Positions 1 through 64,000 of a DNA stretch of 64,000 nt are shown here, piece after piece. Numbering within the stretch: the stretch's first letter is position 1; each line of letters starts with the position of its first letter. The notes under the pieces were generated by a model. It saw nothing but the letters and a program-made list of their open reading frames with translations, was not told where the DNA came from and made no database searches. The position numbers and the translations under genes were made by a program. Location of the stretch: NCBI RefSeq assembly GCF_000165675.1, contig NZ_AEIZ01000026.1, forward strand, positions 62,001 to 126,000, read 5' to 3'. The DNA is from Leuconostoc fallax KCTC 3537 (GTDB lineage Bacteria > Bacillota > Bacilli > Lactobacillales > Lactobacillaceae).

Positions 1-1202
1 CGACATGCAGATCATCAATTGATTTTACAATTTTTTCTTGGTCACTCACAATAGCATAGCCTCTGGACAAGGTTTTTAGCGGACTAACCAAATCTAGCTT
101 TGCACTTGCTAAATGTAATCTTTCTTGTGATGGTTTCAATAATTGTTGGCGCAATTGACGTTCACGATTAAGCATTGTGGTAACAGCCTGTTGTGCATAG
201 GTTACACGTTGATTCATTGTACGAACGATTGCTTGTGATAAATTATCGACACGTTGATTATATCCAGTATATAAACGATCCGGTTGTTGAAAAATGACAT
301 GTTGCTTGATACGTTGGATACGTTGCTTTTTTCTGCTAGGTGTCGCCGCAAAATATTGATTTGGCGAATTTTTAGTTCATAAATACGCTCTTGAATTTGT
401 TGCTTCGTTAATGGTGTTGCAATCTCTGCTGCTGCTGTGGGCGTTGCCGCACGACGATCTGCAACAAAATCAGCTAATGTCGTGTCCGTCTCATGTCCTA
501 CCGAACTAATAATTGGCAAATTAGCATTAGCAATTGTCCTCGCCAACGTCTCGTCATTAAAAGCCCATAAATCTTCAATTGATCCACCACCACGACCAAC
601 AATCAATGTGTCATATTCTGCCATAGCATCAATCTTCAAAATTTGTGCTGTGACATTTTCTGCCGCGCCAGCGCCTTGAACCTTTGCCGGAAACAATACA
701 ACCTGTGCGCTTGGGTAGCGGCGTTGTACGGTCCGAGCAATATCTTCAATAACTGCGCCAGTTGGAGAAGTTATGACTGCTATTTTTTGGGAAAACGCGG
801 AATAGCTTGCTTGGGTAAATCAAACAAACCCTCTTGTTTCAACTTTTTCTTTAATTGTTCATAAGCCAAGAAAAGTTCGCCGACACCATCTGGCGACATT
901 TGTTCCAAAATAATTGAATAGCTACCATTCGGCTCATATAGTTGAACACGACCAATAGCATTTATTTTCATGCCCTCTTCTGGTTTGAATTTTAGTCGCT
1001 TTTCGTACGAAAACATAGCAGCACTTATTACTGCATTACCGTTAGGGTCTTTAATTGAAAAATATAAATGTCGCCCTCGACGGCGACCCATGTTGGATAT
1101 TTCACCCGTTACATACACTTGTGCTAAATAAGGATCAGCATCAAATTTTCTTTTCAAATAAGCGGTTAGTGCGCTTACTGATAAGTATTGGTTATTTGCC
1201 AT
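1..1202 (-). CDS. xseA: Exodeoxyribonuclease VII large subunit (partial, two frameshifts)
   Basis: Large catalytic subunit of exonuclease VII, which degrades single-stranded DNA to oligonucleotides in repair. The N-terminal ~100 residues form the OB-fold nucleic-acid-binding domain. The catalytic part carries the family signatures [14 protein letters not shown] and [19 protein letters not shown]. The reading frame breaks near 780 (A run after FPKK) and near 333 (A run after RRHLAEK). Adding one A at each restores a continuous protein reaching [16 protein letters not shown] at the window edge, where the 3' end is cut off. The start ATG at 1202 follows TTGAGGTGAACA. The small subunit gene xseB would be expected just outside the window. 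Identity is certain; the frameshifts look like sequencing errors. Confidence 0.95.
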
Positions 1203-1226
1203 TGTTCACCTCAAGTCTTCTCAACA

Positions 1227-1256
1227 ATTATACCAATCGAAACTGTATATATACAA
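1227..1256 (-). promoter_or_regulatory. xseA promoter
   Basis: On the minus strand TTGTAT (1251-1256) and a perfect TATAAT (1227-1232) are 18 bp apart, between the nusB terminator and the xseA start. This gives xseA its own transcript. Confidence 0.6.
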
Positions 1257-1279
1257 AAAAAATCGCATAATTGCGATTT
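1255..1279 (-). terminator. nusB terminator
   Basis: An 8-bp stem (AAATCGCA / TGCGATTT) with a four-base loop is followed on the minus strand by a run of T. It overlaps the nusB stop codon. Confidence 0.8.
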
Positions 1280-1684
1280 ATTCTTCAACTGGTGCAAAAT
1301 GTTTCAAGACACCATTTACAAATTTTCGATCCTTTTCATCAGCAAATGTTTTGGCCAACTCAACCGCCTCATCAATAGCGACTTTATAAGGCACGGCTTC
1401 AACAGTAGTCAATTCATATATTGCCAAGCGCAAGATAACCAAATCAGCTTTATTAATTCGGTTAAGCGCCCATGTTGGTGCTAAATGCGATGAAATTTTT
1501 CGTCTAGTTCTGCTTTGGTTCCCAAAACGCCATTAACTAAACTTGGTAAATAATCATCAAAACTTTTACCATCTAATACTATTTCATACAGACTATCAAT
1601 GCTATTATTCGTCGGATCTTTTTCTAACGCGAATAGAATTTGAAATGCTGCTTGTCTTGATGCGTGACGTGATAATTTCGCCAT
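1278..1684 (-). CDS. nusB: Transcription antitermination factor NusB (one frameshift)
   Basis: Small all-helical RNA-binding factor which, with S10 (NusE), acts in antitermination of rRNA operons. The N-terminal part begins MAKLSRHASRQAAFQILFAL, typical of NusB. The frame is lost near 1495 in an AAAAATTT stretch. With one base restored it continues through LVILRLAIYELTTVEAVPYK and AIDEAVELAKTFA to FVNGVLKHFAPVEE, giving 135 residues, the usual family length. Its ATG overlaps the stop of the upstream Asp23 gene by one base, so the two are translationally coupled. A hairpin terminator follows at once. The frameshift is probably a sequencing error. Confidence 0.95.
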
Positions 1685-2142
1685 TAATCTTTTGACCCCA
1701 TATCATCTTCCCCAAATAAATTATTTGGATCAATTGTACTAACACGCTTATCTGGGATAATACCACTAACGTGTACATTGACTTGAGTGACTGTTAAATC
1801 AGTCATTGACGCAATTTGTGATTTAATTGCACTTTGAATATTCAAAGCAACTTTAGGCACTGCCACACCATATTCTAAGAAGACATAAGCATCAATGATA
1901 AGTCCTTGTAGCGCTTGGTGCAATACAACACCCTTACCTCGAGCCGTAGCACCAAATAATCGTGTGAATTTATCAGATAACTTACCACGCATTGAATAAA
2001 CACCGCTAACTTCTTGTGTCGCAATTTGTGCAATCACTTCAATCACTTCTGGTGTGATTTGTGTTGTACCTGTATCTTCTTCAGACTCTGCTAACAAAAT
2101 ATTACGCATGTCTTGCTTGCTGTGTTTTGTTTCTTTTGCCAT
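1684..2142 (-). CDS. Asp23/Gls24 family envelope stress response protein
   Basis: A 152-residue protein of the Asp23/Gls24 (DUF322) family, comparable to B. subtilis YqhY, which sits between the accBC genes and nusB. The core spans residues ~27-130, with ITPEVIEVIAQIATQEVSGVYSM-type beginnings and the alternating VFLEYGVAVPKVALNIQ strand segment typical of the family. The role is poorly defined; family members are tied to cell-envelope stress and lipid homeostasis. It overlaps nusB by one base. RBS GAGGAGGAC lies before the ATG. A second family member lies at 51405-51764. Confidence 0.9.
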   Translation of the reverse strand: MAKETKHSKQDMRNILLAESEEDTGTTQITPEVIEVIAQIATQEVSGVYSMRGKLSDKFTRLFGATARGKGVVLHQALQGLIIDAYVFLEYGVAVPKVALNIQSAIKSQIASMTDLTVTQVNVHVSGIIPDKRVSTIDPNNLFGEDDMGSKD

Positions 2143-2167
2143 TGATGTCCTCCTCGATTGGTGTGAA

Positions 2168-2195
2168 AATAAAAAGTTCCGCTAAGCGAAACTTT
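2168..2195 (-). terminator. efp terminator
   Basis: A 10-bp stem with one mismatch (2173-2182 / 2186-2195) and a short loop is followed on the minus strand by TTTTTATTTT. It lies ~70 bp after the efp stop. Confidence 0.75.
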
Positions 2196-2264
2196 ACGTT
2201 TAAAACAAACGTGATCGCCAACGTTGAATAAAATAACTAAATTGACCACATTTTAAGCATGTAC

Positions 2265-2828
2265 TTAGGCGCGACCCTTATAAGTACCACCATCAGTAGT
2301 ATTTACAATAATCTTTTCACCAGAATTAACAAAATCAGGAACTGTAATGACGGCACCAGTTTCTAATGTTGCAGGCTTTCCTGAACCAGTTGCTGTTGCA
2401 CCCTTGATGCCAGGTTGTGTTTCAGTGATTTCCAAAATAACCGTTGATGGTAGTTCAATATCTAAAATTTCACCTTGATAAGTTGTTACCTTAACTTCAG
2501 CATTCTCAAGCAAGAACTTAAGTGCGTCCTTGATGTGATCATCAGGGATAGATACTTGATCATATGTTTCAGTATCCATGAATACACGTGAATCACCGTC
2601 AGCGTACAAATATTGCATTGGACGTGTCGTAATTTCAGCTTGTTCAAACTTATCACCAGGACGGAAAGTGACTTCGTTAACTGCACCAGTACGCAAGTTC
2701 TTCAACTTAGAACGGACGAACGCTGCGCCCTTACCAGGTTTAACGTGTTGGAACTCCAATACACGCCAAATTGAGTTGTTATACTCAATCGTCAAACCAG
2801 TCTTTAAATCGTTCATGCCAATTGCCAT
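2265..2828 (-). CDS. efp: Elongation factor P
   Basis: Translation factor that binds between the P and E sites and relieves ribosome stalling at polyproline stretches. The 187 residues form the usual three beta-barrel domains. Domain I carries the loop [10 protein letters not shown], whose tip lysine (Lys33 in this numbering) is the site of post-translational modification in relatives. The C-terminal region has the family signature [25 protein letters not shown]. An AGAGGAA ribosome binding site stands 7-8 nt before the ATG. The gene is flanked by its own extended -10 promoter and a terminator, so it is probably monocistronic. Confidence 0.98.
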
Positions 2829-2863
2829 GATATCAATTCCTCTTTAAATTATAAATTAGTATT

Positions 2864-2872
2864 ATTATACCA
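2864..2872 (-). promoter_or_regulatory. efp extended -10 promoter element
   Basis: On the minus strand TGGTATAAT is a perfect extended -10 (TGN before TATAAT), ~35 bp upstream of the efp start. I do not see a convincing -35, which is common for extended -10 promoters. Confidence 0.6.
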
Positions 2873-2929
2873 GAAAGTTGCCTATATATTTTAGACAAAC
2901 AACGAATTATTTTAACATATATTTTGTGT

Positions 2930-3403
2930 TCATTCAATACTATCGGTCTTATTTTTAAGTTGCGGTTGCACAATCAAATGATCAAATTTACTTAACAAAT
3001 CAAGTAATTGCCGTGATTCATTTCTACCAAAAATATTGACCCAACGGCTGAAACGCTCATTAACTGCTGACAAAATTTTTCGGTTAACGGCCCGACCACT
3101 ATCTGTCACAACTAATATAACACGTCGTCGATCATCTTTATCAACCTCTTGTTTTAAATATTGTTGTTCCAACAACGGCTTGAGTTGGCGTGCAACAGCC
3201 CCCTTTGTCACATTGCGCTCAAGTGCAATACGTGTCATTGTCGTTGCTTCTTGGCTATTGACGACCTCATTTAAAATTAACCATTGTTCAAAAGAAACAC
3301 CATATTGACTCGTTGGTTGTGAAATTAATTCTTCAATGTGTTTTAAAGCGGACATGTAAATGTCAATTGCACTAAACATTAAATCTTCATGTTCATTCAT
3401 CAT
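2930..3403 (-). CDS. MarR family transcriptional regulator
   Basis: A 157-residue winged helix-turn-helix regulator. The recognition region TRIALERNVTKGAVARQLK is followed by the wing DKDDRRRVILVVTDSGRAV, which contains the DxRR signature of MarR proteins. Helices at both ends would form the dimer interface. Ligand and targets are unknown. An AGGAGG motif lies unusually far (16 nt) from the first ATG, and in-frame alternatives upstream are blocked by a stop. The LOG-family gene upstream on the same strand is a possible operon partner, but nothing here shows that it is a target. Confidence 0.9.
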   Translation of the reverse strand: MMNEHEDLMFSAIDIYMSALKHIEELISQPTSQYGVSFEQWLILNEVVNSQEATTMTRIALERNVTKGAVARQLKPLLEQQYLKQEVDKDDRRRVILVVTDSGRAVNRKILSAVNERFSRWVNIFGRNESRQLLDLLSKFDHLIVQPQLKNKTDSIE

Positions 3404-3441
3404 ATTGGTTGTTATTTAGCCTCCTCTATATATTTGGCTAG

Positions 3442-4008
3442 TTATACATCATCAAACGACTTAAAATAGGTAAAAATATCTAATGGATGGTCAAAAATAT
3501 GTAGATATTCCAATTCACTCTGCTGAACAAAACCACAATTAACACAATCAATAAGCCATCGCCACAACGAATCATAAAAGCCTTTTGTATTCAGTAATGC
3601 TAATGGCTTACTATGCAAGTCAATTTTAGCCCAACTAATGACCTGAGCTAATTCTTCCAAAGTGCCAAAGCCACCAGGTAATACAATAAATGCATCAGCA
3701 GCAGCTATCATCATTTGCTTGCGTTCATCAATTGAATCAACTTCAATAAATTGTGTGATTTCATCCGGATCAATGGCTTCTGCTGATAACGTTATGGGGC
3801 TAATACCGATCACTTCGCCCCCGGCTGCCATAACACTATGAGCAGCTACACCCATTAAACCTTCCTTACCACCACCATACACCATCCGAAGCTGATGTTG
3901 CGCAACTAATCGACTCATTTCAATTGTTTGTTGCTCGTAAATGGTATCATCACCGAAAGAAGAACCCATAAAAACTGCGACAGATTTAATTCGATTAAAC
4001 TTGATCAT
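3442..4008 (-). CDS. LOG family (TIGR00730) Rossmann-fold protein
   Basis: A 188-residue protein of the LOG / 'lysine decarboxylase-like' family; characterised members hydrolyse nucleoside 5'-monophosphates to release the base (cytokinin-activating type phosphoribohydrolases). The nucleotide-binding signatures are visible: GSSFGDD (15-21), YGGGKEGLMG (44-53), the conserved ERKQ (95-98) and the hallmark PGGFGTLEE (111-119). The old label lysine decarboxylase is wrong for this family. The physiological substrate in lactic acid bacteria is unknown. Confidence 0.9.
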   Translation of the reverse strand: MIKFNRIKSVAVFMGSSFGDDTIYEQQTIEMSRLVAQHQLRMVYGGGKEGLMGVAAHSVMAAGGEVIGISPITLSAEAIDPDEITQFIEVDSIDERKQMMIAAADAFIVLPGGFGTLEELAQVISWAKIDLHSKPLALLNTKGFYDSLWRWLIDCVNCGFVQQSELEYLHIFDHPLDIFTYFKSFDDV

Positions 4009-4087
4009 TTATGCCGTACCCCATTCTAGCTTAATTTATCAAATACCCCGTCATTTGTCTAGTAGAATACCTTAATACCTCAATATA

Positions 4088-4096
4088 TGCTACAAT
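4088..4096 (+). promoter_or_regulatory. rpoY-rnjA extended -10 element
   Basis: TGCTACAAT forms an extended -10 about 55 bp before the rpoY start. A -35 is not obvious, so this is a weak assignment. Confidence 0.4.
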
Positions 4097-4150
4097 ATTA
4101 TAAGGTTTTCGGTTCCGACCGTTCGTGACAATTTAATTTTTGGAGGCATT

Positions 4151-4363
4151 ATGATTTACAAAGTCTATTATCAAGAACACGCTGAGCGTAATCCAAAGCG
4201 TGAAACAACACATTCACTTTACCTTGAAGCAGAAAGTCTGCCACAAGCTCGTGAAATCGTAGAAACAAGCACAAAATATAATGTGGAGTATATCGAAGAG
4301 TTAACTGACAAGGGCGTGACTTACGAAAAGGCCAACCCTAACTTCGAAATCACAACATTCTAA
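4151..4363 (+). CDS. rpoY: RNA polymerase epsilon subunit
   Basis: A 70-residue protein of the DUF1447/RpoY family, the small epsilon subunit of Firmicutes RNA polymerase. It begins MIYKVYYQEHAERNPKRET, the usual family N-terminus. A strong TTGGAGG site precedes the ATG. It lies directly before rnjA and their stop/start codons overlap (TAATG), the standard rpoY-rnjA arrangement in Bacilli, so translation is coupled. Confidence 0.95.
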   Translation: MIYKVYYQEHAERNPKRETTHSLYLEAESLPQAREIVETSTKYNVEYIEELTDKGVTYEKANPNFEITTF

Positions 4364-6045
4364 TGACATATTCTGTTGATATTAAACCTAATGAAGTCGC
4401 AGTATATGCGCTAGGCGGTTTAGGTGAAATCGGTAAAAATACTTACGGTATTGAGTATCAAGACGAAATAATCGTCGTGGATGCAGGCATTATGTTCCCA
4501 GAAGATGAACTTTTGGGTATTGATTATGTTATTCCAGACTACACATACTTAGTTGACAATATCGATCGCGTCAAAGCACTGGTTATCACTCACGGACATG
4601 AAGACCATATCGGTGCCATCGCCTATTTCTTACAAGCTGTTAACGTACCAGTATATGCTGGTCCACTGGCAATGGCCTTAATTAAAAATAAACTTGAAGA
4701 AAAACAAATGTTGAATCGTGTTGAATTACACGAAATTACGGATGGTTCTTTACTCGAATTTGACAAAGTCAGTGTTGAATTCTTCCGTACAACGCATTCT
4801 ATTCCAGATGTTTTCGGTGTTGCAGTGCACACGCCTGTTGGCACAATTGTCGAAACAGGTGATTTCAAGTTCGACTTAACCCCTACTACTAAGCAGCCAC
4901 CTAACCTTTGGTCAATGGCCAAAATTGGTGAAAATGGCGTCTTATTGATGATGAGTGATTCCACCAACGCTGAACGTCCAGAATGGACAAAATCAGAAGC
5001 CTGGGTCGCTAAATCAGTTAATCGCTTGTTTGATAAAATGCCGCACGGTAGAATTATATTCGCGACTTTTGCCTCGAATATGAACCGTGTTCGTATGGCA
5101 ACTGATGCAGCTATTGCGCATGGTCGAAAAATCGCTGTGTTCGGCCGCTCTATGGAATCAGCCGTAACTAACGGTCGTGCTCTAGGTTATCTCAATATTC
5201 CTGATGATGCCATTGTTGAACAAAACGAAATTAAGAATATTCCTGATGATGAATTATTAATTTTGTCAACTGGTTCTCAAGGTGAGCCTATGGCAGCTTT
5301 AGCACGTATTGCTGAAGGTACACACAAGCAAATTAGACTAAAGCCTAAGGATAACGTTATTTTCTCAAGCTCTCCTATTCCTGGTAACACAGCATCTGTT
5401 AATGCTGTGATTAATAAACTAGAAGAAGGTGGCGCCAATGTTATTTACGGTAAAATGAATAACATTCACACTTCTGGTCATGGTGGCCAAGAAGAACAAA
5501 AGTTAATGTTAGCGTTAATGAAGCCTAAATACTTCATGCCAGTTCACGGTGAATATCGTATGCTACGTGTTCATGCTGGTTTGGCGCACGAATTAGATAT
5601 GCCAGAAGATCATACCTTTATTTTAGAAAATGGTGATGTTCTAGCCTTAGACGGTGAAAGTACACGCATCGCTGGTCACTTCCCTGCTGAGGATACCTAT
5701 ATCGACGGATCAGGTATCGGTGACATTGGTAGCGTTGTCCTACACGATCGACAAAAACTATCTCAAGATGGTTTAGTTATTGCAACAGCAACCATTGATT
5801 TGACTAATAAAGAAATTCTTTCTGGGCCAGATATTTTGTCACGTGGTTTCATCTATATGCGTGAATCTGGTGAATTAATTAATGAAGGTCGCCGCGTCAT
5901 CTTTACCACCATTCGTAAAGCAATGATGCGTAAAGATGCTACTGAATCTGATATTCGTCAAGCTGTTATTGACGATTTATCAAGATTTCTCTATAAAGAG
6001 ACTGCTCGTAAACCCATGATTTTGCCAATGCTAATTATGGTATAA
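4363..6045 (+). CDS. rnjA: Ribonuclease J1
   Basis: A 560-residue metallo-beta-lactamase/beta-CASP ribonuclease with endonuclease and 5'-3' exonuclease activity, central to mRNA decay and rRNA maturation in Firmicutes. The metal-binding motif HGHEDH lies at residues 77-82, with ligand candidates in TTHSIPD and ETGDFKFD. The beta-CASP region contains FATFASNMNR and STGSQGEP, and GHGGQEEQ and MPVHGEYRML supply further conserved histidines. The C-terminus ends RKPMILPMLIMV, as in full-length homologues. The position after rpoY identifies it as the J1 paralogue. Confidence 0.97.
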   Translation: MTYSVDIKPNEVAVYALGGLGEIGKNTYGIEYQDEIIVVDAGIMFPEDELLGIDYVIPDYTYLVDNIDRVKALVITHGHEDHIGAIAYFLQAVNVPVYAGPLAMALIKNKLEEKQMLNRVELHEITDGSLLEFDKVSVEFFRTTHSIPDVFGVAVHTPVGTIVETGDFKFDLTPTTKQPPNLWSMAKIGENGVLLMMSDSTNAERPEWTKSEAWVAKSVNRLFDKMPHGRIIFATFASNMNRVRMATDAAIAHGRKIAVFGRSMESAVTNGRALGYLNIPDDAIVEQNEIKNIPDDELLILSTGSQGEPMAALARIAEGTHKQIRLKPKDNVIFSSSPIPGNTASVNAVINKLEEGGANVIYGKMNNIHTSGHGGQEEQKLMLALMKPKYFMPVHGEYRMLRVHAGLAHELDMPEDHTFILENGDVLALDGESTRIAGHFPAEDTYIDGSGIGDIGSVVLHDRQKLSQDGLVIATATIDLTNKEILSGPDILSRGFIYMRESGELINEGRRVIFTTIRKAMMRKDATESDIRQAVIDDLSRFLYKETARKPMILPMLIMV

Positions 6046-6055
6046 AAGAAAAATT

Positions 6056-6092
6056 CTGTTTCAACGTCTACTCGTTGGAACAGCATTTTTTA
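6056..6092. terminator. Bidirectional terminator between rnjA and the small membrane protein gene
   Basis: An 11-bp stem (CTGTTTCAACG / CGTTGGAACAG, one mismatch) has a T run on the plus side and an AATTTTTCTTTT tract on the minus side. It would stop both converging transcripts. Confidence 0.85.
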
Positions 6093-6124
6093 TTAGCGCT
6101 TGAATCATTTAAGATAACTAAGCA

Positions 6125-6295
6125 TTATTTTTTAATCATCTTATATATCTGCGGTCCCCAAATTAATAGCAAAACCACAACAAAAGCAACAAACACAATG
6201 ACGGCATGGTCATCAATATAGCGCCCTTTTAAAAATAAAAATATAACCATGACTAGTGTTAAGAATATATTCAGTACAAAATCTTTCTTCTGCAT
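6125..6295 (-). CDS. Small membrane protein, 56 residues
   Basis: A short gene not homologous to anything I recognise. The product begins MQKKDFVLNIF, has a first hydrophobic segment at ~6-22, a short polar link (KGRYIDDH, 23-30), and a second hydrophobic segment at ~31-47 ending in WGP, then a basic tail (YKMIKK). This suggests a two-pass hairpin with both ends probably in the cytoplasm. A GAAAGG site stands 6 nt before the ATG. It converges on rnjA and shares its terminator. The good RBS, clean topology and private terminator support a real gene. Confidence 0.75.
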   Translation of the reverse strand: MQKKDFVLNIFLTLVMVIFLFLKGRYIDDHAVIVFVAFVVVLLLIWGPQIYKMIKK

Positions 6296-6378
6296 ATGAT
6301 ACCTTTCATCTTTTTAATTTATAATACGTTAGACTAGTTTAAATGTGATTATTTTAGTTCACCCACTCATTATAGTGC

Positions 6379-6411
6379 AAAAAATCGTAACTGGCTTAAC
6401 CAACTACGATT
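6379..6411 (-). terminator. tRNA-Asn terminator
   Basis: On the minus strand a 12-bp imperfect stem (AATCGTA...TACGATT) with a short loop is followed by six T. It lies ~20 bp beyond the tRNA 3' end. Confidence 0.85.
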
Positions 6412-6429
6412 CTGTATTAACATTATGAC

Positions 6430-6500
6430 TGCTCCACCTGGATTCGAACCAGGGACCTGCGCATTAACAGTGCGTTATTCTACCGCTGAACTATGGAGCA
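6430..6500 (-). tRNA. tRNA-Asn (anticodon GTT)
   Basis: The acceptor stem TGCTCCA pairs with TGGAGCA. The anticodon arm reads CACTGTTAATG with anticodon GTT. The T arm contains GGTTCGAATCC. CCA is not encoded. The gene stands alone, with its own terminator. Confidence 0.97.
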
Positions 6501-6688
6501 ATAAAAACTTACTCGTTAATATTAACACGGTAGCGTCACACTGTCAACCTTTTCATTAAAATACTATTTATATATTCAATATAATTACACATTTTATTAT
6601 CATAAGTATCAAATCCTTTTGGCACAGTAAAATAACGAACATTGACTATTATTTTAATAAAAATATCACTAAAAATTAATAATATGAG

Positions 6689-6717
6689 CTGAAACTCAAG
6701 AACACACATGGTAAACT
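6689..6717 (+). promoter_or_regulatory. Probable ppcA promoter
   Basis: CTGAAA (6689-6694) and an extended -10 TGG-TAAACT (6712-6717) are 17 bp apart, ~30 bp before the ppcA start. An alternative TTGACT lies further upstream. Confidence 0.45.
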
Positions 6718-6746
6718 AGAAGAAGTAATTAAGAAAGAGGAAATTT

Positions 6747-8267
6747 ATGGTTAATCGCAATATACCAATAATTATGGGAACACAACACCCTGATAATGCC
6801 AACGCACCATTTTGGGATACATCACAGCAACCATTCATTAGCGCTTATCGTGAAACAACAGAAGCTTTTGAAAACTTTTCAGAATTGGATGTTGATGAGT
6901 ATATGTGGGACTGGGAAGGTAAACATGCTGATGCTGCGGTCATCGACCGACTTTTCAGTACCGAGTATGATTACTTTAAGCAACATCAACTTGGTCGTGA
7001 TAAATTTCTAACTTTCCGTTTCCCAAACATTTGGGAAGAAAAAGGCTACAATTTAATGCAAGCTATGACGGCATTTCTGAGCTCTGAAGATTTTTCAAAC
7101 GATCTAGGGTTCTCTCATCGCCCTCTTTTTGAAGCTATTCTACCAATGGCTGAACGTGCTGATCAAATTGTTGAAATGCAGAAACTTTTTGAAAAGCTCG
7201 CTATTTTCAAAAGCCAAGAATTTACAAGTAATTCACCTAAAAATACTCCTTATATCGAAATGATTCCATTATTCGAGGGATTTGAAACACAACTACACGC
7301 ACCAGAAATTTTAACTGAATACTTAGCTCTTCACGAAAAGCATTTTGGCTTTAAACCAAAATACATGCGCGTATTCTTAGCTGGTTCGGATTCTGCTTTG
7401 ACAGATGGTTTTATGAGCTCAATTACCGGAAACAAATTAGCTATTGCTCGGTTATATGAATTTGCAGAACGCGAAAATATTGAAATATTCCCAATTTCTG
7501 GTACTGGTTCGGCTATCTTCCGTGGTGGTTTATCACCTCGTCGTATCGAACGTTATATTCGTGAATTCCCTGGTATTCGGACAGCAACAGTACAATCAGC
7601 TTTCCGTTATGATTTCCCTATTGACGAAGTACAATCAGCCATTGCAAAGTTAAAAGAAGAATTACCAGCTGTTACGCCATTACAAATCAGTGATGATGAT
7701 AAAGATATTTTAATTGATATTGCTAAATCTTCAGCAGGTTTCTATCATCACACACTGGATAACTTAATTCCTGATTTACAGCCTATCTTCAAAGCTTTTC
7801 CTAAGCGTCGTGATCGTCGCCAACACGTTGGCGTTCTAGGTTACTCACGTTCAGTTGACGGTATTGAGCTACCACGTGCCATCAACTTCACTGGTTCATT
7901 CTATTCAATTGGTGTACCACCAGAATTCATTGGTTTTGGTCGTGCATTGGACAGCCTTTCTGAAGATCAACTCAGTGTATTTTCTAAAGCTTATCCAAGC
8001 ATGGCACAAGACTTTACCGAATTAGCACGCTATATCAATTTAGATGCCTTGCAAATTTTGAAAACACAAAATTCCGCTTGGGCAGATGTCGAACAAGATA
8101 TCTTAATTCTTCAAAGCAAGTTCAATTTTGATATCGGTCCAAAATCTCGAGAAGAAAAGCAACATGCTGAAATTGCACAACAAATCGTCGAATTTAAAGA
8201 TGGTTCATCAGTAGCAATTAAGGCATTAATTAACCGAATGGCCCAATTACGTCATTTTCTTGGTTAA
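6747..8267 (+). CDS. ppcA: Phosphoenolpyruvate carboxylase, archaeal type
   Basis: Carboxylates phosphoenolpyruvate with bicarbonate to oxaloacetate, an anaplerotic step feeding aspartate-family amino acids. At 506 residues it is about half the length of the common bacterial enzyme and begins NIPIIMGTQHPDNA, the signature of the archaeal-type (PpcA) family. Further conserved blocks are FLAGSDSAL, IFPISGTGSAIFRGGLSP and GYSRSVDGIELPRAI. An AGAGGAA site precedes the ATG. In lactic acid bacteria this type is characteristic of Leuconostoc and Oenococcus, which points to the host lineage and to an ancient gene transfer. It is monocistronic, with a strong terminator after it. Confidence 0.95.
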   Translation: MVNRNIPIIMGTQHPDNANAPFWDTSQQPFISAYRETTEAFENFSELDVDEYMWDWEGKHADAAVIDRLFSTEYDYFKQHQLGRDKFLTFRFPNIWEEKGYNLMQAMTAFLSSEDFSNDLGFSHRPLFEAILPMAERADQIVEMQKLFEKLAIFKSQEFTSNSPKNTPYIEMIPLFEGFETQLHAPEILTEYLALHEKHFGFKPKYMRVFLAGSDSALTDGFMSSITGNKLAIARLYEFAERENIEIFPISGTGSAIFRGGLSPRRIERYIREFPGIRTATVQSAFRYDFPIDEVQSAIAKLKEELPAVTPLQISDDDKDILIDIAKSSAGFYHHTLDNLIPDLQPIFKAFPKRRDRRQHVGVLGYSRSVDGIELPRAINFTGSFYSIGVPPEFIGFGRALDSLSEDQLSVFSKAYPSMAQDFTELARYINLDALQILKTQNSAWADVEQDILILQSKFNFDIGPKSREEKQHAEIAQQIVEFKDGSSVAIKALINRMAQLRHFLG

Positions 8268-8280
8268 AAATTTATATAAA

Positions 8281-8308
8281 AAACCTTGACGAATTGTCAA
8301 GGTTTTTT
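8281..8308. terminator. Bidirectional terminator between ppcA and the LCP gene
   Basis: Perfect 9-bp stem (AACCTTGAC / GTCAAGGTT) with a five-base loop and T runs on both sides. Confidence 0.9.
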
Positions 8309-8314
8309 CTTCTA

Positions 8315-9271
8315 TCATTGTTCAGTTGTTTTCCCTTGTTGCTTAAGAATAACGTTTTGTGCACGTGTTAATTCTGATTGGGGTACAACTTCAAAACTTT
8401 GTCCATCAATCATTTGCGTATTACCCTGTAGGTGATCTTGTTTAATATTACCTAGGGCACCACGATAATTTAATGCTAAATTCTTCAACGACGTTGTTGA
8501 AATATCTGTTTGTATGTTATTTGACATTGTGTTCAACAAACTTGAATTAAACAGAGTCCCAACATTAGCTGAATTTTTCAAAACAGATTCGATAATTAAT
8601 TGTTGGCGGTTTTGACGACCATAATCACCTTGAGGATCATCATAACGCATCCGCGAGAATTTCAAAGCTTGCGAACCATCGAGATGATAAGTCTGTCCTT
8701 TGACGAAGCTCTCGCCTTCATAGGTAAAAGTCAAAGGTGATGTCACATCAACACCACCAACGGCATTAACCATCTTTTCTAAACCGCCCATATTAATCAA
8801 AGCATAACCATCAATCTTAATACCAAGTAAATCTTGAACAGCATCAATAGCTGTCGTTTCAGATCCATAAGTATAGGCCGCATTAATTTTAATTGGACTA
8901 CCTTGATATTTAACATATGTATCACGTGGAATAGACATAATGGTTGTTGATTTCAACTTTGGATTAGCCGACATAACCATCATCGTATCGGTTCTACCTT
9001 TGTAGTCTCTTCCCAATTCACCGGTATCTGTACCAAGAAGTAAATATGTTATTGGTTTACTTTTACTTGTTGCTTTATCCGCTTGTTTTGTATTTGTGTA
9101 TTTAGAATTATTTTGCATCTTAGATATGGTACTGTTAACGCTAAAGAAAGCATAAGCACCAGTACCAATAATACCGATAATTAATAACGCAACTATGGAT
9201 AAAATTATTTTACGCAAAGTATGCTTCTTCTTCGGTGCTTCATGACGTGATTGACGTGTATTCTTTTCCAT
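8315..9271 (-). CDS. LytR-CpsA-Psr (LCP) family cell-wall polymer ligase
   Basis: A 318-residue membrane-anchored LCP protein. Family members transfer wall teichoic acids or polysaccharides from lipid carriers to peptidoglycan. A basic cytoplasmic head (residues 1-22) precedes one transmembrane helix (~23-45). The extracellular LCP domain carries the typical blocks LLLGTDTGE, MSIPRDTYVKY with the conserved Arg-Asp, MVNAVGGVDV, and FSRMRYDDPQGDYGRQNRQQ. AGAGGG precedes the ATG. The older annotation as a transcriptional regulator (LytR) is misleading. Confidence 0.93.
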   Translation of the reverse strand: MEKNTRQSRHEAPKKKHTLRKIILSIVALLIIGIIGTGAYAFFSVNSTISKMQNNSKYTNTKQADKATSKSKPITYLLLGTDTGELGRDYKGRTDTMMVMSANPKLKSTTIMSIPRDTYVKYQGSPIKINAAYTYGSETTAIDAVQDLLGIKIDGYALINMGGLEKMVNAVGGVDVTSPLTFTYEGESFVKGQTYHLDGSQALKFSRMRYDDPQGDYGRQNRQQLIIESVLKNSANVGTLFNSSLLNTMSNNIQTDISTTSLKNLALNYRGALGNIKQDHLQGNTQMIDGQSFEVVPQSELTRAQNVILKQQGKTTEQ

Positions 9272-9316
9272 GGTTCCCTCTCGTATATATGAGATTCAAA
9301 TTTATAATTTCCATAG

Positions 9317-9346
9317 CAAAAAGGACCTTATATTATACAAGGCCCT
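9317..9346 (-). terminator. infC-rpmI-rplT operon terminator
   Basis: An 8-bp stem on the minus strand (AGGGCCTT / AAGGTCCT) with a nine-base loop is followed by TTTTT, just after the rplT stop. Confidence 0.75.
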
Positions 9347-9351
9347 CTTGA

Positions 9352-9771
9352 TTAACGTTCAACAGAAACAGTCTTTTCAGTTGTAGCAGCTTGACGCTCT
9401 TTAACTAAAACATTTTCTGAAGCCAAAGCTTCTTTAGCTTGGTTAGCTAATGCTGAGAAAGTTTCAAAATCTGAAACAGCTAAATCAGCTAACATCTTAC
9501 GGTTCAATTGTGAACCAGCTAATGTCAAACCGTGCATCAACTTTGAGTATGACAAACCATTCATACGCGCTGCTGCATTAATACGTGCAATCCACAACTT
9601 ACGGAAGTTACGCTTTGTATTCTTACGATCACGGTAAGCATACAAGTATGACTTGTAAACTTGTTGCTTAGCAACTTTAAAATTAATACGACGTTGACCA
9701 CGGTATCCCTTAGCCAACTTAATAAACTTTTTACGACGTGCGCGTGACACTGTACCACCCTTAACTCGCAT
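9352..9771 (-). CDS. rplT: 50S ribosomal protein L20
   Basis: Binds 23S rRNA early in large-subunit assembly and in Firmicutes also represses its own operon. It begins [16 protein letters not shown], with the conserved core [25 protein letters not shown]. At 139 residues it is ~20 longer than the usual ~119, with a polar tail after EALASENV. The frame shows no disruption there, so the tail appears real. AGGAGG precedes the ATG. Last gene of infC-rpmI-rplT. Confidence 0.97.
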
Positions 9772-9879
9772 GGGTATTTCCTCCTAGATAATCAATGAAT
9801 TCATACTGCACTATATGCTAGTATTCGAATCAAACCAATAAATATTGCAATTAATATTTATGTTTGTTTTATCGCCTAA

Positions 9880-10077
9880 TTAAATTTGGCTAAGCAACTT
9901 AGCGTATGTCTTAACTGTTGTAGAATCCATCATACGTGTACCACGTAATTGGCGACGTTGCTTCTTTGTCTTACCATGGAAACGGTGTGAAGTATAAGCA
10001 GAAGCCGACTTCAAACCACCGTTGGCTGTCTTTTTAAAGCGCTTTGCTGATGCGCGGTGTGTCTTCATCTTTGGCAT
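9880..10077 (-). CDS. rpmI: 50S ribosomal protein L35
   Basis: A 65-residue, highly basic large-subunit protein beginning [17 protein letters not shown], the family signature. It lies between infC and rplT in the conserved operon. Confidence 0.98.
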
Positions 10078-10109
10078 GACTAATCTCCTAATTTAAATTC
10101 TCTTGACAA

Positions 10110-10631
10110 TTATTTGTGTTCTTTTGGTGCCAAGACTAAGAACATTTGGCGGCCATCCATTTTGGCACGTTGTTCAACCTTGGCAATATCAGTTAATTCA
10201 TTGGCCATGCGTTCTAATACTTCACGACCAATATCCTGGTGCGTCATCATACGACCACGGAAACGTAAATTCAGTTTAACCTTGTTACCCTTTTCAAGGA
10301 ACTTGATTGCAGCCTTTTTACGTGTATCAAAATCACCAGAATCAATCACTGGACTCATCCGAACTTCTTTAGTTTGGACAATTTTTTGATTCTTACGTTG
10401 TTCCTTTTGCTTCTTTTGCTGTTGGAACTTGACTTTACCCCAGTCCATAATTTTGGCAACAGGTGGCACAGCATTAGCTTGCACCAATACTAAATCCTGC
10501 TCCATGTCTTCAGCAATTTTCTGAGCATCGCGTGTTGCCATTTCTGTTTGCTTACCGTTTTGGATAAGTAAAACACGTGGCGCGCGAATATTTTCGTTGA
10601 CTAAATCAACTTGTCTTGGTTGACGTGCTAT
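10110..10631 (-). CDS. infC: Translation initiation factor IF-3, probable ATA start
   Basis: IF-3 binds the 30S subunit, blocks premature 50S joining and proofreads the start codon. The first ATG in frame (10541) would omit ~30 conserved residues. Upstream the frame continues as [19 protein letters not shown], the normal IF-3 N-terminus, back to an ATA at 10629-10631 that stands 8 nt after GGAGGT. No ATG, GTG or TTG fits there, so a non-canonical AUA start is inferred, giving 173 residues, the usual length. Non-canonical infC starts (AUU in E. coli) are known to support autoregulation. The protein ends with the conserved [14 protein letters not shown]. Confidence 0.93.
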
Positions 10632-10793
10632 TGTTAGGCACCTCCAAATTTATTTTTTGTGAACAAGAAGAAAAGCAGGATAGAAATAATATTCCACCCT
10701 GCTTAAACACTTGTAGTACTGACGTACAACGTGTATCTGCCCAACAATAACTATCATAAGGCGAGAAGCGGGTGCTTCTACTTGTTTCAACAG
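10632..10793 (-). promoter_or_regulatory. infC operon leader RNA (L20-leader type) with internal attenuator
   Basis: About 160 nt of untranslated leader before infC. It contains a GAAGCACCCGCTTCTCGCC-like element, which resembles leaders seen before infC in Lactobacillales. It also has an internal hairpin AAGCAGG / CCTGCTT (10673-10704) followed on the minus strand by TTTTCTTCTTG, a transcription attenuator. In Bacillus, L20 binds such a leader and represses the operon; the same role is inferred here. Confidence 0.7.
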
Positions 10794-10799
10794 TTATTA

Positions 10800-10827
10800 A
10801 GTATAGACATTTTTTATTTTTTGTCAA
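10800..10827 (-). promoter_or_regulatory. infC operon promoter
   Basis: On the minus strand TTGACA (10822-10827) and TATACT (10800-10805) are 16 bp apart as written. They would be 17 apart if the A missing from the overlapping permease end were restored. Confidence 0.85.
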
Positions 10828-12201
10828 GTACTTTGGTTGTTTATATGATACAAATCCAAAGATAATAATCCAAATTAAAGCACCAATAGCTGGAATTTGA
10901 GAATCTTTGTTAAAGAATAGTGTGATAAAGACAAACACGAAGAAAACAATGGTTAATGGCACCAATGTTCTTGGTGCAATCACCTTAAAACCATCTACCA
11001 TGTAGCTTGAAGATTGACGATATCTCATGTAAGCAATCAAAACCAAGATATAAATCATTAGGAATAAATCCGTTGCCGCACTTGAAACAAAACCAAATGC
11101 GTAATCAATAGATGGAATTAAACTAATAATTGCTGAAGCAGCGATCATAACAGCAGTCAGCTTAATCGCATTTGCTGGTACCTGTGCTTTAGATAACTTT
11201 TTAAATGGCTTTAAATATTGAGATTTTGATTGAAATGACAAGGCATAAAAATTACGACTTGCACTAAACAAAACACTACTCAAAGCTGAAGCTGCACTAG
11301 TAAGCACAACAAAGTTGATCAAAGCTGCTGCCCATTTGATACCGGCTAATTCAAATACCATCACAAACGGACTTTTATCAGCAGGTAATTCACGCCAAGG
11401 ATAAATCGTCATAATGATAAGTAATGCACCAAGGTAGAAAAGTAAAATACGCAATGGTATTTGGTTGATAGCATTAGGCAAAACTTTTCTGGGATTAGCA
11501 GTTTCCGCTGTTGTCATACCAATAAATTCCATACCAACAAAGGCAAACATGACCATTTGAAAGGCGTTAATAAAATTACCAGTGCCATTTGGAAAGATAG
11601 AAAAGTCTTTAATGACATTACTGAAAGCTACAGTACCTTCTGGTGTTTTAAATCCGGTAAAAGCCATAATCAATCCCGTTACAATTAGAGATAAAATGGC
11701 CACAATTTTAATCATTGCAAACCAAAATTCAGTTTCACCAAATAACGAAACCGCCACCAAATTAACACCAGTTAATACAGCTAGCATGATGACCTGAATT
11801 AACCAAGATGGCACTTCTGGCAACCAGAATTGAATATAATTGGCGACAGCCGTTAATTCACCCATCCCCATAAAAATCAACGCTAGCCAATACGACCATC
11901 GTGCAAAGAAGCCAGCGCGATTATCGATGAATTTGGTAATAAAGGTAATGAACGTGTGTTGTGTTGGATCCGCATAAAGTAATTCACCAATACTACGCAT
12001 CATCACAAACATAAAGAAGCCAACTGCAAGATAAATCAATAAGATTGACGGTCCAGCATAGTGAATCGAATTACCCGCGCCCATGAATAAGCCAGTACCA
12101 ATGGTACCGCCAATCGCAATTAGCTGAACATGGCGGCTTTGTAAACCACCTTGTTTTGCCTTCGAATGATCACTATTACCGTCATTCGATTGTTCAGACA
12201 T
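10814..12201 (-). CDS. APC superfamily amino-acid permease, likely threonine-linked (3' frameshift)
   Basis: A 12-helix permease of the AAT type (AroP/GabP-like), with the family N-terminal signature IAIGGTIGTGLFMGAGNSIHYAG and the FVGMEFIGMTTAETANP block. It starts one base after the thrS stop and lies behind the Thr-specific T-box, so threonine or a related amino acid is the likely substrate (inference). As written, the frame runs past its natural end through the infC promoter and leader to 10606. Adding one A to the run near 10817 gives a stop after KYLTKK and a 462-residue protein. No promoter or terminator separates it from thrS. Confidence 0.88.
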
Positions 12202-14166
12202 TTATTCCACCGCCGTTTCACGAGAATAACGTGCAACATCAGCTAAAATAAGTTTCTCAAATGCTGCAATACTGATTGTTTCAGTCTTTTCTGATCCATA
12301 TTGTCTAACAGTGACTGTTTCATCAGCAACTTCATTATCACCAAGTACTAGTGTGTAAGGTACTTTCTTCGTTTGTGCTTCACGAATCAAATATCCCATC
12401 TTAGCGTCTTTTGTTTCAACATTAGCACGCAAGCCAGCTACCTGTAGCTGTTGTTGAATACGTCGTGCATAGTCACCATGAGCACCCAAATTAACTGGAA
12501 TGATTTGAACTTGCAATGGGCTTAACCATGTTGGGAAAGCACCCTTGTACATTTCAATGAGGTAGGCTGTGAAGCGCTCCATTGTCCCAACAATACCACG
12601 ATGCAACATCACCGGACGATGATTATCTTTGCCATCTTCACCAATATAAGAAAGATCAAAACGTTCAGGCAACAAGAAATCAAGTTGAATCGTTGACAAA
12701 GTTTCTTCGCCGCCCAAAGCTGTCTTAGTCTGAACATCTAATTTAGGACCGTAAAATGCAGCTTCACCTTCAGCTTCAAAGTAATCCAAGCCGAGGTCAT
12801 CCATTGCTGTCTTAAGCTGCTTTTGGCTCTTTTCCCACATCTCATCATCATCGAAGTACTTAGCTGTATTCTTAGGATCACGATATGACAAACGGAAACG
12901 ATAATCTGTGATATTGAAGTCTTCATAGACTTCCATCATCATCTTCAAAATCGACTTGAATTCTTCCTCTAACTTTTCTGGTTCCACGAAAGTGTGACCA
13001 TCATTCAGAGTCATTTCACGAACACGTGATAATCCAGTTAACGCACCAGACTTTTCATAACGATGCATCATACCCAATTCAGCAATACGCATTGGTAATT
13101 CACGGTATGAACGAGGCTTATGCTTATAAATCATAATATGTGATGGACAGTTCATTGGTCGTAATTCAAGGAACTCGCCGTCTCCCATATCCATAGGTGG
13201 GAACATATCTTCACGATAGTGTTCCCAATGTCCAGATGTTTTATACAAGTTAAGGTTAGACAAAATTGGCGTATAGACATGTAGATAATCATTTGATAAT
13301 TCTTTATCAACAATATAACGTTCAACTTGACGACGAATTGTTGCGCCATTTGGTAGCCATACAGGTAAGCCTGATCCAACCTCTTGACTTGTAAAGAACA
13401 AATCAAGATCTCGTCCGATGTTACGATGGTCTCTTTCTTTAGCTTCTTGGCGACGTTGTAATTCAGCTTCAACATCTGCTGCCTTCCAGAAAGCTGTACC
13501 ATAAATTCGTTGCATCATATGATTTGATGAATCACCACGCCAATAAGCACCAGCAACTGACACTAACTTAAAGTGCTTAATCCAACTAGTTGATGGCACT
13601 AAACCACCTTTATCTAATTCAATGTGATCGCCTTGTACAGCGATTGTAATTTTTTCTTCAGCCGGTAAATCGTTAATTAATTCAACCTTGTACGGATCAT
13701 CCTTAAACATGCTTAATGCTTCTTCGCGTGTAATTTCACGAGAAACAATCGGCAAATCTTCTTTAACAATTTTATGCATCATGGCTTCGATTTCAGCAAA
13801 ATCTTCAACAGATACTTGATTACCTGCCCCATTATCTGTATCGTAGTAAAAACCATTTTCAATGAACGGTCCGACACCAAAATGAATATTGCTAAACTTT
13901 GGAATACGCTTTAAAGCTTGTGCTAACAAATGTGACGCAGAATGACGCAATAAATCAAGCGCTTCGTCATCACTTGTTGTAATTAACTGAAATTGGCCTG
14001 ATGCAGGAATGACATCATGCATGCCAACATACGCACCATTTAACTTAGCTGAAACTGATTTTTTAGCTAATGATTTAGAAATACTTTCAGCAACATCTAA
14101 GGGTTTTGTTCCCGCTGCAAATGTTTTGATTGCACCATCAGGAAATACAAGTTCTAATTCTGACAT
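12202..14166 (-). CDS. thrS: Threonyl-tRNA synthetase
   Basis: Class II synthetase charging tRNA-Thr. The 654 residues carry, in order, an N-terminal TGS domain, the editing domain with [13 protein letters not shown] (residues ~80), class II motif 2 around [22 protein letters not shown], and motif 3 [12 protein letters not shown]. The zinc ligand cysteine lies in LRPMNCPSH. An ATG at 14166 follows GGAGGAAAGT and is preferred over an upstream in-frame TTG lying within that site. The T-box leader upstream places it under uncharged tRNA-Thr control, together with the downstream permease. Confidence 0.97.
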
Positions 14167-14225
14167 ACTTTCCTCCAATAGGATTTACATCGCTGTAATT
14201 CCAATATAGTTTCATTAATAAACAC

Positions 14226-14475
14226 AAAAATCGCCCCTCTAGATATAAAATAAATATCTAAAGGGACGATTAACCGTGGTACCACCCAAATTTATGGACA
14301 ATGATGCATTGTCCATCCTCTACGACAGTATAACGGTGTCACCCGAAGTAGTTTTCTAATACATTACTCACCACTCACTCAAAGGTAGTCTTCATGATAC
14401 GCGTTGCTAATTCCCACCAAACATTAGCTCTCTTTGTAAACGCCATACAATGAAGTTGTCCTTATCAATGTTTAT
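14226..14475 (-). promoter_or_regulatory. T-box leader for thrS (threonine)
   Basis: About 250 nt between promoter and thrS. The T-box itself, GGGTGGTACCACGG on the minus strand (14274-14287), precedes a long terminator stem (14226-14270) ending in T. A candidate Thr specifier codon ACC (14384-14386) lies in GACTACCTTTGAG of stem I. Uncharged tRNA-Thr would bind the specifier and the T-box bulge and switch on thrS and the permease. Confidence 0.92.
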
Positions 14476-14482
14476 AGGTGCA

Positions 14483-14511
14483 ATGTTATCATGTATTTTT
14501 ATATATTTCAA
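14483..14511 (-). promoter_or_regulatory. thrS promoter
   Basis: TTGAAA (14506-14511) and TAACAT (14483-14488) on the minus strand with 17 bp between, just upstream of the T-box leader. Confidence 0.65.
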
Positions 14512-14534
14512 CTTAATTTATCATATTCTGTTCA

Positions 14535-15308
14535 TTATTGCTTCAAAATACCTTGTTTCTTTTGTTTAACAAAATCTCGAACGACTAACCAACTTGCGAG
14601 CCAAATACTTAACAAGATACCTAGCATACCTAATAACATCGTCACTAATTCTACAACCAGGACTTTAGAATTAAAAAACATTGCTACAGCATAATTCAAT
14701 CTGACAAACCAAATAATCAAGGGTAGGCTGGCGCCCAAAACACCGAAAAACAATGTATTAATTGCTGTGCCCAAAATTTGTCCACCAATAATACGTGCAT
14801 GTCCATATAAGTTTTTAACAGAAATATTCGGTGTTCGCTCAATGACTTCATTAAGGTCGGCAATGATTGCCATTGCTGCCTCGGCTACGGCACCTAAAGT
14901 TGAAATAATCATCGTTGTAATCGCAATTCTACCAAAGTCTATACCAACGTTTGTTGATAAGCCTTCCAGTTCTTCCGAATTTTCAGTAGCAAACCCCTGA
15001 AATTGACCTACCCACTGCAATATTATAGCCATCACAAACAAAATACCAATGACAATAACACTGGTTAAGAAAGCCTGATTCGTTACACTCGGATCATCCG
15101 CACCTAAATAAATAGCAACAGCTAAAATAATAATTGACACAATAATCGTCACAACATAGGCATTGAATTGCCAATTCATCAGAATCATTAATACAAAGAT
15201 TGCCAAAAAGTTAATCATTAAACCAATGAAGCCACGCAGTCCCTGCTTACCGCCAACGAGTAACATCAAAACGAATAAAATCAGCATTAGCATCATAATG
15301 GCATTCAT
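14535..15308 (-). CDS. YibE/F family membrane protein (second copy, YibF-like)
   Basis: A 257-residue polytopic membrane protein of the YibE/F family, with about seven hydrophobic segments and the family block GAVAEAAMAIIADLNEVIE (inside ~140-165) followed by a GRxIIGxxLGTxINTLFFG-like segment. Function is unknown. It overlaps the upstream paralogue by four bases, so the two probably act as a pair. No partner gene gives a metabolic hint. Confidence 0.85.
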   Translation of the reverse strand: MNAIMMLMLILFVLMLLVGGKQGLRGFIGLMINFLAIFVLMILMNWQFNAYVVTIIVSIIILAVAIYLGADDPSVTNQAFLTSVIVIGILFVMAIILQWVGQFQGFATENSEELEGLSTNVGIDFGRIAITTMIISTLGAVAEAAMAIIADLNEVIERTPNISVKNLYGHARIIGGQILGTAINTLFFGVLGASLPLIIWFVRLNYAVAMFFNSKVLVVELVTMLLGMLGILLSIWLASWLVVRDFVKQKKQGILKQ

Positions 15309-16386
15309 ATTTTAGCCACCTTTCTTTGAAGAAAGAATGCAACAATTGCACTCGTTACTGGTACTGCCAAAACAATTCCAATTCCCGACACGACTGTTTG
15401 TAAAATGCCAAGGTTCATCACCATTTCTAAAATATATGGCCAGTTATTCCCATTCCTAAGCATCAAAATAACCATTGGCATTGTTTCAGCAATGAAAATC
15501 ATGAACAAAACATTAATCAATGTTCCCATAATATCGCGGCCAATCGACATCCCCGCATGCCAATATTCTTTAAAATGACGTTGCGCATTTTCACGATGCA
15601 TGCCAAATAATCCGGCCACAATATCTGCAGCCTCATCCATAACAGCACCTAGTACACCAATAATCGTCTGCGCAATAAAGAGTGTTGCAGGCACCTGAGT
15701 CACATAAGCCATTGTTTCAAAATGAACGCCATTATTATGTGTTAATAATAATACAATTGACATAATACCCATAGTTAACGCTGTACTAGTGAGTGTCGCA
15801 AAGAAAGTTAAGCGCATTTGTAATGTTCTGCCTAGAACAAATAGCAAACTGCTCAATGCAAAGAATCCAGCTAAAATACTAAAAATCAAAATAACATTGG
15901 GATTTTTAAATTGCACATCAATCCCAACAGCCACAATGAAAAGTACAATATTAGTAATTAAACTTAATAGTAGCCAACTCGTAGCACGACGCTGACCGTA
16001 AAAATAAAGTAATAAAATAAACAATGTCGCTAATAAACCAAGTACAGTGTCTCTTTTCAAAGATAATATATGGTATCGATTACTCAGCTTTTCTAGAATC
16101 AACTGGTCCCCAACACGATAGCGATGTAATACTGTCTGCGACTGATTAAAGCCATTAGTCAATATGATGCGTTTTTGCTGACGATTCAGTAATCGAATGG
16201 TTAATTTTTGCTGATAAATTTGATCTTCGTTGTTATGTTCATCGGTTATACTTTGTACTTTTTGATTGTGTACTTGAACAACTTGCCCAACTGGGTGCTG
16301 ATATAAAAAGGCATTGTGCCGTAAAAAAAACCAACACCAATAAGTATCACTAAAGCCACAAGAATACGTTTAAATACTTTTGCCAT
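15305..16386 (-). CDS. YibE/F family membrane protein (first copy, YibE-like; one frameshift)
   Basis: Membrane protein of the YibE/F family; a conserved block GVLGAVMDEAADIVAGL parallels GAVAEAAMAIIADL in its neighbour. The N-terminal portion (MAKVFKRILVALVILIGVG, a transmembrane anchor) is split off by a frame break in a T run near 16325. With one T restored the frame runs on through RHNAFLYQHPVGQVVQVHNQ into an extracytoplasmic domain and then the membrane domain, 360 residues in all. Its ATG overlaps the dnaI stop (TAATG). The extracytoplasmic N-terminal domain distinguishes it from the downstream paralogue. Confidence 0.85.
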
Positions 16387-17308
16387 TATGACTCCAATCG
16401 TCTATTTTTCCCTGACATTGGAATGGGTTTAGCCAAAAAACGAACGCGTTGCATCAATCGAGCAGCTTTAACTGGTTCAACACCATCTCTTGTTTGTGTT
16501 AAATGTTCCTCTAACCCTTTCATAGAAAAATTAGAAGTGAAAAATGTGGTCAGTTCATTTTGCATACGATGTTCTAAGATAACACCCAAAATATCATCAC
16601 GAATCCACGCACTCAATGTATCAGCACCCATATCATCAAGTATTAATATAGTCGCATTTTTAGCTTGATCAATTAAGCGCTGTGTACTACTGTCTTTTTG
16701 GCCAATACTATTTTTAACATCCACGGCAAACGATGGAAAATGTAACAACATCACATCGATGTTATTCGCAGCCAATGCATTCGCAAGCGCTCCCATTAAA
16801 TAAGTTTTACCAACACCAAAATCACCATATAAATACAATCCCTGTACATAATTTTTGGCATGTGTTAGATTATCCAAAATATTAATCGCTTCAACAATGG
16901 CATCTATACGACCCGATTCTTGAACCACAGCCGCCAAGTCGGCCTGCTGAATGGCAACAGGCATTTTATAAGTGTTCAAGTGCTCTTTTTGCCGTAACTT
17001 ATTTTGTGTTTGTTGTGTTGGCACATACTTCACATGGATATAGCCCTTTTCAATATCCAACTGTGGCACATACCCTGGATATAATGTCTTACTATTCTGC
17101 GCCGCCATATTACGTTGCTGAACATATTCATATAATGCTGTTAAAGACTGTGAAAAAGCATCTGGTGCTAATTTATCTTGATTAGCTTGCCAGAAATCTT
17201 GAATATCCTGATCTTGTTTCAACATTTCTATCGTATGAATGGATTGACTATTTTTAAGATGTGGATATTGTTTTTTAATTTTTCTAATACTTCTGACAAA
17301 TTTTGCAT
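16386..17308 (-). CDS. dnaI: Primosomal protein DnaI, helicase loader (one frameshift)
   Basis: AAA+ ATPase that loads the replicative helicase DnaC in Firmicutes. Walker A is GDFGVGKTYL, Walker B is ILILDDMGADTL, and a sensor-like FFTSNFS follows. The true start is the ATG at 17308 behind TGAGGA: MQNLSEVLEK, then a frame break in an A run near 17270 that one extra A repairs (KKQYPHLKNSQSIHTIEML). The restored length of 307 matches homologues (~311). It lies between dnaB and yibE in one operon. Confidence 0.93.
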
Positions 17309-17330
17309 ACTAGATTCCTCATCTCATAGC

Positions 17331-18659
17331 TTAATCCTTGGTCTTCAGATCTTTCAATTTAGCTAACGCTTTTTGAATATCCTTTTGATCATATTCCGGT
17401 TGCTTTGCTGTGACATTTTCCATTTTTGGTTCAATTTTAGCCATCCGATTACGCGTACGCGATGACGTCTTAATCTGACGATTTTGCTGACTCTGTTGTT
17501 TTTGATCATGATGCCGTTTAATAGCATGTATGGCTAGCGTCGCTGTCGTCACCTTCTGTTGTGCCCATTCATTCGCAATCGTTTCTGTCAATGCCCGCGA
17601 TAACGATGTATTATCCATACCGATAAGAATTTGATGTAATAAAACATTAATTACTGGTGGGTTCAATATTCCCTGTGTTGTTAAGTCATTGACAATATTG
17701 CGTTCACTGTTCGTAATAAAGCCACCACGTGATTGCTTAATCTGAGACAAGAAATGCATTGGTGGTATCTGATTGGCTGCTTCAACAAGTGCTTTAGCCG
17801 TTTTAGATAAAGCTTCATCATGGCTTTCTACAGATGATATTTGAGGTTGATTACCCGTTGGCTGTGTTGAACGCGTCGTATCCAATTGTGTTTTAAGCGC
17901 ACGTTGCATTCCAGCTTGATCAATTTCGTGCGTATCCAACGTTACCGTTTGACTCACAATATTTGCTAACTGTTGTTCATTTACCCCATACAACAAATGC
18001 TGTGCTATCAAAAAGTTACGATGTTTATTAATTTCGTCGACTGTTGTTCCTTGTACAAGTTGAGCAAAGGCCTCAAAATTAAAATGGTCATCTTTAACTA
18101 CTGGCTTAGCCATGTCCAATCGAACACTTTGCTGTGGAATGGTCGGTGTACTTTCATTTTTAAAAATCTGTAAGAAATGTGCTGAAACATCCTCACCCTG
18201 GATTTTTTGAATACCTTGTATGCCGTAACGTTTTTGTAGCACAATAAAACGTTCTTCACCTACAAACTTGTACAATAAACCTGTTAACAATTGTTCCTTG
18301 AAAAAATCTTGCGCTGACAGTGCTGGTAATAATCGATAATAATAAGTATCCACAGAAGTAGTCGTATCATGAAACGTCTTAACTAATCCGACGGCTTCTA
18401 ATTTTCGCCGTAATCTCACAAAAGTTGGCAGGCTTAAGTTTAGACTGTCTAATAAGAAATTATGATCTAATACATCCGTAACGCTAACATAGTTTATTTC
18501 TGTTGCTAACATATGATAAAGTGCATAACCAGTAGAACCAATAAACGGAACGTATAAATCAAAGGTACGCGCTAAATCAGCAAATGAAATCGGTACTGCT
18601 GCTTGTACTAGTACCCTTGCATTTGCATGTAATTCAATTGTTGGTTTACTTTCCTGCAT
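17331..18659 (-). CDS. dnaB: Replication initiation and membrane attachment protein DnaB (Firmicutes type)
   Basis: Primosome component that works with DnaD and DnaI to load the helicase at oriC and restart sites; not the E. coli DnaB helicase. It begins with a winged-helix-like DDBH1 region (residues ~20-120, with DLYVPFIGSTGYALYHMLATE) and ends with a DnaD-like domain (FSLTQ-type helices near 290-380) and a basic tail. The ATG at 18659 lies inside the end of coaE; an in-frame TTG at 18671 is an alternative start. The overlap with coaE suggests coupled translation. Followed by dnaI, as in other Firmicutes. Confidence 0.9.
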   Translation of the reverse strand: MQESKPTIELHANARVLVQAAVPISFADLARTFDLYVPFIGSTGYALYHMLATEINYVSVTDVLDHNFLLDSLNLSLPTFVRLRRKLEAVGLVKTFHDTTTSVDTYYYRLLPALSAQDFFKEQLLTGLLYKFVGEERFIVLQKRYGIQGIQKIQGEDVSAHFLQIFKNESTPTIPQQSVRLDMAKPVVKDDHFNFEAFAQLVQGTTVDEINKHRNFLIAQHLLYGVNEQQLANIVSQTVTLDTHEIDQAGMQRALKTQLDTTRSTQPTGNQPQISSVESHDEALSKTAKALVEAANQIPPMHFLSQIKQSRGGFITNSERNIVNDLTTQGILNPPVINVLLHQILIGMDNTSLSRALTETIANEWAQQKVTTATLAIHAIKRHHDQKQQSQQNRQIKTSSRTRNRMAKIEPKMENVTAKQPEYDQKDIQKALAKLKDLKTKD

Positions 18660-19265
18660 ACTCGGGTGCAATTTCCTTTAATTTTGCAATAACTTGAGCA
18701 ACTTGTTCACGTGTTGCTGCTAATGTACCATTATTATCAATTACATAGTCTGCTACTTTTACTTTTTCAGATAAAGGCAATTGTGACTTAATACGGTTGT
18801 TAGCTGCATAGTCATCCAACTGATTCCGTGCTTTAAGTCGCGCTAATTGAGTGGCTTCGCTAACTGTTACAACAATTATTTGATCCACACTATCATTCTC
18901 ATGATAACCACGTTCAACTAATAATGGGACATCTAATATCACAATTGGTGCCTTTTGTGTTCGCCAAAAAGCAAGTTTATCTTGAATCGCATTACTAATT
19001 GCTGGCTGTATAATGGCATTTAATTGTGACAAATTAGCCTCATTACCAAATACTGTGTCCCCCAGTTGCTGTCTATCAAGCACACCATTTTTAATAATTT
19101 GTGGTCCAAAAGTCAACTTTATTTTTCAAGAACAGTCGTTCCCGGTTCAACAACTTCACGAGATATCACGTCTGCATCAATAATTGGTATTCCAGCCTCA
19201 TGAAACATTGTACTGACTGTTGTTTTTCCTGAGGCAATGCCCCCAGTTAAGCCAACAATTAACAT
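18646..19265 (-). CDS. coaE: Dephospho-CoA kinase (one frameshift)
   Basis: Last enzyme of coenzyme A synthesis, phosphorylating dephospho-CoA. The P-loop [12 protein letters not shown] lies at residues 5-16 and the [13 protein letters not shown] block follows. The frame stops early in an A run near 19127. One extra A joins it to [20 protein letters not shown] and the remainder, 206 residues in total, the normal length. The ATG follows directly after the DUF975 gene stop. Confidence 0.94.
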
Positions 19266-20027
19266 TTAAATGGTCCTTTCTTGCACGATACGTTCAGATT
19301 GCGTTGACTGATCATCACCAAATAAACGACGAGAATAGGCTACTCGTGTGCCGGTTACATATGGAATAATCCAAATATAACCAATTCCAGCAGTTAAGAA
19401 TCCCAATATATACCAGCCAATAAAACTCAACTCGAGCAAGAAAAGTTCCCACTTACGACCATCCATAACTCGTCGGCTAGTCGTAATATAGTCTGTTAAG
19501 GAATTAGCCCGTTTTCCTTGGTCTAAATCACGTTTATACGCATAATAAGTTTGCGAATAAGAAAAGGTTTTGATAATTCCTGGAATAATAAACAATAATG
19601 TCCACAAATAAATCAAAATATTTTGTACGAGTGCCAATAAGAAGCTTTGCCAAAATTTGCCATTACTAAAAATCTGTAGTGATTGTTTGAAATGCTGGTC
19701 TGCTTTAGGTTGTTTAAACCAGTCCACAATCCCCCATGCAATCGACCAAGTAAACAACATACCGATGCCATCGCTAATTACAGAAAAAACAACAGAGTTA
19801 TTATCAGATGATGTATCAGCTTGCCCTGCAACTTCACTACCGTTTATCGTCCCTTGTGTCAATGAATAAACGACAACGGCCATGATTAATGATACAAAGA
19901 AGAAACTTCCAACCACTGCCACAATTGGCAAAATATTCAACTTAATAGCCGTTCCCCAATGGCCACGGTATAAATCTCTGGCTTCACGTTTCATTTCTCT
20001 AATACTTATTGGTTCTAATTCGTTCAT
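19266..20027 (-). CDS. DUF975 family integral membrane protein
   Basis: A 253-residue membrane protein of unknown function. It begins with the DUF975 hallmark IREMKREARDLYRGHWGTAI, followed by about five hydrophobic segments and the late cytoplasmic motif SRRVMDGRKWELFLL. It sits between mutM and coaE in what looks like a single minus-strand operon. Nothing in the sequence gives a substrate. Confidence 0.85.
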   Translation of the reverse strand: MNELEPISIREMKREARDLYRGHWGTAIKLNILPIVAVVGSFFFVSLIMAVVVYSLTQGTINGSEVAGQADTSSDNNSVVFSVISDGIGMLFTWSIAWGIVDWFKQPKADQHFKQSLQIFSNGKFWQSFLLALVQNILIYLWTLLFIIPGIIKTFSYSQTYYAYKRDLDQGKRANSLTDYITTSRRVMDGRKWELFLLELSFIGWYILGFLTAGIGYIWIIPYVTGTRVAYSRRLFGDDQSTQSERIVQERTI

Positions 20028-20040
20028 AACTTTCCTTTTC

Positions 20041-20868
20041 CTATCTCACCTGGCACTTAGGGCAAAATGTTGTACCGCGTTGTCCAACACGAATTTTAAC
20101 AAGCGGTGTCCCACAGCGCAAACACGGCAACCCACTGCGCCCATATACCTCTAATTGATTTTGAAACTGTCCAACTTCTCCAAATACATTACTAAAACTA
20201 TGCACCGTTGTCCCATGATGTTTGATAGCAAGTGCTATTTCACTAATAATACTATCACGTAATATTGCGAGTTGCGAAGGGTCTAATTCATTTGCAGGCG
20301 TCTCAGGGTGAATCTTACTTTGCCAAAGTACCTCGTCTGCATAAATATTACCAATTCCTGCTATCTTAGTCTGATCCAGCAAAAAACTTTTTACTGGTTT
20401 CTTTGATTTAGCAAATATCTGAATCATATATTCTAAATGTAAATCAGTCGTAATTGGTTCCGGACCTAATTTAGCTAATGTTGGAACGGCTATTTGCTCT
20501 AGACCGGTTTCAGCTAAAGTCATGCGTCCAAAACGCCGCGTATCATTATAAAATAGTGCCCGACCATCTGCCAATTCAAAAACAATTTCCGTATGTTTAT
20601 GTAACGGTGCATCCAATGGTTCAACGGAATACTGACCTTCCATACGTAAATGCGAGACAATTGTGCGTTGATTAGACAGACGCAAGAATAAATATTTCCC
20701 TCTTCTGTCAATGGCTGTAAATTGGCTGGCTAAGGTACCTTGAATAAATGCCGGTGCATCTCCCATAATCACCTTGGGATATGGCACTCTAATGTTTGCA
20801 ATTTCACCGCCAACAATTAACTTTTCCAAACCACTTCTAACTGTTTCAACTTCTGGTAGTTCTGGCAT
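20041..20868 (-). CDS. mutM: Formamidopyrimidine-DNA glycosylase (Fpg/MutM)
   Basis: Base-excision repair glycosylase and AP lyase removing oxidised purines such as 8-oxoguanine. The start is the ATG at 20868 behind TTAGGAG, giving the required PELPEVETVR N-terminus, in which the first proline is the catalytic nucleophile after Met removal. The six extra residues upstream are not part of the enzyme. Helix-two-turn-helix residues are followed by the C-terminal zinc finger CLRCG...CPKCQ. 275 residues, complete. Probably the first gene of the mutM-DUF975-coaE-dnaB-dnaI-yibEF operon. Confidence 0.97.
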   Translation of the reverse strand: MPELPEVETVRSGLEKLIVGGEIANIRVPYPKVIMGDAPAFIQGTLASQFTAIDRRGKYLFLRLSNQRTIVSHLRMEGQYSVEPLDAPLHKHTEIVFELADGRALFYNDTRRFGRMTLAETGLEQIAVPTLAKLGPEPITTDLHLEYMIQIFAKSKKPVKSFLLDQTKIAGIGNIYADEVLWQSKIHPETPANELDPSQLAILRDSIISEIALAIKHHGTTVHSFSNVFGEVGQFQNQLEVYGRSGLPCLRCGTPLVKIRVGQRGTTFCPKCQVR

Positions 20869-20888
20869 ATATACTCCTAATATCAAGA

Positions 20889-20911
20889 TGTAACAATTCT
20901 GTGCTGTTACA
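20889..20911. repeat. Inverted repeat upstream of mutM (possible operator)
   Basis: TGTAACA (20889-20895) and TGTTACA (20905-20911) form a perfect inverted repeat with a 9-base spacer, ~20 bp upstream of the mutM start. It could be a repressor site or an RNA hairpin; no regulator is identified. Confidence 0.45.
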
Positions 20912-21029
20912 TACTAGCTTTCTACTGCATATTAAACGCATTCTAGTCTACTTATTTTAACATGATTATTTTATACTATTCGTTATAAATAGAAAATACC
21001 TTGTGGTAGCGTCAAGTTAAGAATATGAA

Positions 21030-21122
21030 ATGTTTGCACTGTTTCTGGATTTTTTAGGTACTGTTTTTAATGCTATTGCTAGCCACAAATGGTTGAATAA
21101 AGAAGCCCATCGCAAAAAATAA
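21030..21122 (+). CDS. Possible 30-residue hydrophobic peptide (type I toxin-like?)
   Basis: An ATG-started frame encodes MFALFLDFLGTVFNAIASH followed by KWLNKEAHRKK: a single hydrophobic helix with a Trp-Leu junction and a strongly basic tail. The layout resembles small membrane toxins of type I systems (Fst/Ldr-like), but no clear ribosome binding site precedes it and I cannot confirm homology. Hairpins and a strong terminator lie downstream on the same strand. It may equally be a chance ORF or a gene remnant. Confidence 0.25.
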   Translation: MFALFLDFLGTVFNAIASHKWLNKEAHRKK

Positions 21123-21199
21123 AATCTCTTTCAATTTTCACTAATTTAACATTAAATTAAGCATGATTTAATCTGTTAATTATAATATAACATCACAAG

Positions 21200-21378
21200 C
21201 CATCCACACCAATCTGTGGATGGTTTGTCTATTCTTGCTTTCAAATTTGGTTGAATAGTTTATACAACGCTTATTTTGCAATCCATGTTAGTATTAGCTG
21301 ATGGGGTGTTTCTTAACTTACTCACAATACTTTCTCAAACTCTATGCCCCATCCCCGAAGCGGCTGCTTCGGTTTTTT
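21200..21378 (+). ncRNA. Structured intergenic region with a plus-strand terminator (possible small RNA)
   Basis: This stretch of the 585-bp gap between mutM and the helicase gene holds a 9-bp hairpin CCATCCACA / TGTGGATGG (21200-21223), a long-range pairing GATGGGG (21300-21306) / CCCCATC (21347-21353), and a perfect terminator CCGAAGC-N4-GCTTCGG-TTTTTT (21355-21378). No plus-strand gene precedes that terminator, so an independent short transcript must end there. A short frame MLVLADGVFLNLLTILSQ also overlaps it. The rest of the gap shows nothing I can name. Confidence 0.4.
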
Positions 21379-21415
21379 ATTGCATGCTACAAATAATTCA
21401 AATAATATATCACAC

Positions 21416-21443
21416 AAAAAATAGGCCATCACGGCCTATTTTT
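21416..21443. terminator. Terminator of the DEAD-box helicase gene
   Basis: Perfect AAAAATAGGCC / GGCCTATTTTT stem with a five-base loop and T runs on both strands. Confidence 0.9.
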
Positions 21444-21453
21444 ATACATTTAA

Positions 21454-22747
21454 CTAGGCTTTAGCCCATTTGGGTTTACCCTTATCTTTATTTTGACGAT
21501 TCTTTTTGCGCTTTGGCTTACTATCATTAATCGGATTTGAAGGTTTTGGCTTGGATTTCAATACTGGCTTTCTAACTGATTTCTGATCTAAGATAGTTGT
21601 ATCTTTTGACTTTTTGACAACTTTAGGTTGTTGTTTATCATCAGAAACTAAACTTATGCTATCGGTTTTAGCCGGTACTAACGCAAAGTCATCTCCTAAT
21701 GTCCGTTTCAAATTACGAACATCATGATCGTTACCTAAATTCAAAACTCGTCCACTCTTGCCCATTCGGCCTGTTCGGCCTGTTCGATGAATATACGTTT
21801 CCTTGTTTTCCGGTAACTGTGCATTCACAACTAATGGTAAATCAACAATATCAAGGCCTCTTGCTGCAACATCGGTCACCAAAAGTAAACTAACATCACC
21901 CTTTTTAAATGAGCGCAATGCATCTGCACGCTGAATGTGACGTCTATCATTACCGCCTAAACTGGTAACCTTAGCATTAGCATGCTGTAATGTTGATTGC
22001 ATCGCGACTAAATTACGAATTGAGTTAAAAAATACTAAGGCTTGTTGTTTATTGCGTGCTAGTTGAATCAACACCTTAGCTTTTGCCTTTTGATCAACAT
22101 ACTGAAATTCATGTTGAATATTAGCTGGGGCATCTGTTCCAACAGATACGGGTACAACCGACTGGCCAAATGTCTGATTGACATATTGCAAATCAACGCC
22201 CGATGTTGCCGAAAACAGCATTAATTGGATATTATCTGGTATTTGTTCGGCTAGTTGATTAATGCTTTCATAACGTTCTTCAGATAGCATCACATCTGCT
22301 TCATCAAAAACAACTGACTGAATATTTTTTAACTTTAATGCACCAGATTCAGCCATTGTTAATACGCGTCCAAGTGTACCAATCACAATCTGGGGATGTT
22401 CTTTCTTCAACTTGTCAGCCTGACGTCGCCCATTTGCGCCGCCAACTAAACTAACAACATTAACACCTGGCACTAGGGTCGCCCATTCACGAATAACATG
22501 GGATAGTTGCATCGCTAATTCTTGACTAGGTGCCAAAAATCAAAACTTGAGTACGTTTAAGATTTACATCAATATTGGTTAGCAATGGTAGTACAAATGC
22601 TAATGTTTTACCAGTACCAGTTGGTGCCAAACCAAATATAGACTTCTTATTCAATACATCCTCCCAAACAGCATTTTGAATGGGTGTGGGTGTATCAAAT
22701 GTTTCTTCAAACTTATCCTGTAGTGAGGGTAGTAATTTTTCTAACAT
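21454..22747 (-). CDS. DEAD-box ATP-dependent RNA helicase (one frameshift)
   Basis: RNA helicase for ribosome assembly or RNA decay. The Q motif region TFDTPTPIQ, motif I APTGTGKT, motif II DEAD (VVFDEADVM), motif III SAT and motif VI HRTGRTGR are all present. The C-terminal ~80 residues are rich in Lys, Pro and Gln, a typical RNA-binding tail. Near 22540 a T run is one base too long: removing one T joins TQVLI to LAPSQELAMQLSHVI. The restored protein has 430 residues. This is the only insertion-type frame error in the window. Its ATG overlaps the stop of the upstream oxidoreductase gene. Confidence 0.94.
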
Positions 22748-23753
22748 TATTCTCTCTTATCTGCGGGGAATTCAATACCTGCTGATTGACGTAAATCAAA
22801 CAGCGTTTGGTTAACTTGCTGAGACAGTCTAAACCAATTATTATACACTTCTCGTTGACCGTTTGGATCCTTAATAATATTAGCGAAATCTTGTGCCTCA
22901 TGAATCATTGGATTATCATCAACCGGTGTACTGATTTCTTTTTGATTTCCGTTACCATCATGATAAGTGACAGATTCTAGCTCAGTAATATTGCTAATCG
23001 AAATCGTTTCTTTTTGGCCATATATTTCACTTGGTAGATAAGAATTGGCACTCTTACCAAACAACAAGGTTACCGTATAATCAGGATAGACCAAGATTGC
23101 TGTTCCTTTGCCATCGGCCCCGTTCCTGAGTAACGTTGGAATGTATTGTACTGCCTGTGGGGTACCAAACAAATCAAGTGCTGCATACAAAGGATAAACA
23201 CCCAGGTCATATAAGGCACCAGCGCTAAATTTGCGCGTCAAAACATTTGGTTCTTGTCCTGCTAAGTAAGCATCGAAGCGTGAGGAGTACTTCTGATAAA
23301 CCAACGTTGCACCTTGTAACATTGGCAAAGTTTTCATCGTTTCTTTAATTTTTTGAAATTAGGTTGATGAACATGTCGTGCCGCTTCAAATAATAACACA
23401 TCTGGATGTTGTGCCAATGCTGTCTGCAAATCTGAAAATTCTGTAGGATTACTAGCAACCGGTTTCTCAACAATAACGTGTTTGCCAGCTGTAATGACTG
23501 CTTTAGCTTGCTCATAATGTAAGGCATTTGGTGAAGCAATATATACCAAATCAATGTCACTTGCCAATAAATCACTCATCGTAGTGGCTGTCGTTATCGT
23601 ATCATGTGATACTTTCAGTTGATCAATAAATGTTTGTGCGCGTTCTTCAGTACGAGAATAAACAGTGGTTAGCTGATATTCTGACGTCTGGTACGCTGCT
23701 TCAATAAACATCTCAGTAATCCAATTTGTACCAATCACACCAAATTTAATCAT
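22747..23753 (-). CDS. Gfo/Idh/MocA family oxidoreductase (one frameshift)
   Basis: NAD(P)-dependent sugar- or polyol-type dehydrogenase. The N-terminal Rossmann fold starts IKFGVIGTNWITEMF, with IASPNALHYEQA and the family signature EKPVASNP. The frame ends early near 23343 in an A run. One added A continues NFKKIKETMKTLPMLQGA into the alpha/beta C-terminal domain, for 335 residues. Substrate cannot be predicted. It overlaps the start of the helicase gene (TAATG), although no functional link is evident. Confidence 0.88.
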
Positions 23754-23778
23754 AATTTGCCTCCTAAATTATCTGATT

Positions 23779-24537
23779 TCACTGTAATAATCGTTCATAA
23801 GCCTGCCTCGAGCCATTAAATACACTCGTCGGTAATTTAATAGCTCGAACACCTTGCCCGACAACATGATCTGCATCATACTGAACCAAGACATCCTGTT
23901 TCTTAAGTGATTGCGTATCATTCTTAACTAACCAAAAATGTGCTTGACGTATTGTCGTTGTCAATTGCTTTTTGACTTTCGGTGTTGTATATATCAAAAT
24001 TTCTTGATTGTAATGATTAGCCAAAAGCTTAACCATCTTAACTAGTTCTGTTTTGCTATTTTGTGTTTGCAATTGATCAGCATTCACACTAATAGCAATG
24101 GGCAAGTTACCAGTTTTGTTGCCAACTTCTTGAATAAAATAACTCACCTGGGCTTCAGCTGTACTATCAGAAGAAAAAGTATGCATAATACCACGATCTA
24201 ACTTTGCTTGTTGAACACGTTGCATATCTTTCTTGAATGTATTATCAGCCAACGCAGTACCAGTTGTACTCTGAATATATACAAAATCAACATGATTTGC
24301 CTTTAAATAACCAAAATCCAGGTATTCTGCTCTTTGATTGACGACAACACCTTGTACAGAAAAGCCCGATGGTACGGTTGAAGCTATTGATACTGGCTTA
24401 GCCACTATCCATATAGCGACAGAGCTAATAAAAGCCACTACAATAAGTAACCATGTAAAAATTGATAAAGCCCGTCTTGTCTTGATCCCCTCCTTTTGAA
24501 ATTTTTTCACTGTCTCTAAATTATCTGTTCTTTCCAT
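23779..24537 (-). CDS. Membrane-anchored GH25 (lysozyme)-like protein with altered active site
   Basis: A 252-residue protein with a cytoplasmic head, one transmembrane helix (~24-46) and an extracellular domain resembling glycosyl hydrolase family 25 muramidases (fold suggested by ending patterns VDFVYIQSTTG and RGIMHTFSS). Active GH25 enzymes have a GxDxSxxQ motif and an Ile-(R/K)-x-(T/S)-E-G motif. Here the equivalents read GVVVNQ (63-68) and IQSTTG (88-93), so both catalytic acids appear to be missing. It may bind peptidoglycan rather than cut it. The family assignment is by pattern and is moderate. Confidence 0.6.
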   Translation of the reverse strand: MERTDNLETVKKFQKEGIKTRRALSIFTWLLIVVAFISSVAIWIVAKPVSIASTVPSGFSVQGVVVNQRAEYLDFGYLKANHVDFVYIQSTTGTALADNTFKKDMQRVQQAKLDRGIMHTFSSDSTAEAQVSYFIQEVGNKTGNLPIAISVNADQLQTQNSKTELVKMVKLLANHYNQEILIYTTPKVKKQLTTTIRQAHFWLVKNDTQSLKKQDVLVQYDADHVVGQGVRAIKLPTSVFNGSRQAYERLLQ

Positions 24538-24625
24538 AAGTAATATTATACCGAATAATCCGTGATACCGCTCTATTTATATCTTATATAACTCTTACGA
24601 AAAATAAGTAGATCACTAAAATTGC

Positions 24626-24654
24626 TTGAAAATTGCCTATGAGCGTGCGACAAT
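24626..24654 (+). promoter_or_regulatory. Aminopeptidase promoter
   Basis: TTGAAA (24626-24631), 17 bp, then GACAAT (24649-24654) preceded by TGC (extended -10). The gene starts 25 bp downstream. Confidence 0.55.
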
Positions 24655-24679
24655 TATCCAATAGAAATGGAGGCAATTT

Positions 24680-25912
24680 ATGTCGTTTGAATCGAAGCTT
24701 AATCAATACGCTACATTAATAGTTAAAAAAGGCATTAACGTACAATCTGGTCAAACTGTCATTTTGTATGCATCTGTCGATCAAGTTGTTCTCGCTCGTA
24801 AAATTGTTAACGCCGCTTATTTGGCTGGTGCTAAGCAGGTAATTGTCGAATGGTCAGACCAGCTCATTACGCAAATGAATATCAATGCAGCTGATGAAGA
24901 ACTACTCACAACAACACCCCAATACACTATTGATAAATGGCAAGACTTAATTGTTAACCAACATGCCAGTCGCATTAGTTTATTATCTGATGACCCTGAT
25001 GGATTAGCACACGTCGATGCACATAAGCTTTCAACTTTGACACAGACAAAGCAACGCGACCTTGCAATGGTTCGAAATGCAACAATGCGTGATGATATTT
25101 CTTGGCTGGTTGTGGCGGCCGCTTCACCTGCATGGGCACAAAAAGTATTTCCAAATACAGACCCTGCTGAAGCACAACAACGTTTATGGGAAGCTATCTT
25201 CAAAACAGTACGTATTGATGATCATTCTGATGCACTCGAAAATTGGGATCGCCATATTAAAACGTTACAAGAAAAAGCCGATTGGTTAAATCAACACAAT
25301 TTTAAATCTCTACACTACAAAAACGAACACTCTGATTTTACTATTGGACTAGCTGCAGGTCATATTTGGGAAGCTGCTTTTTCACACAACAAAGCTGGTG
25401 ATATTTTTATTCCTAACATGCCTACTGAAGAAGTTTTCACAGCACCAGATAATCGCTATATCGACGGTCATGTTGCAGCAACACTGCCACTTTCTTATCA
25501 AGGTAATATTATTGAAAATATCGCGCTTGATTTTAAAGATGGCCGTATTGTTAAAGCAACTGCTACAAAGGGTATGGCAATATTACAAAAGATTATTGAC
25601 ACTGATGAGGGCGCTAAATCCCTTGGCGAAGTTTCATTAGTGCCACACCCCTCACCCATCTCACAAAGTGGTATACTTTTCTATAATACATTGTTTGATG
25701 AAAATGCTTCAGATCATCTTGCTATCGGCGCCGCTTACGCTTCGAATATTAAAGACGGTAAAACAGCTTCACCCGAAGCATTAGCACAACGTGGTTGGAA
25801 TATATCCGATACACACGTCGATTTTATGATTGGCTCTGCCGATATGGATATTGACGGCATCACTCAAGATGGTCAACTTGTTCCCGTTTTCAGACAAGGT
25901 GATTGGGCATAA
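24680..25912 (+). CDS. M29 family aminopeptidase (AmpS/PepS type)
   Basis: Cytoplasmic metallo-aminopeptidase that trims peptides, useful to an amino-acid-auxotrophic lactic acid bacterium. The 410 residues include the M29 signature NMPTEEVFTAPD and the metal-ligand regions GEVSLVPHPSPIS and HVDFMIGSADMDIDG near the C-terminus. ATGGAGGCAATTT gives a strong ribosome site. A small membrane-protein gene follows 28 bp downstream and may share the transcript. Confidence 0.93.
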   Translation: MSFESKLNQYATLIVKKGINVQSGQTVILYASVDQVVLARKIVNAAYLAGAKQVIVEWSDQLITQMNINAADEELLTTTPQYTIDKWQDLIVNQHASRISLLSDDPDGLAHVDAHKLSTLTQTKQRDLAMVRNATMRDDISWLVVAAASPAWAQKVFPNTDPAEAQQRLWEAIFKTVRIDDHSDALENWDRHIKTLQEKADWLNQHNFKSLHYKNEHSDFTIGLAAGHIWEAAFSHNKAGDIFIPNMPTEEVFTAPDNRYIDGHVAATLPLSYQGNIIENIALDFKDGRIVKATATKGMAILQKIIDTDEGAKSLGEVSLVPHPSPISQSGILFYNTLFDENASDHLAIGAAYASNIKDGKTASPEALAQRGWNISDTHVDFMIGSADMDIDGITQDGQLVPVFRQGDWA

Positions 25913-25940
25913 TTTTTTCAGATATTTAAAGGATTAGTCT

Positions 25941-26336
25941 ATGTTTTCAAAATGGTCAAATAAATGGCATAATAATGGTTCATCACAGAAGCATACACAT
26001 CATTTATTTTTCATGTTACTCATTGCCCTGATTGGTCATTTAGACTTTTGGTATATGGTACCACCTGATAATCGAATGCTAAAAATCATTGTTGTATTCA
26101 TGACCTTGCTAGCACTCTACTATCTGTGGACCCTACCAACCGCACAGGATAACTCAGATATACCTTATAAAATACTTTATGTCTGGTATCTGATTTATGT
26201 TGGATCAACCATTTTATTAGTTAATATTTTGACACATCAAGTCTTACGTTTAAATTTTTGGATCAGCATTCTACTCTTTGTCGTCCTTGAAACTATATTA
26301 CTACTACCTGCTATTGAAAGTAAAAATAAAAGATAA
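25941..26336 (+). CDS. Hypothetical integral membrane protein
   Basis: A 131-residue protein I do not recognise. A polar, His-rich head (HNNGSSQKHTHH, ~11-22) precedes four hydrophobic segments at roughly 23-40, 46-65, 80-100 and 105-123. It ends ESKNKR. It lies just after the aminopeptidase on the same strand and ends at a strong terminator, so it is probably the second gene of that transcript. Confidence 0.7.
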   Translation: MFSKWSNKWHNNGSSQKHTHHLFFMLLIALIGHLDFWYMVPPDNRMLKIIVVFMTLLALYYLWTLPTAQDNSDIPYKILYVWYLIYVGSTILLVNILTHQVLRLNFWISILLFVVLETILLLPAIESKNKR

Positions 26337-26368
26337 AACGACCATGATTTTACTCATGATCGTTTTTT
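26337..26368 (+). terminator. Terminator after the aminopeptidase-membrane protein unit
   Basis: Stem AACGACCATGA / TCATGATCGTT (one G-T pair) with TTTTTT on the plus strand; converging genes meet here. Confidence 0.85.
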
Positions 26369-27439
26369 AATTCAAAGTTTCAAGTTCTTTTGGTGTTAAT
26401 TGTGCGAGTAACGTGTTAATCGCCATAACGTCAATATAGTGATCTAATCCTTCAATCCCCTTCAGCAACTTGCCCAGACCATTTATGGCCTTTTTTGACT
26501 CAAGAACTTGAGATATGCACGCAACTCTCCACCAATGCCATCCAAATCTTGCCATTGTGGTTGCCAATAATCAAATAGCTCTTGCTTAGTAAATTGCTTC
26601 AAACTTTCAGCATCCCACGTCTTATGCGTACGGCCATAGATTTTCGCCATACCTTCATGGTAAGCATATAATAAATGCAAAACATTATCACTCACAACAT
26701 CTTTTATTGCAGCTGCTTTAAAATCTTCTAAACGGCGCTGAGCATAAACGAGTTCCGCATCAACCAAATCTTGAGATAATACCATTACCTCAACATCCTG
26801 CTTAACATCATCTGTCGTGGCAACAACGGGTGCTAATCCTCTAAATGTTTCACCAATCGTTTGTAGATCAAAATCATCGTCTTCATCATTTTGTGATAAG
26901 AACTTATACTGTAACTCGTCAATCGCATTAGATGTTTTCATCATCTCAGCAACATCTTTGCCCTGCCATTTGAAGAAATTAACTGCCAATACTGTTCTAA
27001 CAATCATGCGCCAGAAATTAATGTCGAACTTAGGGGCGCTGGCAATAAAGTATGTATTAACTTGGCTTTCTTTAACCAATAATTTCTGCATATCGAATAG
27101 TACAGGTACTAGCAAAATGAAGTAACGCCAATCACGATCCTCACTGTTAACTAACGTCGCCTGCATCGCTTCATTTAAATTAACGGCCGCACGTTCATTA
27201 CTCGTAAACTGAGTAAAGTGTTGTTGTACAATCATTGCCAACAAATCATCAAAGAAAAATGAAGCAACTTCAAACGTTTTTTGATCATACTTATCATGAT
27301 ACATTAAATAATAACGTGCCCGTAAAAAGCCGGCCCACTCATTAAAATCAAATGGTTTCACATGACCAGCTTGCTTGTACGTTTGTTTCTTTTTAAGATT
27401 ACGCATCTTCTTAACTTGTGCGCGTTGTCCTTGTTTCAC
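26367..27439 (-). CDS. Conserved-looking hypothetical protein (one frameshift)
   Basis: A protein I do not recognise. It has a basic N-terminus (first ~25 residues rich in Lys/Arg), an aromatic block GFLRARYYLMYHDKYDQ (~37-53), a largely helical middle, an acidic patch NDEDDDFD (~185-192) and a Trp-rich segment near the end. An A run near 26490 is one base short. With one A added, FLSQ continues as KKAINGLGKLLKGIEG and ends KELETLN, 357 residues. No transmembrane or signal sequence is visible, so it is probably cytoplasmic. Another unknown gene lies 21 bp upstream on the same strand. Confidence 0.7.
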
Positions 27440-27460
27440 TACCGTAACTCCTCGCTTTAC

Positions 27461-27811
27461 TTAGATACTAAGGTCTAACTGATACTTGCCATGTCCAAAT
27501 TCGCGTAGACGGAATTGAAATATTTGTTCTTCACGTTGCAAGTCAGGCGTTTTAACACTTGCTTGTTGTGTACCTTCTAATTCTGCAAGCTCGATTGCTG
27601 CATTAATTTGCGAAATAACTGGCGCAAATGCCTTAGTATCCGCTGATACATAAAATAATTCTGCATTACCGTAAGTTTGTGATTTACGCACTAATTTTAC
27701 AGATGTTTTATAGCGATTTACTTCAAAAATAATATGATTAAAATTAAAATCTCTTACATAATGAAATAATGATGACAAAAACTGTGTTGCGTTAAATTTA
27801 TTTTTTACCAT
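27461..27811 (-). CDS. Hypothetical protein, 116 residues
   Basis: A small soluble protein with no recognisable domain. It starts MVKNKFNATQFLSSLFHYV and ends GHGKYQLDLSI, with alternating hydrophobic residues suggesting a beta-rich half followed by a helix (SQINAAIELAELEG). It appears to form a two-gene unit with the hypothetical downstream. Confidence 0.6.
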   Translation of the reverse strand: MVKNKFNATQFLSSLFHYVRDFNFNHIIFEVNRYKTSVKLVRKSQTYGNAELFYVSADTKAFAPVISQINAAIELAELEGTQQASVKTPDLQREEQIFQFRLREFGHGKYQLDLSI

Positions 27812-27905
27812 AATTTATTGTTATGTTGATGACAACATAATTTATCCTTATTTGTAGTCTACCAATCATTCTAACATAGGTCATGACTGCTGCCTAATAA
27901 ATCAC

Positions 27906-27940
27906 AAAAAGTAGTTAACCTTCACGTTAACTACTTTTTA
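27906..27940. terminator. queA terminator (bidirectional)
   Basis: Perfect stem AAAAAGTAGTTAAC / GTTAACTACTTTTT with a six-base loop; T-rich on both strands, 13 bp beyond the queA stop. Confidence 0.9.
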
Positions 27941-27952
27941 TATGAACAATCA

Positions 27953-29011
27953 TTACTTATAGATAAACATTGCGTCTCCGAAACTGAAGAAACGGTACTG
28001 TTGAGCAACAGCATGATGATAGGCATTCATAATATGCTCTCGGCCAGTAAAGGCAGCAACAAGCATCACTAATGTTGATTTAGGTAAATGAAAGTTAGTA
28101 ATAAATGCATCAACCACTGTCCACTGATAACCTGGTTTAATGAAAATATCTGTCCAGCCAGAATCAGCTTTTAACTCTCCTGAAAACTTGCTGCCAATGG
28201 TTTCTAACGTTCGAATAGACGTTGTTCCAGTCGCAATAATACGACCACCGTTTTGACGCACTTCATTCAAATCTTGCGCAGCATCAGCTGTTAACTGATA
28301 AAACTCAGAATGCATCTTATGATCTTCAATATTTTCTTCTTCAACAGGTCGGAAAGTGCCGAGACCAACATGCAATGTTAATTCAACTGTTTTAACACCT
28401 TTAGCACGAACTTTATCCAACAATTCTGGTGTCCAATGTAAACCTGCCGTTGGTGCAGCTGCCGAGCCATCTACTTTTGAATAAACCGTTTGATAACGCT
28501 CTTGATCAGCCAACTTTTCCTTAATATAAGGTGGTAAAGGCATTTCACCTAATTTATCTAATAATTCCATAAAAATACCATCATAATGGAATTCAATCAT
28601 TTTACCACCGTGTTCTAAATCTTCTAAGACGGTTGCTGTCATGATTGGATGTTGCATATCATCGCCAAAGACAACTTCTGATCCGATAGGAGACTTTTTA
28701 GCCGGCTTCATCAAGACTTCCCAAACATCCCCATGATCTTGGCGTAATAGCAAAACTTCTGCATGTCCACCTGTTTCTGGTCGAGCACCATGCAATCGTG
28801 CTGGCAAAACACGAGAATTATTCATTACAATAGCATCGCCAGCTTTTACATAATCTAAAATATCATAAAAATGTCGATCTTCATACTCACCGCTAATAGC
28901 ATTTAAAGCTAGAAGTCGAGACGCGTCTCGTTGCTTTAAAGGTGTTTGCGCTATAAGCGCTTCTGGTAAATCATAATCAAAATCTGATAAAGTGTAGTGT
29001 TCTTGTGTCAT
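27953..29011 (-). CDS. queA: S-adenosylmethionine:tRNA ribosyltransferase-isomerase
   Basis: Transfers the ribose of S-adenosylmethionine to preQ1 in tRNA, making epoxyqueuosine at the wobble position of GUN-anticodon tRNAs. The 352 residues begin [15 protein letters not shown] and contain the family blocks [42 protein letters not shown] and [19 protein letters not shown]. Its pairing with ruvB, 20 bp upstream, is the usual Firmicutes order ruvB-queA. Confidence 0.97.
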
Positions 29012-29030
29012 TATTATGTATCCTTAAAGT

Positions 29031-30086
29031 CTAAAAATTTGTTTGGTAAGGTATACCGAGATGCTGATACGCTTGCTCAGTCACAACTCTGCCTCTTGGT
29101 GTGCGTTGTAAGAAACCAATTTGGAGTAAATATGGTTCGACCATAGTTTCTAAAGTCTCTGATTCTTCACCAATATTAGCAGAAATGGTATTCAAACCAA
29201 CCGGACCACCATTATAAAAGTCAATCATCGTTTGCAAAAACTTGTGATCGGTTTCATCTAATCCTTTATCATCAACGCGTAATTTTTTAAGCGCCACATC
29301 AACAATCATTTTATCGATGGCTTTTTTTCCTTGCACCTGCGCAAAGTCACGAACACGTTTCAATAGTCGATTGGCAATTCGAGGTGTTCCGCGTGAACGT
29401 AAGGCAATAGCTAATGCCCCTTCAGAACGAATGGGCGCTGCAAAAATATCTGCAGAACGTGTCACGATTTGTTGTAATTCATCAGCATTGTAATATTGCA
29501 TACTATTGATAATGCCAAAGCGATCTCTTAATGGTTTCGATAACATGCCTGGTCGCGTCGTCGCCCCGATTAACGTAAATGGCGGTAATGGAAAATGAAC
29601 TGCTCGTGCTGTAGGGCCCTGTCCAACCATAATATCAACGTAAAAATCTTCCATGGCTGAATACAGTATTTCTTCAACGTTTGTTGCTAAGCGATGAATT
29701 TCATCAATAAAAAGAATATCTCCTGGTTCTAATTCATTCAATACCGCAACTAAATCACCTGGCTTTTCAATCGCTGGCCCGCTCGTTGTTTTAATATGGA
29801 CTGCCATTTCATTTGCAATAATCATGGCTAAAGTCGTTTTACCCAATCCCGGTGGCCCGAATAGTAATACGTGATCTAGCGCCTCTTCACGTTGCTTAGC
29901 TGCTGTAATATAAACACGTAATTCTTCTTTTAATGCACTTTGCCCGATATAATCATTCAATAACTGTGGTCTCAGTGTCACTTCTTCTTTTTGCTCTAAT
30001 TCATTGGCTTGAGCATCACGCAACAATTGATCATCAGCTGCTGTAGATTCATACCATTGATTAAATTGTGGTTCTTTTTCATTCAT
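29031..30086 (-). CDS. ruvB: Holliday junction DNA helicase RuvB
   Basis: AAA+ motor that drives branch migration with RuvA. Walker A is [12 protein letters not shown], Walker B is LFIDEIHRL, then [17 protein letters not shown] with the arginine finger, and a C-terminal winged helix ([13 protein letters not shown]). I choose the ATG at 30086 (351 residues). An in-frame GTG at 30104 overlaps a perfect TATAAT that would place transcription within a few bases of the ATG. No ribosome binding site is visible. ruvA would be expected upstream but is absent here. Confidence 0.95.
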
Positions 30087-30135
30087 ACTAGTCACATTAT
30101 ACACGTTTCTATAAGTTACTCACACTATTAAAATT

Positions 30136-30178
30136 CAAAAAGGATTGCAACAAAATAATACGAACTTGTTACAATCCT
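30136..30178 (-). terminator. cdaA-cdaR-glmM operon terminator
   Basis: A 13-bp stem with one mismatch (AGGATTGTAACAA / TTGTTGCAATCCT on the minus strand) followed by TTTTT. It lies ~20 bp after the glmM stop. Confidence 0.85.
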
Positions 30179-30200
30179 AAAAATACAAAACGTTAATCTA

Positions 30201-31562
30201 TTATTTGTTATTCTCAGCTTTAACAACATCAACAATTTCGTCAACGTACGCCGAAACTAAGCTTTCTGTTGGTGCTTCAGCCATGACACGCAATAATGCT
30301 TCTGTTCCTGATGGTCTAACAAGCACACGACCATCACCTGCCATCTTGCCTTCAACTTCAGCAATCTTAGCAACAACTGCTGGATTATGTTGAATATTTA
30401 CCTTATCTTCTACTGGTACATTCACCAATTTTTGTGGATAAATCTGTACTGCTGCTGCCAACTCTGATAACTTTTTATTCGTTTCTTTCATGACATGCAA
30501 TAACTGCAGTGCTGTCAGTAAACCGTCTCCAGTTGTTGCCCAATCACGGAAAATAATATGCCCAGATTGTTCACCGCCCAAGTTATGATCCGAAGCCATC
30601 ATTTCTTCCATCACATAACGATCACCAACGGCTGTCTTCACACTAGTCATGCCATTTGATTCAACTGCTTTATAAAAGCCAATATTACTCATTACTGTTG
30701 ATACAATGGTGCTGTGCTTCAAACGGCCTTGATCATTTAAGAACTTACCCGTAATAAACATAATCTTATCGCCATCAACTATATGACCTAATTCATCAAC
30801 AGCAATTAAACGATCGCCATCACCATCAAATGCTAATCCCGCTTGAAAGTTGCCTTCCTTAACCATATTAGCTAACGCATCAGGATGTGTTGACCCAACA
30901 CCATCATTAATGTTGATACCATTAGGCTGTGTTCCCATCGTTTCAAAATCGACACCCATATCCGCAAATAACCGTGCCAATAAACTACTTGTGGCGCCAT
31001 TTGCCCCATCCAAAGCAACCCGCATGCCAGTTAAATCACTTGGAATTGTCTTTTGTAAAAATTCCAAATATTTCGAGGCACCCTCAGGATAATTGTTTAC
31101 AACACCCAGCCCTTCTGCGCTTGGACGTGGCAACGTATCTTCTTGATCAAGTAACTGTTCAATTTCATACTCAAGCTCATCTGATAATTTAAAACCATCA
31201 TTTCCAAAAAACTTAATACCATTATCTTTTGCTGGATTATGAGAAGCAGTAATTTGAATACCTGCTGCTGACTCTAGATTCTGTACCAGGAAGGCAACCG
31301 CAGGAGTTGTGATAACCCCTAAGCGTAATACATCAACCCCCACAGAAAGCAAGCCGGCTATAATGGATTGCTGGAGCATTTCTCCTGAAATACGCGTATC
31401 ACGTCCGACAATAACAACGGGTTTTTCATGGCTATCTGCTGCATGCCGTGTCAGAATTGCACCGCCACTTCTACCAAGACGAAAGGCTAATTCAGGGGTT
31501 AAGGTTTCGTTTGCAATACCACGAACGCCATCTGTTCCAAAATATTTTAATTGAATACTCAT
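30201..31562 (-). CDS. glmM: Phosphoglucosamine mutase
   Basis: Converts glucosamine-6-phosphate to glucosamine-1-phosphate on the route to UDP-GlcNAc and peptidoglycan. The 453 residues begin [13 protein letters not shown]. The active-site serine lies in [12 protein letters not shown], the metal loop is DGDGDR and the C-terminal phosphate-binding loop is [11 protein letters not shown]. It is the third gene of the conserved cdaA-cdaR-glmM operon; in relatives CdaR and GlmM bind and modulate CdaA. Confidence 0.97.
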
Positions 31563-31619
31563 TCTTTATTTTCTCCACTATTATTGATTGATGGTTTGTC
31601 TACTATTAATATACACCAA

Positions 31620-32585
31620 TCAATCAGTCGTATTTTTAGGTGTAATTGTCACTTTGACATTTTGATCACTGTATCGTGAAATACCATCTTGCGTTGGCAA
31701 AGTGACATTCTGCGTTGTTTTTTGTGTCATATTTTTAACATCAATTGATATTTTCAGATTATCAAGTGAATCTAGTATATCAGATGCGCCATATGCCGTC
31801 ACATTTGACGGTGAAAATGTAATATTGTAATCTGATGCTTCACCATTTTGGATATTAGCGCGTAAAGATAACTTTTTACTATCTTCAGGAGATATATTCA
31901 GCTTAGCCGCTACAGATGGTTGACTCATATTAACTTCTACAGCATTACCATCTTTATCTAACGCTTGTAACTGAACCGATTGTGACATCGGTCCTTTCAT
32001 ATTCTTACTCAAAGTCACTTGTCCAACCACGCTTTGTACTGCATCAACGTTGGTTTCTGGACCAGAAACCGTTACGCTCTCTGGTGTTGTATCGATACTA
32101 TCTACCAAATAACCTTGCGCAATCTGACTGCTATTATAAGTAACTCTCACCGGTACCTTTTTGGTTTCTTTTTTCACAACGTTAACCGTTATCATCTGTG
32201 GTTCAACAGTTGAACGCAAATCAGAATTAACACCCCTAATAGCGACAACAACTTTATGTTGTCCAACACCAAGATTTTGTAAATCAGCGCTCGCTTGAAT
32301 ACTGTTACGACTTCTTGCTGCAGCAACTAACGCACCAGACCCCTGAATTTTGACATTAACGGTTTTAGGGGCACCCGTAACAACATAACGGTCCGTATCA
32401 TATTGTAATAAGAGATTAACTTTCAGTGTTGCACGTTGCTCAGGAATAATATTTGAAAAATTATTACCACCATTAGCAATACCATTTGTATTAGAACGCG
32501 TACTCATAATATACGTTGATAGCAACATTGTAATGACAAATGAAATTACTAGACTTAATAATCTTGATTGGCTAAATTTTTTCAT
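31620..32585 (-). CDS. cdaR: CdaR (YbbR-domain) regulator of diadenylate cyclase
   Basis: A 321-residue protein with one N-terminal transmembrane helix (~10-28) and an extracytoplasmic region of repeated YbbR domains, visible as recurring VTVSGPETNVDAVQ-like and VNVKIQGSGALV-like segments. In Listeria and Bacillus, CdaR interacts with CdaA and tunes c-di-AMP synthesis. Its ATG overlaps the cdaA stop by four bases. Confidence 0.93.
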   Translation of the reverse strand: MKKFSQSRLLSLVISFVITMLLSTYIMSTRSNTNGIANGGNNFSNIIPEQRATLKVNLLLQYDTDRYVVTGAPKTVNVKIQGSGALVAAARSRNSIQASADLQNLGVGQHKVVVAIRGVNSDLRSTVEPQMITVNVVKKETKKVPVRVTYNSSQIAQGYLVDSIDTTPESVTVSGPETNVDAVQSVVGQVTLSKNMKGPMSQSVQLQALDKDGNAVEVNMSQPSVAAKLNISPEDSKKLSLRANIQNGEASDYNITFSPSNVTAYGASDILDSLDNLKISIDVKNMTQKTTQNVTLPTQDGISRYSDQNVKVTITPKNTTD

Positions 32586-33409
32586 TTTGAGGTCCCCTTT
32601 CCTTTAATGGACCACCAATGTTTCTTATCTTGTTCATTATTTTTAGGAGCTAAGAATTGGCGTTCAAAAAAGTTCTGATAGGTCTCTTGTGTCATTTTAC
32701 GTAATAAATCGCCACTTTGTGTAATCGAAATTTCACCAGTTTCTTCCGAAACGACAACAGTAATCGCATCACTTGCTTCACTAATCCCCACAGCAGCACG
32801 ATGCCGTGTGCCAAGTTCTTTAGGAATCAGCGTGCTTTCTGATAACGGTAGATAAGCTGCTGCTACTGCAATACGCCCACCTTTAATAATCACAGCACCA
32901 TCGTGTAATGGCGTATTTGGAATGAAAATATTAATTAATAACTGACCAGTAATTGCCGCATCAAGTGGAATACCAGTTTTTATATATTCATCTAAGCTAG
33001 ATTCCTTTTCAATCGTAATCAGTGCCCCAATACGACGTTTAGACATATATTGTAGTGCATCATCCAAGCTTTTAATCAATTGATGCTCGGTATTATTATC
33101 AACATGAGACCGCTTCAGCGTTAGTTGTCGACCAACCGTTTCTAGTCCGCGTCGAATTTCTTGCTGAAAGATAACAACCAACACAATTGGCGCCCAGTTA
33201 ATAATCTGATCCATTAACCAAGAAACAATCGTTAAGCCTAAATACCAGCTCAAAACTTTGACTAAAATAATTGTGCCGACGCCCAGTAAAATTTGTAATG
33301 CTCGAGTACCTTCGACAAAACGAATTATCCGATAAAGGACAAACCAAATAATCAAAAGGTCGACAACATGCATTAAATTATTGAGTGTGAGATAAGCTAA
33401 AATATCCAT
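32582..33409 (-). CDS. cdaA: Diadenylate cyclase CdaA
   Basis: Makes the second messenger c-di-AMP from two ATP, controlling potassium and osmolyte uptake and wall integrity. Three transmembrane helices occupy the first ~95 residues, followed by the DAC domain with the DGA motif in HDGAVIIKGG and the RHR motif in LGTRHRAAVGISE. 275 residues, complete. First gene of cdaA-cdaR-glmM; a cation/proton antiporter gene lies just upstream. Confidence 0.97.
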   Translation of the reverse strand: MDILAYLTLNNLMHVVDLLIIWFVLYRIIRFVEGTRALQILLGVGTIILVKVLSWYLGLTIVSWLMDQIINWAPIVLVVIFQQEIRRGLETVGRQLTLKRSHVDNNTEHQLIKSLDDALQYMSKRRIGALITIEKESSLDEYIKTGIPLDAAITGQLLINIFIPNTPLHDGAVIIKGGRIAVAAAYLPLSESTLIPKELGTRHRAAVGISEASDAITVVVSEETGEISITQSGDLLRKMTQETYQNFFERQFLAPKNNEQDKKHWWSIKGKGTSK

Positions 33410-33437
33410 TCTTCATCCCTTCATAGTATAACAATAA

Positions 33438-35539
33438 CTAATTTTCATCTTTACCTGCCAACGCTGTTGTTTCTGTAAAATTAATAAATTGACGAATATT
33501 GATGCCAACTTGACGTGTAATTCTGCCAGATTCATAAAGTTGTTGAATTGCTTCACGTTGGGCACTTAAAGCTTTTAACTCCAGTTCGAGTCGCATACGC
33601 TCATCCCATTGCCGTTGTTGCGGTGTATTAGGTCTATCAAGTATGTTAATCCGATTCCGGTAGGTCACAATGAAATTATACGCTACTTGGCGCTCAATTC
33701 TATTAGTAACCGTATCCGCACTAAACTTTGAGGCATAATCAGATAGTGCCTTAATAGCTGCTTTAGACGTTTCTCTTGTAATTAATTTATTTTCTTGACG
33801 AATACGATCAGTTGATTCATCGGCAAGCCATATACGAATATTACGAATCATCTTGACAAATAGAACAAAGAACCAACGTGTTGAGAAGTGCTGATATGAT
33901 TGCATATCTCTTTTTTCCAAACGCTCTAAACGCTGGCTACTCATTGTATAAGCTAATGGTGATATTTTTTCCTGTGCCAAAAGCTGTTGCAAACAATCCC
34001 TTTGCGCTTTAATGGCAACATGCTGTAGTTGCTGTTCACTTTCAGTAAAAGCATCCCCATACGCGGCATTTCCTGAACGCTTTTTGAGCTGTTCAATAAT
34101 TTGCTGTTTACGGAAAATTAAATCATAAACAATGGCTTGATTTTCTGAGCTTTGCATTTCCCGTAATATTTGAATACCGTAGCGCAATTCGATAATCCGC
34201 GCTTCATCTTCAGACATATACTGATCTGCTTGATGATGTTCATCATCTGTATCCTCATTATCATCAAAATCTGGCTGCGTAAAGTCTCTTGTTGTTGGTT
34301 CATTCGTCACAATGGGTAACATCAAGGTCGCAACTAACAAGCTCATAATCACCACAACCGCAGCAACAAAAATAAGTAAATCACGCTGTGGAAACTTAGC
34401 ACCACTTTCTACAAATGCCGGCACAGTCAGTACTGCGGCCATAGTCACAGCACCACGAACACCCGTTAAACCAGATGTCAGCGCAATTCTAAATGAAATT
34501 TTGTTATCCTTATGTTTTAAACGATACGTCAATTGTGTTAAATAAACCCACGATGTCCGTAGCATAAAGATGATAAACCAGGTCACAATACCATACAAGA
34601 TAGCCGTGCCTGTGTGTATTTGTGTACTGGTAACCACACCTGCCATGGCAAAAGGAATTTCAATACCTAAAAGCACAAAAATCACACCATTTAAAATATA
34701 AGCAAAAATCTCCCATGATCGTGTCATGGCTAAACTAATTTCAGGTGAGTCAATGTCCATATGTTGATCACTTAATATCTTTGTTAAGATACCACCGGTG
34801 ACTACTGCAATCACACCAGATGCATGAAAAACTTCTTCAGCCACCCAATAAATGAGGAAAGGCATTAATAATGTAATCACAGCATGGAACATGACATCAT
34901 TTAGCAAGGTCGCATTCGAAAATTTATCACGTAACCAACTCACTAAACTTGCTGAAACAAGCCCAACAATAGCACCAATAATTGAGATCCAAAAGAAATT
35001 ACCAATGGCTTCTCCCAAAAGAAATGTTCCAGCCACCGTTGCTTTTATTGCCGTATTAAAGCTCACTAGACCTGTTGCGTCATTAATTAAACTCTCACCT
35101 TCCACAATATGCATAACATTAGGTGGTAATTTAACACGGCGCGCAATTGCTTGCACTGCAACAGGGTCTGTGGGTGATACGACAGCAGCTAAAGCTAATG
35201 CCACACTTTTAGGCAAAGATGGTATCAATAAATGAATCAAGAAGCCGCCCACTAATGTTGTCAGTAAAACTAAAACAATGGCATTACCCAATATTGGCCC
35301 ACGCAGTTCCCACAACTCTCGTTTGGGAAAGCGCACCGCATCATTAAACAATAAAGGCGCAATAAATAAGAGCATAAACCAGTGCGAGTCAACATCAATA
35401 CGTAGCCCTAAGCCAAAGGTTAAAATGAGGCCCATAGCAATTTGAAAAAACTAGCCGGAATACCTGGAATAAAATGCGCCAACCCATTTGCAATGCCGAC
35501 AGCTAAAACTAAAACAAGAACTGTTTCGAGTAAGACCAT
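33438..35539 (-). CDS. CPA1-type Na+/H+ antiporter (one frameshift)
   Basis: Cation/proton antiporter with about 12 membrane helices (first ~420 residues) and a long cytoplasmic C-terminal region with helical, charged stretches (~430-700). The exchanger signatures VVSPTDPVAVQ and EGESLINDATGLVSF contain the conserved acidic residues. A T run near 35450 is one base short. Restoring it links MVLLETVLVLVLAVGIANG...PASFFQIAMGLILTF, for 700 residues. The ATG at 35539 overlaps the murB stop (TGATG). Position next to cdaA is suggestive, since c-di-AMP often controls cation transport, but no binding domain for it is evident. Confidence 0.9.
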
Positions 35540-36417
35540 CAATTGTCCCCCAATATTCTAACTTCGGTTTCCAATGTCACACCAAATTTCGATTGCACGC
35601 GTTCCTGTACAAGATGAATGAGTGCCTCATAATCATTGCCACTACCATTATTAACGTTAACCATAAATCCAGCATGTTTCTTGGAAACTTCGACACCACC
35701 GACTCGTGTGCCTTGCAAACCGGCATCCATAATTAACTTACCCGCAAAATGACCTTCTGGTCGCTTAAACACAGAACCGTTAGAGGGATAATTAAGTGGC
35801 TGTTTGTTAGCCCTTTTAAAATTAAAATCATCCATCCGTAATCGAATAGCTTGACGATCATCAGGCTGTAACATGAATTGTGCACTGATAATAATACCGC
35901 CATTTTCTTGGAAAACAGATTGTCGATATCCAAAATCTAATTGTGCACCATCGAACTCCAGGAGTTGACCATCTGGCATTAACGCTGTCACGGATTGCAC
36001 CACTAAATCGCACTGTCCGCCATAGGCACCGGCATTCATGAATACTGCACCACCAACGGAACCAGGTATACCAGCTGCCCATTCTAATCCAGACAGTCCG
36101 TGCTCCATTGCAACTTCGGTAGTTATAATTAAATCTGCACCAGCGTCAGCTGTAATCATGTTACCCTCAACAGTGATGGAACGCATATCTTGTGTCAGGA
36201 TTGTCAATCCACGTAAACCACCATCTCTAACAACCAGATTAGATAAGCGACCAAATATATGGATTGGTAACTGTTTCTCTGTCGCCCACTGTGCAAGTAT
36301 CGCCAATTCGTGGTGTGTTTTTGGTAATGCCAAAAAATCAACCAAACCACCTGCTTGTGTATGTGCATAAGGTGCTAATATTTGATTTTCTAAAATATTG
36401 ATATGTTGTATTTTCAT
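35539..36417 (-). CDS. murB: UDP-N-acetylenolpyruvoylglucosamine reductase
   Basis: FAD- and NADPH-dependent second step of peptidoglycan precursor synthesis, forming UDP-MurNAc. The FAD-binding part has FGRLSNLVVRDGGLRG and GIPGSVGGAVFMNAGAYGG. The catalytic serine lies in NGSVFKRP, and the C-terminal glutamate region is LETEVRILG. 292 residues, short (type II-like) form usual in Firmicutes. Overlaps the downstream antiporter gene by one base. Confidence 0.96.
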   Translation of the reverse strand: MKIQHINILENQILAPYAHTQAGGLVDFLALPKTHHELAILAQWATEKQLPIHIFGRLSNLVVRDGGLRGLTILTQDMRSITVEGNMITADAGADLIITTEVAMEHGLSGLEWAAGIPGSVGGAVFMNAGAYGGQCDLVVQSVTALMPDGQLLEFDGAQLDFGYRQSVFQENGGIIISAQFMLQPDDRQAIRLRMDDFNFKRANKQPLNYPSNGSVFKRPEGHFAGKLIMDAGLQGTRVGGVEVSKKHAGFMVNVNNGSGNDYEALIHLVQERVQSKFGVTLETEVRILGDN

Positions 36418-36518
36418 GAGGATTAATGCCTTTATTAGTTATTATAATATTTATTTTACCAAATAATGACAGTCAAACTTATGCTAAAATGAGTTTAACG
36501 ACTTATAGGAGAAAATGT

Positions 36519-37334
36519 ATGAAGTTTATTTCTTGGAATATTGATAGTATTAACGCTGCGGTGGAACATAAAAGTAATCGCGGAGAAATGACATGGGCTG
36601 TTCTCAATGAAATCAGCGAAATAGCGCCAGATGTTTTGTCAATTCAAGAAACAAAATTAAAAGCAAGTGGTTTAACAAAGAAGCAACTGGCTACACTAAA
36701 CAGTCTCTTTCCAGATTACCATATTTTTGTAAATCCAAGTACCGGTAGATCTGGATACTCTGGCACAATGATGTTATCTAAAGTAGCCCCACTAAACATT
36801 GATATGCCAAAAATTGACGCACCAGGTGAAATGGACTTAGAAGGTCGAATTATTACTTTAGAATTTCCAGAATTTTATGTGTCGACAGTCTATACACCTA
36901 ATTCGGGCAGCCAACTTGCCCGCCTGAACGACCGAGGCGCATGGGATGATGCTTATCGTCATTATATTCAATCATTAGATCAACAAAAACCTGTTATTTT
37001 TAGTGGTGATTTTAATGTTGCACATCAAGAAATTGATTTAAAGAATCCAAAGTCCAATCGTCATTCAGCTGGTTTTACACCAGAGGAACGTGAAAAATTC
37101 ACAAATCTTTTAGACAGTGGCTTCACCGACACATTCCGTTATTTTGAGCCAACCCTCACAGGCGCTTATACTTGGTGGGCGCAAATTAGTAAAACAAGTA
37201 AAATTAACAATTCTGGTTGGCGCATAGATTACTATCTTACAAGTGAACGCCTTAATGAAAGATTGAAAGCGCATCACATATTAGATACTGGCGCACGTCA
37301 AGATCATGCACCGATTATGTTAGAAATCGACTAA
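36519..37334 (+). CDS. exoA: Exodeoxyribonuclease III / AP endonuclease
   Basis: Base-excision repair AP endonuclease with 3' exonuclease activity. Start set at the ATG at 36519, 7-8 nt after TAGGAG, so that the protein begins MKFISWNIDSINA as in the family; an in-frame extension upstream is not coding. Catalytic signatures are QETKL, GDFNVAH and DHAPI, with YTPNSG. 271 residues. It is divergent from murB and ends at a strong bidirectional terminator. Confidence 0.95.
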   Translation: MKFISWNIDSINAAVEHKSNRGEMTWAVLNEISEIAPDVLSIQETKLKASGLTKKQLATLNSLFPDYHIFVNPSTGRSGYSGTMMLSKVAPLNIDMPKIDAPGEMDLEGRIITLEFPEFYVSTVYTPNSGSQLARLNDRGAWDDAYRHYIQSLDQQKPVIFSGDFNVAHQEIDLKNPKSNRHSAGFTPEEREKFTNLLDSGFTDTFRYFEPTLTGAYTWWAQISKTSKINNSGWRIDYYLTSERLNERLKAHHILDTGARQDHAPIMLEID

Positions 37335-37341
37335 TATCACT

Positions 37342-37376
37342 AAAAAAGGTAGCAGTTAATAACTGCTACCTTTTTA
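37342..37376. terminator. Bidirectional terminator between exoA and the DnaQ-like gene
   Basis: Perfect stem AAAAAGGTAGCAGTT / AACTGCTACCTTTTT with a short loop. Confidence 0.92.
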
Positions 37377-37385
37377 GTGTTTTGA

Positions 37386-37919
37386 TTATCGATACTTAAC
37401 AAAAGGACGTAGTGCCTCTGCACCAAAATGCTGCGCCTCATAGATTAATATATTAGCAGCAGCGGCGGCATCATCTAAGGCATTATGATGGTGCACTAAT
37501 GAAATACCTAAATTTTCAGCTACTGTGTTGAGCTTATGATTATTAAAGCTTGGGAAAAATTGGCGGCTTGTCCGTACTGTATCCAATAACATATAATGTG
37601 GTTCTTCTAAACCATAATAATTTAATGTGCCTTTCAATACACCATTATCAAATGGCGCATTGTGTGCCACAACTAATTTATCTTCTGTAAAAAGCGGTTG
37701 AATCACTGGCCACAATTCAGAGAACTTGGGGGCATCTAATACATCGTGTTCCTCAATACCATGAATAGCAACATTACGACGACTAAAGTAGGTTTCAGGA
37801 CGAATCAAAGAATAAAATTCATCGACAATCTTATCATCCCTGACAATAGCCAGTGCAATTGATACCGCCGAATGGCGCTCATGATTTGCAGTTTCAAAAT
37901 CCATCGCAATAAAGTTCAT
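37386..37919 (-). CDS. DnaQ-like 3'-5' exonuclease
   Basis: A 177-residue DEDDh exonuclease related to DNA polymerase III epsilon. ExoI is MDFETANHERHS (Asp and Glu ligands), ExoII is HNAPFDNGVL, and ExoIII is HHNALDDAAAAA with the conserved His and Asp. No BRCT or helicase domain is attached, so this is a stand-alone nuclease. It overlaps the GNAT gene by four bases. Confidence 0.92.
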   Translation of the reverse strand: MNFIAMDFETANHERHSAVSIALAIVRDDKIVDEFYSLIRPETYFSRRNVAIHGIEEHDVLDAPKFSELWPVIQPLFTEDKLVVAHNAPFDNGVLKGTLNYYGLEEPHYMLLDTVRTSRQFFPSFNNHKLNTVAENLGISLVHHHNALDDAAAAANILIYEAQHFGAEALRPFVKYR

Positions 37920-38407
37920 AATTTCAACTCCATTCTTTGCAAGATAACTTGCTGACCATCTGGCATGACAAAAGACTGCTGTCTGCCGGCCTTATTGAAA
38001 TGCAGTTTTTCATAGATATGAATAGCAGCAGCATTATCAATTTGGACATCTAGCCAAATATAATGTACGTCATTTTCTCTAGCCCAATCTAAAAGTGATC
38101 CAACCATCAACTGTCCAAGCCCTAAGCCACTGTACTCATGAAGCACTGCTATACCTAATTCGCCATTTTCAATAGAGCCCATACCAACAGGTTGTGACTG
38201 CGTCCCTTGTTCAGCCATCATTAATAAAGTCACAGCAGGTCCGTCATCTACTAATTGTGCTTCATTTTCACCATCTCTTACGCCGGCAACATAAAAAGTA
38301 TTTGATTCCGTCATTAATTTCGCAATAAGTTTCTGCCATTGTGGTGCCAAGGCTAATGTTGCTTGCTCAATATAAAATTCTATTGGTTGTGTTTCATCGA
38401 ATATCAT
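37916..38407 (-). CDS. GNAT family N-acetyltransferase
   Basis: A 163-residue acetyl-CoA-dependent acetyltransferase. The GNAT core is seen in IAVLHEYSGLGLGQLMVGSLLDWA (motif A, pyrophosphate loop), followed by WLDVQIDNAAAIHIYEKLHF (motif B) and a RQQSFVMPDGQQVIL ending. It is wedged between tsaE and the exonuclease with four-base overlaps, the position where RimI-like acetyltransferases often occur, but the substrate is not certain. Confidence 0.85.
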   Translation of the reverse strand: MIFDETQPIEFYIEQATLALAPQWQKLIAKLMTESNTFYVAGVRDGENEAQLVDDGPAVTLLMMAEQGTQSQPVGMGSIENGELGIAVLHEYSGLGLGQLMVGSLLDWARENDVHYIWLDVQIDNAAAIHIYEKLHFNKAGRQQSFVMPDGQQVILQRMELKL

Positions 38408-38850
38408 AGTTTTTCTTCAATGGCTTGATAATGCCCTTGTCCGTTGATACTGATTGTTCGCGTATGTTCATCAGAGCGTTTAAATACTAGTTCAACTCTG
38501 TCATTTGGTAATAAATCACGCATAAATTGAGGCCATTCAATAATCGTTAAACCGTCTGTACCGATATAATCTTCGAATCCTTGATCTGCTGCACCCGTCA
38601 TTTCAAGACGATAAGCATCAAAATGATAAATTGGAAAATCTGTACCCTGGTAAGTATTTAAAATATTAAAAGTCGGGCTCTTAACACGAGATGCAACACC
38701 TAATTCTCGTGCCATACCTTGCGTAAATGTCGTTTTACCAGCACCTAAATCACCTGTTAAGGTCAAAATCATACCCGGCTGTGTATAACTAGCGATTTGT
38801 GAGGCTAATGTTTGTGTGTCCTTTGGACTATTTGTTACGAATTCTCTCAT
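38404..38850 (-). CDS. tsaE: tRNA threonylcarbamoyladenosine biosynthesis ATPase TsaE
   Basis: ATPase of the TsaBDE complex that makes the t6A modification at position 37 of ANN-decoding tRNAs. Walker A is LTGDLGAGKTTFTQG (~32-46), then SPTFNILNTY, IYHFDAYRLE and the DGLTIIEWPQF block. 148 residues, complete. Start of a small minus operon with the GNAT and exonuclease genes. Confidence 0.95.
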   Translation of the reverse strand: MREFVTNSPKDTQTLASQIASYTQPGMILTLTGDLGAGKTTFTQGMARELGVASRVKSPTFNILNTYQGTDFPIYHFDAYRLEMTGAADQGFEDYIGTDGLTIIEWPQFMRDLLPNDRVELVFKRSDEHTRTISINGQGHYQAIEEKL

Positions 38851-38913
38851 ATCATTATTATACCGTGATTTGCTATAATTAGGGAAACTAGAAAATGTTT
38901 TTGGAGGAAAATG

Positions 38914-39747
38914 ATGCGACCATTACAAGCCAAAATCATCGCAGATTTGCATGTGCAACCCACAATAAATCCCGAGGCTGAAATTCAACGTTCTGTTGAA
39001 TTTTTGAAACAATATTTAATCAATAATCCGCAATACAATAGCTTAGTTATTGCAATTTCAGGTGGACAAGATTCCACACTCGCTGGTAAAATCGGCCAAC
39101 TAGCCATTAATGAATTACGTGCAAGCCAATTCAACATGCCCTATCAATTCATCGCCATTCGTCAACCTTATGGTGAGCAACAAGACGAAGAAGATGCACA
39201 AGCTGCGCTGGACTTTATTCAACCAGATAAGGTTATAACAACAAATATTCAAGCAGCAACTGATGCCATGACACGTGATTTACGGTCAGCCGGCCTAGTT
39301 GTGGATGATTTGAGTCGTGGTTCAATCAAGCCCAAAATGCGAATGATTGCCCAGTACGCCGTGGCTAGAGAACATAACGGTGTCGTTATCGGTACGGATC
39401 ATGCGGCTGAAGCTTTTGCTGGTTTCTTCACCAAATACGGTGATGGCGGTACAGATATTAATCCATTATGGCGTTTAAACAAGCGTCAAGGTCGTGATAT
39501 GCTTATCGCCCTAAATGCGCCCAGTTCACTATATGAAAAAGTACCAAGTGCTGATTTAGAAGATGACCGACCACAATTGCCAGATGAAGTTGCTCTAGGT
39601 GTCACATACGAAAATATTGATAACTATTTAGAGGGTAAGTCAATCCCAACAAGTGATGCAGAAAAAATTGAACAGCTCTATTTGACAAGTCAACATAAGC
39701 GACATCAACCTGTCACAATTTACGACACTTGGTTCTACAATAAATAA
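38914..39747 (+). CDS. nadE: NAD+ synthetase (ammonia-dependent)
   Basis: Final step of NAD synthesis, amidating deamido-NAD. The ATP pyrophosphatase loop is [12 protein letters not shown]. Other family blocks are [20 protein letters not shown] and [17 protein letters not shown]. Two adjacent ATGs follow GGAGGAAA. The second (38914, 6 nt from the site) has better spacing than the first and gives 277 residues. Monocistronic, ending at a bidirectional terminator shared with pta. Confidence 0.95.
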
Positions 39748-39773
39748 AAGAAGCCCCATTGAGGGCTTCTTTT
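39744..39773. terminator. Bidirectional terminator between nadE and pta
   Basis: AAAAGAAGCCC / GGGCTTCTTTT stem with six-base loop, T-rich flanks on both strands. Confidence 0.9.
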
Positions 39774-39778
39774 ATTTA

Positions 39779-40762
39779 TTATACTAAAGCTTGCGTAGCT
39801 GTAATAATTGCTACTTTATAAATATCTTCTTCGTTCGCACCACGGCTCAAGTCAGATACTGGCTTAGCTAAGCCTTGCAAAATTGGCCCAATGGCTTCAA
39901 AACCACCCAATCTCTGGGCAATCTTGTAACCAATATTTCCAGCTTCCAAACTTGGGAAAACAAAAACATTAGCTTGCCCAGCTACTTGAGAATCTGGTGC
40001 TTTAGATTTAGCAACATTTTCAACAAAAGCAGCATCGAACTGTAACTCCCCATCGATTTTATCAGCTAAATCTGGTGCTAAATCTTTAGCCAATTGTGTT
40101 GCTTGCGCAACCTTATCAACTGTAGGATGTTGTGCTGAACCTTTGGTTGAAAAACTAAGCATTGCCACCTTAGGATCAATATCAAATACCTGTGCTGTTT
40201 TGGCAGATTGAACAGCAATTTCAGCCATTGTTTGTGCATCAATATCAATATTAATTGCTGCATCTGCAAACACATAACGTTCATCACCCTTTTGCATGAT
40301 GAATGCACCAGAAATTCGTGATGAACCAGGTGCTGTTTTAATAATTTGCAGTGCTGGACGAACTGTATCACCAGTGGGATGTGTTGCACCAGATACCATA
40401 CCATCTGCTATCCCCATATAAACCAACATGGTGCCAAAATAATTAACATTCTTCAGCCATTTAGCTGCTGTTGCACTATCTGTTTTGCCTTTACGACGTT
40501 GTACTAAAGCAGCATTCAAAGCTTCTAATTTACTTTCAGGATATGTCAAAGGATCAATAACTTTAACTTGGCTTAAGTCAAAATGATGTTCTGCGGCAGT
40601 TTGATCAATTGCCACTTCATTGCCTAGTAAAATAACATTAACTAATCCCTCATCCGCTAAACGCACCGCTGCACCTTGGATACGTGAATCTTCTCCTTCG
40701 GGGAAAACAATGGTTTTGTGTTGATCAGATATTTTAGACTTTAATTGTTCAAATATATTCAT
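39779..40762 (-). CDS. pta: Phosphate acetyltransferase
   Basis: Interconverts acetyl-CoA and acetyl phosphate. In heterofermentative leuconostocs it links acetyl phosphate from phosphoketolase to the ethanol branch that regenerates NAD+. The 327 residues contain KTIVFPEGEDSRI, GMVSGATHPTGDTVRPALQIIKT, GELQFDAAF and FPSLEAGNIGYKIAQRLG, all typical of Pta. A perfect TATAAT lies ~60 bp upstream of the start. Confidence 0.97.
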   Translation of the reverse strand: MNIFEQLKSKISDQHKTIVFPEGEDSRIQGAAVRLADEGLVNVILLGNEVAIDQTAAEHHFDLSQVKVIDPLTYPESKLEALNAALVQRRKGKTDSATAAKWLKNVNYFGTMLVYMGIADGMVSGATHPTGDTVRPALQIIKTAPGSSRISGAFIMQKGDERYVFADAAINIDIDAQTMAEIAVQSAKTAQVFDIDPKVAMLSFSTKGSAQHPTVDKVAQATQLAKDLAPDLADKIDGELQFDAAFVENVAKSKAPDSQVAGQANVFVFPSLEAGNIGYKIAQRLGGFEAIGPILQGLAKPVSDLSRGANEEDIYKVAIITATQALV

Positions 40763-40882
40763 TAGTTGCTCCTTATGATGGGTTTACAGATCAAAATAGG
40801 TAATGACATACCTCATACTCTCATTATATCGTATAGTTTGACCCAGGTATATATAAGCACCTTAATTTGTGATTTTAATCAC

Positions 40883-41540
40883 TTATTTTAACCAATCAAT
40901 GGGTTCTCGGCCATTTTTCTCCAAGAAATGATTCGCTTTTGAGAAAGGTTCACTACCAAAAAACCACGATAAGCAGATAATGGGCTAGGATGTGCACTTT
41001 TTAAAATCAAATGTTTTTGACTATCAATCAATTTACTCTTAGATTGTGCATATTTCCCCCATAGAATAAAGACCTTTGGCGCATCATCATCACTTGCAAT
41101 TTGAATTAAACAGTCTGTTAATGGTTCCCAGATCTGATTAGCATGTGCATTAGCATGATGTTCTGGGACTGTTAAAACACTATTTAGCAATAACACACCT
41201 TGTTGCGCCCAGCTCACTAAATCATGTGATTGACGCTGACCAATATCTGTTGACAATTCCTTTAAAATATTTTTCAAAGATGGTGGTGCTGGTACATCAT
41301 CTGGTACGGAAAAGCTTAATCCCTGCGCTTGCCTTTCTTCATGATAAGGGTCTTGGCCCATAATGACAACTTTGGTCTTGTTTAGTGGTGTAACCTCTAA
41401 AGCCGAAAATATTTATTTTGTGGTGGATAGATTGTTTGCCCGGTCGCATAAGTTGATGCAATAAATGCTGCAACGCTTTTTAAGTATTCTGGTGTTAATT
41501 TTTCTTTAATTGGGTGTGCCCAAGTGGTATGTGATAACAA
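40883..41540 (-). CDS. ung: Uracil-DNA glycosylase (two frameshifts)
   Basis: Removes uracil from DNA. The catalytic water-activating motif is GQDPYHE and the DNA-binding loop [11 protein letters not shown] is present near the end. Two one-base gaps break the frame: an A run near 41400 (between PPQNK and [12 protein letters not shown]) and a T run near 40960 (after YRGF). Correcting both gives 219 residues ending GREPIDWLK, the normal size. The inferred start is a TTG at 41540, 6 nt after AGGAG. Confidence 0.93.
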
Positions 41541-41588
41541 AGTTTTCTCCTCTTCATGTTAAAATGATGATGAAAGGTAGCAAATACT

Positions 41589-42131
41589 ATGAGTACTTTC
41601 TATTTACGACAACGACATCAATTAGATAACGGTGTAAATATGGTCTTTGATGATGCGTTTCATGCGGTTTATTTGGTTGCGGGACGTTCCGGAAAAAAGC
41701 ACGATGAAATTTCAGTTTATGATATGTCAGGTAATGTCTTAGTCCGTATAGAACAAACGTCTTTTGGTATTTTACCAAGATTCAATCTTCGATACCATGG
41801 CCAAGTGATTGGCTCTATTAGCCTTACTTTTGGTCATCTTGGCGACTTCGTTTTTATTCGTAAACTTAATTGGTTAATTTCTGGTAATTTCATTGCTAAC
41901 CGTTATATTATAACGCATAATACAAAAAAACTTCTCAGTGTAAAGCCTTCCCATCAACCAGACGGCATTTATAACAAACTTAATGTTACATATGACACCC
42001 AAGCACCTTTGCATATTGCAATTGTTGCATTATTAGATATTTGGGGCATTCGGTCATCTCTACTGCGTCACTTTAAGTGGTTACCAGGTCAAAAGGGTAT
42101 CTATAATATTACAATGAGCCGTAAGTGTTAA
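41589..42131 (+). CDS. LURP-one-related / tubby-like beta-barrel protein (tentative)
   Basis: A 180-residue protein. The repeating pattern of short beta strands with turns, such as ISVYDMSGNVLVRIEQ, IGSISLTFGHLGDFVFIRK and YIITHNTKKLLSV, resembles the LURP-one/tubby C-terminal fold (YxjI-like) of bacteria. One helix (APLHIAIVALLDIWGI, ~141-156) runs through the barrel in such folds. No enzyme motif is present. It is divergent from ung, with GAAAGG 11 nt before the ATG. Confidence 0.5.
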   Translation: MSTFYLRQRHQLDNGVNMVFDDAFHAVYLVAGRSGKKHDEISVYDMSGNVLVRIEQTSFGILPRFNLRYHGQVIGSISLTFGHLGDFVFIRKLNWLISGNFIANRYIITHNTKKLLSVKPSHQPDGIYNKLNVTYDTQAPLHIAIVALLDIWGIRSSLLRHFKWLPGQKGIYNITMSRKC

Positions 42132-42217
42132 CTATCTATAACTAAAAGTAAGTGGAATTTCTATTTAATGTTATACTGATAATAGTAATTAACGATGATA
42201 TTCAATTGGAGGTTCTA

Positions 42218-43072
42218 ATGTCACTTAACGATACTTACACACTGAGCAACGGGGTTAAAATACCTGTCATTGGTTTTGGTACTTGGCAAGCACCGGATGG
42301 CGATGTCGCTTATCAATCAGTTCGTAGCGCCCTTGATAATGGCTATCGTCATATTGATACAGCAGCTATTTATGGTAACGAAGTGTCCGTTGGTCGTGCT
42401 ATTGCCGATTCGGGTATTGCGCGTCATGAATTATTTATCACTACTAAGCTGTGGAATGATGCGCACGATTACGATAGTGCACGGCAAGCCTTTCAGACTT
42501 CACTTGACCGTCTAGGCTTGGATTATGTTGATTTATACCTTATTCATTGGCCTAATCCCAAGCATTTACGTCAAAATAATCAATGGGAAATCGGTAACGC
42601 TGAAGCATGGCGTGCGATGGAAGATATTTATCAAGCTGGTAAAGCCCGTGCGATCGGCGTTTCAAATTTTCAAATAAGTGATTTAAAATCTTTAGAAAAG
42701 CATCAAAGTATTGCACCGATGGTTAACCAAAACTTCTTAAATCCATCCGATCAACAAAGTGAATTGGTTCAATATAATCAACAGCATAACATCCTAAATG
42801 AAGCTTATTCCCCACTGGGTACCGGTAAATTATTGTCAAACCCAGTTATTGAAAATATTTCCCAAAAATATAACAAATCAGTTGCCCAAATTTTAATTCG
42901 ATGGTCACTTGATAAAGGATTTTTACCCTTACCAAAATCAACACATGCTGACTACATCAAAGCTAATACTGACGTTTTTGATTTCAGTCTATCTGCTGAT
43001 GATATCCAACAGTTGGATAATTTATCTGGCAGTGCAGGATTACATTTAGATGCTAGCCAGGCTGACTTTTAA
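42218..43072 (+). CDS. Aldo/keto reductase
   Basis: NADPH-dependent reductase of 2,5-diketo-gluconate reductase type. The catalytic tetrad is seen as Asp and Tyr in RHIDTAAIYGNE, Lys in TTKLWND and His in YLIHWPNP; the cofactor loop SNFQ and LIRW...PLPKSTH follow. Start chosen at 42218 behind TTGGAGG, giving 284 residues; 22 upstream in-frame codons are not part of the protein. Substrate unknown. Confidence 0.93.
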   Translation: MSLNDTYTLSNGVKIPVIGFGTWQAPDGDVAYQSVRSALDNGYRHIDTAAIYGNEVSVGRAIADSGIARHELFITTKLWNDAHDYDSARQAFQTSLDRLGLDYVDLYLIHWPNPKHLRQNNQWEIGNAEAWRAMEDIYQAGKARAIGVSNFQISDLKSLEKHQSIAPMVNQNFLNPSDQQSELVQYNQQHNILNEAYSPLGTGKLLSNPVIENISQKYNKSVAQILIRWSLDKGFLPLPKSTHADYIKANTDVFDFSLSADDIQQLDNLSGSAGLHLDASQADF

Positions 43073-43088
43073 AAATACCTCTAACTAT

Positions 43089-43121
43089 AAAAAACTACAC
43101 CAATGTTTGGTATAGTTTTTT
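43089..43121. terminator. Terminator between the aldo/keto reductase and APC permease genes
   Basis: Stem AACTACACCAA / TTGGTATAGTT (one mismatch) flanked by A and T runs, usable from both sides. Confidence 0.8.
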
Positions 43122-43137
43122 ATATTAGAGGTATTAT

Positions 43138-44579
43138 TTACGAAGTGCTTAATTCTGTTTTTATTTTTATAGAATGCCGTGTTCCATAAAAAATATATAC
43201 AAGTACACCTATCAAAAACCAAAATCCGGCTAAAATTTTAGCATCAATGTTTAACTGAAAGAACAAAAATAATGAAGAAATTCCAGCTATGACAGGTAAT
43301 ACTGGATATAGCGGCATCTTAAATCCAGAATGATCGATATCATCACGACGCCGTAAAACTATAACCCCAAACGATATCATGGTAAAGGCAATAAGTGTTC
43401 CAGCAGAAACTAAATTAGTCAGCAAAGTTATTGGGAATATGGCACCCAAAATAATACTAATAATTGCTAATACGCTTAAAGCAATAGACGGTGTTCCTGA
43501 TTTATTAGTGCGTCCCATTGCTATTGGCAATAATCCATCTCTCCCTAAAGCATACATTAACCTCGATCCACCTAAAGATACGCCAATCAACATAGAAAAA
43601 ATACCAACAAGAGCTACAAGTGATAAAATATTAGCCACAAATAGGTGCCCCGATTGACGTAAAGCCCAAGCAGCTGGATCAGTAATATTAGTGTACTTAG
43701 TATATTTAAACATTCCAACCATAACCAATGATGCTCCAATAAAAAGCATAGTAGCTAACCCGAGAGTAGCAAAAATAGCTCTAGGTACTGTTCTTTGGGC
43801 ATTACGAGCTTCCGCCGCATTAGACGTCATCATATCAAAACCTATGTATGCAAAAAATATTTGTGAGGCACCAGCTATAATTCCAGACCAACCGAAGCGT
43901 GTACCTCCTTCATTTTCAGGAATAAAAGGATGATAATTATGGATATTTATTGCTGTTAGTCCAACTGCAATAAATAAAATAATTACTGCAATTTTACCAA
44001 CAACAAGCCAATTTTCTACTCGAGCAGTATCTCTAATACCACGCGATAACAAGAACCATACTATGAGTATGGCAATAACAGCAAATAAATCAAAAAACAT
44101 ACCTGCCTTGGGATTAAATGTGCCAGATATAGCTTTTGGTATACTAATGCCAAAAGTAGATAAAAATCCTCTAATATATGCTGACCAGGCTGAAGCTGAA
44201 TAAGCCAACGCAATTAAATATTCCGCAAGTAGTGCCCATCCTGCAACCCATCCCCAAAATTCACCGTAAATAATATTTGACCAAGTATATGCAGACCCTG
44301 CAAAAGGCAACGCCGATGAAAATTCGGCATAAGCTAATGCTGATAGTCCAGCGACAACGGCCGCTATAATAAACGAAATAGCCACAGCCGGTCCTGCATA
44401 GTTAGCAGCAACCACCCCAGGTATTATAAAAATAGCAGCTCCAACAACAGTACCTATACCTATTGCTGTTAATTCCTTAGTGCCTAAAGCATTTCCATCT
44501 AGACGTTGATCTAAGCGCGTATATTCCTTAAGCGATGCCTTTCGGCTAAATTTTCTAAAAAAGATATCTTTCCACTCAT
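43138..44579 (-). CDS. APC permease of the CAT/BcaP type (one frameshift)
   Basis: A 12-helix amino-acid permease with LGTKELTAIGIGTVVGAAIFIIPG and AYAEFSSALPFAGSAYTW, the pattern of cationic/branched-chain (YfnA, BcaP) transporters. As written, the frame opens at a TTG (44595) with an unlikely N-terminus. An ATG at 44579 in another frame starts MSGKISFF, and one extra T near 44560 joins it to RKFSRKASLKEYTR, giving 480 residues. It follows the Leu-leader-controlled PTS_EIIC_2 gene by ~56 bp without a visible terminator, so branched-chain amino-acid transport is a reasonable inference. Confidence 0.85.
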
Positions 44580-44635
44580 TACTACATATCCCCAAAACTA
44601 TTTATTAATTATTGCCAAGCTTATTTAAAGTGCTA

Positions 44636-45781
44636 TTAAATCATTTCCAAATGCAGCTGTTGCGGTTTTGCCCAACCCATTTTACGCATAATTCGATAGC
44701 CAACAAAAGATACAATCACCGGCACACCAACACCAATGCCCATATAAGCAGCAAAGGCAACTGGGTTTGAACCAGCTAATGCTAATGGTACGATAAATGA
44801 ATTAAAACCAATGCCTGCCATTGAAAAAGGTGCTGTGACATGGAAAACCATTGTCGCAATTGGTGCGGCAATTGCAGCACCAATCATTGGCGGTATGATC
44901 AAAGCTGGATTTTGTGTTAAATTAGGAAATTGAATTTTTGGTGTCACAATGCCTTGCGCAATCGTGGCACCAATTTTATTTTCTTGAAATGACATTGCAG
45001 GAAAGCCAACAAACACAGCTGTTGTCCCAATTAATATGGCACCAGCAGCTTCAGCTGAAGTGACACCGGTCGCACCAATTGCTACAGCCAACGCTGCCGC
45101 TGAGGCTGGTGTCATTGTCATTGCACCAAATGCCATCGCCACAACTGCTGTACCAACAATGGGATTTACAGCGACACTAGCAGCAATAAACTGCCCCACT
45201 GCTACCAAGAACGGTGTTGTAATCATTGCCAAGTAGTAACCTGACACAGTGCCAATAATAGTCGTCGCAGCTGGAACAATCACCATGTCCAAAGGCGTCT
45301 TACCGCTTAACCATTTACCAAATAGAACAGCAATCAATCCAGCAATCACCGCTGAAATAGGTTGCCCTGTTGTCATCACAGCTGATCCAGCAATTTGCGA
45401 ACTGGCATATCCTGTAGCCGTAATGCCTTGAACAGTTTTATCAGTAAAGAACACAGCATTAGCGCCGACAGTAGAGGCAGCCATAGCAGCAAACATGACC
45501 ATTGTATTGGTTTTCATTTGTGAAGCAATAGCAGCACCAAACGCTGCAGGTAACATGACTTTTGTAATCGCACCCATTTGTGCCATTGGTGCCCAATCAA
45601 TAAAACCAGCAATAGTCTGTAGCAACAGCCCCATACCTAATGTTACCAAAATAGCATTAGATACCGCTGCGCTGACGTTATAGATTGTCTCTTTTACAGT
45701 GCCGGCATGTCTATTCTTTTTGCCAATCATCTGTTGTACATTTTCTCTTTGTTGTGAAGCTGAATTCTGGGCCATACTCAT
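44636..45781 (-). CDS. PTS_EIIC_2-type membrane protein, copy A (Leu-attenuated)
   Basis: A 381-residue polytopic protein of the family labelled PTS EIIC (PF13303 type), with about ten hydrophobic segments. It has the blocks TTGQPISAVIAGL, SGKTPLDMVIVPA, MTPASAAALAVAIGA and VTPKIQFPNL. No EIIA, EIIB or sugar enzyme is nearby. A leader peptide ending in a run of Leu codons and a transcription attenuator precede it, which argues for a role in branched-chain amino-acid transport or homeostasis rather than sugar uptake. A close paralogue is at 62809-63966. A permease gene follows downstream. Confidence 0.85.
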   Translation of the reverse strand: MSMAQNSASQQRENVQQMIGKKNRHAGTVKETIYNVSAAVSNAILVTLGMGLLLQTIAGFIDWAPMAQMGAITKVMLPAAFGAAIASQMKTNTMVMFAAMAASTVGANAVFFTDKTVQGITATGYASSQIAGSAVMTTGQPISAVIAGLIAVLFGKWLSGKTPLDMVIVPAATTIIGTVSGYYLAMITTPFLVAVGQFIAASVAVNPIVGTAVVAMAFGAMTMTPASAAALAVAIGATGVTSAEAAGAILIGTTAVFVGFPAMSFQENKIGATIAQGIVTPKIQFPNLTQNPALIIPPMIGAAIAAPIATMVFHVTAPFSMAGIGFNSFIVPLALAGSNPVAFAAYMGIGVGVPVIVSFVGYRIMRKMGWAKPQQLHLEMI

Positions 45782-45833
45782 TCTCCGTTTCCTCTTTCAA
45801 AGCAATTCGTCCAACAAGCATATCGTGTATACA

Positions 45834-45951
45834 TAAAAAACGTCCCACGATTGCTCGTTAGGACGTTTGTCAATAATACATTTCCCTAACCAGCTACTAA
45901 ACTAACTTGGTGTCTAGTAGCTGGTATAACGCAAATAACAACCAACTAGAC
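45834..45951 (-). promoter_or_regulatory. Leu-responsive transcription attenuator
   Basis: Mutually exclusive pairings on the minus strand: segment 1 (45942-45951, GTCTAGTTGG) pairs with 2 (45912-45924, CCAGCTACTAGAC). Segment 2 pairs with 3 (45885-45899, TAGTAGCTGGTTAGG) over 10 bp. Segment 3 pairs through GTTAGG with CCTAAC of segment 4 (45857-45862). Segments 4 and 5 form the terminator (45839-45867, AACGTCC / GGACGTT with an inner ACGA / TCGT stem) followed by T6. Segment 1 begins one base after the leader stop codon. Stalling at the first Leu codons would leave 1:2 free to form, allowing the 3:4 antiterminator. Confidence 0.8.
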
Positions 45952-45952
45952 T

Positions 45953-46012
45953 CTAGATGAGTAAGAGGTTGAGGAGAAGTGTTTGATTCAAGCGAACATA
46001 TTGGTTTGTCAT
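45953..46012 (-). CDS. Leader peptide, Leu-rich (19 residues)
   Basis: Starts at an ATG 9 nt after AGGAG and encodes MTNQYVRLNQT then LLLNLLLI and a TAG stop. Six Leu codons (CTT CTC CTC, then CTC TTA CTC) and one Ile codon lie within the last eight codons. It stands directly before an attenuator, and is inferred to sense charged tRNA-Leu through ribosome stalling. Confidence 0.82.
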   Translation of the reverse strand: MTNQYVRLNQTLLLNLLLI

Positions 46013-46048
46013 GATTCATTTCTCCTATCTATTTTTATTATGCGTATA

Positions 46049-46077
46049 ACTATATCTTGATTATAATAAAATGTCAA
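46049..46077 (-). promoter_or_regulatory. Promoter of the Leu leader operon
   Basis: TTGACA (46072-46077), 17 bp, TATAGT (46049-46054) on the minus strand. Confidence 0.85.
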
Positions 46078-46116
46078 CTTATTTTTAATATTTCTCATAA
46101 TTTTATTACCGAAAAT

Positions 46117-46145
46117 TTTAACCATTATCCTAATAATGTTATAAT
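46117..46145 (+). promoter_or_regulatory. Promoter of the 46166 gene
   Basis: TTTAAC (46117-46122), 17 bp, perfect TATAAT (46140-46145) with an upstream TGT (extended -10). Divergent from the Leu leader promoter. Confidence 0.7.
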
Positions 46146-46165
46146 AGACCGACACGGAGGATTAC

Positions 46166-46495
46166 ATGATAAAACGTCTTTTTACATACATTGGTATTAT
46201 TGTCACAATTATTGTTGTCTTATTAATTAGTATTCCAGTTATTTTAGCCCTACTGGGAGTTGCTGTACCTGTTATCTTGTCACTGATTGCAATTGCCGCG
46301 CTTTTTGTACTTATACTCGTTGCCATTATTGGCATTACTGCCTTAATTTTATTCTGGCGAATGCGGCATATGATGAAACAAAATCAATCATTTGACTTTA
46401 ATCACAACGATCAGCATTATTCTTTTTATTTTAATGATCAGACATCCTATTCAAAACATCGTAAAGATGTAACCCAGGAATCAGAAGATGATTGA
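46166..46495 (+). CDS. Hypothetical small membrane protein
   Basis: A 109-residue protein. Two or three closely packed hydrophobic segments fill residues ~8-70 (rich in Ile, Leu and Val), followed by a positively charged link (WRMRHMMKQ) and a polar, His/Tyr-rich cytoplasmic tail ending ESEDD. Function unknown. GGAGGATTAC precedes the ATG. It overlaps the next gene by eight bases, so the two are coupled. Confidence 0.75.
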   Translation: MIKRLFTYIGIIVTIIVVLLISIPVILALLGVAVPVILSLIAIAALFVLILVAIIGITALILFWRMRHMMKQNQSFDFNHNDQHYSFYFNDQTSYSKHRKDVTQESEDD

Positions 46496-47223
46496 TTATC
46501 CAGACTATCTTAAAAGTTTAGAATTGCTCCAACGCTACTATCAGCAGCAGCCTAAAATAATAAAAAAGTGACATGTATCTTGTCAACGTTACAACAACTA
46601 GCCCAGCGGCAATTACCATCCACTGATATGCCATACATACCGCTTACAGCACAAAATTATTGGACGGCATTGAATCACGACCCCCAACATATTACCCTTC
46701 TAGATAATACGTTAAATGATTTTAGACAAGTGTTAATCGAGCAATTCGGTATATGGCATTTACCAAATCAACAGTGGATTAATGATTTACATCATTTTAT
46801 TTCTGGCCGAACATCACTAGAAATCATGGCTGGAAATGGTGTTATTAGTGCTCAATTATCGCAATTGGGTGATGATATACTGGCAACTGACAATCTCAAT
46901 TGGCACGGTCAAGATAATGAAACCCCTACTCCTTGGTTGCCTGTAGTGCATCAGGACGCGCTGCACACAGTGCAACAAAAAGCACATCTTATTGATGTAA
47001 TCATCTTAAGTTGGGCACCAGATACTAGTTATACTGATTTAGACATACTGCGTTGGCTCAGGTCTACTCATTGGCCTGGTGATTTTATTATCATTGGCGA
47101 AAAAATGGTAGTACCAATTCATCAGCTTTTTGGCAAGCTGCCACATTAACACAACCGCAACGCCTTAATCAGCATCATCAACCTTTTGACTATTTTCAAG
47201 ATCAGGTATGGTTGGTCAAATAA
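46488..47223 (+). CDS. SAM-dependent methyltransferase-like protein (two frameshifts)
   Basis: The central motif LEIMAGNGVISAQLSQLGDDILATDN matches motifs I and II of class I methyltransferases (Gly-rich loop and acidic end of strand 2), and VIILSWAPDTSYTDLDILRWL follows at the position of motif IV-V. Two frame breaks are repaired by one base each: an A run near 46566 (between QPKIIKK and VTCILSTLQQL) and a T run near 47135 (after HQLF). The restored protein has 245 residues, ending FQDQVWLVK. Substrate unknown. Coupled to the small membrane protein upstream. Confidence 0.75.
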
Positions 47224-47255
47224 AAAGAAGCCTAACCATGGCTTCTTTTATTTTC
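47223..47255. terminator. Bidirectional terminator shared with the folD coding end
   Basis: AAAAGAAGCC / GGCTTCTTTT stem. On the minus strand the last folD codons (KRSHG and stop) run through this hairpin, so the terminator is part of the gene. Confidence 0.85.
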
Positions 47256-48086
47256 AGCTAATGTCACTGTACTCTCTAATAGCGTTGCAATTGTCATGGG
47301 CCCAACGCCACCTGGAACTGGTGTAATATAACTCGCTACTGCTTCAGCACTTTCAAAATCAACGTCACCAGTTGCCTTCTGATTGACAACATTCATACCA
47401 ACATCAATGACAACAGCACCAGGCTTTAGATCTGCACCACTAATGAAATTAGGGATACCAACACCAACCGTCACAATATCAGCTTGCTTGAGATATTCTT
47501 TTAGTTGTGCTGCTGGTGTATAACGATGGGCCAATGTCACAGTTGCATCAGCATTAGTTAATAAGGCTGCCATTGGTCGACCAAAAAGTTGGGAACGCCC
47601 GATTACCAATGCCTGCTTACCAAAAGTTTCAATATCATATTCACGCAATAAGGACATGACACCTTGTGGTGTAGCTGCCACTGTGTATTCTTCTGGTGAA
47701 TCAGCAAAGAGCATACCTTGATTTGTTGCGCCTAAACCATCGGCATCTTTACTAGGTAATACAGCAGAAAAAATATGACGCTCGTTAACATTTTCAGGTA
47801 ACGGACTTTGAATCAAGATGCCAGTTATATGATCATCTTCATTCAAACGTTCAACAATTTTTAAAACGTCAGCCGTAGTCGCATGTGCATCTACTGGAAT
47901 ATCTTGTGTTTGAATGCCTACTTTTTCAGCTGCGCGTGCTTTCATACCCACATAGAGTTCACTACCCTTATTATCAGGATCATACACTACTGCTAAGGTC
48001 AATGGGTCTGTCAATGCTTCTACACGTTGCAGTGTTTTTGCATGGATTTGTTTTGCTAACTTTTTACCGTCTAAAATTATTGCCAT
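47232..48086 (-). CDS. folD: Bifunctional methylenetetrahydrofolate dehydrogenase/cyclohydrolase
   Basis: Oxidises 5,10-methylene-THF and hydrolyses methenyl-THF, supplying formyl units for purines and initiator tRNA. The 284 residues hold the active-site Tyr/Lys region YVGMKARAAEKVGI, ILIQSPLPENVN, the NADP-binding VIGRSQLFGRPMAALL and the family signature TPVPGGVGPMTIATLL. Its end lies inside a terminator stem. Confidence 0.97.
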   Translation of the reverse strand: MAIILDGKKLAKQIHAKTLQRVEALTDPLTLAVVYDPDNKGSELYVGMKARAAEKVGIQTQDIPVDAHATTADVLKIVERLNEDDHITGILIQSPLPENVNERHIFSAVLPSKDADGLGATNQGMLFADSPEEYTVAATPQGVMSLLREYDIETFGKQALVIGRSQLFGRPMAALLTNADATVTLAHRYTPAAQLKEYLKQADIVTVGVGIPNFISGADLKPGAVVIDVGMNVVNQKATGDVDFESAEAVASYITPVPGGVGPMTIATLLESTVTLAENKRSHG

Positions 48087-48150
48087 AATATCTCCCTGTG
48101 GTTCGTCCTAATGTTATACTATATCAAGTTATTATAATGGAGATTTAGCT

Positions 48151-48612
48151 ATGATACAAAAAAATCGTTTGTCGTGGGATCAATATTTTATCGCACAAGC
48201 AGCAATTTTATCGACACGATCAACTTGTAACCGTTTACACGTCGGCGCTATTATTGTCAAAAATCATCGTATTATCGCCAGCGGATATAATGGTTCAATC
48301 GCCGGAACCCCTCATTGTACAGAAGTCGGTGATTTGATTGTTGATGGACACTGTGTGCGTGCCGTACATGCTGAGCAAAACGCTTTAATGCAGGCTGCCC
48401 AAATGGGTATTAGCGTGGATGGTGCTGAATTATATGTGACAGATATGCCGTGTTTACAATGTACAAAATTATTATTGCAAGCTGGTATTCAAACAATAAA
48501 GTTTATGCGCGATTATCATAATGATACATTTGCCAACGAACTATTAACACAAAAAATGTTAAATTATTACAAATCCCCTTCAAACCAGCAACAGCTCAAC
48601 AAATTAATTTAG
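48151..48612 (+). CDS. comEB: dCMP deaminase (ComEB-like)
   Basis: Zinc enzyme deaminating dCMP to dUMP, the substrate for thymidylate synthase encoded just downstream. The zinc ligands are in [10 protein letters not shown] (His and catalytic Glu) and [10 protein letters not shown] (two Cys). Another conserved block is [21 protein letters not shown]. 153 residues. GGAGATTTAGCT precedes the ATG. Likely operon with thyA. Confidence 0.94.
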
Positions 48613-48676
48613 AGCAGTTTATTGTAGATTAAGTATACGTTATAATCATTTTAAAAATTATGTAAGGATGCAATGT

Positions 48677-49651
48677 ATGTCACAAAACGAACAGCAATAT
48701 TTGGATTTAGCCAAAACTATTTTAGAAACTGGTACACACAAGTCAGATCGTACAGGTACTGGTACTCGCTCTTTATTCGGCGCTCAGATGCGTTTTAATC
48801 TTCAAGAAGGATTTCCTATACTTACGACCAAGAAAGTGTTCTTTGGCCTCATTAAAAGTGAATTATTATGGTTTTTGCGTGGTGACAATAATATCCGTTT
48901 CCTTTTGCAAAACAACAATCATATCTGGGACGAATGGGCATTTAAGAATTGGGTAACTTCTTCTGAATATACTGGTCCAGATATGACAGATTTTGGCCTT
49001 CGTGCACAAAGTGATCCAGAATTTAATCAAATTTATCAAGAGCAAAAAAGTCTCTTTGTAGATAAAATTTTGAATGATGATGATTTTATGGAAAAATTTG
49101 GTTATATTGGTGAAGTTTACGGCAAACTTTGGCGCGACTGGGAAAATCAAGACCCAATGGATCAAAACGCAACCCTTCATACTGATCAAATTCAAAATCT
49201 AATTGATGGGATTAAAACAACACCTGACTCACGCCGACTTATCGTTAGCGCATGGAATGCTGGTTCAACACCAAATGCACCATTGCCATCATGCCATGTA
49301 CTCAGCCAGTTTTATGTTGCTGATGGTAAATTAAGTGCACAACTTTATCAACGATCAGCTGATATTTTCTTGGGTGTCCCTTTTAACATTGCAAGTTATT
49401 CATTACTCATTCATATGATTGCTGCACAAACTGGCTATGCTGTTGGTGACTTTGTACACACATTAGGTGATGCCCACATTTATAACAATCATGTGGCACA
49501 AATCGAAACACAACTTTCTCGACCAATGCATCCCCTACCAAAGTTATGGCTTAACCCTGAAGTTAAATCGATCTTTGATTACACAATGGATGATATTAAA
49601 TTAATTGATTATACAAGTGAACCAGCAATTAAAGCACCTGTGGCTGTTTAA
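48677..49651 (+). CDS. thyA: Thymidylate synthase
   Basis: Methylates dUMP to dTMP using methylene-THF, regenerating dihydrofolate. The active-site Cys is in [28 protein letters not shown] and GDAHIYNNH follow. The N-terminal [13 protein letters not shown] region binds dUMP phosphate. An insert relative to E. coli ThyA (residues ~90-140) matches the longer Lactobacillus type. Start set at the ATG at 48677, 9 nt after AAGG, giving 324 residues; an in-frame ATG three codons upstream overlaps the ribosome site. Confidence 0.96.
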
Positions 49652-49660
49652 GTGGTACAC

Positions 49661-49694
49661 AAAAAGAACTTGGTCTACGACCAAGTTCTTTTTT
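49661..49694. terminator. Bidirectional terminator between thyA and fakA
   Basis: Perfect 15-bp stem AAAAAGAACTTGGTC / GACCAAGTTCTTTTT with a three-base loop. Confidence 0.93.
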
Positions 49695-51396
49695 ATTCTA
49701 CAGCAATTAGGAAAGGATAAAGCGGTTGTCCACCATCATGAACTTCGACCTCTATATCTTCATCAATACTCTGGATAAATTCAGCTAACTTCTTAGCATC
49801 ACGTGCTTTAGCTTGTTCACCAAAAATAATTGTTACAATCTCAGATTCATCATCTAACATTGATTTTACGGTATTTTCAGCCGTTGTGAACAACTTATTA
49901 CTGTTTACAACAATCTCACCATCAACAATGCCGAGATAGTCACCATTAGCAATCTTTTGACCATTTAATGTTGTATCTCTCACTGCATGTGTGATTTGAC
50001 CAGACTTAACATCACCAATCATATCCAACATATTTTCAGCATTATCTGATAAGTCAGCATTGGGATTATAGCCTAACATTGCTGTTAGCCCTTGTTGTAT
50101 TGTTCTTGTTTTAACAACGACTACTGGTGTTTCAGAAATTTCTTTTGCCTGCTCGGCAGCCATAAAGATATTACTGTTATTTGGTACGATAATCGCTTTT
50201 TTAGCACCACTTTTTTCAATTGCAGTAACGATATCTGCAGTAGATGGATTCATTGTTTGTCCACCTGAAATCACAGTATGCACACCTAAGCTTTTAAATA
50301 ACGCTGCAACACCATCTCCAGCTGCAATCGTGATCACTGCTGTGTCAGAAACTGGTGCAGTCATCTGTAACCGTGACTTTTTAGCTTCCTCTGCGCGTTG
50401 TGCATCAATTACTGCTTGTTGTTGATCACGCATATTATCAACCTTAACTTTTACCAACGAGCCATAATGCGTTCCCCAAGATAATACTTCCCCAGGGTTC
50501 TCTGTGTGGACGTGTACTTTAACAATCTCATCATCATTAATCACAAGTAATGAATCACCTAACTGTGCTAAATGTTGATAAAATGTATCATAATCAAAAT
50601 CATGATCAAAGGTTGTACCTTGTCCGATCTGTACCATAATTTCTGTACAGTACCCATACTCGATATCATCAGGACTTAAATTAGCATCTGCTTGCGCACC
50701 AGCATGTAACTTTTTAACCATTTGGTCAAGTTCCGCATTATCCGGTGCCTGTATCGCTTCTTCATCAAAATTATCACTTAATACTTGATAGAAAGCTTGC
50801 AAAACAAACATGAGTCCTTGTCCACCAGAATCAACAACCCCAACTTCTTTTAAAACAGGTAGTAAATCTGGTGTTTTATTCAAGGCGATCTGTGCCGCTT
50901 GCGTCACGTCAGCCATTAGGGCCACAACATTATCTGTTTCTTTAGCTGATTGGTTGGCTTGTGCTGCCGCTTCGCGTATAACAGTTAAAATCGTACCCTC
51001 AGTTGGCTTCATTACTGACTTGTAAGCCGTCTGTGCACCAGACATCAGTGCATCCGCTAAATCACGTGCGGAAAGTGTTTGTTTGCCTTCGACACTATTA
51101 GCAAAGCCACGAAAAATCTGAGATAAAATAACCCCTGAGTTACCACGTGCACCCATTAACAAACCTTTTGCTGTCGCTTTAGCTAAAGCACTAATGTCGG
51201 TTTCTAATACGTCACGCTCATACTGCGCACCACTTGCCATTGATAAACTCATATTGGTACCAGTATCACCATCAGGAACTGGAAATACATTTAACTTGTT
51301 AATTTTTTCTGCATTAGCAGCTAACGTGGCTGCCGCTGCGTTAATCATTTTACCAAATTCAACATTGGTAATTTCTGTCAACATTTCGACTGTCAT
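49693..51396 (-). CDS. fakA: Fatty acid kinase subunit FakA (DhaL/DegV-like, YloV)
   Basis: ATP-binding subunit of the fatty acid kinase that, with a FakB carrier, phosphorylates exogenous fatty acids for phospholipid synthesis. The N-terminal DhaL (DAK2) domain holds FPVPDGDTGTNMSLSM and GARGNSGVILSQIFRG. The middle links through VHVHTENPGEVLSWG, and the C-terminal region (~360-567) contains ISGGQTMNPSTADIV and PNNSNI. 567 residues, normal size. It follows the Asp23-family gene by 8 bp, as in Bacillus yloU-yloV. Confidence 0.95.
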   Translation of the reverse strand: MTVEMLTEITNVEFGKMINAAAATLAANAEKINKLNVFPVPDGDTGTNMSLSMASGAQYERDVLETDISALAKATAKGLLMGARGNSGVILSQIFRGFANSVEGKQTLSARDLADALMSGAQTAYKSVMKPTEGTILTVIREAAAQANQSAKETDNVVALMADVTQAAQIALNKTPDLLPVLKEVGVVDSGGQGLMFVLQAFYQVLSDNFDEEAIQAPDNAELDQMVKKLHAGAQADANLSPDDIEYGYCTEIMVQIGQGTTFDHDFDYDTFYQHLAQLGDSLLVINDDEIVKVHVHTENPGEVLSWGTHYGSLVKVKVDNMRDQQQAVIDAQRAEEAKKSRLQMTAPVSDTAVITIAAGDGVAALFKSLGVHTVISGGQTMNPSTADIVTAIEKSGAKKAIIVPNNSNIFMAAEQAKEISETPVVVVKTRTIQQGLTAMLGYNPNADLSDNAENMLDMIGDVKSGQITHAVRDTTLNGQKIANGDYLGIVDGEIVVNSNKLFTTAENTVKSMLDDESEIVTIIFGEQAKARDAKKLAEFIQSIDEDIEVEVHDGGQPLYPFLIAVE

Positions 51397-51404
51397 GGAT
51401 TCTC

Positions 51405-51764
51405 CTAGTCACTCACACGCACACCCTGAACAACAACATTAACTTCAGTGGCGCGAATACCCAAGAGTGCGTCTAGATTATACTTTACTTTATTTTGAAC
51501 TGATTTTGATACTTCTGACAACTTTGTGCCATACTCAACAACAATATAAACTTCAACATTAATACCGTTATCGTCTTGATGCACTAACACACCCTTAGCA
51601 TAATTTTCACGATTGAGAATTTGATTCATCCCATCTCGAAAAGTTGCTTTAGATGCCATACCGACAACACCAGGATTTGCAATAGCAGCACCACCAACGA
51701 TAGTTGCAATTACATCATTTTCAATATCAATATCGCCATTTTTAACTTTAATTTTAATTGTCAT
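51405..51764 (-). CDS. Asp23/Gls24 family protein (YloU-like)
   Basis: A 119-residue DUF322 protein beginning MTIKIKVKNGDIDIENDVIA, with the family blocks GVVGMASK and VEVYIVVEYGTKLSEVSKSVQ. It pairs with fakA as in other Firmicutes. Only a weak ribosome site stands before its ATG. A good AGGAGG lies upstream before a nine-codon frame (GTG at 51794 to TGA at 51768) that ends 3 nt before the ATG, so translation may be coupled to that mini-ORF. Confidence 0.92.
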   Translation of the reverse strand: MTIKIKVKNGDIDIENDVIATIVGGAAIANPGVVGMASKATFRDGMNQILNRENYAKGVLVHQDDNGINVEVYIVVEYGTKLSEVSKSVQNKVKYNLDALLGIRATEVNVVVQGVRVSD

Positions 51765-51892
51765 TATTCAACTTGTGCAAGAAAACGAACGCACTTTCCT
51801 CCTATTAAAAGGTTCAACTTGGTATTAGTTTAACATAATGTTATGTATAAATAAAAAATATACATTCATCACATTACAATTTTCACAAGCAT

Positions 51893-51914
51893 AAAAAACC
51901 ACCGTGTGGTGGTC
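51893..51914 (-). terminator. rpmB terminator
   Basis: ACCACC / GGTGGT stem with a four-base loop and TTTTTT on the minus strand, a few bases after the rpmB stop. Confidence 0.85.
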
Positions 51915-51917
51915 TTT

Positions 51918-52118
51918 TTAAACACGTTCAATAGAACCGTTTTTTAGTCCGGCCTTCAAAGTACGCGCCGTCAAGTAAACCTTCTTTGGTGCGCCACCAT
52001 TGATCTTAACCGTCACTTTTTGCAAGTTTGGCTTCCAGCTACGACGACTTGAGTTCAACGCGTGTGAACGTTGGTTACCAAAACGTGTACGTGCACCTGT
52101 AATAGCATCTTTTGCCAT
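51918..52118 (-). CDS. rpmB: 50S ribosomal protein L28
   Basis: A 66-residue basic large-subunit protein with [20 protein letters not shown] and a [12 protein letters not shown] ending. No CxxC zinc pair is present, so it is the zinc-independent form. GAGGGTCG precedes the ATG. Convergent or opposite arrangement with the Asp23-fakA unit is conserved in Firmicutes, where rpmB usually neighbours yloU. Confidence 0.97.
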
Positions 52119-52210
52119 GTTCGACCCTCCTTCTCGAGCCAGTTATTTTAAATTAAAAGCTCTTTCTACAACAATATTAAATTTTACCAGAAATTAACAC
52201 AATTAACAAG

Positions 52211-52525
52211 CTAATCTGTATACTTCTCTAAAATATTAGCCAACTGTTCTTTATTATGGAAACCAGTCAATCGTTCTACCACTTCACCATCTTTTTTAAT
52301 GAGTAAGGTTGGAATGGCACGAACACTAAATGAAGCTGGTGTAGCGGGATTAGCATCCACATCCATTTTAACGAACTTAACATTATCCATCTCACCTGAT
52401 AGTGCATCCAATACAGGAGATTGCATACGGCATGGGCCACACCAAGTTGCCCAAAAATCAGTAATTGTTACACCTGTATTTGTTTCCTGTTCAAAATTAC
52501 TGTCTTCAACTACTTTTACTGTCAT
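52211..52525 (-). CDS. trxA: Thioredoxin
   Basis: Cytoplasmic disulfide reductase of 104 residues, with the redox motif WATWCGPCRM (~28-37) and the cis-proline region RAIPTLL. Standard single-domain thioredoxin. It stands between rpmB and thiN on the same strand. Confidence 0.97.
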   Translation of the reverse strand: MTVKVVEDSNFEQETNTGVTITDFWATWCGPCRMQSPVLDALSGEMDNVKFVKMDVDANPATPASFSVRAIPTLLIKKDGEVVERLTGFHNKEQLANILEKYTD

Positions 52526-52559
52526 AAGTAACCTTCTTTCTAGATTGCGTCAATTGCAT

Positions 52560-53207
52560 TTAAACATCACATGTTTGGACTGTCATAATGATACCTTGTT
52601 TGAGTGAAAAATGCACTTGCTCACCGATAAATTCATTGGAGGACCACATTTTAGGCATCAGTTGTGTTGTATTTAAATCAAGCGTATATTTTGCATCTTT
52701 AATATGAAAATCATTAATATTAGCTAACGCCATAAAACCCAAATACCGTGTTTTATCATTCTTGATGAGTACATGCTCGCCCGGGCCAAAATAATTCACA
52801 GCATTACATTTATCGATAAAAGTAACTTTTTCTCGAATCACGGTAAATTTTTCATCACCCATTTGCCATAAATTACTCAATAAATGATCTAGTCTACCGC
52901 CAGTGGCACCAAATACCTTAATATGAGTAGGCTGCATATCTCGAGCATACATCAAGGCTAATTCTGTATCTGTCTCATCTTTTTCAGCTTTTACATGAAT
53001 CACTTGCGTATCAACAAAATGCTGCTGTAACTCTTGATATTCAGATAGCGTTAAAGAGTCAAAATCACCAACTGCCATCTTCATGTGTACCTGATGCTGA
53101 TACAAATACCATGTCCCACGATCTGCACCAATCCATTGACCTGGTTCCTCAAAAATATTGTCTGGCCACAATTCTGTTGGCCCACCAGCTAATATATTAA
53201 TCTGCAT
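52560..53207 (-). CDS. thiN: Thiamine pyrophosphokinase
   Basis: Converts thiamine to thiamine diphosphate, cofactor of phosphoketolase and pyruvate enzymes. The 215 residues contain WIGADRGTWYLYQHQ, AVGDFDSLTLSEYQEL, EKDETDTELALMYA and VFGATGGRLDHLLSNL, all family signatures. Its start overlaps the end region of rpe, matching the conserved rsgA-rpe-thiN order. Confidence 0.95.
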   Translation of the reverse strand: MQINILAGGPTELWPDNIFEEPGQWIGADRGTWYLYQHQVHMKMAVGDFDSLTLSEYQELQQHFVDTQVIHVKAEKDETDTELALMYARDMQPTHIKVFGATGGRLDHLLSNLWQMGDEKFTVIREKVTFIDKCNAVNYFGPGEHVLIKNDKTRYLGFMALANINDFHIKDAKYTLDLNTTQLMPKMWSSNEFIGEQVHFSLKQGIIMTVQTCDV

Positions 53208-53861
53208 CTTTCGTTAATGCTTTCAACAACTTAATCTTAGCGGCTGGATCAACTTTATCATAAACGTATGAACCAGCTACAAAAACATTGGCCCCCGCTT
53301 CGTATGCTGCAGCGATTGTTTTGTCGTTAACACCACCATCAATTTCAATGTCAAAGTTCAATTCTTTTCTTCTTTAAATGTCTTTAGCTGTTCAATCTTT
53401 TCAAGTGTTTCTGGTAAGAACTTTTGTCCACCAAATCCTGGGTTAACGGTCATAACTAGTACCTGATCCACCATGTGCAAAACAGATTCAATAGCTGAAA
53501 CTGGTGTTCCCGGATTAATCACAACTTCTGCTTTTACACCTTTTTGCTTAATCATTTGCAAAGCACGGTGAATATGTGGTGTTGCTTCAACATGAACACC
53601 AATAATATCAGATCCAGCATCCGCAAATGCATCAACAAATCGCTCTGGATTTTGGACCATCAAATGAACATCCAATACCAAGTCAGTTTCTGGACGTAAT
53701 TGTTTAACCCAGTTTGGGCCATATGAAATAGCAGGTACAAATTGACCATCCATCACATCAATATGCAAGTATTCTGCGCCAGCCGCTTCAACGAGCTTCA
53801 CATCGCGCTCTAAATTTGTATAATCTGCACTTAAAATTGAAGGTGAAATAATTCCTGACAT
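53197..53861 (-). CDS. rpe: Ribulose-phosphate 3-epimerase (one frameshift)
   Basis: Interconverts ribulose-5-phosphate and xylulose-5-phosphate, directly feeding the phosphoketolase pathway. The TIM-barrel has ISPSILSADYTNLE, HIDVMDGQFVPAISYG, VHLMVQNPERF and VMTVNPGFGGQKFLP. An A run near 53366 is one base short. Restored, EEKELNFDIEIDGGVNDKTI completes the phosphate-binding end, 221 residues. Start at the ATG at 53861 behind AAGGAG; six in-frame codons upstream lie in the ribosome site region. Confidence 0.95.
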
Positions 53862-53885
53862 TGTTGTCTCCTTTAGCATAACGAC

Positions 53886-54836
53886 TTATTCATGCTTCTG
53901 TCTAAATGATACGCTATTTTTGTTTTTGTATTTTGGCTTCTGTGATTTAATTAAGTCATAAAAGCTCTTATAGTTATTGTACCGCGATTGTACAATTGTG
54001 CCAATTTCTACGGCTGATTTCACGGCACAATGAGGCTCATTTAAATGTAAACATCCCCTAAACTGACAATTTTGTCGCACCGCTACAAATTCAGGAAAAT
54101 AATCATCTAGCTCATCAACTGAAAAATCAAAGACTTCATAAGAAGAAAAACCGGGTGTATCACCAATGAGTGCCGATTCAACCGGGATCAACTTTACTTT
54201 TCGCGTTGTGTGTTTTCCACGACTTAATGCTTTTGAAACTTCACCCGTTTCCAATCCTAATTCAGGTGATAAATGATTTAATAAAGTTGATTTACCAGCG
54301 CCAGTTTGTCCCATAAAAACAGCCACTTTATGCTGTAATTGTTCTTTTAATTGATTAAAAGCGACATCCTGTTGATGTGGTGCTGGCAATATAACCTCAT
54401 AACCAATATTTTGATAATTTTGCTGGATTAATTTGAAATCTTCATACTCATCATTTGTGAGTAAATCAGTTTTTGTAAAATAAATGAGTGGTACAATTTG
54501 TGCCGCTTCTAAAGCAACAAGTTGTCGATCTAATAAATTATTTGCAAAATTGGGTTCTTTAGCAGCAGTAATAATAACCGCCAAATCAATATTTGCAACT
54601 GGTGGCCGCACCAAAGCATTATGGCGAGGATGAATTTTCCAAATGAGTCCCTCATCATTTTGACTTTCGTAATCGACAAAATCACCAACCAAAGGTTTTT
54701 GCTTTGATTTGCGAAATTCGCCGCGTGCGCGCGTTCTTTCTATTTGTCCTGATTCATTTTGAATATCATAGAAACCACTTAGTGATTGAATAATTCGGCC
54801 TGTTTTCATCATATCAAGCTCATTTTGTCCTTCCAT
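53886..54836 (-). CDS. rsgA: Small ribosomal subunit biogenesis GTPase RsgA
   Basis: Circularly permuted GTPase that checks late 30S assembly. An N-terminal OB fold (~1-75) precedes the GTPase with G4 YFTKTDLL, then G1 [12 protein letters not shown] and G3 [11 protein letters not shown], in the permuted order. A C-terminal zinc site is [16 protein letters not shown]. 316 residues; the start could also be one of the ATGs at residues 9-10. Followed by rpe and thiN, as in Bacillus. Confidence 0.96.
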
Positions 54837-54871
54837 GTCATGCTTTATATTTTATCATGAATTACTTTATA

Positions 54872-54902
54872 AAAAGAAAAGACAGCATATACGCTGTCTT
54901 TT
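54872..54902 (-). terminator. Terminator between prkC and rsgA
   Basis: AAAAGACAGC / GCTGTCTTTT stem with TTTTCTTTTT on the minus strand, overlapping the prkC stop. Confidence 0.85.
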
Positions 54903-56811
54903 AATTTGATGAATCATCGTTATCATTTGATGCGCTATCGGAACTATCTTCGTCCGATGACGATGATGACGAACCACTGCTACTTGAAGATGACGATTTT
55001 GATGAGGAACTTGAAGAAGATGCTGTTCCCAATGAAATCGTTACCATCAAAGTATCATTAACAGTAATCGTTGACCCACCACGAATCGATTGAGAAATGA
55101 CTTTCCCTTTACCGATTTTATTATCATTAACTTCATTAAAATTCACAATAATATTATTGCCAGTCGCCCATGATTCAACATCTGCTCTTGTAGATGAATC
55201 GGTAAAATCAGGTACTTGTATTTTAGCTGGGCCCGTTGATACTGTAAAATCAACCGTCGTCTCAGTTGGATCTACTTTATCATCTGCATTCAAAGACTGA
55301 TTGATAATTTTATTATCGTCTACATCATTAGAAGCAATTTCTTTTTTATTAACACTATATCCCTGAGCACGTAATTGTGTTGATATTGTATCATAATCCG
55401 AGCCAACATAATCACCAAAACGCACTTTTTGTCTACCTGTTGAAATAATTAAATTAACTGTATCATCCTTATAAGCACGTGCACCACGTTTGGGGTCAGA
55501 ACTAATCACATGCCCCTTTGTAATGCTCTTAGACGTTGTCCGTGTAACAGTCCCCACATTTAGACCCAGCGTTTTTATTTTACGCTCTGCATCTGCCTGC
55601 GAGTCATTAACCACATTAGGCACATTAACACGATTAGAAGCATTAACCATATAAACTGTACCACTACCCAACACAATTAAAAGGCCTAATACCAGTACCC
55701 ATGGCCAACGTTTTCTATCTTTAAATTTAATACCATGTTTGCGTAAAACATCACGCACATAATTCGGCGTTCTTTCCACCAACTTCGCAATTGTCTTAAC
55801 ATGATAATTTTTTGCGCCATATTCAATAATTTGATCATCCACGGTTTTTGGAATCGGCATATCATCCTTATTCAAAGCCGTTTCGGTAGTCACACCATCT
55901 CGCAGTTGGCTTTGTATCTGATCCATCGGAATAATACGTGTTTCATTTTCTTCAGTAGACAACGGCACAAAACGCTGCTCATTAGCACGCCGTGGCGATA
56001 ATGCTGTACGTAAATCATCCAACATGGCCTGCGCACTAGCGTATCGGTTTTGAGGTAATTTAGTTGTTGCCTTTAAAATCACATTTTCTAATGCTTGTGG
56101 AATTCTTGGATCAAAATCGCGCACTGACGGCATATCAGAATTCGCATGTTTTAATGCAATTGAAACCGCAGTTTCCCCTTCATATGGCACCTTTTTAGTT
56201 AGCATCTCATACAAAATAACACCTAAAGCATAGATATCAGACTTATCAGAAGCCATACTGCCTCTGGTTTGTTCAGGAGAAAGATAATGAATGGAACCGA
56301 CAACAGTATTTGTTTGTGTCATTGTGTGATCAAACTTAGCAACCGCAATACCAAAATCGGTAATTTTAACTTTATCAGCTTTATCGATTAAAATATTTTG
56401 CGGTTTCAAATCACGATGAATAATACCAGCTTCGTGCGCTGCTTGAACAGCACTTAAAACCTGCAGCATAATATCAATTACCTGCTGATAAGGTATGGGA
56501 AAATGATTGGCAATATATGATTTCAAATCAGTGCCATCAACGTATTCCATAATAATATATTGGGAACCATCGACTTCACCAACATCATATATTTGGACGA
56601 CATTATCGTGAACCAGCTCGGTTGCAGCCACGGCTTCCCTTTGAAATCGTTTCACTAGTGTTTGATCGTCTTTCATATCAAGACGCATACATTTACAAGT
56701 GACATCACGATTTAAAAATTCATCATGCGCCAAATATACATTTGCCATACCACCACCACCAAGTGGCCTGATGATACGATATCGATTATTAATGAGTGTA
56801 TCCGGTAACAT
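54901..56811 (-). CDS. prkC: PASTA-domain Ser/Thr protein kinase
   Basis: Membrane kinase sensing muropeptides or lipid II and controlling wall synthesis and division. The kinase domain has the P-loop GGGGMANVYLAHD (18-30), Lys40, catalytic HRDLKPQN (132-139), DFG (152-154) and SPEQ. A juxtamembrane part (~325-365) includes KTIAKLVERTPNYVRDVLRK, which looks like a helix-turn-helix. A transmembrane helix follows (~370-391), then three PASTA repeats (~396-595) and a Ser/Asp-rich tail. 636 residues. Preceded by the partner phosphatase. Confidence 0.96.
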   Translation of the reverse strand: MLPDTLINNRYRIIRPLGGGGMANVYLAHDEFLNRDVTCKCMRLDMKDDQTLVKRFQREAVAATELVHDNVVQIYDVGEVDGSQYIIMEYVDGTDLKSYIANHFPIPYQQVIDIMLQVLSAVQAAHEAGIIHRDLKPQNILIDKADKVKITDFGIAVAKFDHTMTQTNTVVGSIHYLSPEQTRGSMASDKSDIYALGVILYEMLTKKVPYEGETAVSIALKHANSDMPSVRDFDPRIPQALENVILKATTKLPQNRYASAQAMLDDLRTALSPRRANEQRFVPLSTEENETRIIPMDQIQSQLRDGVTTETALNKDDMPIPKTVDDQIIEYGAKNYHVKTIAKLVERTPNYVRDVLRKHGIKFKDRKRWPWVLVLGLLIVLGSGTVYMVNASNRVNVPNVVNDSQADAERKIKTLGLNVGTVTRTTSKSITKGHVISSDPKRGARAYKDDTVNLIISTGRQKVRFGDYVGSDYDTISTQLRAQGYSVNKKEIASNDVDDNKIINQSLNADDKVDPTETTVDFTVSTGPAKIQVPDFTDSSTRADVESWATGNNIIVNFNEVNDNKIGKGKVISQSIRGGSTITVNDTLMVTISLGTASSSSSSSKSSSSSSSGSSSSSSDEDSSDSASNDNDDSSN

Positions 56812-56819
56812 GAGTGACG

Positions 56820-57563
56820 TTAATCCTTTTCATTTTGTTGCTGACACAATAACGCTGTAACGTTATCTGGCACATCATTATCATTAGCTTGTTGAACCAA
56901 TGCATTAGCGCGTTCCTCAAGTGTTAAATCATATTGACTCAATGTTGCTTTAATATCATCTTTAGTCAAGACCTTAGTGATACCATCTGATGTTAATAGT
57001 AAAATATTGGATGGCAAAAATTCGTGCTGAGATATTTCAAGATCCACACGTGTATCTACGCCTAAATACCGCGTTAAACTATTGGCATTAGGTAATTGTT
57101 CAGCATCGGCTTTTGTAATCCGACCCGTTCTTAATAATTCATTTTTTAGGGAATGATCAAATGATAGTTGTGTCAGTTGATTATCATGCAAACGAAACGC
57201 TTTTGAATCGCCTAAATTAGCTAACAATAACTGCTGATTAAAGATAACCGCAATAATTAATGTGGTAGCCATCTGGGATAAATCTCGGAAACGTTCACCC
57301 GCCTGTAGCATTGCATCATTTTCTAACTGAGCACGATTTTTAAGCCAGTCAACCGTTGCTTTCATCATTTCTATGGAGGTACTTTCCCAAGCATTACCAA
57401 AGTGTTCAACAGCCATTGCGCTGGCAACCTCGCCACCTTCATTTGAGGTCACACCATCAGCTACAATAAGCATCCAAAGGCCCGATTGGTTTTGAAAAGC
57501 ACCAACGTAGTCCTCATTATCACCTTTTCTATTACCAGGATCAGTTAAATATGCTACTTCCAT
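56820..57563 (-). CDS. stp: PP2C-family Ser/Thr phosphatase
   Basis: Metal-dependent phosphatase reversing PrkC phosphorylation. Metal-ligand motifs are GNRKGDNEDYVGAF, VADGVTSNEGGEVAS, LLLTSDGITKVL and DNVTALL. 247 residues, usual length. It lies directly before prkC (8 bp), the standard stp-prkC pair. Confidence 0.96.
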   Translation of the reverse strand: MEVAYLTDPGNRKGDNEDYVGAFQNQSGLWMLIVADGVTSNEGGEVASAMAVEHFGNAWESTSIEMMKATVDWLKNRAQLENDAMLQAGERFRDLSQMATTLIIAVIFNQQLLLANLGDSKAFRLHDNQLTQLSFDHSLKNELLRTGRITKADAEQLPNANSLTRYLGVDTRVDLEISQHEFLPSNILLLTSDGITKVLTKDDIKATLSQYDLTLEERANALVQQANDNDVPDNVTALLCQQQNEKD

Positions 57564-57597
57564 ATCTTATTCATGCACCTTTTTTAATTCTCAATTG

Positions 57598-58943
57598 TTA
57601 ATCAACATCAATCTTTTGAAACGTAGCAACAAAAAAGCCGTCCGTATGATAATCATGCGGATATATTTGCAATGTCATTTCTTCACGATCTGCTTTCAAG
57701 TTATGCGCTGTTTGTGTCCGTACAAGTTCAAAATCGGGATGCTCTTTTAAAAATAAATTAACAACATTGTCATTTTCTTGTTGCAAAATTGTACAAGTAC
57801 TGTAAACTATGATACCATTTTTTGCTAGATTTTGGCTAACAGCGGATAAAATTTCCAATTGTAATTCAGCCAAATGGTTAACATCGGCTAATGTTTTATC
57901 ATAACGAATTTCTGGCTTTCGGCGCAATAGCCCTAGTCCCGAACACGGTGCATCAACCAAAATACGATCAAATTGCTGATGCGCAAAATGACTTGGCACA
58001 TCTCGTGCATCTAAACTAAGTGCCTCTACACGATCACCAACGCCAAGCCGTTTAGCGTTATCTTGAATTAACTTGACTTTGTGCTGATGAATGTCGAGTG
58101 CTGTAATACTTGCCTCAGATGATATCATCTGTGCCATTTGTGTTGTTTTTCCACCAGGCGCAGCTGCAGCATCCAATATTGTTTTCACATGCTGGTTTAA
58201 CTGCAAACTTTCAACTGGGAGCATCGCACTTTCATCTTGAATAGTAATCCAGCCTGATTGGTACGCTTTTGTTCCTGCAACATAACCGCCACTAATCACT
58301 AATGCATCTCGTGCAACTTCAGATTTTTTAACAGAAAAACCTTCGTTTTCTAATGATAGAGTAACATCATCTACACTCGATAACACCGTATTCACACGAA
58401 CACTTTGGCGAGGAACATCATTAATTGTCGCCAACATACTTTGCGTTTCAGTTAAACCATTTTGTTCAATCAATGTTTTAATTAGCCAAATAGGTAAACT
58501 AAACTTAACAGATAATGCTTCAATATTATCTTCTATAGCTGATATATCACGCAAACCTTTACGTGATATATCATGCAAAATGCCAGTCACAAACTTTCGG
58601 ATACCAACATGTCCTAAGATTTTAGCTACTTCGATTGACTCGTTAAATACAGCATGTTGTGGGATCTTATCCAAATATTGCATTTGAAATAGCGCTGTAT
58701 ACAGTAGTTCGCGAACCCAATCATCCAATTTCTTATTAGCAACAAATGGTTCTAACCAATATGCCAACGTTAATCTGTGCTGAATAACACCATAAACCAA
58801 GGTTGTTAATAAGCGCCGATCAGCATCGGACAAGTCATGTTTTTAATAACCTGGTTCAATTGTAAATTGGAATAAGCCCCATCTTTAACTCGTGCTAAAG
58901 TTTGAACGGCTAGTACGCGTGGGTTATTTGTCTGTATTTTCAT
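57598..58943 (-). CDS. rsmB: 16S rRNA m5C967 methyltransferase (one frameshift)
   Basis: Methylates cytosine 967 of 16S rRNA. An N-terminal NusB-like helical domain (residues ~1-140, including LLTTLVYGVIQHRLTLAYWL) precedes the catalytic domain with DAAAAPGGKTTQMAQ, VDAPCSGLGLLRRKPE and VYSTCTI, holding both catalytic cysteines. The N-terminus MKIQTNNPRVLAVQTLARV is detached by a missing A near 58845 (between QVIKK and HDLSDADRR). Restored length is 448. Its ATG overlaps the fmt stop by four bases. Confidence 0.95.
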
Positions 58944-59905
58944 AATTCAATATTCTCCGCCCATACATCGTTAACGTCATAATGATTACCAACACCATTT
59001 AAGTAATCTTGAATTAACATTTTAGGTTTCCCGGCTGGTTGTAGTGCATTAATTTGTAGAACAGTACCGTTAGCTGCAGCTACTGAAAACTGCTTCTTAT
59101 TTTTTATGACAACTTGTCCTGGCAATAAAGTTGTTGTGATATCTAAAGGTGTCACATCAATTAATTTCATACGTTTTTTATCCACAACAGTATAAGCTGG
59201 ATGCGTTGGATATAAGCCACGCACATGCCAATCAAGTGCTTGTGCTGTTTCTTTTTCAAAATTAAGTGCCTGCTGTTCATGCGTAATATTCGGAGAAAAA
59301 CTGACTAACGCCTCGTTTTGTGGCTTTGGGTGAATCTGGCCCGTGATTATTTTAGGTAATGTGTCCATTAGCAAATCACGACCCGCAAAACTCAATTTCT
59401 CAAACATAGTGCCCACATTATCAGATGACAAAATTGGAACCTTTACCTGATCAATGACATCGCCAGCATCCATTTTTTTGACCATATACATAATTGAAAC
59501 ACCTGTCTCTTCATCACCATTCATAATGGCATAATGTACTGGTGCGCCACCGCGGTACTTCGGTAACAATGAAGCGTGTGTATTAACTGCCGCAATTTTA
59601 GCCGCAGCTAATAACGCTGTTGGTAGAAATTGACCAAATGCTGCTGTGATAATAAAATCAGGTTGTAAGGCAATAATTTCGGCCATTTCAGGAGAATGTA
59701 GCATTTTATCAGGTTGTAAAATGGGAACATCGTGTGCCAATGCGGCTACCTTTACTGGACTTGCGACTAATTGATGTTTTCGGCCTTGCGGGCGATCTGG
59801 CTGTGTTACAACCGCTTTAACTTGATAATCTGCACTTTGAATTAGCGCTTCAAGTATCGGTACAGCAAATTGTGGCGTTCCCATAAAAACAACTGAATAT
59901 GTCAT
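58940..59905 (-). CDS. fmt: Methionyl-tRNA formyltransferase
   Basis: Formylates initiator Met-tRNA using 10-formyl-THF. The catalytic block is AVNTHASLLPKYRGGAPVHY, and VFMGTPQFAVPIL and VVTQPDRPQGRKH are N-terminal signatures. 321 residues with a C-terminal OB-like tRNA-binding domain. AAAGGAG precedes the ATG. Leads the fmt-rsmB-stp-prkC cluster. Confidence 0.97.
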   Translation of the reverse strand: MTYSVVFMGTPQFAVPILEALIQSADYQVKAVVTQPDRPQGRKHQLVASPVKVAALAHDVPILQPDKMLHSPEMAEIIALQPDFIITAAFGQFLPTALLAAAKIAAVNTHASLLPKYRGGAPVHYAIMNGDEETGVSIMYMVKKMDAGDVIDQVKVPILSSDNVGTMFEKLSFAGRDLLMDTLPKIITGQIHPKPQNEALVSFSPNITHEQQALNFEKETAQALDWHVRGLYPTHPAYTVVDKKRMKLIDVTPLDITTTLLPGQVVIKNKKQFSVAAANGTVLQINALQPAGKPKMLIQDYLNGVGNHYDVNDVWAENIEL

Positions 59906-60030
59906 AATTCTCCTTTTTCATACCACTGTAGGTTGGATAATGTGTTGATATCTTAACTTCTTAATAAAATGTACAAAACAGTTTCCATTATAACAAATAA
60001 TCCAGACAACTGTTTTTTAATTACCATTGT

Positions 60031-62454
60031 TCACATAAATGATATTGGTTCCTTATCAATACTCAATTGCAATCCCTTTTTTGTCACCTTTTGTGCATTA
60101 TCTTGTAAAACATGAAGTAAGTTATCAACCAATTGTTGATCTTTATACTTTAAAATAATTTGAAAATAGTAACGATTTCGCATCTTAGCAATTGGTTTTG
60201 GTGTTGGGCCTAAGATAACTGCTTGTTGTTGCAAATGCTTTTTCAACCACTGCGCCACCTTGGTCAATTGGATACTGGCCTGATTCTCATCTTGATGGCT
60301 GGCTTGAATTTGAGCAATAAAGTAATAAGGTGAATAACGTCCGGCATGGCGAACTGCCATTTCTCTTTGATAAAATCCAGGATAATCATGGTTCTTAGCA
60401 AGTTGTATGGCATAATGCTGCGGATTAAAGCTTTGCACCACGACTTCACCTTGTTTTTGGGCTCGACCTGCTCGACCACTCACTTGTGTCAATAGTTGGA
60501 AAGTGCGTTCACTGGCATGAAAATCTGGCAACCCGAGCGCTGTATCTGCATTAAGCACACCAACAAGTGTCACGTCAGGGAAGTCTAAACCTTTAGCAAT
60601 CATCTGTGTGCCTAGTAGAATATCTGCTTCATGACGACCAAACTGTTGCAACATACGATCCATGCTACCCTTTTTGCGTGTTGTATCTTGATCCATACGA
60701 ATAACCCGAGCTTGTGGAAATAAATCAAGTAATTCTTTTTCTACCTTTTCCGTTCCCGTGCCATAATAACGAATACGTTTGGACCCACATTGAGGACAAG
60801 TATGAGGAATAGATTCTTCATGTCCACAGTAATGACACTTTAATGAATGTGAATCCATATGCAAAGTCATCGCTAAATTACAATTAGGATCACGGGGCAC
60901 ATACCCACAATCACGACACATCACAAAGCTTGAAAATCCTCGCCGATTTAACATCAATACGGTTTGTTCGTTATTTTCAAGTCTTTGTGCCAATTTTTCT
61001 CGTAAAACATCAGAAAAGTTAGTTTCTTCGCCACTCGCTAACGTTTCTTTCATATCAATGACCTCAACATGTGGTAATTGTGCTCCGCCTGCACGTTGTG
61101 TCAAACGCAACAATTCATACACACCACGTTGTGCTCGTGCTCGTGTTTCTAAAGCTGGTGTTGCACTACCTAATATGACAGGTATTTGATGATATCGACC
61201 ACGCCACAACGCAACCTCTCGAGCATGATAACGAGGATTATCGTTTTGCTTATATGTCGTTTCATGTTCTTCATCGACAATGATTAAACCAATATTACTT
61301 AAAGGTGCAAAAACAGCTGACCGCGCGCCAACAACAACTGTGGCTTCTCCTCGTTCAATGCGACGCCATTCATCATATCGCTCACCATCAGTTAAACCTG
61401 AATGTAAAATGGCTGTTTGATGACCAAATCTTCCTTTTACTCGGCGTACCATTTGTGGTGTCAAAGCAATTTCTGGTACCAAAAACAATACGGTCTTGTT
61501 ATTTTTTAACACATGTTGAGCAACTTGTAAGTAAACTTCTGTTTTTCCAGAACCTGTAATACCTTCCAATAAGAAAGGTTGATAACGCTGCTGATCAAAT
61601 TGATGACAGATTTTCTCATACGCCATTTGTTGCTCTGCATTCAATGTTAACGCCTTGACGTGATCAATCGTCATTGCTTTTAATGGGTCCCGTAACTGCT
61701 CAACTTGCACTTTGGTCAACCATTCTTTATTAAGCGCTTGTTTTAAAACTGAATCACCAATCACCAACTTTTGTTGCAAATCATGTTTGGACCAAGTTTC
61801 ACCTAAATGTCCCATAATAAAAGACAGAAGTTGTTGTTGTTTTTTAGCATTTTGCTTGAGTTCCGATAAACTATTTTCTAACAATTCAGCATCTTCACTG
61901 AATTGATAAGCTACCGCTGTTTTGATTTTAGCGCGATCCTGTACTTCAATACGCATTTCAATTTGATTATGACGACGTAGTCTGGCTAAAATAACGAGTT
62001 CATCATCTGAAAATTGTTGTGGATTAAATGGAATTTCATCTAGATCCTTAAATATTTTTGTGCGAATATGATTATCTACCTCATCTACTAAACGGATATA
62101 GTGCTTATAGTCAGCTTTCAGTGCATTTGGCAAAATTGTCTTTAGAATTGAGATACGGAAAGCAAAAGTTGTTTCTGCTAAATACCGTGATAGATTCAAT
62201 AATTCGGTATTTAAGACCGGTGCTAAATCTAGTGCTCGCGTTACTGCTTTCAATTTGCTAGCTGATACATCTTTTGGTAATTGTGCACTTATGCCAACAA
62301 TAATCCCCAAAACTTGCCGATGTCCAAAGGGAACTTCAACTCGCATACCAGCAGCCAGAACAGATTTTAAATGCTCAGGTACTAAATATGTGTAGGGATG
62401 ATTCGTTTGCATTGCCGGCACATCGACAATGATTTGTGCAAAAGTATTTGTCAT
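60031..62454 (-). CDS. priA: Primosomal replication restart helicase PriA
   Basis: 3'-5' helicase reloading the replisome at stalled forks. The 807 residues begin with the 3'-DNA-binding domain (VPFGHRQVLGIIVGI). The helicase core has Walker A GITGSGKTEVYLQV, motif II VDEEHET, GSATPALETRA, and the zinc-binding cysteines in CRDCGYVPRDPNC and CHYCGHEE...CPQCGSK. Motif VI is QVSGRAGRAQK. Located upstream of fmt, the usual order. The gene is divergent from the Ile/Val leader unit. Confidence 0.97.
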   Translation of the reverse strand: MTNTFAQIIVDVPAMQTNHPYTYLVPEHLKSVLAAGMRVEVPFGHRQVLGIIVGISAQLPKDVSASKLKAVTRALDLAPVLNTELLNLSRYLAETTFAFRISILKTILPNALKADYKHYIRLVDEVDNHIRTKIFKDLDEIPFNPQQFSDDELVILARLRRHNQIEMRIEVQDRAKIKTAVAYQFSEDAELLENSLSELKQNAKKQQQLLSFIMGHLGETWSKHDLQQKLVIGDSVLKQALNKEWLTKVQVEQLRDPLKAMTIDHVKALTLNAEQQMAYEKICHQFDQQRYQPFLLEGITGSGKTEVYLQVAQHVLKNNKTVLFLVPEIALTPQMVRRVKGRFGHQTAILHSGLTDGERYDEWRRIERGEATVVVGARSAVFAPLSNIGLIIVDEEHETTYKQNDNPRYHAREVALWRGRYHQIPVILGSATPALETRARAQRGVYELLRLTQRAGGAQLPHVEVIDMKETLASGEETNFSDVLREKLAQRLENNEQTVLMLNRRGFSSFVMCRDCGYVPRDPNCNLAMTLHMDSHSLKCHYCGHEESIPHTCPQCGSKRIRYYGTGTEKVEKELLDLFPQARVIRMDQDTTRKKGSMDRMLQQFGRHEADILLGTQMIAKGLDFPDVTLVGVLNADTALGLPDFHASERTFQLLTQVSGRAGRAQKQGEVVVQSFNPQHYAIQLAKNHDYPGFYQREMAVRHAGRYSPYYFIAQIQASHQDENQASIQLTKVAQWLKKHLQQQAVILGPTPKPIAKMRNRYYFQIILKYKDQQLVDNLLHVLQDNAQKVTKKGLQLSIDKEPISFM

Positions 62455-62540
62455 ATTCTTATTTTAACAAAGGCGTATTATTTTTTATAGTTTACGCATT
62501 TCAATTCAACATTAAAATAAACATATATTAAATTAGATTA

Positions 62541-62569
62541 TTGACATAATATACTAATCATGTCATAAT
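62541..62569 (+). promoter_or_regulatory. Promoter of the Ile/Val leader unit
   Basis: TTGACA (62541-62546), 17 bp, CATAAT (62564-62569); leader peptide starts 30 bp downstream. Confidence 0.82.
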
Positions 62570-62598
62570 ATCGATACACTAACAAAAGGAATAATCTG

Positions 62599-62667
62599 AT
62601 GTCATATTTAAACGCTAACAATTTCACAGCAATTATTGTGGTCAACATTATTGTCATTATTATTTGA
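62599..62667 (+). CDS. Leader peptide, Ile/Val-rich (22 residues)
   Basis: Starts at an ATG behind AAAGGA and encodes MSYLNANNFTA followed by IIVVNIIVIII and a TGA stop. Ten of the last eleven codons are Ile (seven, all ATT) or Val (three). Placed directly before an attenuator, it is inferred to sense charged tRNA-Ile and tRNA-Val. The layout, a run broken by one Asn codon, matches the Leu leader at 45953-46012. Confidence 0.85.
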   Translation: MSYLNANNFTAIIVVNIIVIII

Positions 62668-62671
62668 CAAA

Positions 62672-62783
62672 CAGTGGTTGATCTATTTGCTTATGCAGCC
62701 ACTCAAAAGGTAGTGGCTAGCATGTGCTGTTAATGTTTAAATGTGATTTAGACGTGCTAGTTATTAAAACTAGCGCGTTTTTA
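62672..62783 (+). promoter_or_regulatory. Ile/Val-responsive transcription attenuator
   Basis: Segment 1 (62672-62680, CAGTGGTTG) pairs with 2 (62695-62703, GCAGCCACT). Segment 2 pairs with 3 (62712-62725, AGTGGCTAGCATGT). The CTAGCATGT of 3 pairs with ACGTGCTAG of 4 (62752-62760) as antiterminator. Segments 4 and 5 form the terminator CGTGCTAGTT / AACTAGCGCG (62753-62777) with a T run. Segment 1 begins 5 nt after the leader stop, so a ribosome finishing the peptide would mask it and allow termination. Confidence 0.83.
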
Positions 62784-62808
62784 TTTCTAAAAAATATGGG
62801 AGAACAAT

Positions 62809-63966
62809 ATGAAGAATTCATACAAGAAGCACTCGGATCGTCCTGATCCCAAAGAATTACAGCCAGGTACCGGGCCGTTAACACGCCCAGAAGAAAAAAT
62901 GCGTGTTCGTGATTGGGTATATTCTGTATCTCAAGGCGTATCTAATACAATTTTAGCTGTATTGGGCATGGGCTTGCTATTAGCGATGCTTGGTGAGCAA
63001 CTCCACTGGCCTGCCTTACAAATGGCTGGTATCCAAGGCCAAAAACTTTTAGCACCTGCTTTGGGGATGGCCGTTGCCGTTATGCTTCGGACATCAACAT
63101 TAGTAACTGGTGCTAGTATGATTGCCGCCACTGTTGGTTCCAACGCCATCTATTTCACTGCTGCACCAATTTCAGGCGCAAGTACGGCCACTGGATGGGT
63201 TGCCTCTGGTAGTCATGCTTTGCCAGCAGGTTCCGCAGTTCTCACATCTGGTCAACCCATTTCAGCCGTTTTAGCTGCTGTAGTTGCTGCCGTTATTGGT
63301 AAGTGGTTAACAGGAAAAACACCCTTAGATATGGTATTGGTCCCATTGGCCTCAGCATTAGTTGGTTCCGTTGTCGGGCTTGGGTTAGCTACCGTCGTAA
63401 CACCCGCTTTAAATGCAGTGTCTAAAACATTAGCAAATACCATGCAAGTTAATCCAATTCTTGGTGCTATCATTGTATCGGTTGCTTGGTTTATTTTCTT
63501 AATGACGCCAGCCTCTTCAGCCGCCTTAGCTATTGCTGTTCAGTTAGATCCAATGAGTGCCGGTGCTGCGCTTATTGGAACAACAGTCGCCTTCGTTGCC
63601 TTCGCTGCAATGGCACCCATGCAAAATAATTTAGGTGCTAATATTGCACAAACAATCGTGACACCCAAGATTCAGTTTCCCAATTTACTTAAACGACCAA
63701 TTCTTGCTGTTGGTCCACTAGTAATTGCCGCCGTCATGTCTTGTATTGCAGTCGTCGTATTTCAATTTCAAGTACCGTATACAATCGGTGGTTTAGGTCT
63801 CAACAGTTTCATCGCGCCACTCACATTAACATCTACACCAAATAAACTACTTATTCTCATCGTATTTGGTATTGTTTTACCAGCAATACTATCATTTATT
63901 TATTATCGTTTCTTACAAACCATTGGTCAAACAAAACCCAACGACCTACACCTAGAAGAAGTTTAA
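62809..63966 (+). CDS. PTS_EIIC_2-type membrane protein, copy B (Ile/Val-attenuated)
   Basis: A 385-residue polytopic paralogue of the protein at 44636-45781, with shared blocks LTSGQPISAVLAAV, TGKTPLDMVLVPLA, MTPASSAALAIAVQ and VTPKIQFPNL. A charged cytoplasmic head of ~40 residues precedes about ten hydrophobic segments. GGGAGAACAAT precedes the ATG. The Ile/Val leader peptide and attenuator upstream suggest a branched-chain amino-acid role, in spite of the sugar-PTS family name. No PTS partner genes are in view. Any downstream operon partner lies outside the window. Confidence 0.85.
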   Translation: MKNSYKKHSDRPDPKELQPGTGPLTRPEEKMRVRDWVYSVSQGVSNTILAVLGMGLLLAMLGEQLHWPALQMAGIQGQKLLAPALGMAVAVMLRTSTLVTGASMIAATVGSNAIYFTAAPISGASTATGWVASGSHALPAGSAVLTSGQPISAVLAAVVAAVIGKWLTGKTPLDMVLVPLASALVGSVVGLGLATVVTPALNAVSKTLANTMQVNPILGAIIVSVAWFIFLMTPASSAALAIAVQLDPMSAGAALIGTTVAFVAFAAMAPMQNNLGANIAQTIVTPKIQFPNLLKRPILAVGPLVIAAVMSCIAVVVFQFQVPYTIGGLGLNSFIAPLTLTSTPNKLLILIVFGIVLPAILSFIYYRFLQTIGQTKPNDLHLEEV

Positions 63967-64000
63967 GCGTAATCATAGAAAATGATTTGAAAAATTAAAA

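Follow-up and report, generated by a model that had tools for sequence, protein, structure and literature searches.

A leucine-attenuated gene for an EIIC-fold transporter in Leuconostoc fallax and the possible place of its PF13303 relatives in branched-chain amino-acid supply

Why should a gene named after a sugar phosphotransferase system (PTS) component lie between a leucine-rich leader peptide and an amino-acid permease gene? The question is raised by a locus of Leuconostoc fallax KCTC 3537 within a stretch of 64,000 nucleotides (contig NZ_AEIZ01000026.1, positions 62,001 to 126,000), called here the window, whose own numbering is used throughout. The gene, here gene A (44636-45781, minus strand), encodes an EIIC-fold transporter of the family PTS_EIIC_2 (PF13303, Pfam E 6e-64), and a paralogue 45% identical to it, gene B (62809-63966, plus strand), is also present.

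The answer begins with the leader of gene A. A promoter of the form TTGACA-17-TATAGT (46077-46049, minus), with 11 of 12 consensus matches, is followed by an AGGAG (46026-46022, minus) and by a leader peptide ORF read from the sequence, MTNQYVRLNQTLLLNLLLI with its stop codon (46012-45953, minus); TTGAC occurs at the equivalent position in most orthologous gene A leaders. The peptide has 19 residues and ends in TLLLNLLLI, the Leu run of the ORF occupying 45979-45959 (minus), and an equally Leu-rich short ORF with a Shine-Dalgarno-like site arose in 4 of 2000 dinucleotide shuffles. Behind it, on the same strand, lie region 0 (GTCTAGTTGGT, 45951-45941) and region 1 (ACCAGCTACTAGAC, 45925-45912), which would pair with each other upon an upstream ribosome stall, then an antiterminator GCTGGTTAGG/CCTAACGAGC made of region 2 (45899-45885) and region 3 (45862-45853), and an intrinsic terminator (45868-45835) recognized from the fold and from covariation of the OFF structure. 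Leader and terminator together fold with -64.4 kcal/mol (z -5.3).

It is proposed that, when leucine is short, the ribosome would stall at the Leu codons of the leader, regions 0:1 and 2:3 would pair to give the antiterminator, and RNA polymerase would continue into gene A and the permease gene. When Leu-tRNA is sufficient, the ribosome at the stop codon would cover region 0, the 1:2 hairpin would form, and the 3:4 terminator would halt transcription. That is to say, the gene A product would be made only under leucine shortage. The pairings were examined in 15 sequences (the window, Leuconostoc and Periweissella). For the OFF structure (1:2 plus terminator), 98.7% of cells are paired, with 5 pairs changed on both sides and 0 of 500 shuffles as high; for the ON structure (0:1 and 2:3), 97% of cells are paired, mostly through invariant positions, and for 2:3 the figure is 99%, again largely invariant, which gives little covariation evidence.

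The short Leu-rich ORF upstream of gene A is kept in 25 orthologous loci, covering Leuconostoc, Fructobacillus, Convivina, Periweissella and two further relatives, and the codons of the Leu run vary by genus (CTC/CTT in Leuconostoc, TTG in Fructobacillus). Moreover, a covariance model built from 14 gene A leaders alone and run on 251 genomes also matched upstream of leuA-leuB-leuC-leuD in two Leuconostoc genomes, where the leader peptides end in INNTALLLNLLRQHLTS and INTALLLNLLRLP; this is an independent check of leucine specificity. A Rfam search of the leader gave no credible family, and a CodY-box search of the window gave 10 matches against 11.5 expected by chance. From these sequence features, gene A is almost certainly under leucine control, and the attenuation proposed in the initial annotation is upheld by the leader ORF, the mutually exclusive hairpins and the terminator. 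Elsewhere in the window, Rfam matches mark a T-box leader (14259-14477, minus) and an L20 leader (10663-10789, minus).

The same model also matches upstream of a NicO nickel/cobalt transporter gene in Leuconostoc (loci L308, L310 and L312-L314), with leaders ending in SLLYLLLS, SLLYLLLN or ALLYLLLN. Weaker matches, with Leu/Ile-rich leaders, stand before the suf Fe-S assembly operon (L309, L311 and L315); SufC, SufD and SufS are present at L311, and at L311 and L315 a regulator-like ORF lies between the leader and the operon. Fe-S clusters are required by LeuCD and IlvD.

Downstream of gene A lies a CAT/BcaP-like APC permease gene (43138-44595, minus, TTG start; PF13520 E 5e-56). As had been claimed, it is on the same strand, no terminator was seen in the gap between the two genes, and the protein is of the APC type that includes branched-chain amino-acid (BCAA) transporters: its best NCBIfam match is BcaP with 440 bits, which does not reach the equivalog cut-off of 690, so that by sequence it appears to be of the same broad type and is not assigned as BcaP itself. 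Its nearest solved relatives are 5oqt/6f34. The spacing of 56 bp given at first has to be corrected, for it apparently rests on ATG 44579, which does not share the reading frame of the permease; the in-frame start, TTG 44595, lies 40 bp from gene A. At the other end, a terminator hairpin read from the sequence (about 43089-43123) separates the permease gene from a convergent aldo/keto reductase gene. A permease orthologue occupies the same position at L043 (84% identity), and the pairing of gene A with an APC permease gene was observed in the window and in Periweissella beninensis only. In Leuconostoc, livJ of the livJHMGF importer is downstream of gene A in 7 loci, and in others gene A stands alone and is followed by a terminator-like hairpin. 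The unit of gene A and permease therefore stands for the window, but it is lineage-specific.

Gene B has a leader of its own, with an Ile/Val-rich peptide ORF, MSYLNANNFTAIIVVNIIVIII with its stop codon (62599-62667, plus), and a leader-terminator fold of z -8.1; none of 2000 shuffles was as good. The suggestion that one paralogue is tuned to Leu and the other to Ile/Val thus agrees with the two leaders. The branched-chain aminotransferase gene ilvE (64048-65088) follows gene B outside the window, starting 81 bp past it and 48 bases beyond the window end. No evident hairpin or terminator was seen in the gap, and ilvE would probably be switched on by Ile/Val shortage through read-through from gene B. 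In addition, LeuA, IlvC and IlvD were not found by a model search of this genome, which is 91% complete, and the same models match in 14 of 14 control genomes. With three genes missing, it is unlikely that this absence is an artefact of incompleteness, one lost contig being conceivable; the bacterium apparently cannot make branched-chain amino acids. Because ilvE is probably on during Ile/Val shortage while the synthesis of 2-oxo acids is apparently absent, the aminotransferase would be useful only with 2-oxo acids from outside.

As for the protein, the AlphaFold2 model of A (pLDDT 90, pTM 0.84) gives Z 17.2 over 313 residues against the EIIC of bcMalT, 15-16 against PtsG and 12.5 against ChbC, well above unrelated entries. 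Profile-profile alignment to EIICs, with alignments on both sides (a single EIIC sequence is uninformative), reached 88% probability and 97% in global mode and supports homology; a family-profile sequence search of solved structures gave no match. Judged by the model, the gene A product is a genuine EIIC-fold protein, and the family annotation is right as to the fold. Sugar EIICs bind their sugar through the Glu of GITEP plus a His. Among 51 members of the PF13303 family, no conserved core His or Glu was found, and the conserved polar residues are S227, N268, K282 and N287, with K282 in 50 of the 51. In the profile alignment, which is uncertain in its second half, GITEP comes to lie opposite a gap; the idea that the GITEP Glu is replaced by Lys282 is a guess, and Lys282 may have a functional role.

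Of 151 sampled Lactobacillaceae genomes, 116 have a PF13303 match, which passes the curated cut-off in 106; for a sample drawn from the whole phylum the figure is 77 of 348. In the tree, each of A/B, C and D comes out as a single group, with support of 96, 93 and 92. Of the 92 distinct proteins of the A/B subfamily, 20 in six genera, besides the window's own, have a branched-chain aminotransferase gene next to theirs; the order ilvE, A-type gene, L-2-hydroxyisocaproate dehydrogenase gene is found at L110 and L165 (nearest solved relative of the L110 dehydrogenase, 1hyh), and a PanE-family reductase gene lies downstream of the A/B-type gene at L092 and L064. For 65 of the 92, neither a scored enzyme nor a Liv gene lies close by on the same strand, some loci being incomplete. 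In the C subfamily, a class I aminotransferase is a neighbour in 18 of 27 and a D-2-hydroxyacid dehydrogenase in 15 of 27, the usual order being aminotransferase, dehydrogenase, C; in the D subfamily, a 2-hydroxyacid dehydrogenase or PanE reductase is found in 18 of 26. No conserved neighbourhood was seen around PF13303 genes in Clostridia. Other neighbours that recur, namely upp, thioredoxin genes and a formate-THF ligase-like gene, were regarded as mere synteny, since no role for them was evident; in genus g18 (L070-L075) and in two Bacilli outside the family (L220 and L222), the gene immediately downstream of the PF13303 gene is thioredoxin-like.

Of the 1578 ORFs in the neighbourhoods, glucose-type EIIA/EIIB profiles matched only one, and that one is on the opposite strand; the 25 Pfam families met most often in 106 neighbours include none of the PTS. 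In the window, no EIIA, EIIB or sugar genes were seen among the scanned genes, which are part of its ORFs, in keeping with the statement that none lie near either copy. The initial annotation had named a consistent association with EIIA/EIIB or sugar operons as what would speak against it; the neighbourhood survey found no such association, and amino-acid and keto-acid enzymes instead. Its wider proposal, that PF13303 proteins work in BCAA homeostasis, is borne out for the A/B subfamily only; next to C and D lie genes for PanE-family reductases, class I aminotransferases and D-2-hydroxyacid dehydrogenases. The open-access papers searched yielded nothing about what PF13303 proteins do, nor about any member of the family as a branched-chain keto-acid transporter.

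Further evidence comes from the control of A/B-type genes elsewhere. In genus g22, the gene is preceded at L102 and L158 by a T-box with the specifier CUC (Leu), and at L160 by a weaker T-box; the search at L168 gave nothing reaching E 0.01. Two unrelated RNA mechanisms thus both point strongly to leucine within the A/B subfamily. B orthologues in further genera have Ile/Val or mixed leaders, many A/B genes in other genera have no recognised leader, and no leader was found in the scan of C- and D-type genes. The A/B-type genes at L101, L103-L107, L111 and L115, for which no leader was recognised, have in common an AT-rich sequence near the promoter (ATTTTAAT-like) that is possibly an operator. 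At L102, L158 and L160, an Ile (AUC) T-box on the plus strand precedes a gene that resembles 2-keto-4-pentenoate hydratase and is divergent from the PF13303 gene; its Leuconostoc homologue (L038-L041, L044-L046) is preceded by a leader rich in Ile/Val and, in several species, is itself directly upstream of a BrnQ-type gene, and the L038 protein has no Pfam match.

What, then, do these proteins carry? The regulation, gene linkage, predicted fold and lack of nearby PTS partners were obtained by comparison, and for the substrate, direction and ion coupling of the gene A transporter we infer the following. The gene A product would be a PTS-independent secondary transporter on the EIIC fold, and the A/B proteins would carry branched-chain 2-oxo acids, or related 2-hydroxy acids, inward, where an aminotransferase, in some species with a hydroxyacid dehydrogenase, would convert them to Leu, Ile and Val; uptake of the amino acid itself would fall to the permease next to A, or to the Liv ABC importer in other species. 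A part of A/B in BCAA supply is very probable, and uptake rather than export is probable; this import of 2-oxo/2-hydroxy acids for conversion to BCAA is somewhat the likelier reading of the substrate. Against it weigh the 65 A/B proteins without the scored neighbours, the many A/B genes of other genera in which no leader was recognised, the lack of a conserved context in Clostridia, and the 91% completeness of the genome, which makes the absence of the pathway less than certain. Tentatively, and with slightly less than even confidence, it may be extended to the whole of PF13303 as PTS-independent EIIC-fold carriers of amino-acid-derived 2-oxo/2-hydroxy acids, branched-chain for A/B and perhaps aromatic or bulky for C and D, which would serve keto-acid salvage by BCAA-auxotrophic lactic acid bacteria under translational attenuation, the conserved Lys in contrast to the carboxylate of sugar EIICs marking a switch from sugar to carboxylate.

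The main rival holds that A/B import the branched-chain amino acids themselves, as an additional BCAA carrier on the EIIC fold. Control by Leu or Ile/Val starvation would suit it, as would the LivJHMGF and APC permease genes that adjoin A/B and the BrnQ gene nearby, and this linkage to amino-acid importers does speak against 2-oxo acids as the substrate. However, it leaves unexplained both the order of ilvE, A and the L-2-hydroxyisocaproate dehydrogenase gene and the C/D operons with 2-hydroxyacid dehydrogenases, PanE reductases and aminotransferases, and a second amino-acid importer in the unit of gene A would be redundant; we consider it unlikely, though it deserves to be kept in mind. The BCAA role proposed for A/B at the outset is accordingly retained, but by sequence evidence the substrate is likely a 2-oxo or 2-hydroxy acid and not the amino acid.

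Rather improbable is the opposite direction, in which the family would export 2-hydroxy/2-oxo acids from amino-acid breakdown for redox balance. It would account for operons of aminotransferase, 2-hydroxyacid dehydrogenase and PF13303 gene, and it has been reported that Leuconostoc produces 2-hydroxyisocaproic acid from leucine (PMC5589888); yet A/B are turned on by shortage of Leu or Ile/Val, when the loss of carbon skeletons would harm. For the C and D subfamilies, in which no leader was found, export is quite possible. That gene A is a true sugar EIIC, under leucine control by happenstance, is strongly disfavoured and hardly credible: the EIIC fold (Z 17.2 to bcMalT) and the Pfam name speak for it, but the sole EIIA/EIIB match among the 1578 ORFs is an opposite-strand neighbour, the core has no conserved Glu or His, the linkage is consistently to amino-acid and keto-acid genes, and the Leu leader is common to leuABCD.

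Since the Pfam name of PF13303 is that of a phosphotransferase-system EIIC, carriage of 2-oxo/2-hydroxy acids, if true, would re-annotate a large family and would make it an example of an EIIC fold that functions independently of phosphorylation. Lactic acid bacteria would also have a dedicated route for flavour, antifungal and host-signalling acids such as 2-hydroxyisocaproate and phenyllactate, and the function would be directly testable with a small gene set.

Compared with known systems, the leader of gene A resembles the ilv-leu attenuator of S. aureus (PMC5794164) in its Leu-rich leader peptide, alternative hairpins and terminator, the RNA layouts being compared in outline and not base by base; the difference is that it governs a transporter, in a genome that gave no match to the biosynthetic genes. 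The Leu T-box of genus g22 is like those before the transporter genes of the 2008 survey (PMC2494555), whose table contains ABC, APC, DAACS, LIVCS, MFS, NHAC and NSS transporters and no EIIC-type. The permease (43138-44595) is by sequence of the same type as the BcaP and CAT-type APC permeases (GkApcT, 5oqt), below the BcaP cut-off. Finally, gene A and its relatives are like the EIIC glucose superfamily (bcMalT, PtsG, ChbC) in fold and in family-level profile similarity, whereas gene A has neither EIIA/EIIB nearby nor a conserved core Glu/His, and the A/B genes are regulated by Leu or Ile/Val and lie beside amino-acid and keto-acid enzymes.

Follow-up and report, generated by a model that had tools for sequence, protein, structure and literature searches.

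In attenuators of the trp and leu type, the control codons overlap segment 1 of the leader RNA and a stalled ribosome masks that segment, and a leader that is left untranslated terminates. For amino-acid genes in the Lactobacillales, T-boxes are the usual device. The role of rare control codons has been discussed earlier, with leu as the paradigm (PMC1183508). The passages of PMC5794164 concerned with S. aureus ilvD describe a Leu-rich attenuator peptide and an antiterminator whose modelled partner is the poly-U tail, and those of PMC6123439 predict leader peptides rich in branched-chain amino acids in Lactococcus, Streptococcus and Listeria; these passages of the two papers make no mention of the Leuconostoc group. 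The leader of B. subtilis bmrB is ribosome-dependent, has overlapping terminator, antiterminator and anti-antiterminator structures, and acts on a transporter gene (PMC4191407).

The leader described here lies on the minus strand at 45834-46077 of the window, by which we mean the whole 64,000-nucleotide stretch of Leuconostoc fallax KCTC 3537 DNA that was analysed. The initial annotation had proposed a promoter, ribosome-binding site, 19-codon ORF, pairing segments and terminator, and all of these were found in place. Transcription would start from a promoter at 46048..46076 (-35 TTGACA at 46076-46071, a 17-nt spacer, -10 TATAGT), the position and type of which are conserved in orthologues. 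A Shine-Dalgarno sequence, AGGAG (46021..46027, with GGAG conserved in the Leuconostoc/Periweissella alignment), precedes the 19-codon leader ORF MTNQYVRLNQTLLLNLLLI (45953..46012), in which the control codons of the window copy read CTT CTC CTC AAC CTC TTA CTC. Segment 1, GTCTAGTTGGT (45941..45951), stands directly 3' of the leader stop codon; segment 2, ACCAGCTACTAGAC (45912..45925), can pair with segment 1 or 3; and segment 3, GTTTAGTAGCTGGTTAGG (45885..45902), can pair with segment 2 or, as the antiterminator, with segment 4. Segment 4 (45853..45868) is the 5' arm of the terminator, which segment 3 sequesters in the antiterminator, and segment 5 (45835..45850), assigned from folding and from 4:5 covariation, comprises the 3' arm and U-run. 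The resulting intrinsic terminator, with six U at 45840-45835, lies between the leader ORF and the first gene.

The plan of four possible pairings, 1:2, 2:3, 3:4 and 4:5 (the terminator), is supported by shuffle tests in the window and by the orthologue alignment considered below. The stretch that begins at the leader stop codon and runs through the terminator folds at -44.3 kcal/mol, versus -25.5 +/- 3.4 kcal/mol for dinucleotide shuffles (z = -5.6, 0/200), and against the same type of shuffle the complementarity of the window copy gave p = 0.003 for 3:4 and p = 0.027 for 1:2. The 3:4 helix thus provides an antiterminator that is mutually exclusive with the terminator, and in Fructobacillus it is kept by a different sequence.

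Compared with the leuL attenuators of Salmonella and E. coli, this leader shares the short ORF, the tandem rare Leu codons, the competing hairpins, the intrinsic terminator and the leucine-related targets, but it differs in that the main target is a transporter and in that the control codons precede segment 1 and one extra segment is present, an arrangement for which folding predicts the opposite behaviour when the leader is untranslated. A four-segment attenuator of the trp/leu type was rejected as a description, because the leaders compared have five segments and control codons that do not run past the start of segment 1. The likeness to S. aureus ilvD and to the predicted Gram-positive leaders, as set out in the passages of PMC5794164 and PMC6123439, consists of a branched-chain-rich leader peptide followed by a terminator, but the targets given there are biosynthetic operons. 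The nearest layout found is that of bmrB, with overlapping equivalents of 4:5, 3:4 and 2:3, although bmrB senses ribosome-targeting drugs and has its structures inside the ORF, without amino-acid control codons. No earlier description of the Leu leader was found in the literature searched; subscription journals lay outside the search, so a prior report is possible.

What we observed are the parts of the leader, their conservation, the retention of leucine through a change of codons, and the alternative pairings with some compensatory change. On these grounds the Leu leader is very probably a ribosome-mediated transcription attenuator that senses the charging of tRNA-Leu and controls the PTS_EIIC_2 gene, with a BcaP-like permease gene downstream. 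With ample Leu-tRNA, the ribosome would pass the LLLNLLLI codons, reach the stop and cover segment 1; segments 2 and 3 would then pair, leaving segment 4 free to form the 4:5 terminator and turn the operon off. When Leu-tRNA is scarce, the ribosome would stall on the Leu codons while still short of segment 1, so that 1:2 could form and release segment 3 to capture segment 4, and the operon would be transcribed in the absence of the terminator. Read-through is likewise expected of an untranslated leader, given the five segments and the position of the control codons ahead of segment 1.

The putative target, on the minus strand at 44636..45781, encodes a PTS_EIIC_2 (PF13303) membrane protein (Pfam E 6.4e-64; 216.5 bits versus a gathering cut-off of 28.9), and the starts of its relatives suggest that the true start of the gene is the ATG at 45775. 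The predicted structure is of low confidence (pLDDT 67) and resembles the PTS glucose IIC (Foldseek E 3e-5), so that the fold, itself modelled with low confidence, appears to say no more than that the protein is PTS-IIC-like. Downstream, on the same strand, lies a gene for a BcaP-like branched-chain amino-acid permease (43138..44595; NCBIfam NF053761 at E 1.2e-131, which is below the cut-off of that family, and Pfam AA_permease_2), which is probably co-transcribed with the Leu-led PTS_EIIC_2 gene. The leader combines a Shine-Dalgarno sequence and an ORF whose codons specify the amino acid to which its genes are linked, here through BcaP and elsewhere through LeuABC.

Conservation was assessed at 27 Leu loci: the window, the genome G053 and 25 orthologues that a scan across species genomes recovered in Leuconostoc, Periweissella, Convivina, Fructobacillus and two further relatives. 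A leader of the same plan precedes every close orthologue (27/27), and the conservation of Leu codons in orthologous leaders, proposed as a check on the initial annotation, held at all of these loci. The C-terminus of the leader peptide reads LLL(N/S)LL or closely resembles it (LLRNLL, LLRSLL, LLLNLQLI), and the N-terminus is variable. CTC and CTT account for 69 of the 70 Leu codons in 12 Leuconostoc leaders; in neighbouring Leuconostoc genes they make up 12.6% of Leu codons, CTC being the rarest at 3.6%. The Fructobacillus leaders use TTG and CTA instead, and TTG is the commonest Leu codon there. As the LLLxLL core is kept while its codons change, selection acts on leucine and not on the DNA.

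In the wider comparison of PTS_EIIC_2 homologue leaders that had been proposed, the device was restricted, among the genomes surveyed, to the Leuconostoc/Fructobacillus/Convivina/Periweissella group; the PF13303 homologues of other Lactobacillaceae showed no recognisable leader, and no convincing one was found before two other PF13303 clades. The leaderless clades and homologues serve as a negative control for leader conservation. The window's own genome holds four PF13303 genes. The two other PTS_EIIC_2 clades often stand directly behind a gene for a D-hydroxyacid (D-lactate-like) dehydrogenase (L001, L002, L006, L007 and others), hinting that the family moves keto or hydroxy acids or amino acids and not sugars. 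At one distant Lactobacillaceae locus (L088), an Ile/Leu-rich ORF beginning MLVIIIIGLLLDLVLIITTG and a strong terminator lie upstream of the PF13303 gene, and this ORF may be a further leader or may encode a small membrane protein.

A companion copy on the plus strand of the window has a leader ORF rich in Ile and Val, MSYLNANNFTAIIVVNIIVIII (62599..62667), an attenuator of the same five-segment plan (62668..62790; 3:4 p = 0.003) and its own PTS_EIIC_2 gene (62809..63966), with ilvE next, beyond the window end. The gene ilvE, for a branched-chain aminotransferase, follows the Ile/Val-led paralogue in 4/7 genomes, and orthologues of this copy in Leuconostoc-group genomes retain Ile/Val leaders. 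At two loci a tandem second PTS_EIIC_2 copy with its own Ile/Val leader and attenuator stands behind a Leu-led first copy (leaders at L030 4204-4264 and L033 4251-4317). The position of the BcaP-like gene after the Leu copy and of ilvE after the Ile/Val copy explains the amino acids of each leader. The claim that paralogous targets carry the same plan with different amino acids is supported by the leaders of orthologues of both copies, but the two window copies alone make a weaker case for independent sequences, an argument best carried by the Fructobacillus and leuA leaders.

A covariance model of the leader region found matches in 27/301 Lactobacillaceae genomes, belonging to 9/40 genera, counts in which opposite-strand echoes and the weakest matches, with E above about 1e-4, should be given no weight. 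In Leuconostoc, strong secondary matches lie upstream of genes of other kinds. One such leader, of the Leu type (e.g. MKSMNNNNMNINNTALLLNLLRQHLTS), precedes leuA-leuB-leuC in most Leuconostoc genomes and in both Convivina genomes examined, with an attenuator at, for instance, 3850-4030 of L144 (minus strand) and further leuA loci at L151-L168, and g39 has a leuA leader built alike that encodes a different Leu-rich peptide. Because leuABC is the expected target of leucine control, these leaders serve as a natural positive control. Some six Leuconostoc genomes have MNKTIKKMNHSLLYLLLS or a variant of it, with the same five segments, before a gene for a NicT/HoxN-type nickel transporter (L141, L142, L145, L146, L147; also L172-L180), and a Leu/Ile leader, MNKKIKKLNNILIILLLN, with an attenuator precedes a putative regulator gene at L139 and L140, followed by genes that look like sufC, sufD and sufS. 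The gene for the NicO nickel transporter appears broken in the genome from which the window comes, lying in separate pieces with in-frame stops (G000:C16:283330-284167; L193, L196, L197). A second match to the Leu-codon motif in this genome, on C29, has no fitting leader ORF and was set aside as chance.

These data bear on the possibility that the leader responds to slow translation of whatever cause, or to a stall caused by the nascent peptide or by a drug as in bmrB or erm, and not to leucine. Rare CTC codons would slow ribosomes in any stress, and the five-segment logic would also yield read-through if translation of the leader failed. Such a sensor is nevertheless improbable, as TTG in the Fructobacillus leaders is the commonest Leu codon there and the leader residue fits the gene context (BcaP, LeuABC, IlvE); peptide arrest is further opposed by the N-terminal sequence, which is usually important for arrest and is not conserved here.

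Within the Leuconostoc/Periweissella alignment, standard pairs occupy 93.8% of cells for 1:2, 90.0% for 2:3, 99.3% for 3:4 and 97.9% for 4:5, and shifting the partner by 1-3 columns lowers pairing to about 5-61%. The covariation score of terminator 4:5 exceeds all 500 shuffles. Covariation in 1:2 and 2:3 derives from few events; in L. carnosum (L020), segments 1, 2 and 3 are altered together, with 1:2 and 2:3 preserved. Pairing 3:4 is almost invariant within Leuconostoc and shows no covariation, and because it scarcely varies there the helix is unproven by covariation in that genus. In Fructobacillus, 12 pairs of 3:4 are built from different sequence, and Fructobacillus and the L1_55_11 genome keep all four pairings with a different RNA sequence. 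A further long-range helix, P0, was noticed in Leuconostoc, where the 5'UTR before the leader Shine-Dalgarno (TTGCTCAA) is complementary to the loop that joins segments 1 and 2 (TTGAGCAA; in the window, 46020-46060 and 45926-45940). In the Leuconostoc alignment 94% of P0 cells are paired, with per-sequence p mostly 0.01-0.1; P0 pairing in other genera was not significant, and the P0 regions of the window and Periweissella are apparently complementary with other letters.

The effect of ribosome position was modelled by masked folding, in which the mask on the RNA reached 13 nt from the first base of the A-site codon and the transcript was cut just before segment 5, and the energies of the two competing states were taken as additive segment energies before segment 5; values from both calculations for the Ile/Val leaders L103, L095 and L098, which were wrongly segmented, are not usable. 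When the ribosome sits on the first Leu codon, nearly all leaders form 1:2 before segment 3 exists, and the best fold before segment 5 is 1:2 plus 3:4 in 17/26; with the ribosome at the stop, 2:3 forms, followed by 4:5 once segment 5 is made. As the ribosome is walked along the leader, expected 3:4 pairs peak on the Leu (or Ile/Val) codons and in most leaders drop near the stop, most sharply in Fructobacillus and in the Ile/Val leaders L095, L103 and L033. Before segment 5, energies favour the read-through state (1:2 plus 3:4) in 23 of 26 Leu leaders and favour 2:3 in L011, L022 and L023. The window Leu copy is among the more marginal switches, its two states being nearly equal in energy (ddG -0.3 kcal/mol), and the equilibrium ribosome-walk model predicts no switch in it. 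Being near-isoenergetic, it must depend for its outcome on folding order, with 1:2 forming first, and in these models the energy balance is the weakest point for the window sequence itself.

A constitutive or protein-controlled terminator, with hairpins that tune expression and a short ORF that is incidental or sets a basal level, is favoured by two features of the window copy: its free leader folds by default to 2:3 plus 4:5, and ribosome position hardly shifts its equilibrium model. We consider this explanation slightly less probable still than a general sensor of translation, because leucine is kept at the amino-acid level despite codon change, the leuABC leaders carry the same codons, the paralogues turn to Ile/Val beside ilvE, and modelled folding changes with ribosome position in most orthologues. 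The chance that a T-box or other ligand-binding riboswitch has been mistaken for a leader-peptide attenuator is negligible, for although T-boxes are common before Lactobacillales amino-acid genes and a genuine one occurs elsewhere in the window, the conserved core here is an ORF with competing arms, no Rfam family (T-box RF00230 included) reached its gathering score in a scan of the leader region, where relaxed E-values gave unrelated weak matches, and no T-box was found upstream of 14 other homologue loci. That T-box leader (14259-14477, minus strand) and, also elsewhere in the window, an L20 ribosomal protein leader (10663-10789, minus strand) score above their Rfam thresholds.

Taken as a leucine-sensing attenuator, the Leu leader is a well-conserved variant of a known regulator type with an unusual target set. 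More tentatively, the leucine/branched-chain regulon of Leuconostoc and its relatives may be largely under five-segment attenuators of reversed logic, covering the PTS_EIIC_2 paralogues, leuABC, the nickel transporter and an Fe-S assembly operon, with the leader residue giving the substrate group of the orphan transporter. The leaders form a clear comparative case of leader-peptide attenuation in the Lactobacillales, and their five-segment layout predicts that the operon is on, not off, when leader translation is abolished. The shift from rare CTC in Leuconostoc to common TTG in Fructobacillus bears on the need for rare codons in attenuators. The orphan PF13303 family, named after the sugar PTS and found near genes for BcaP, IlvE and D-hydroxyacid dehydrogenase, gains a testable link to leucine and to isoleucine/valine.
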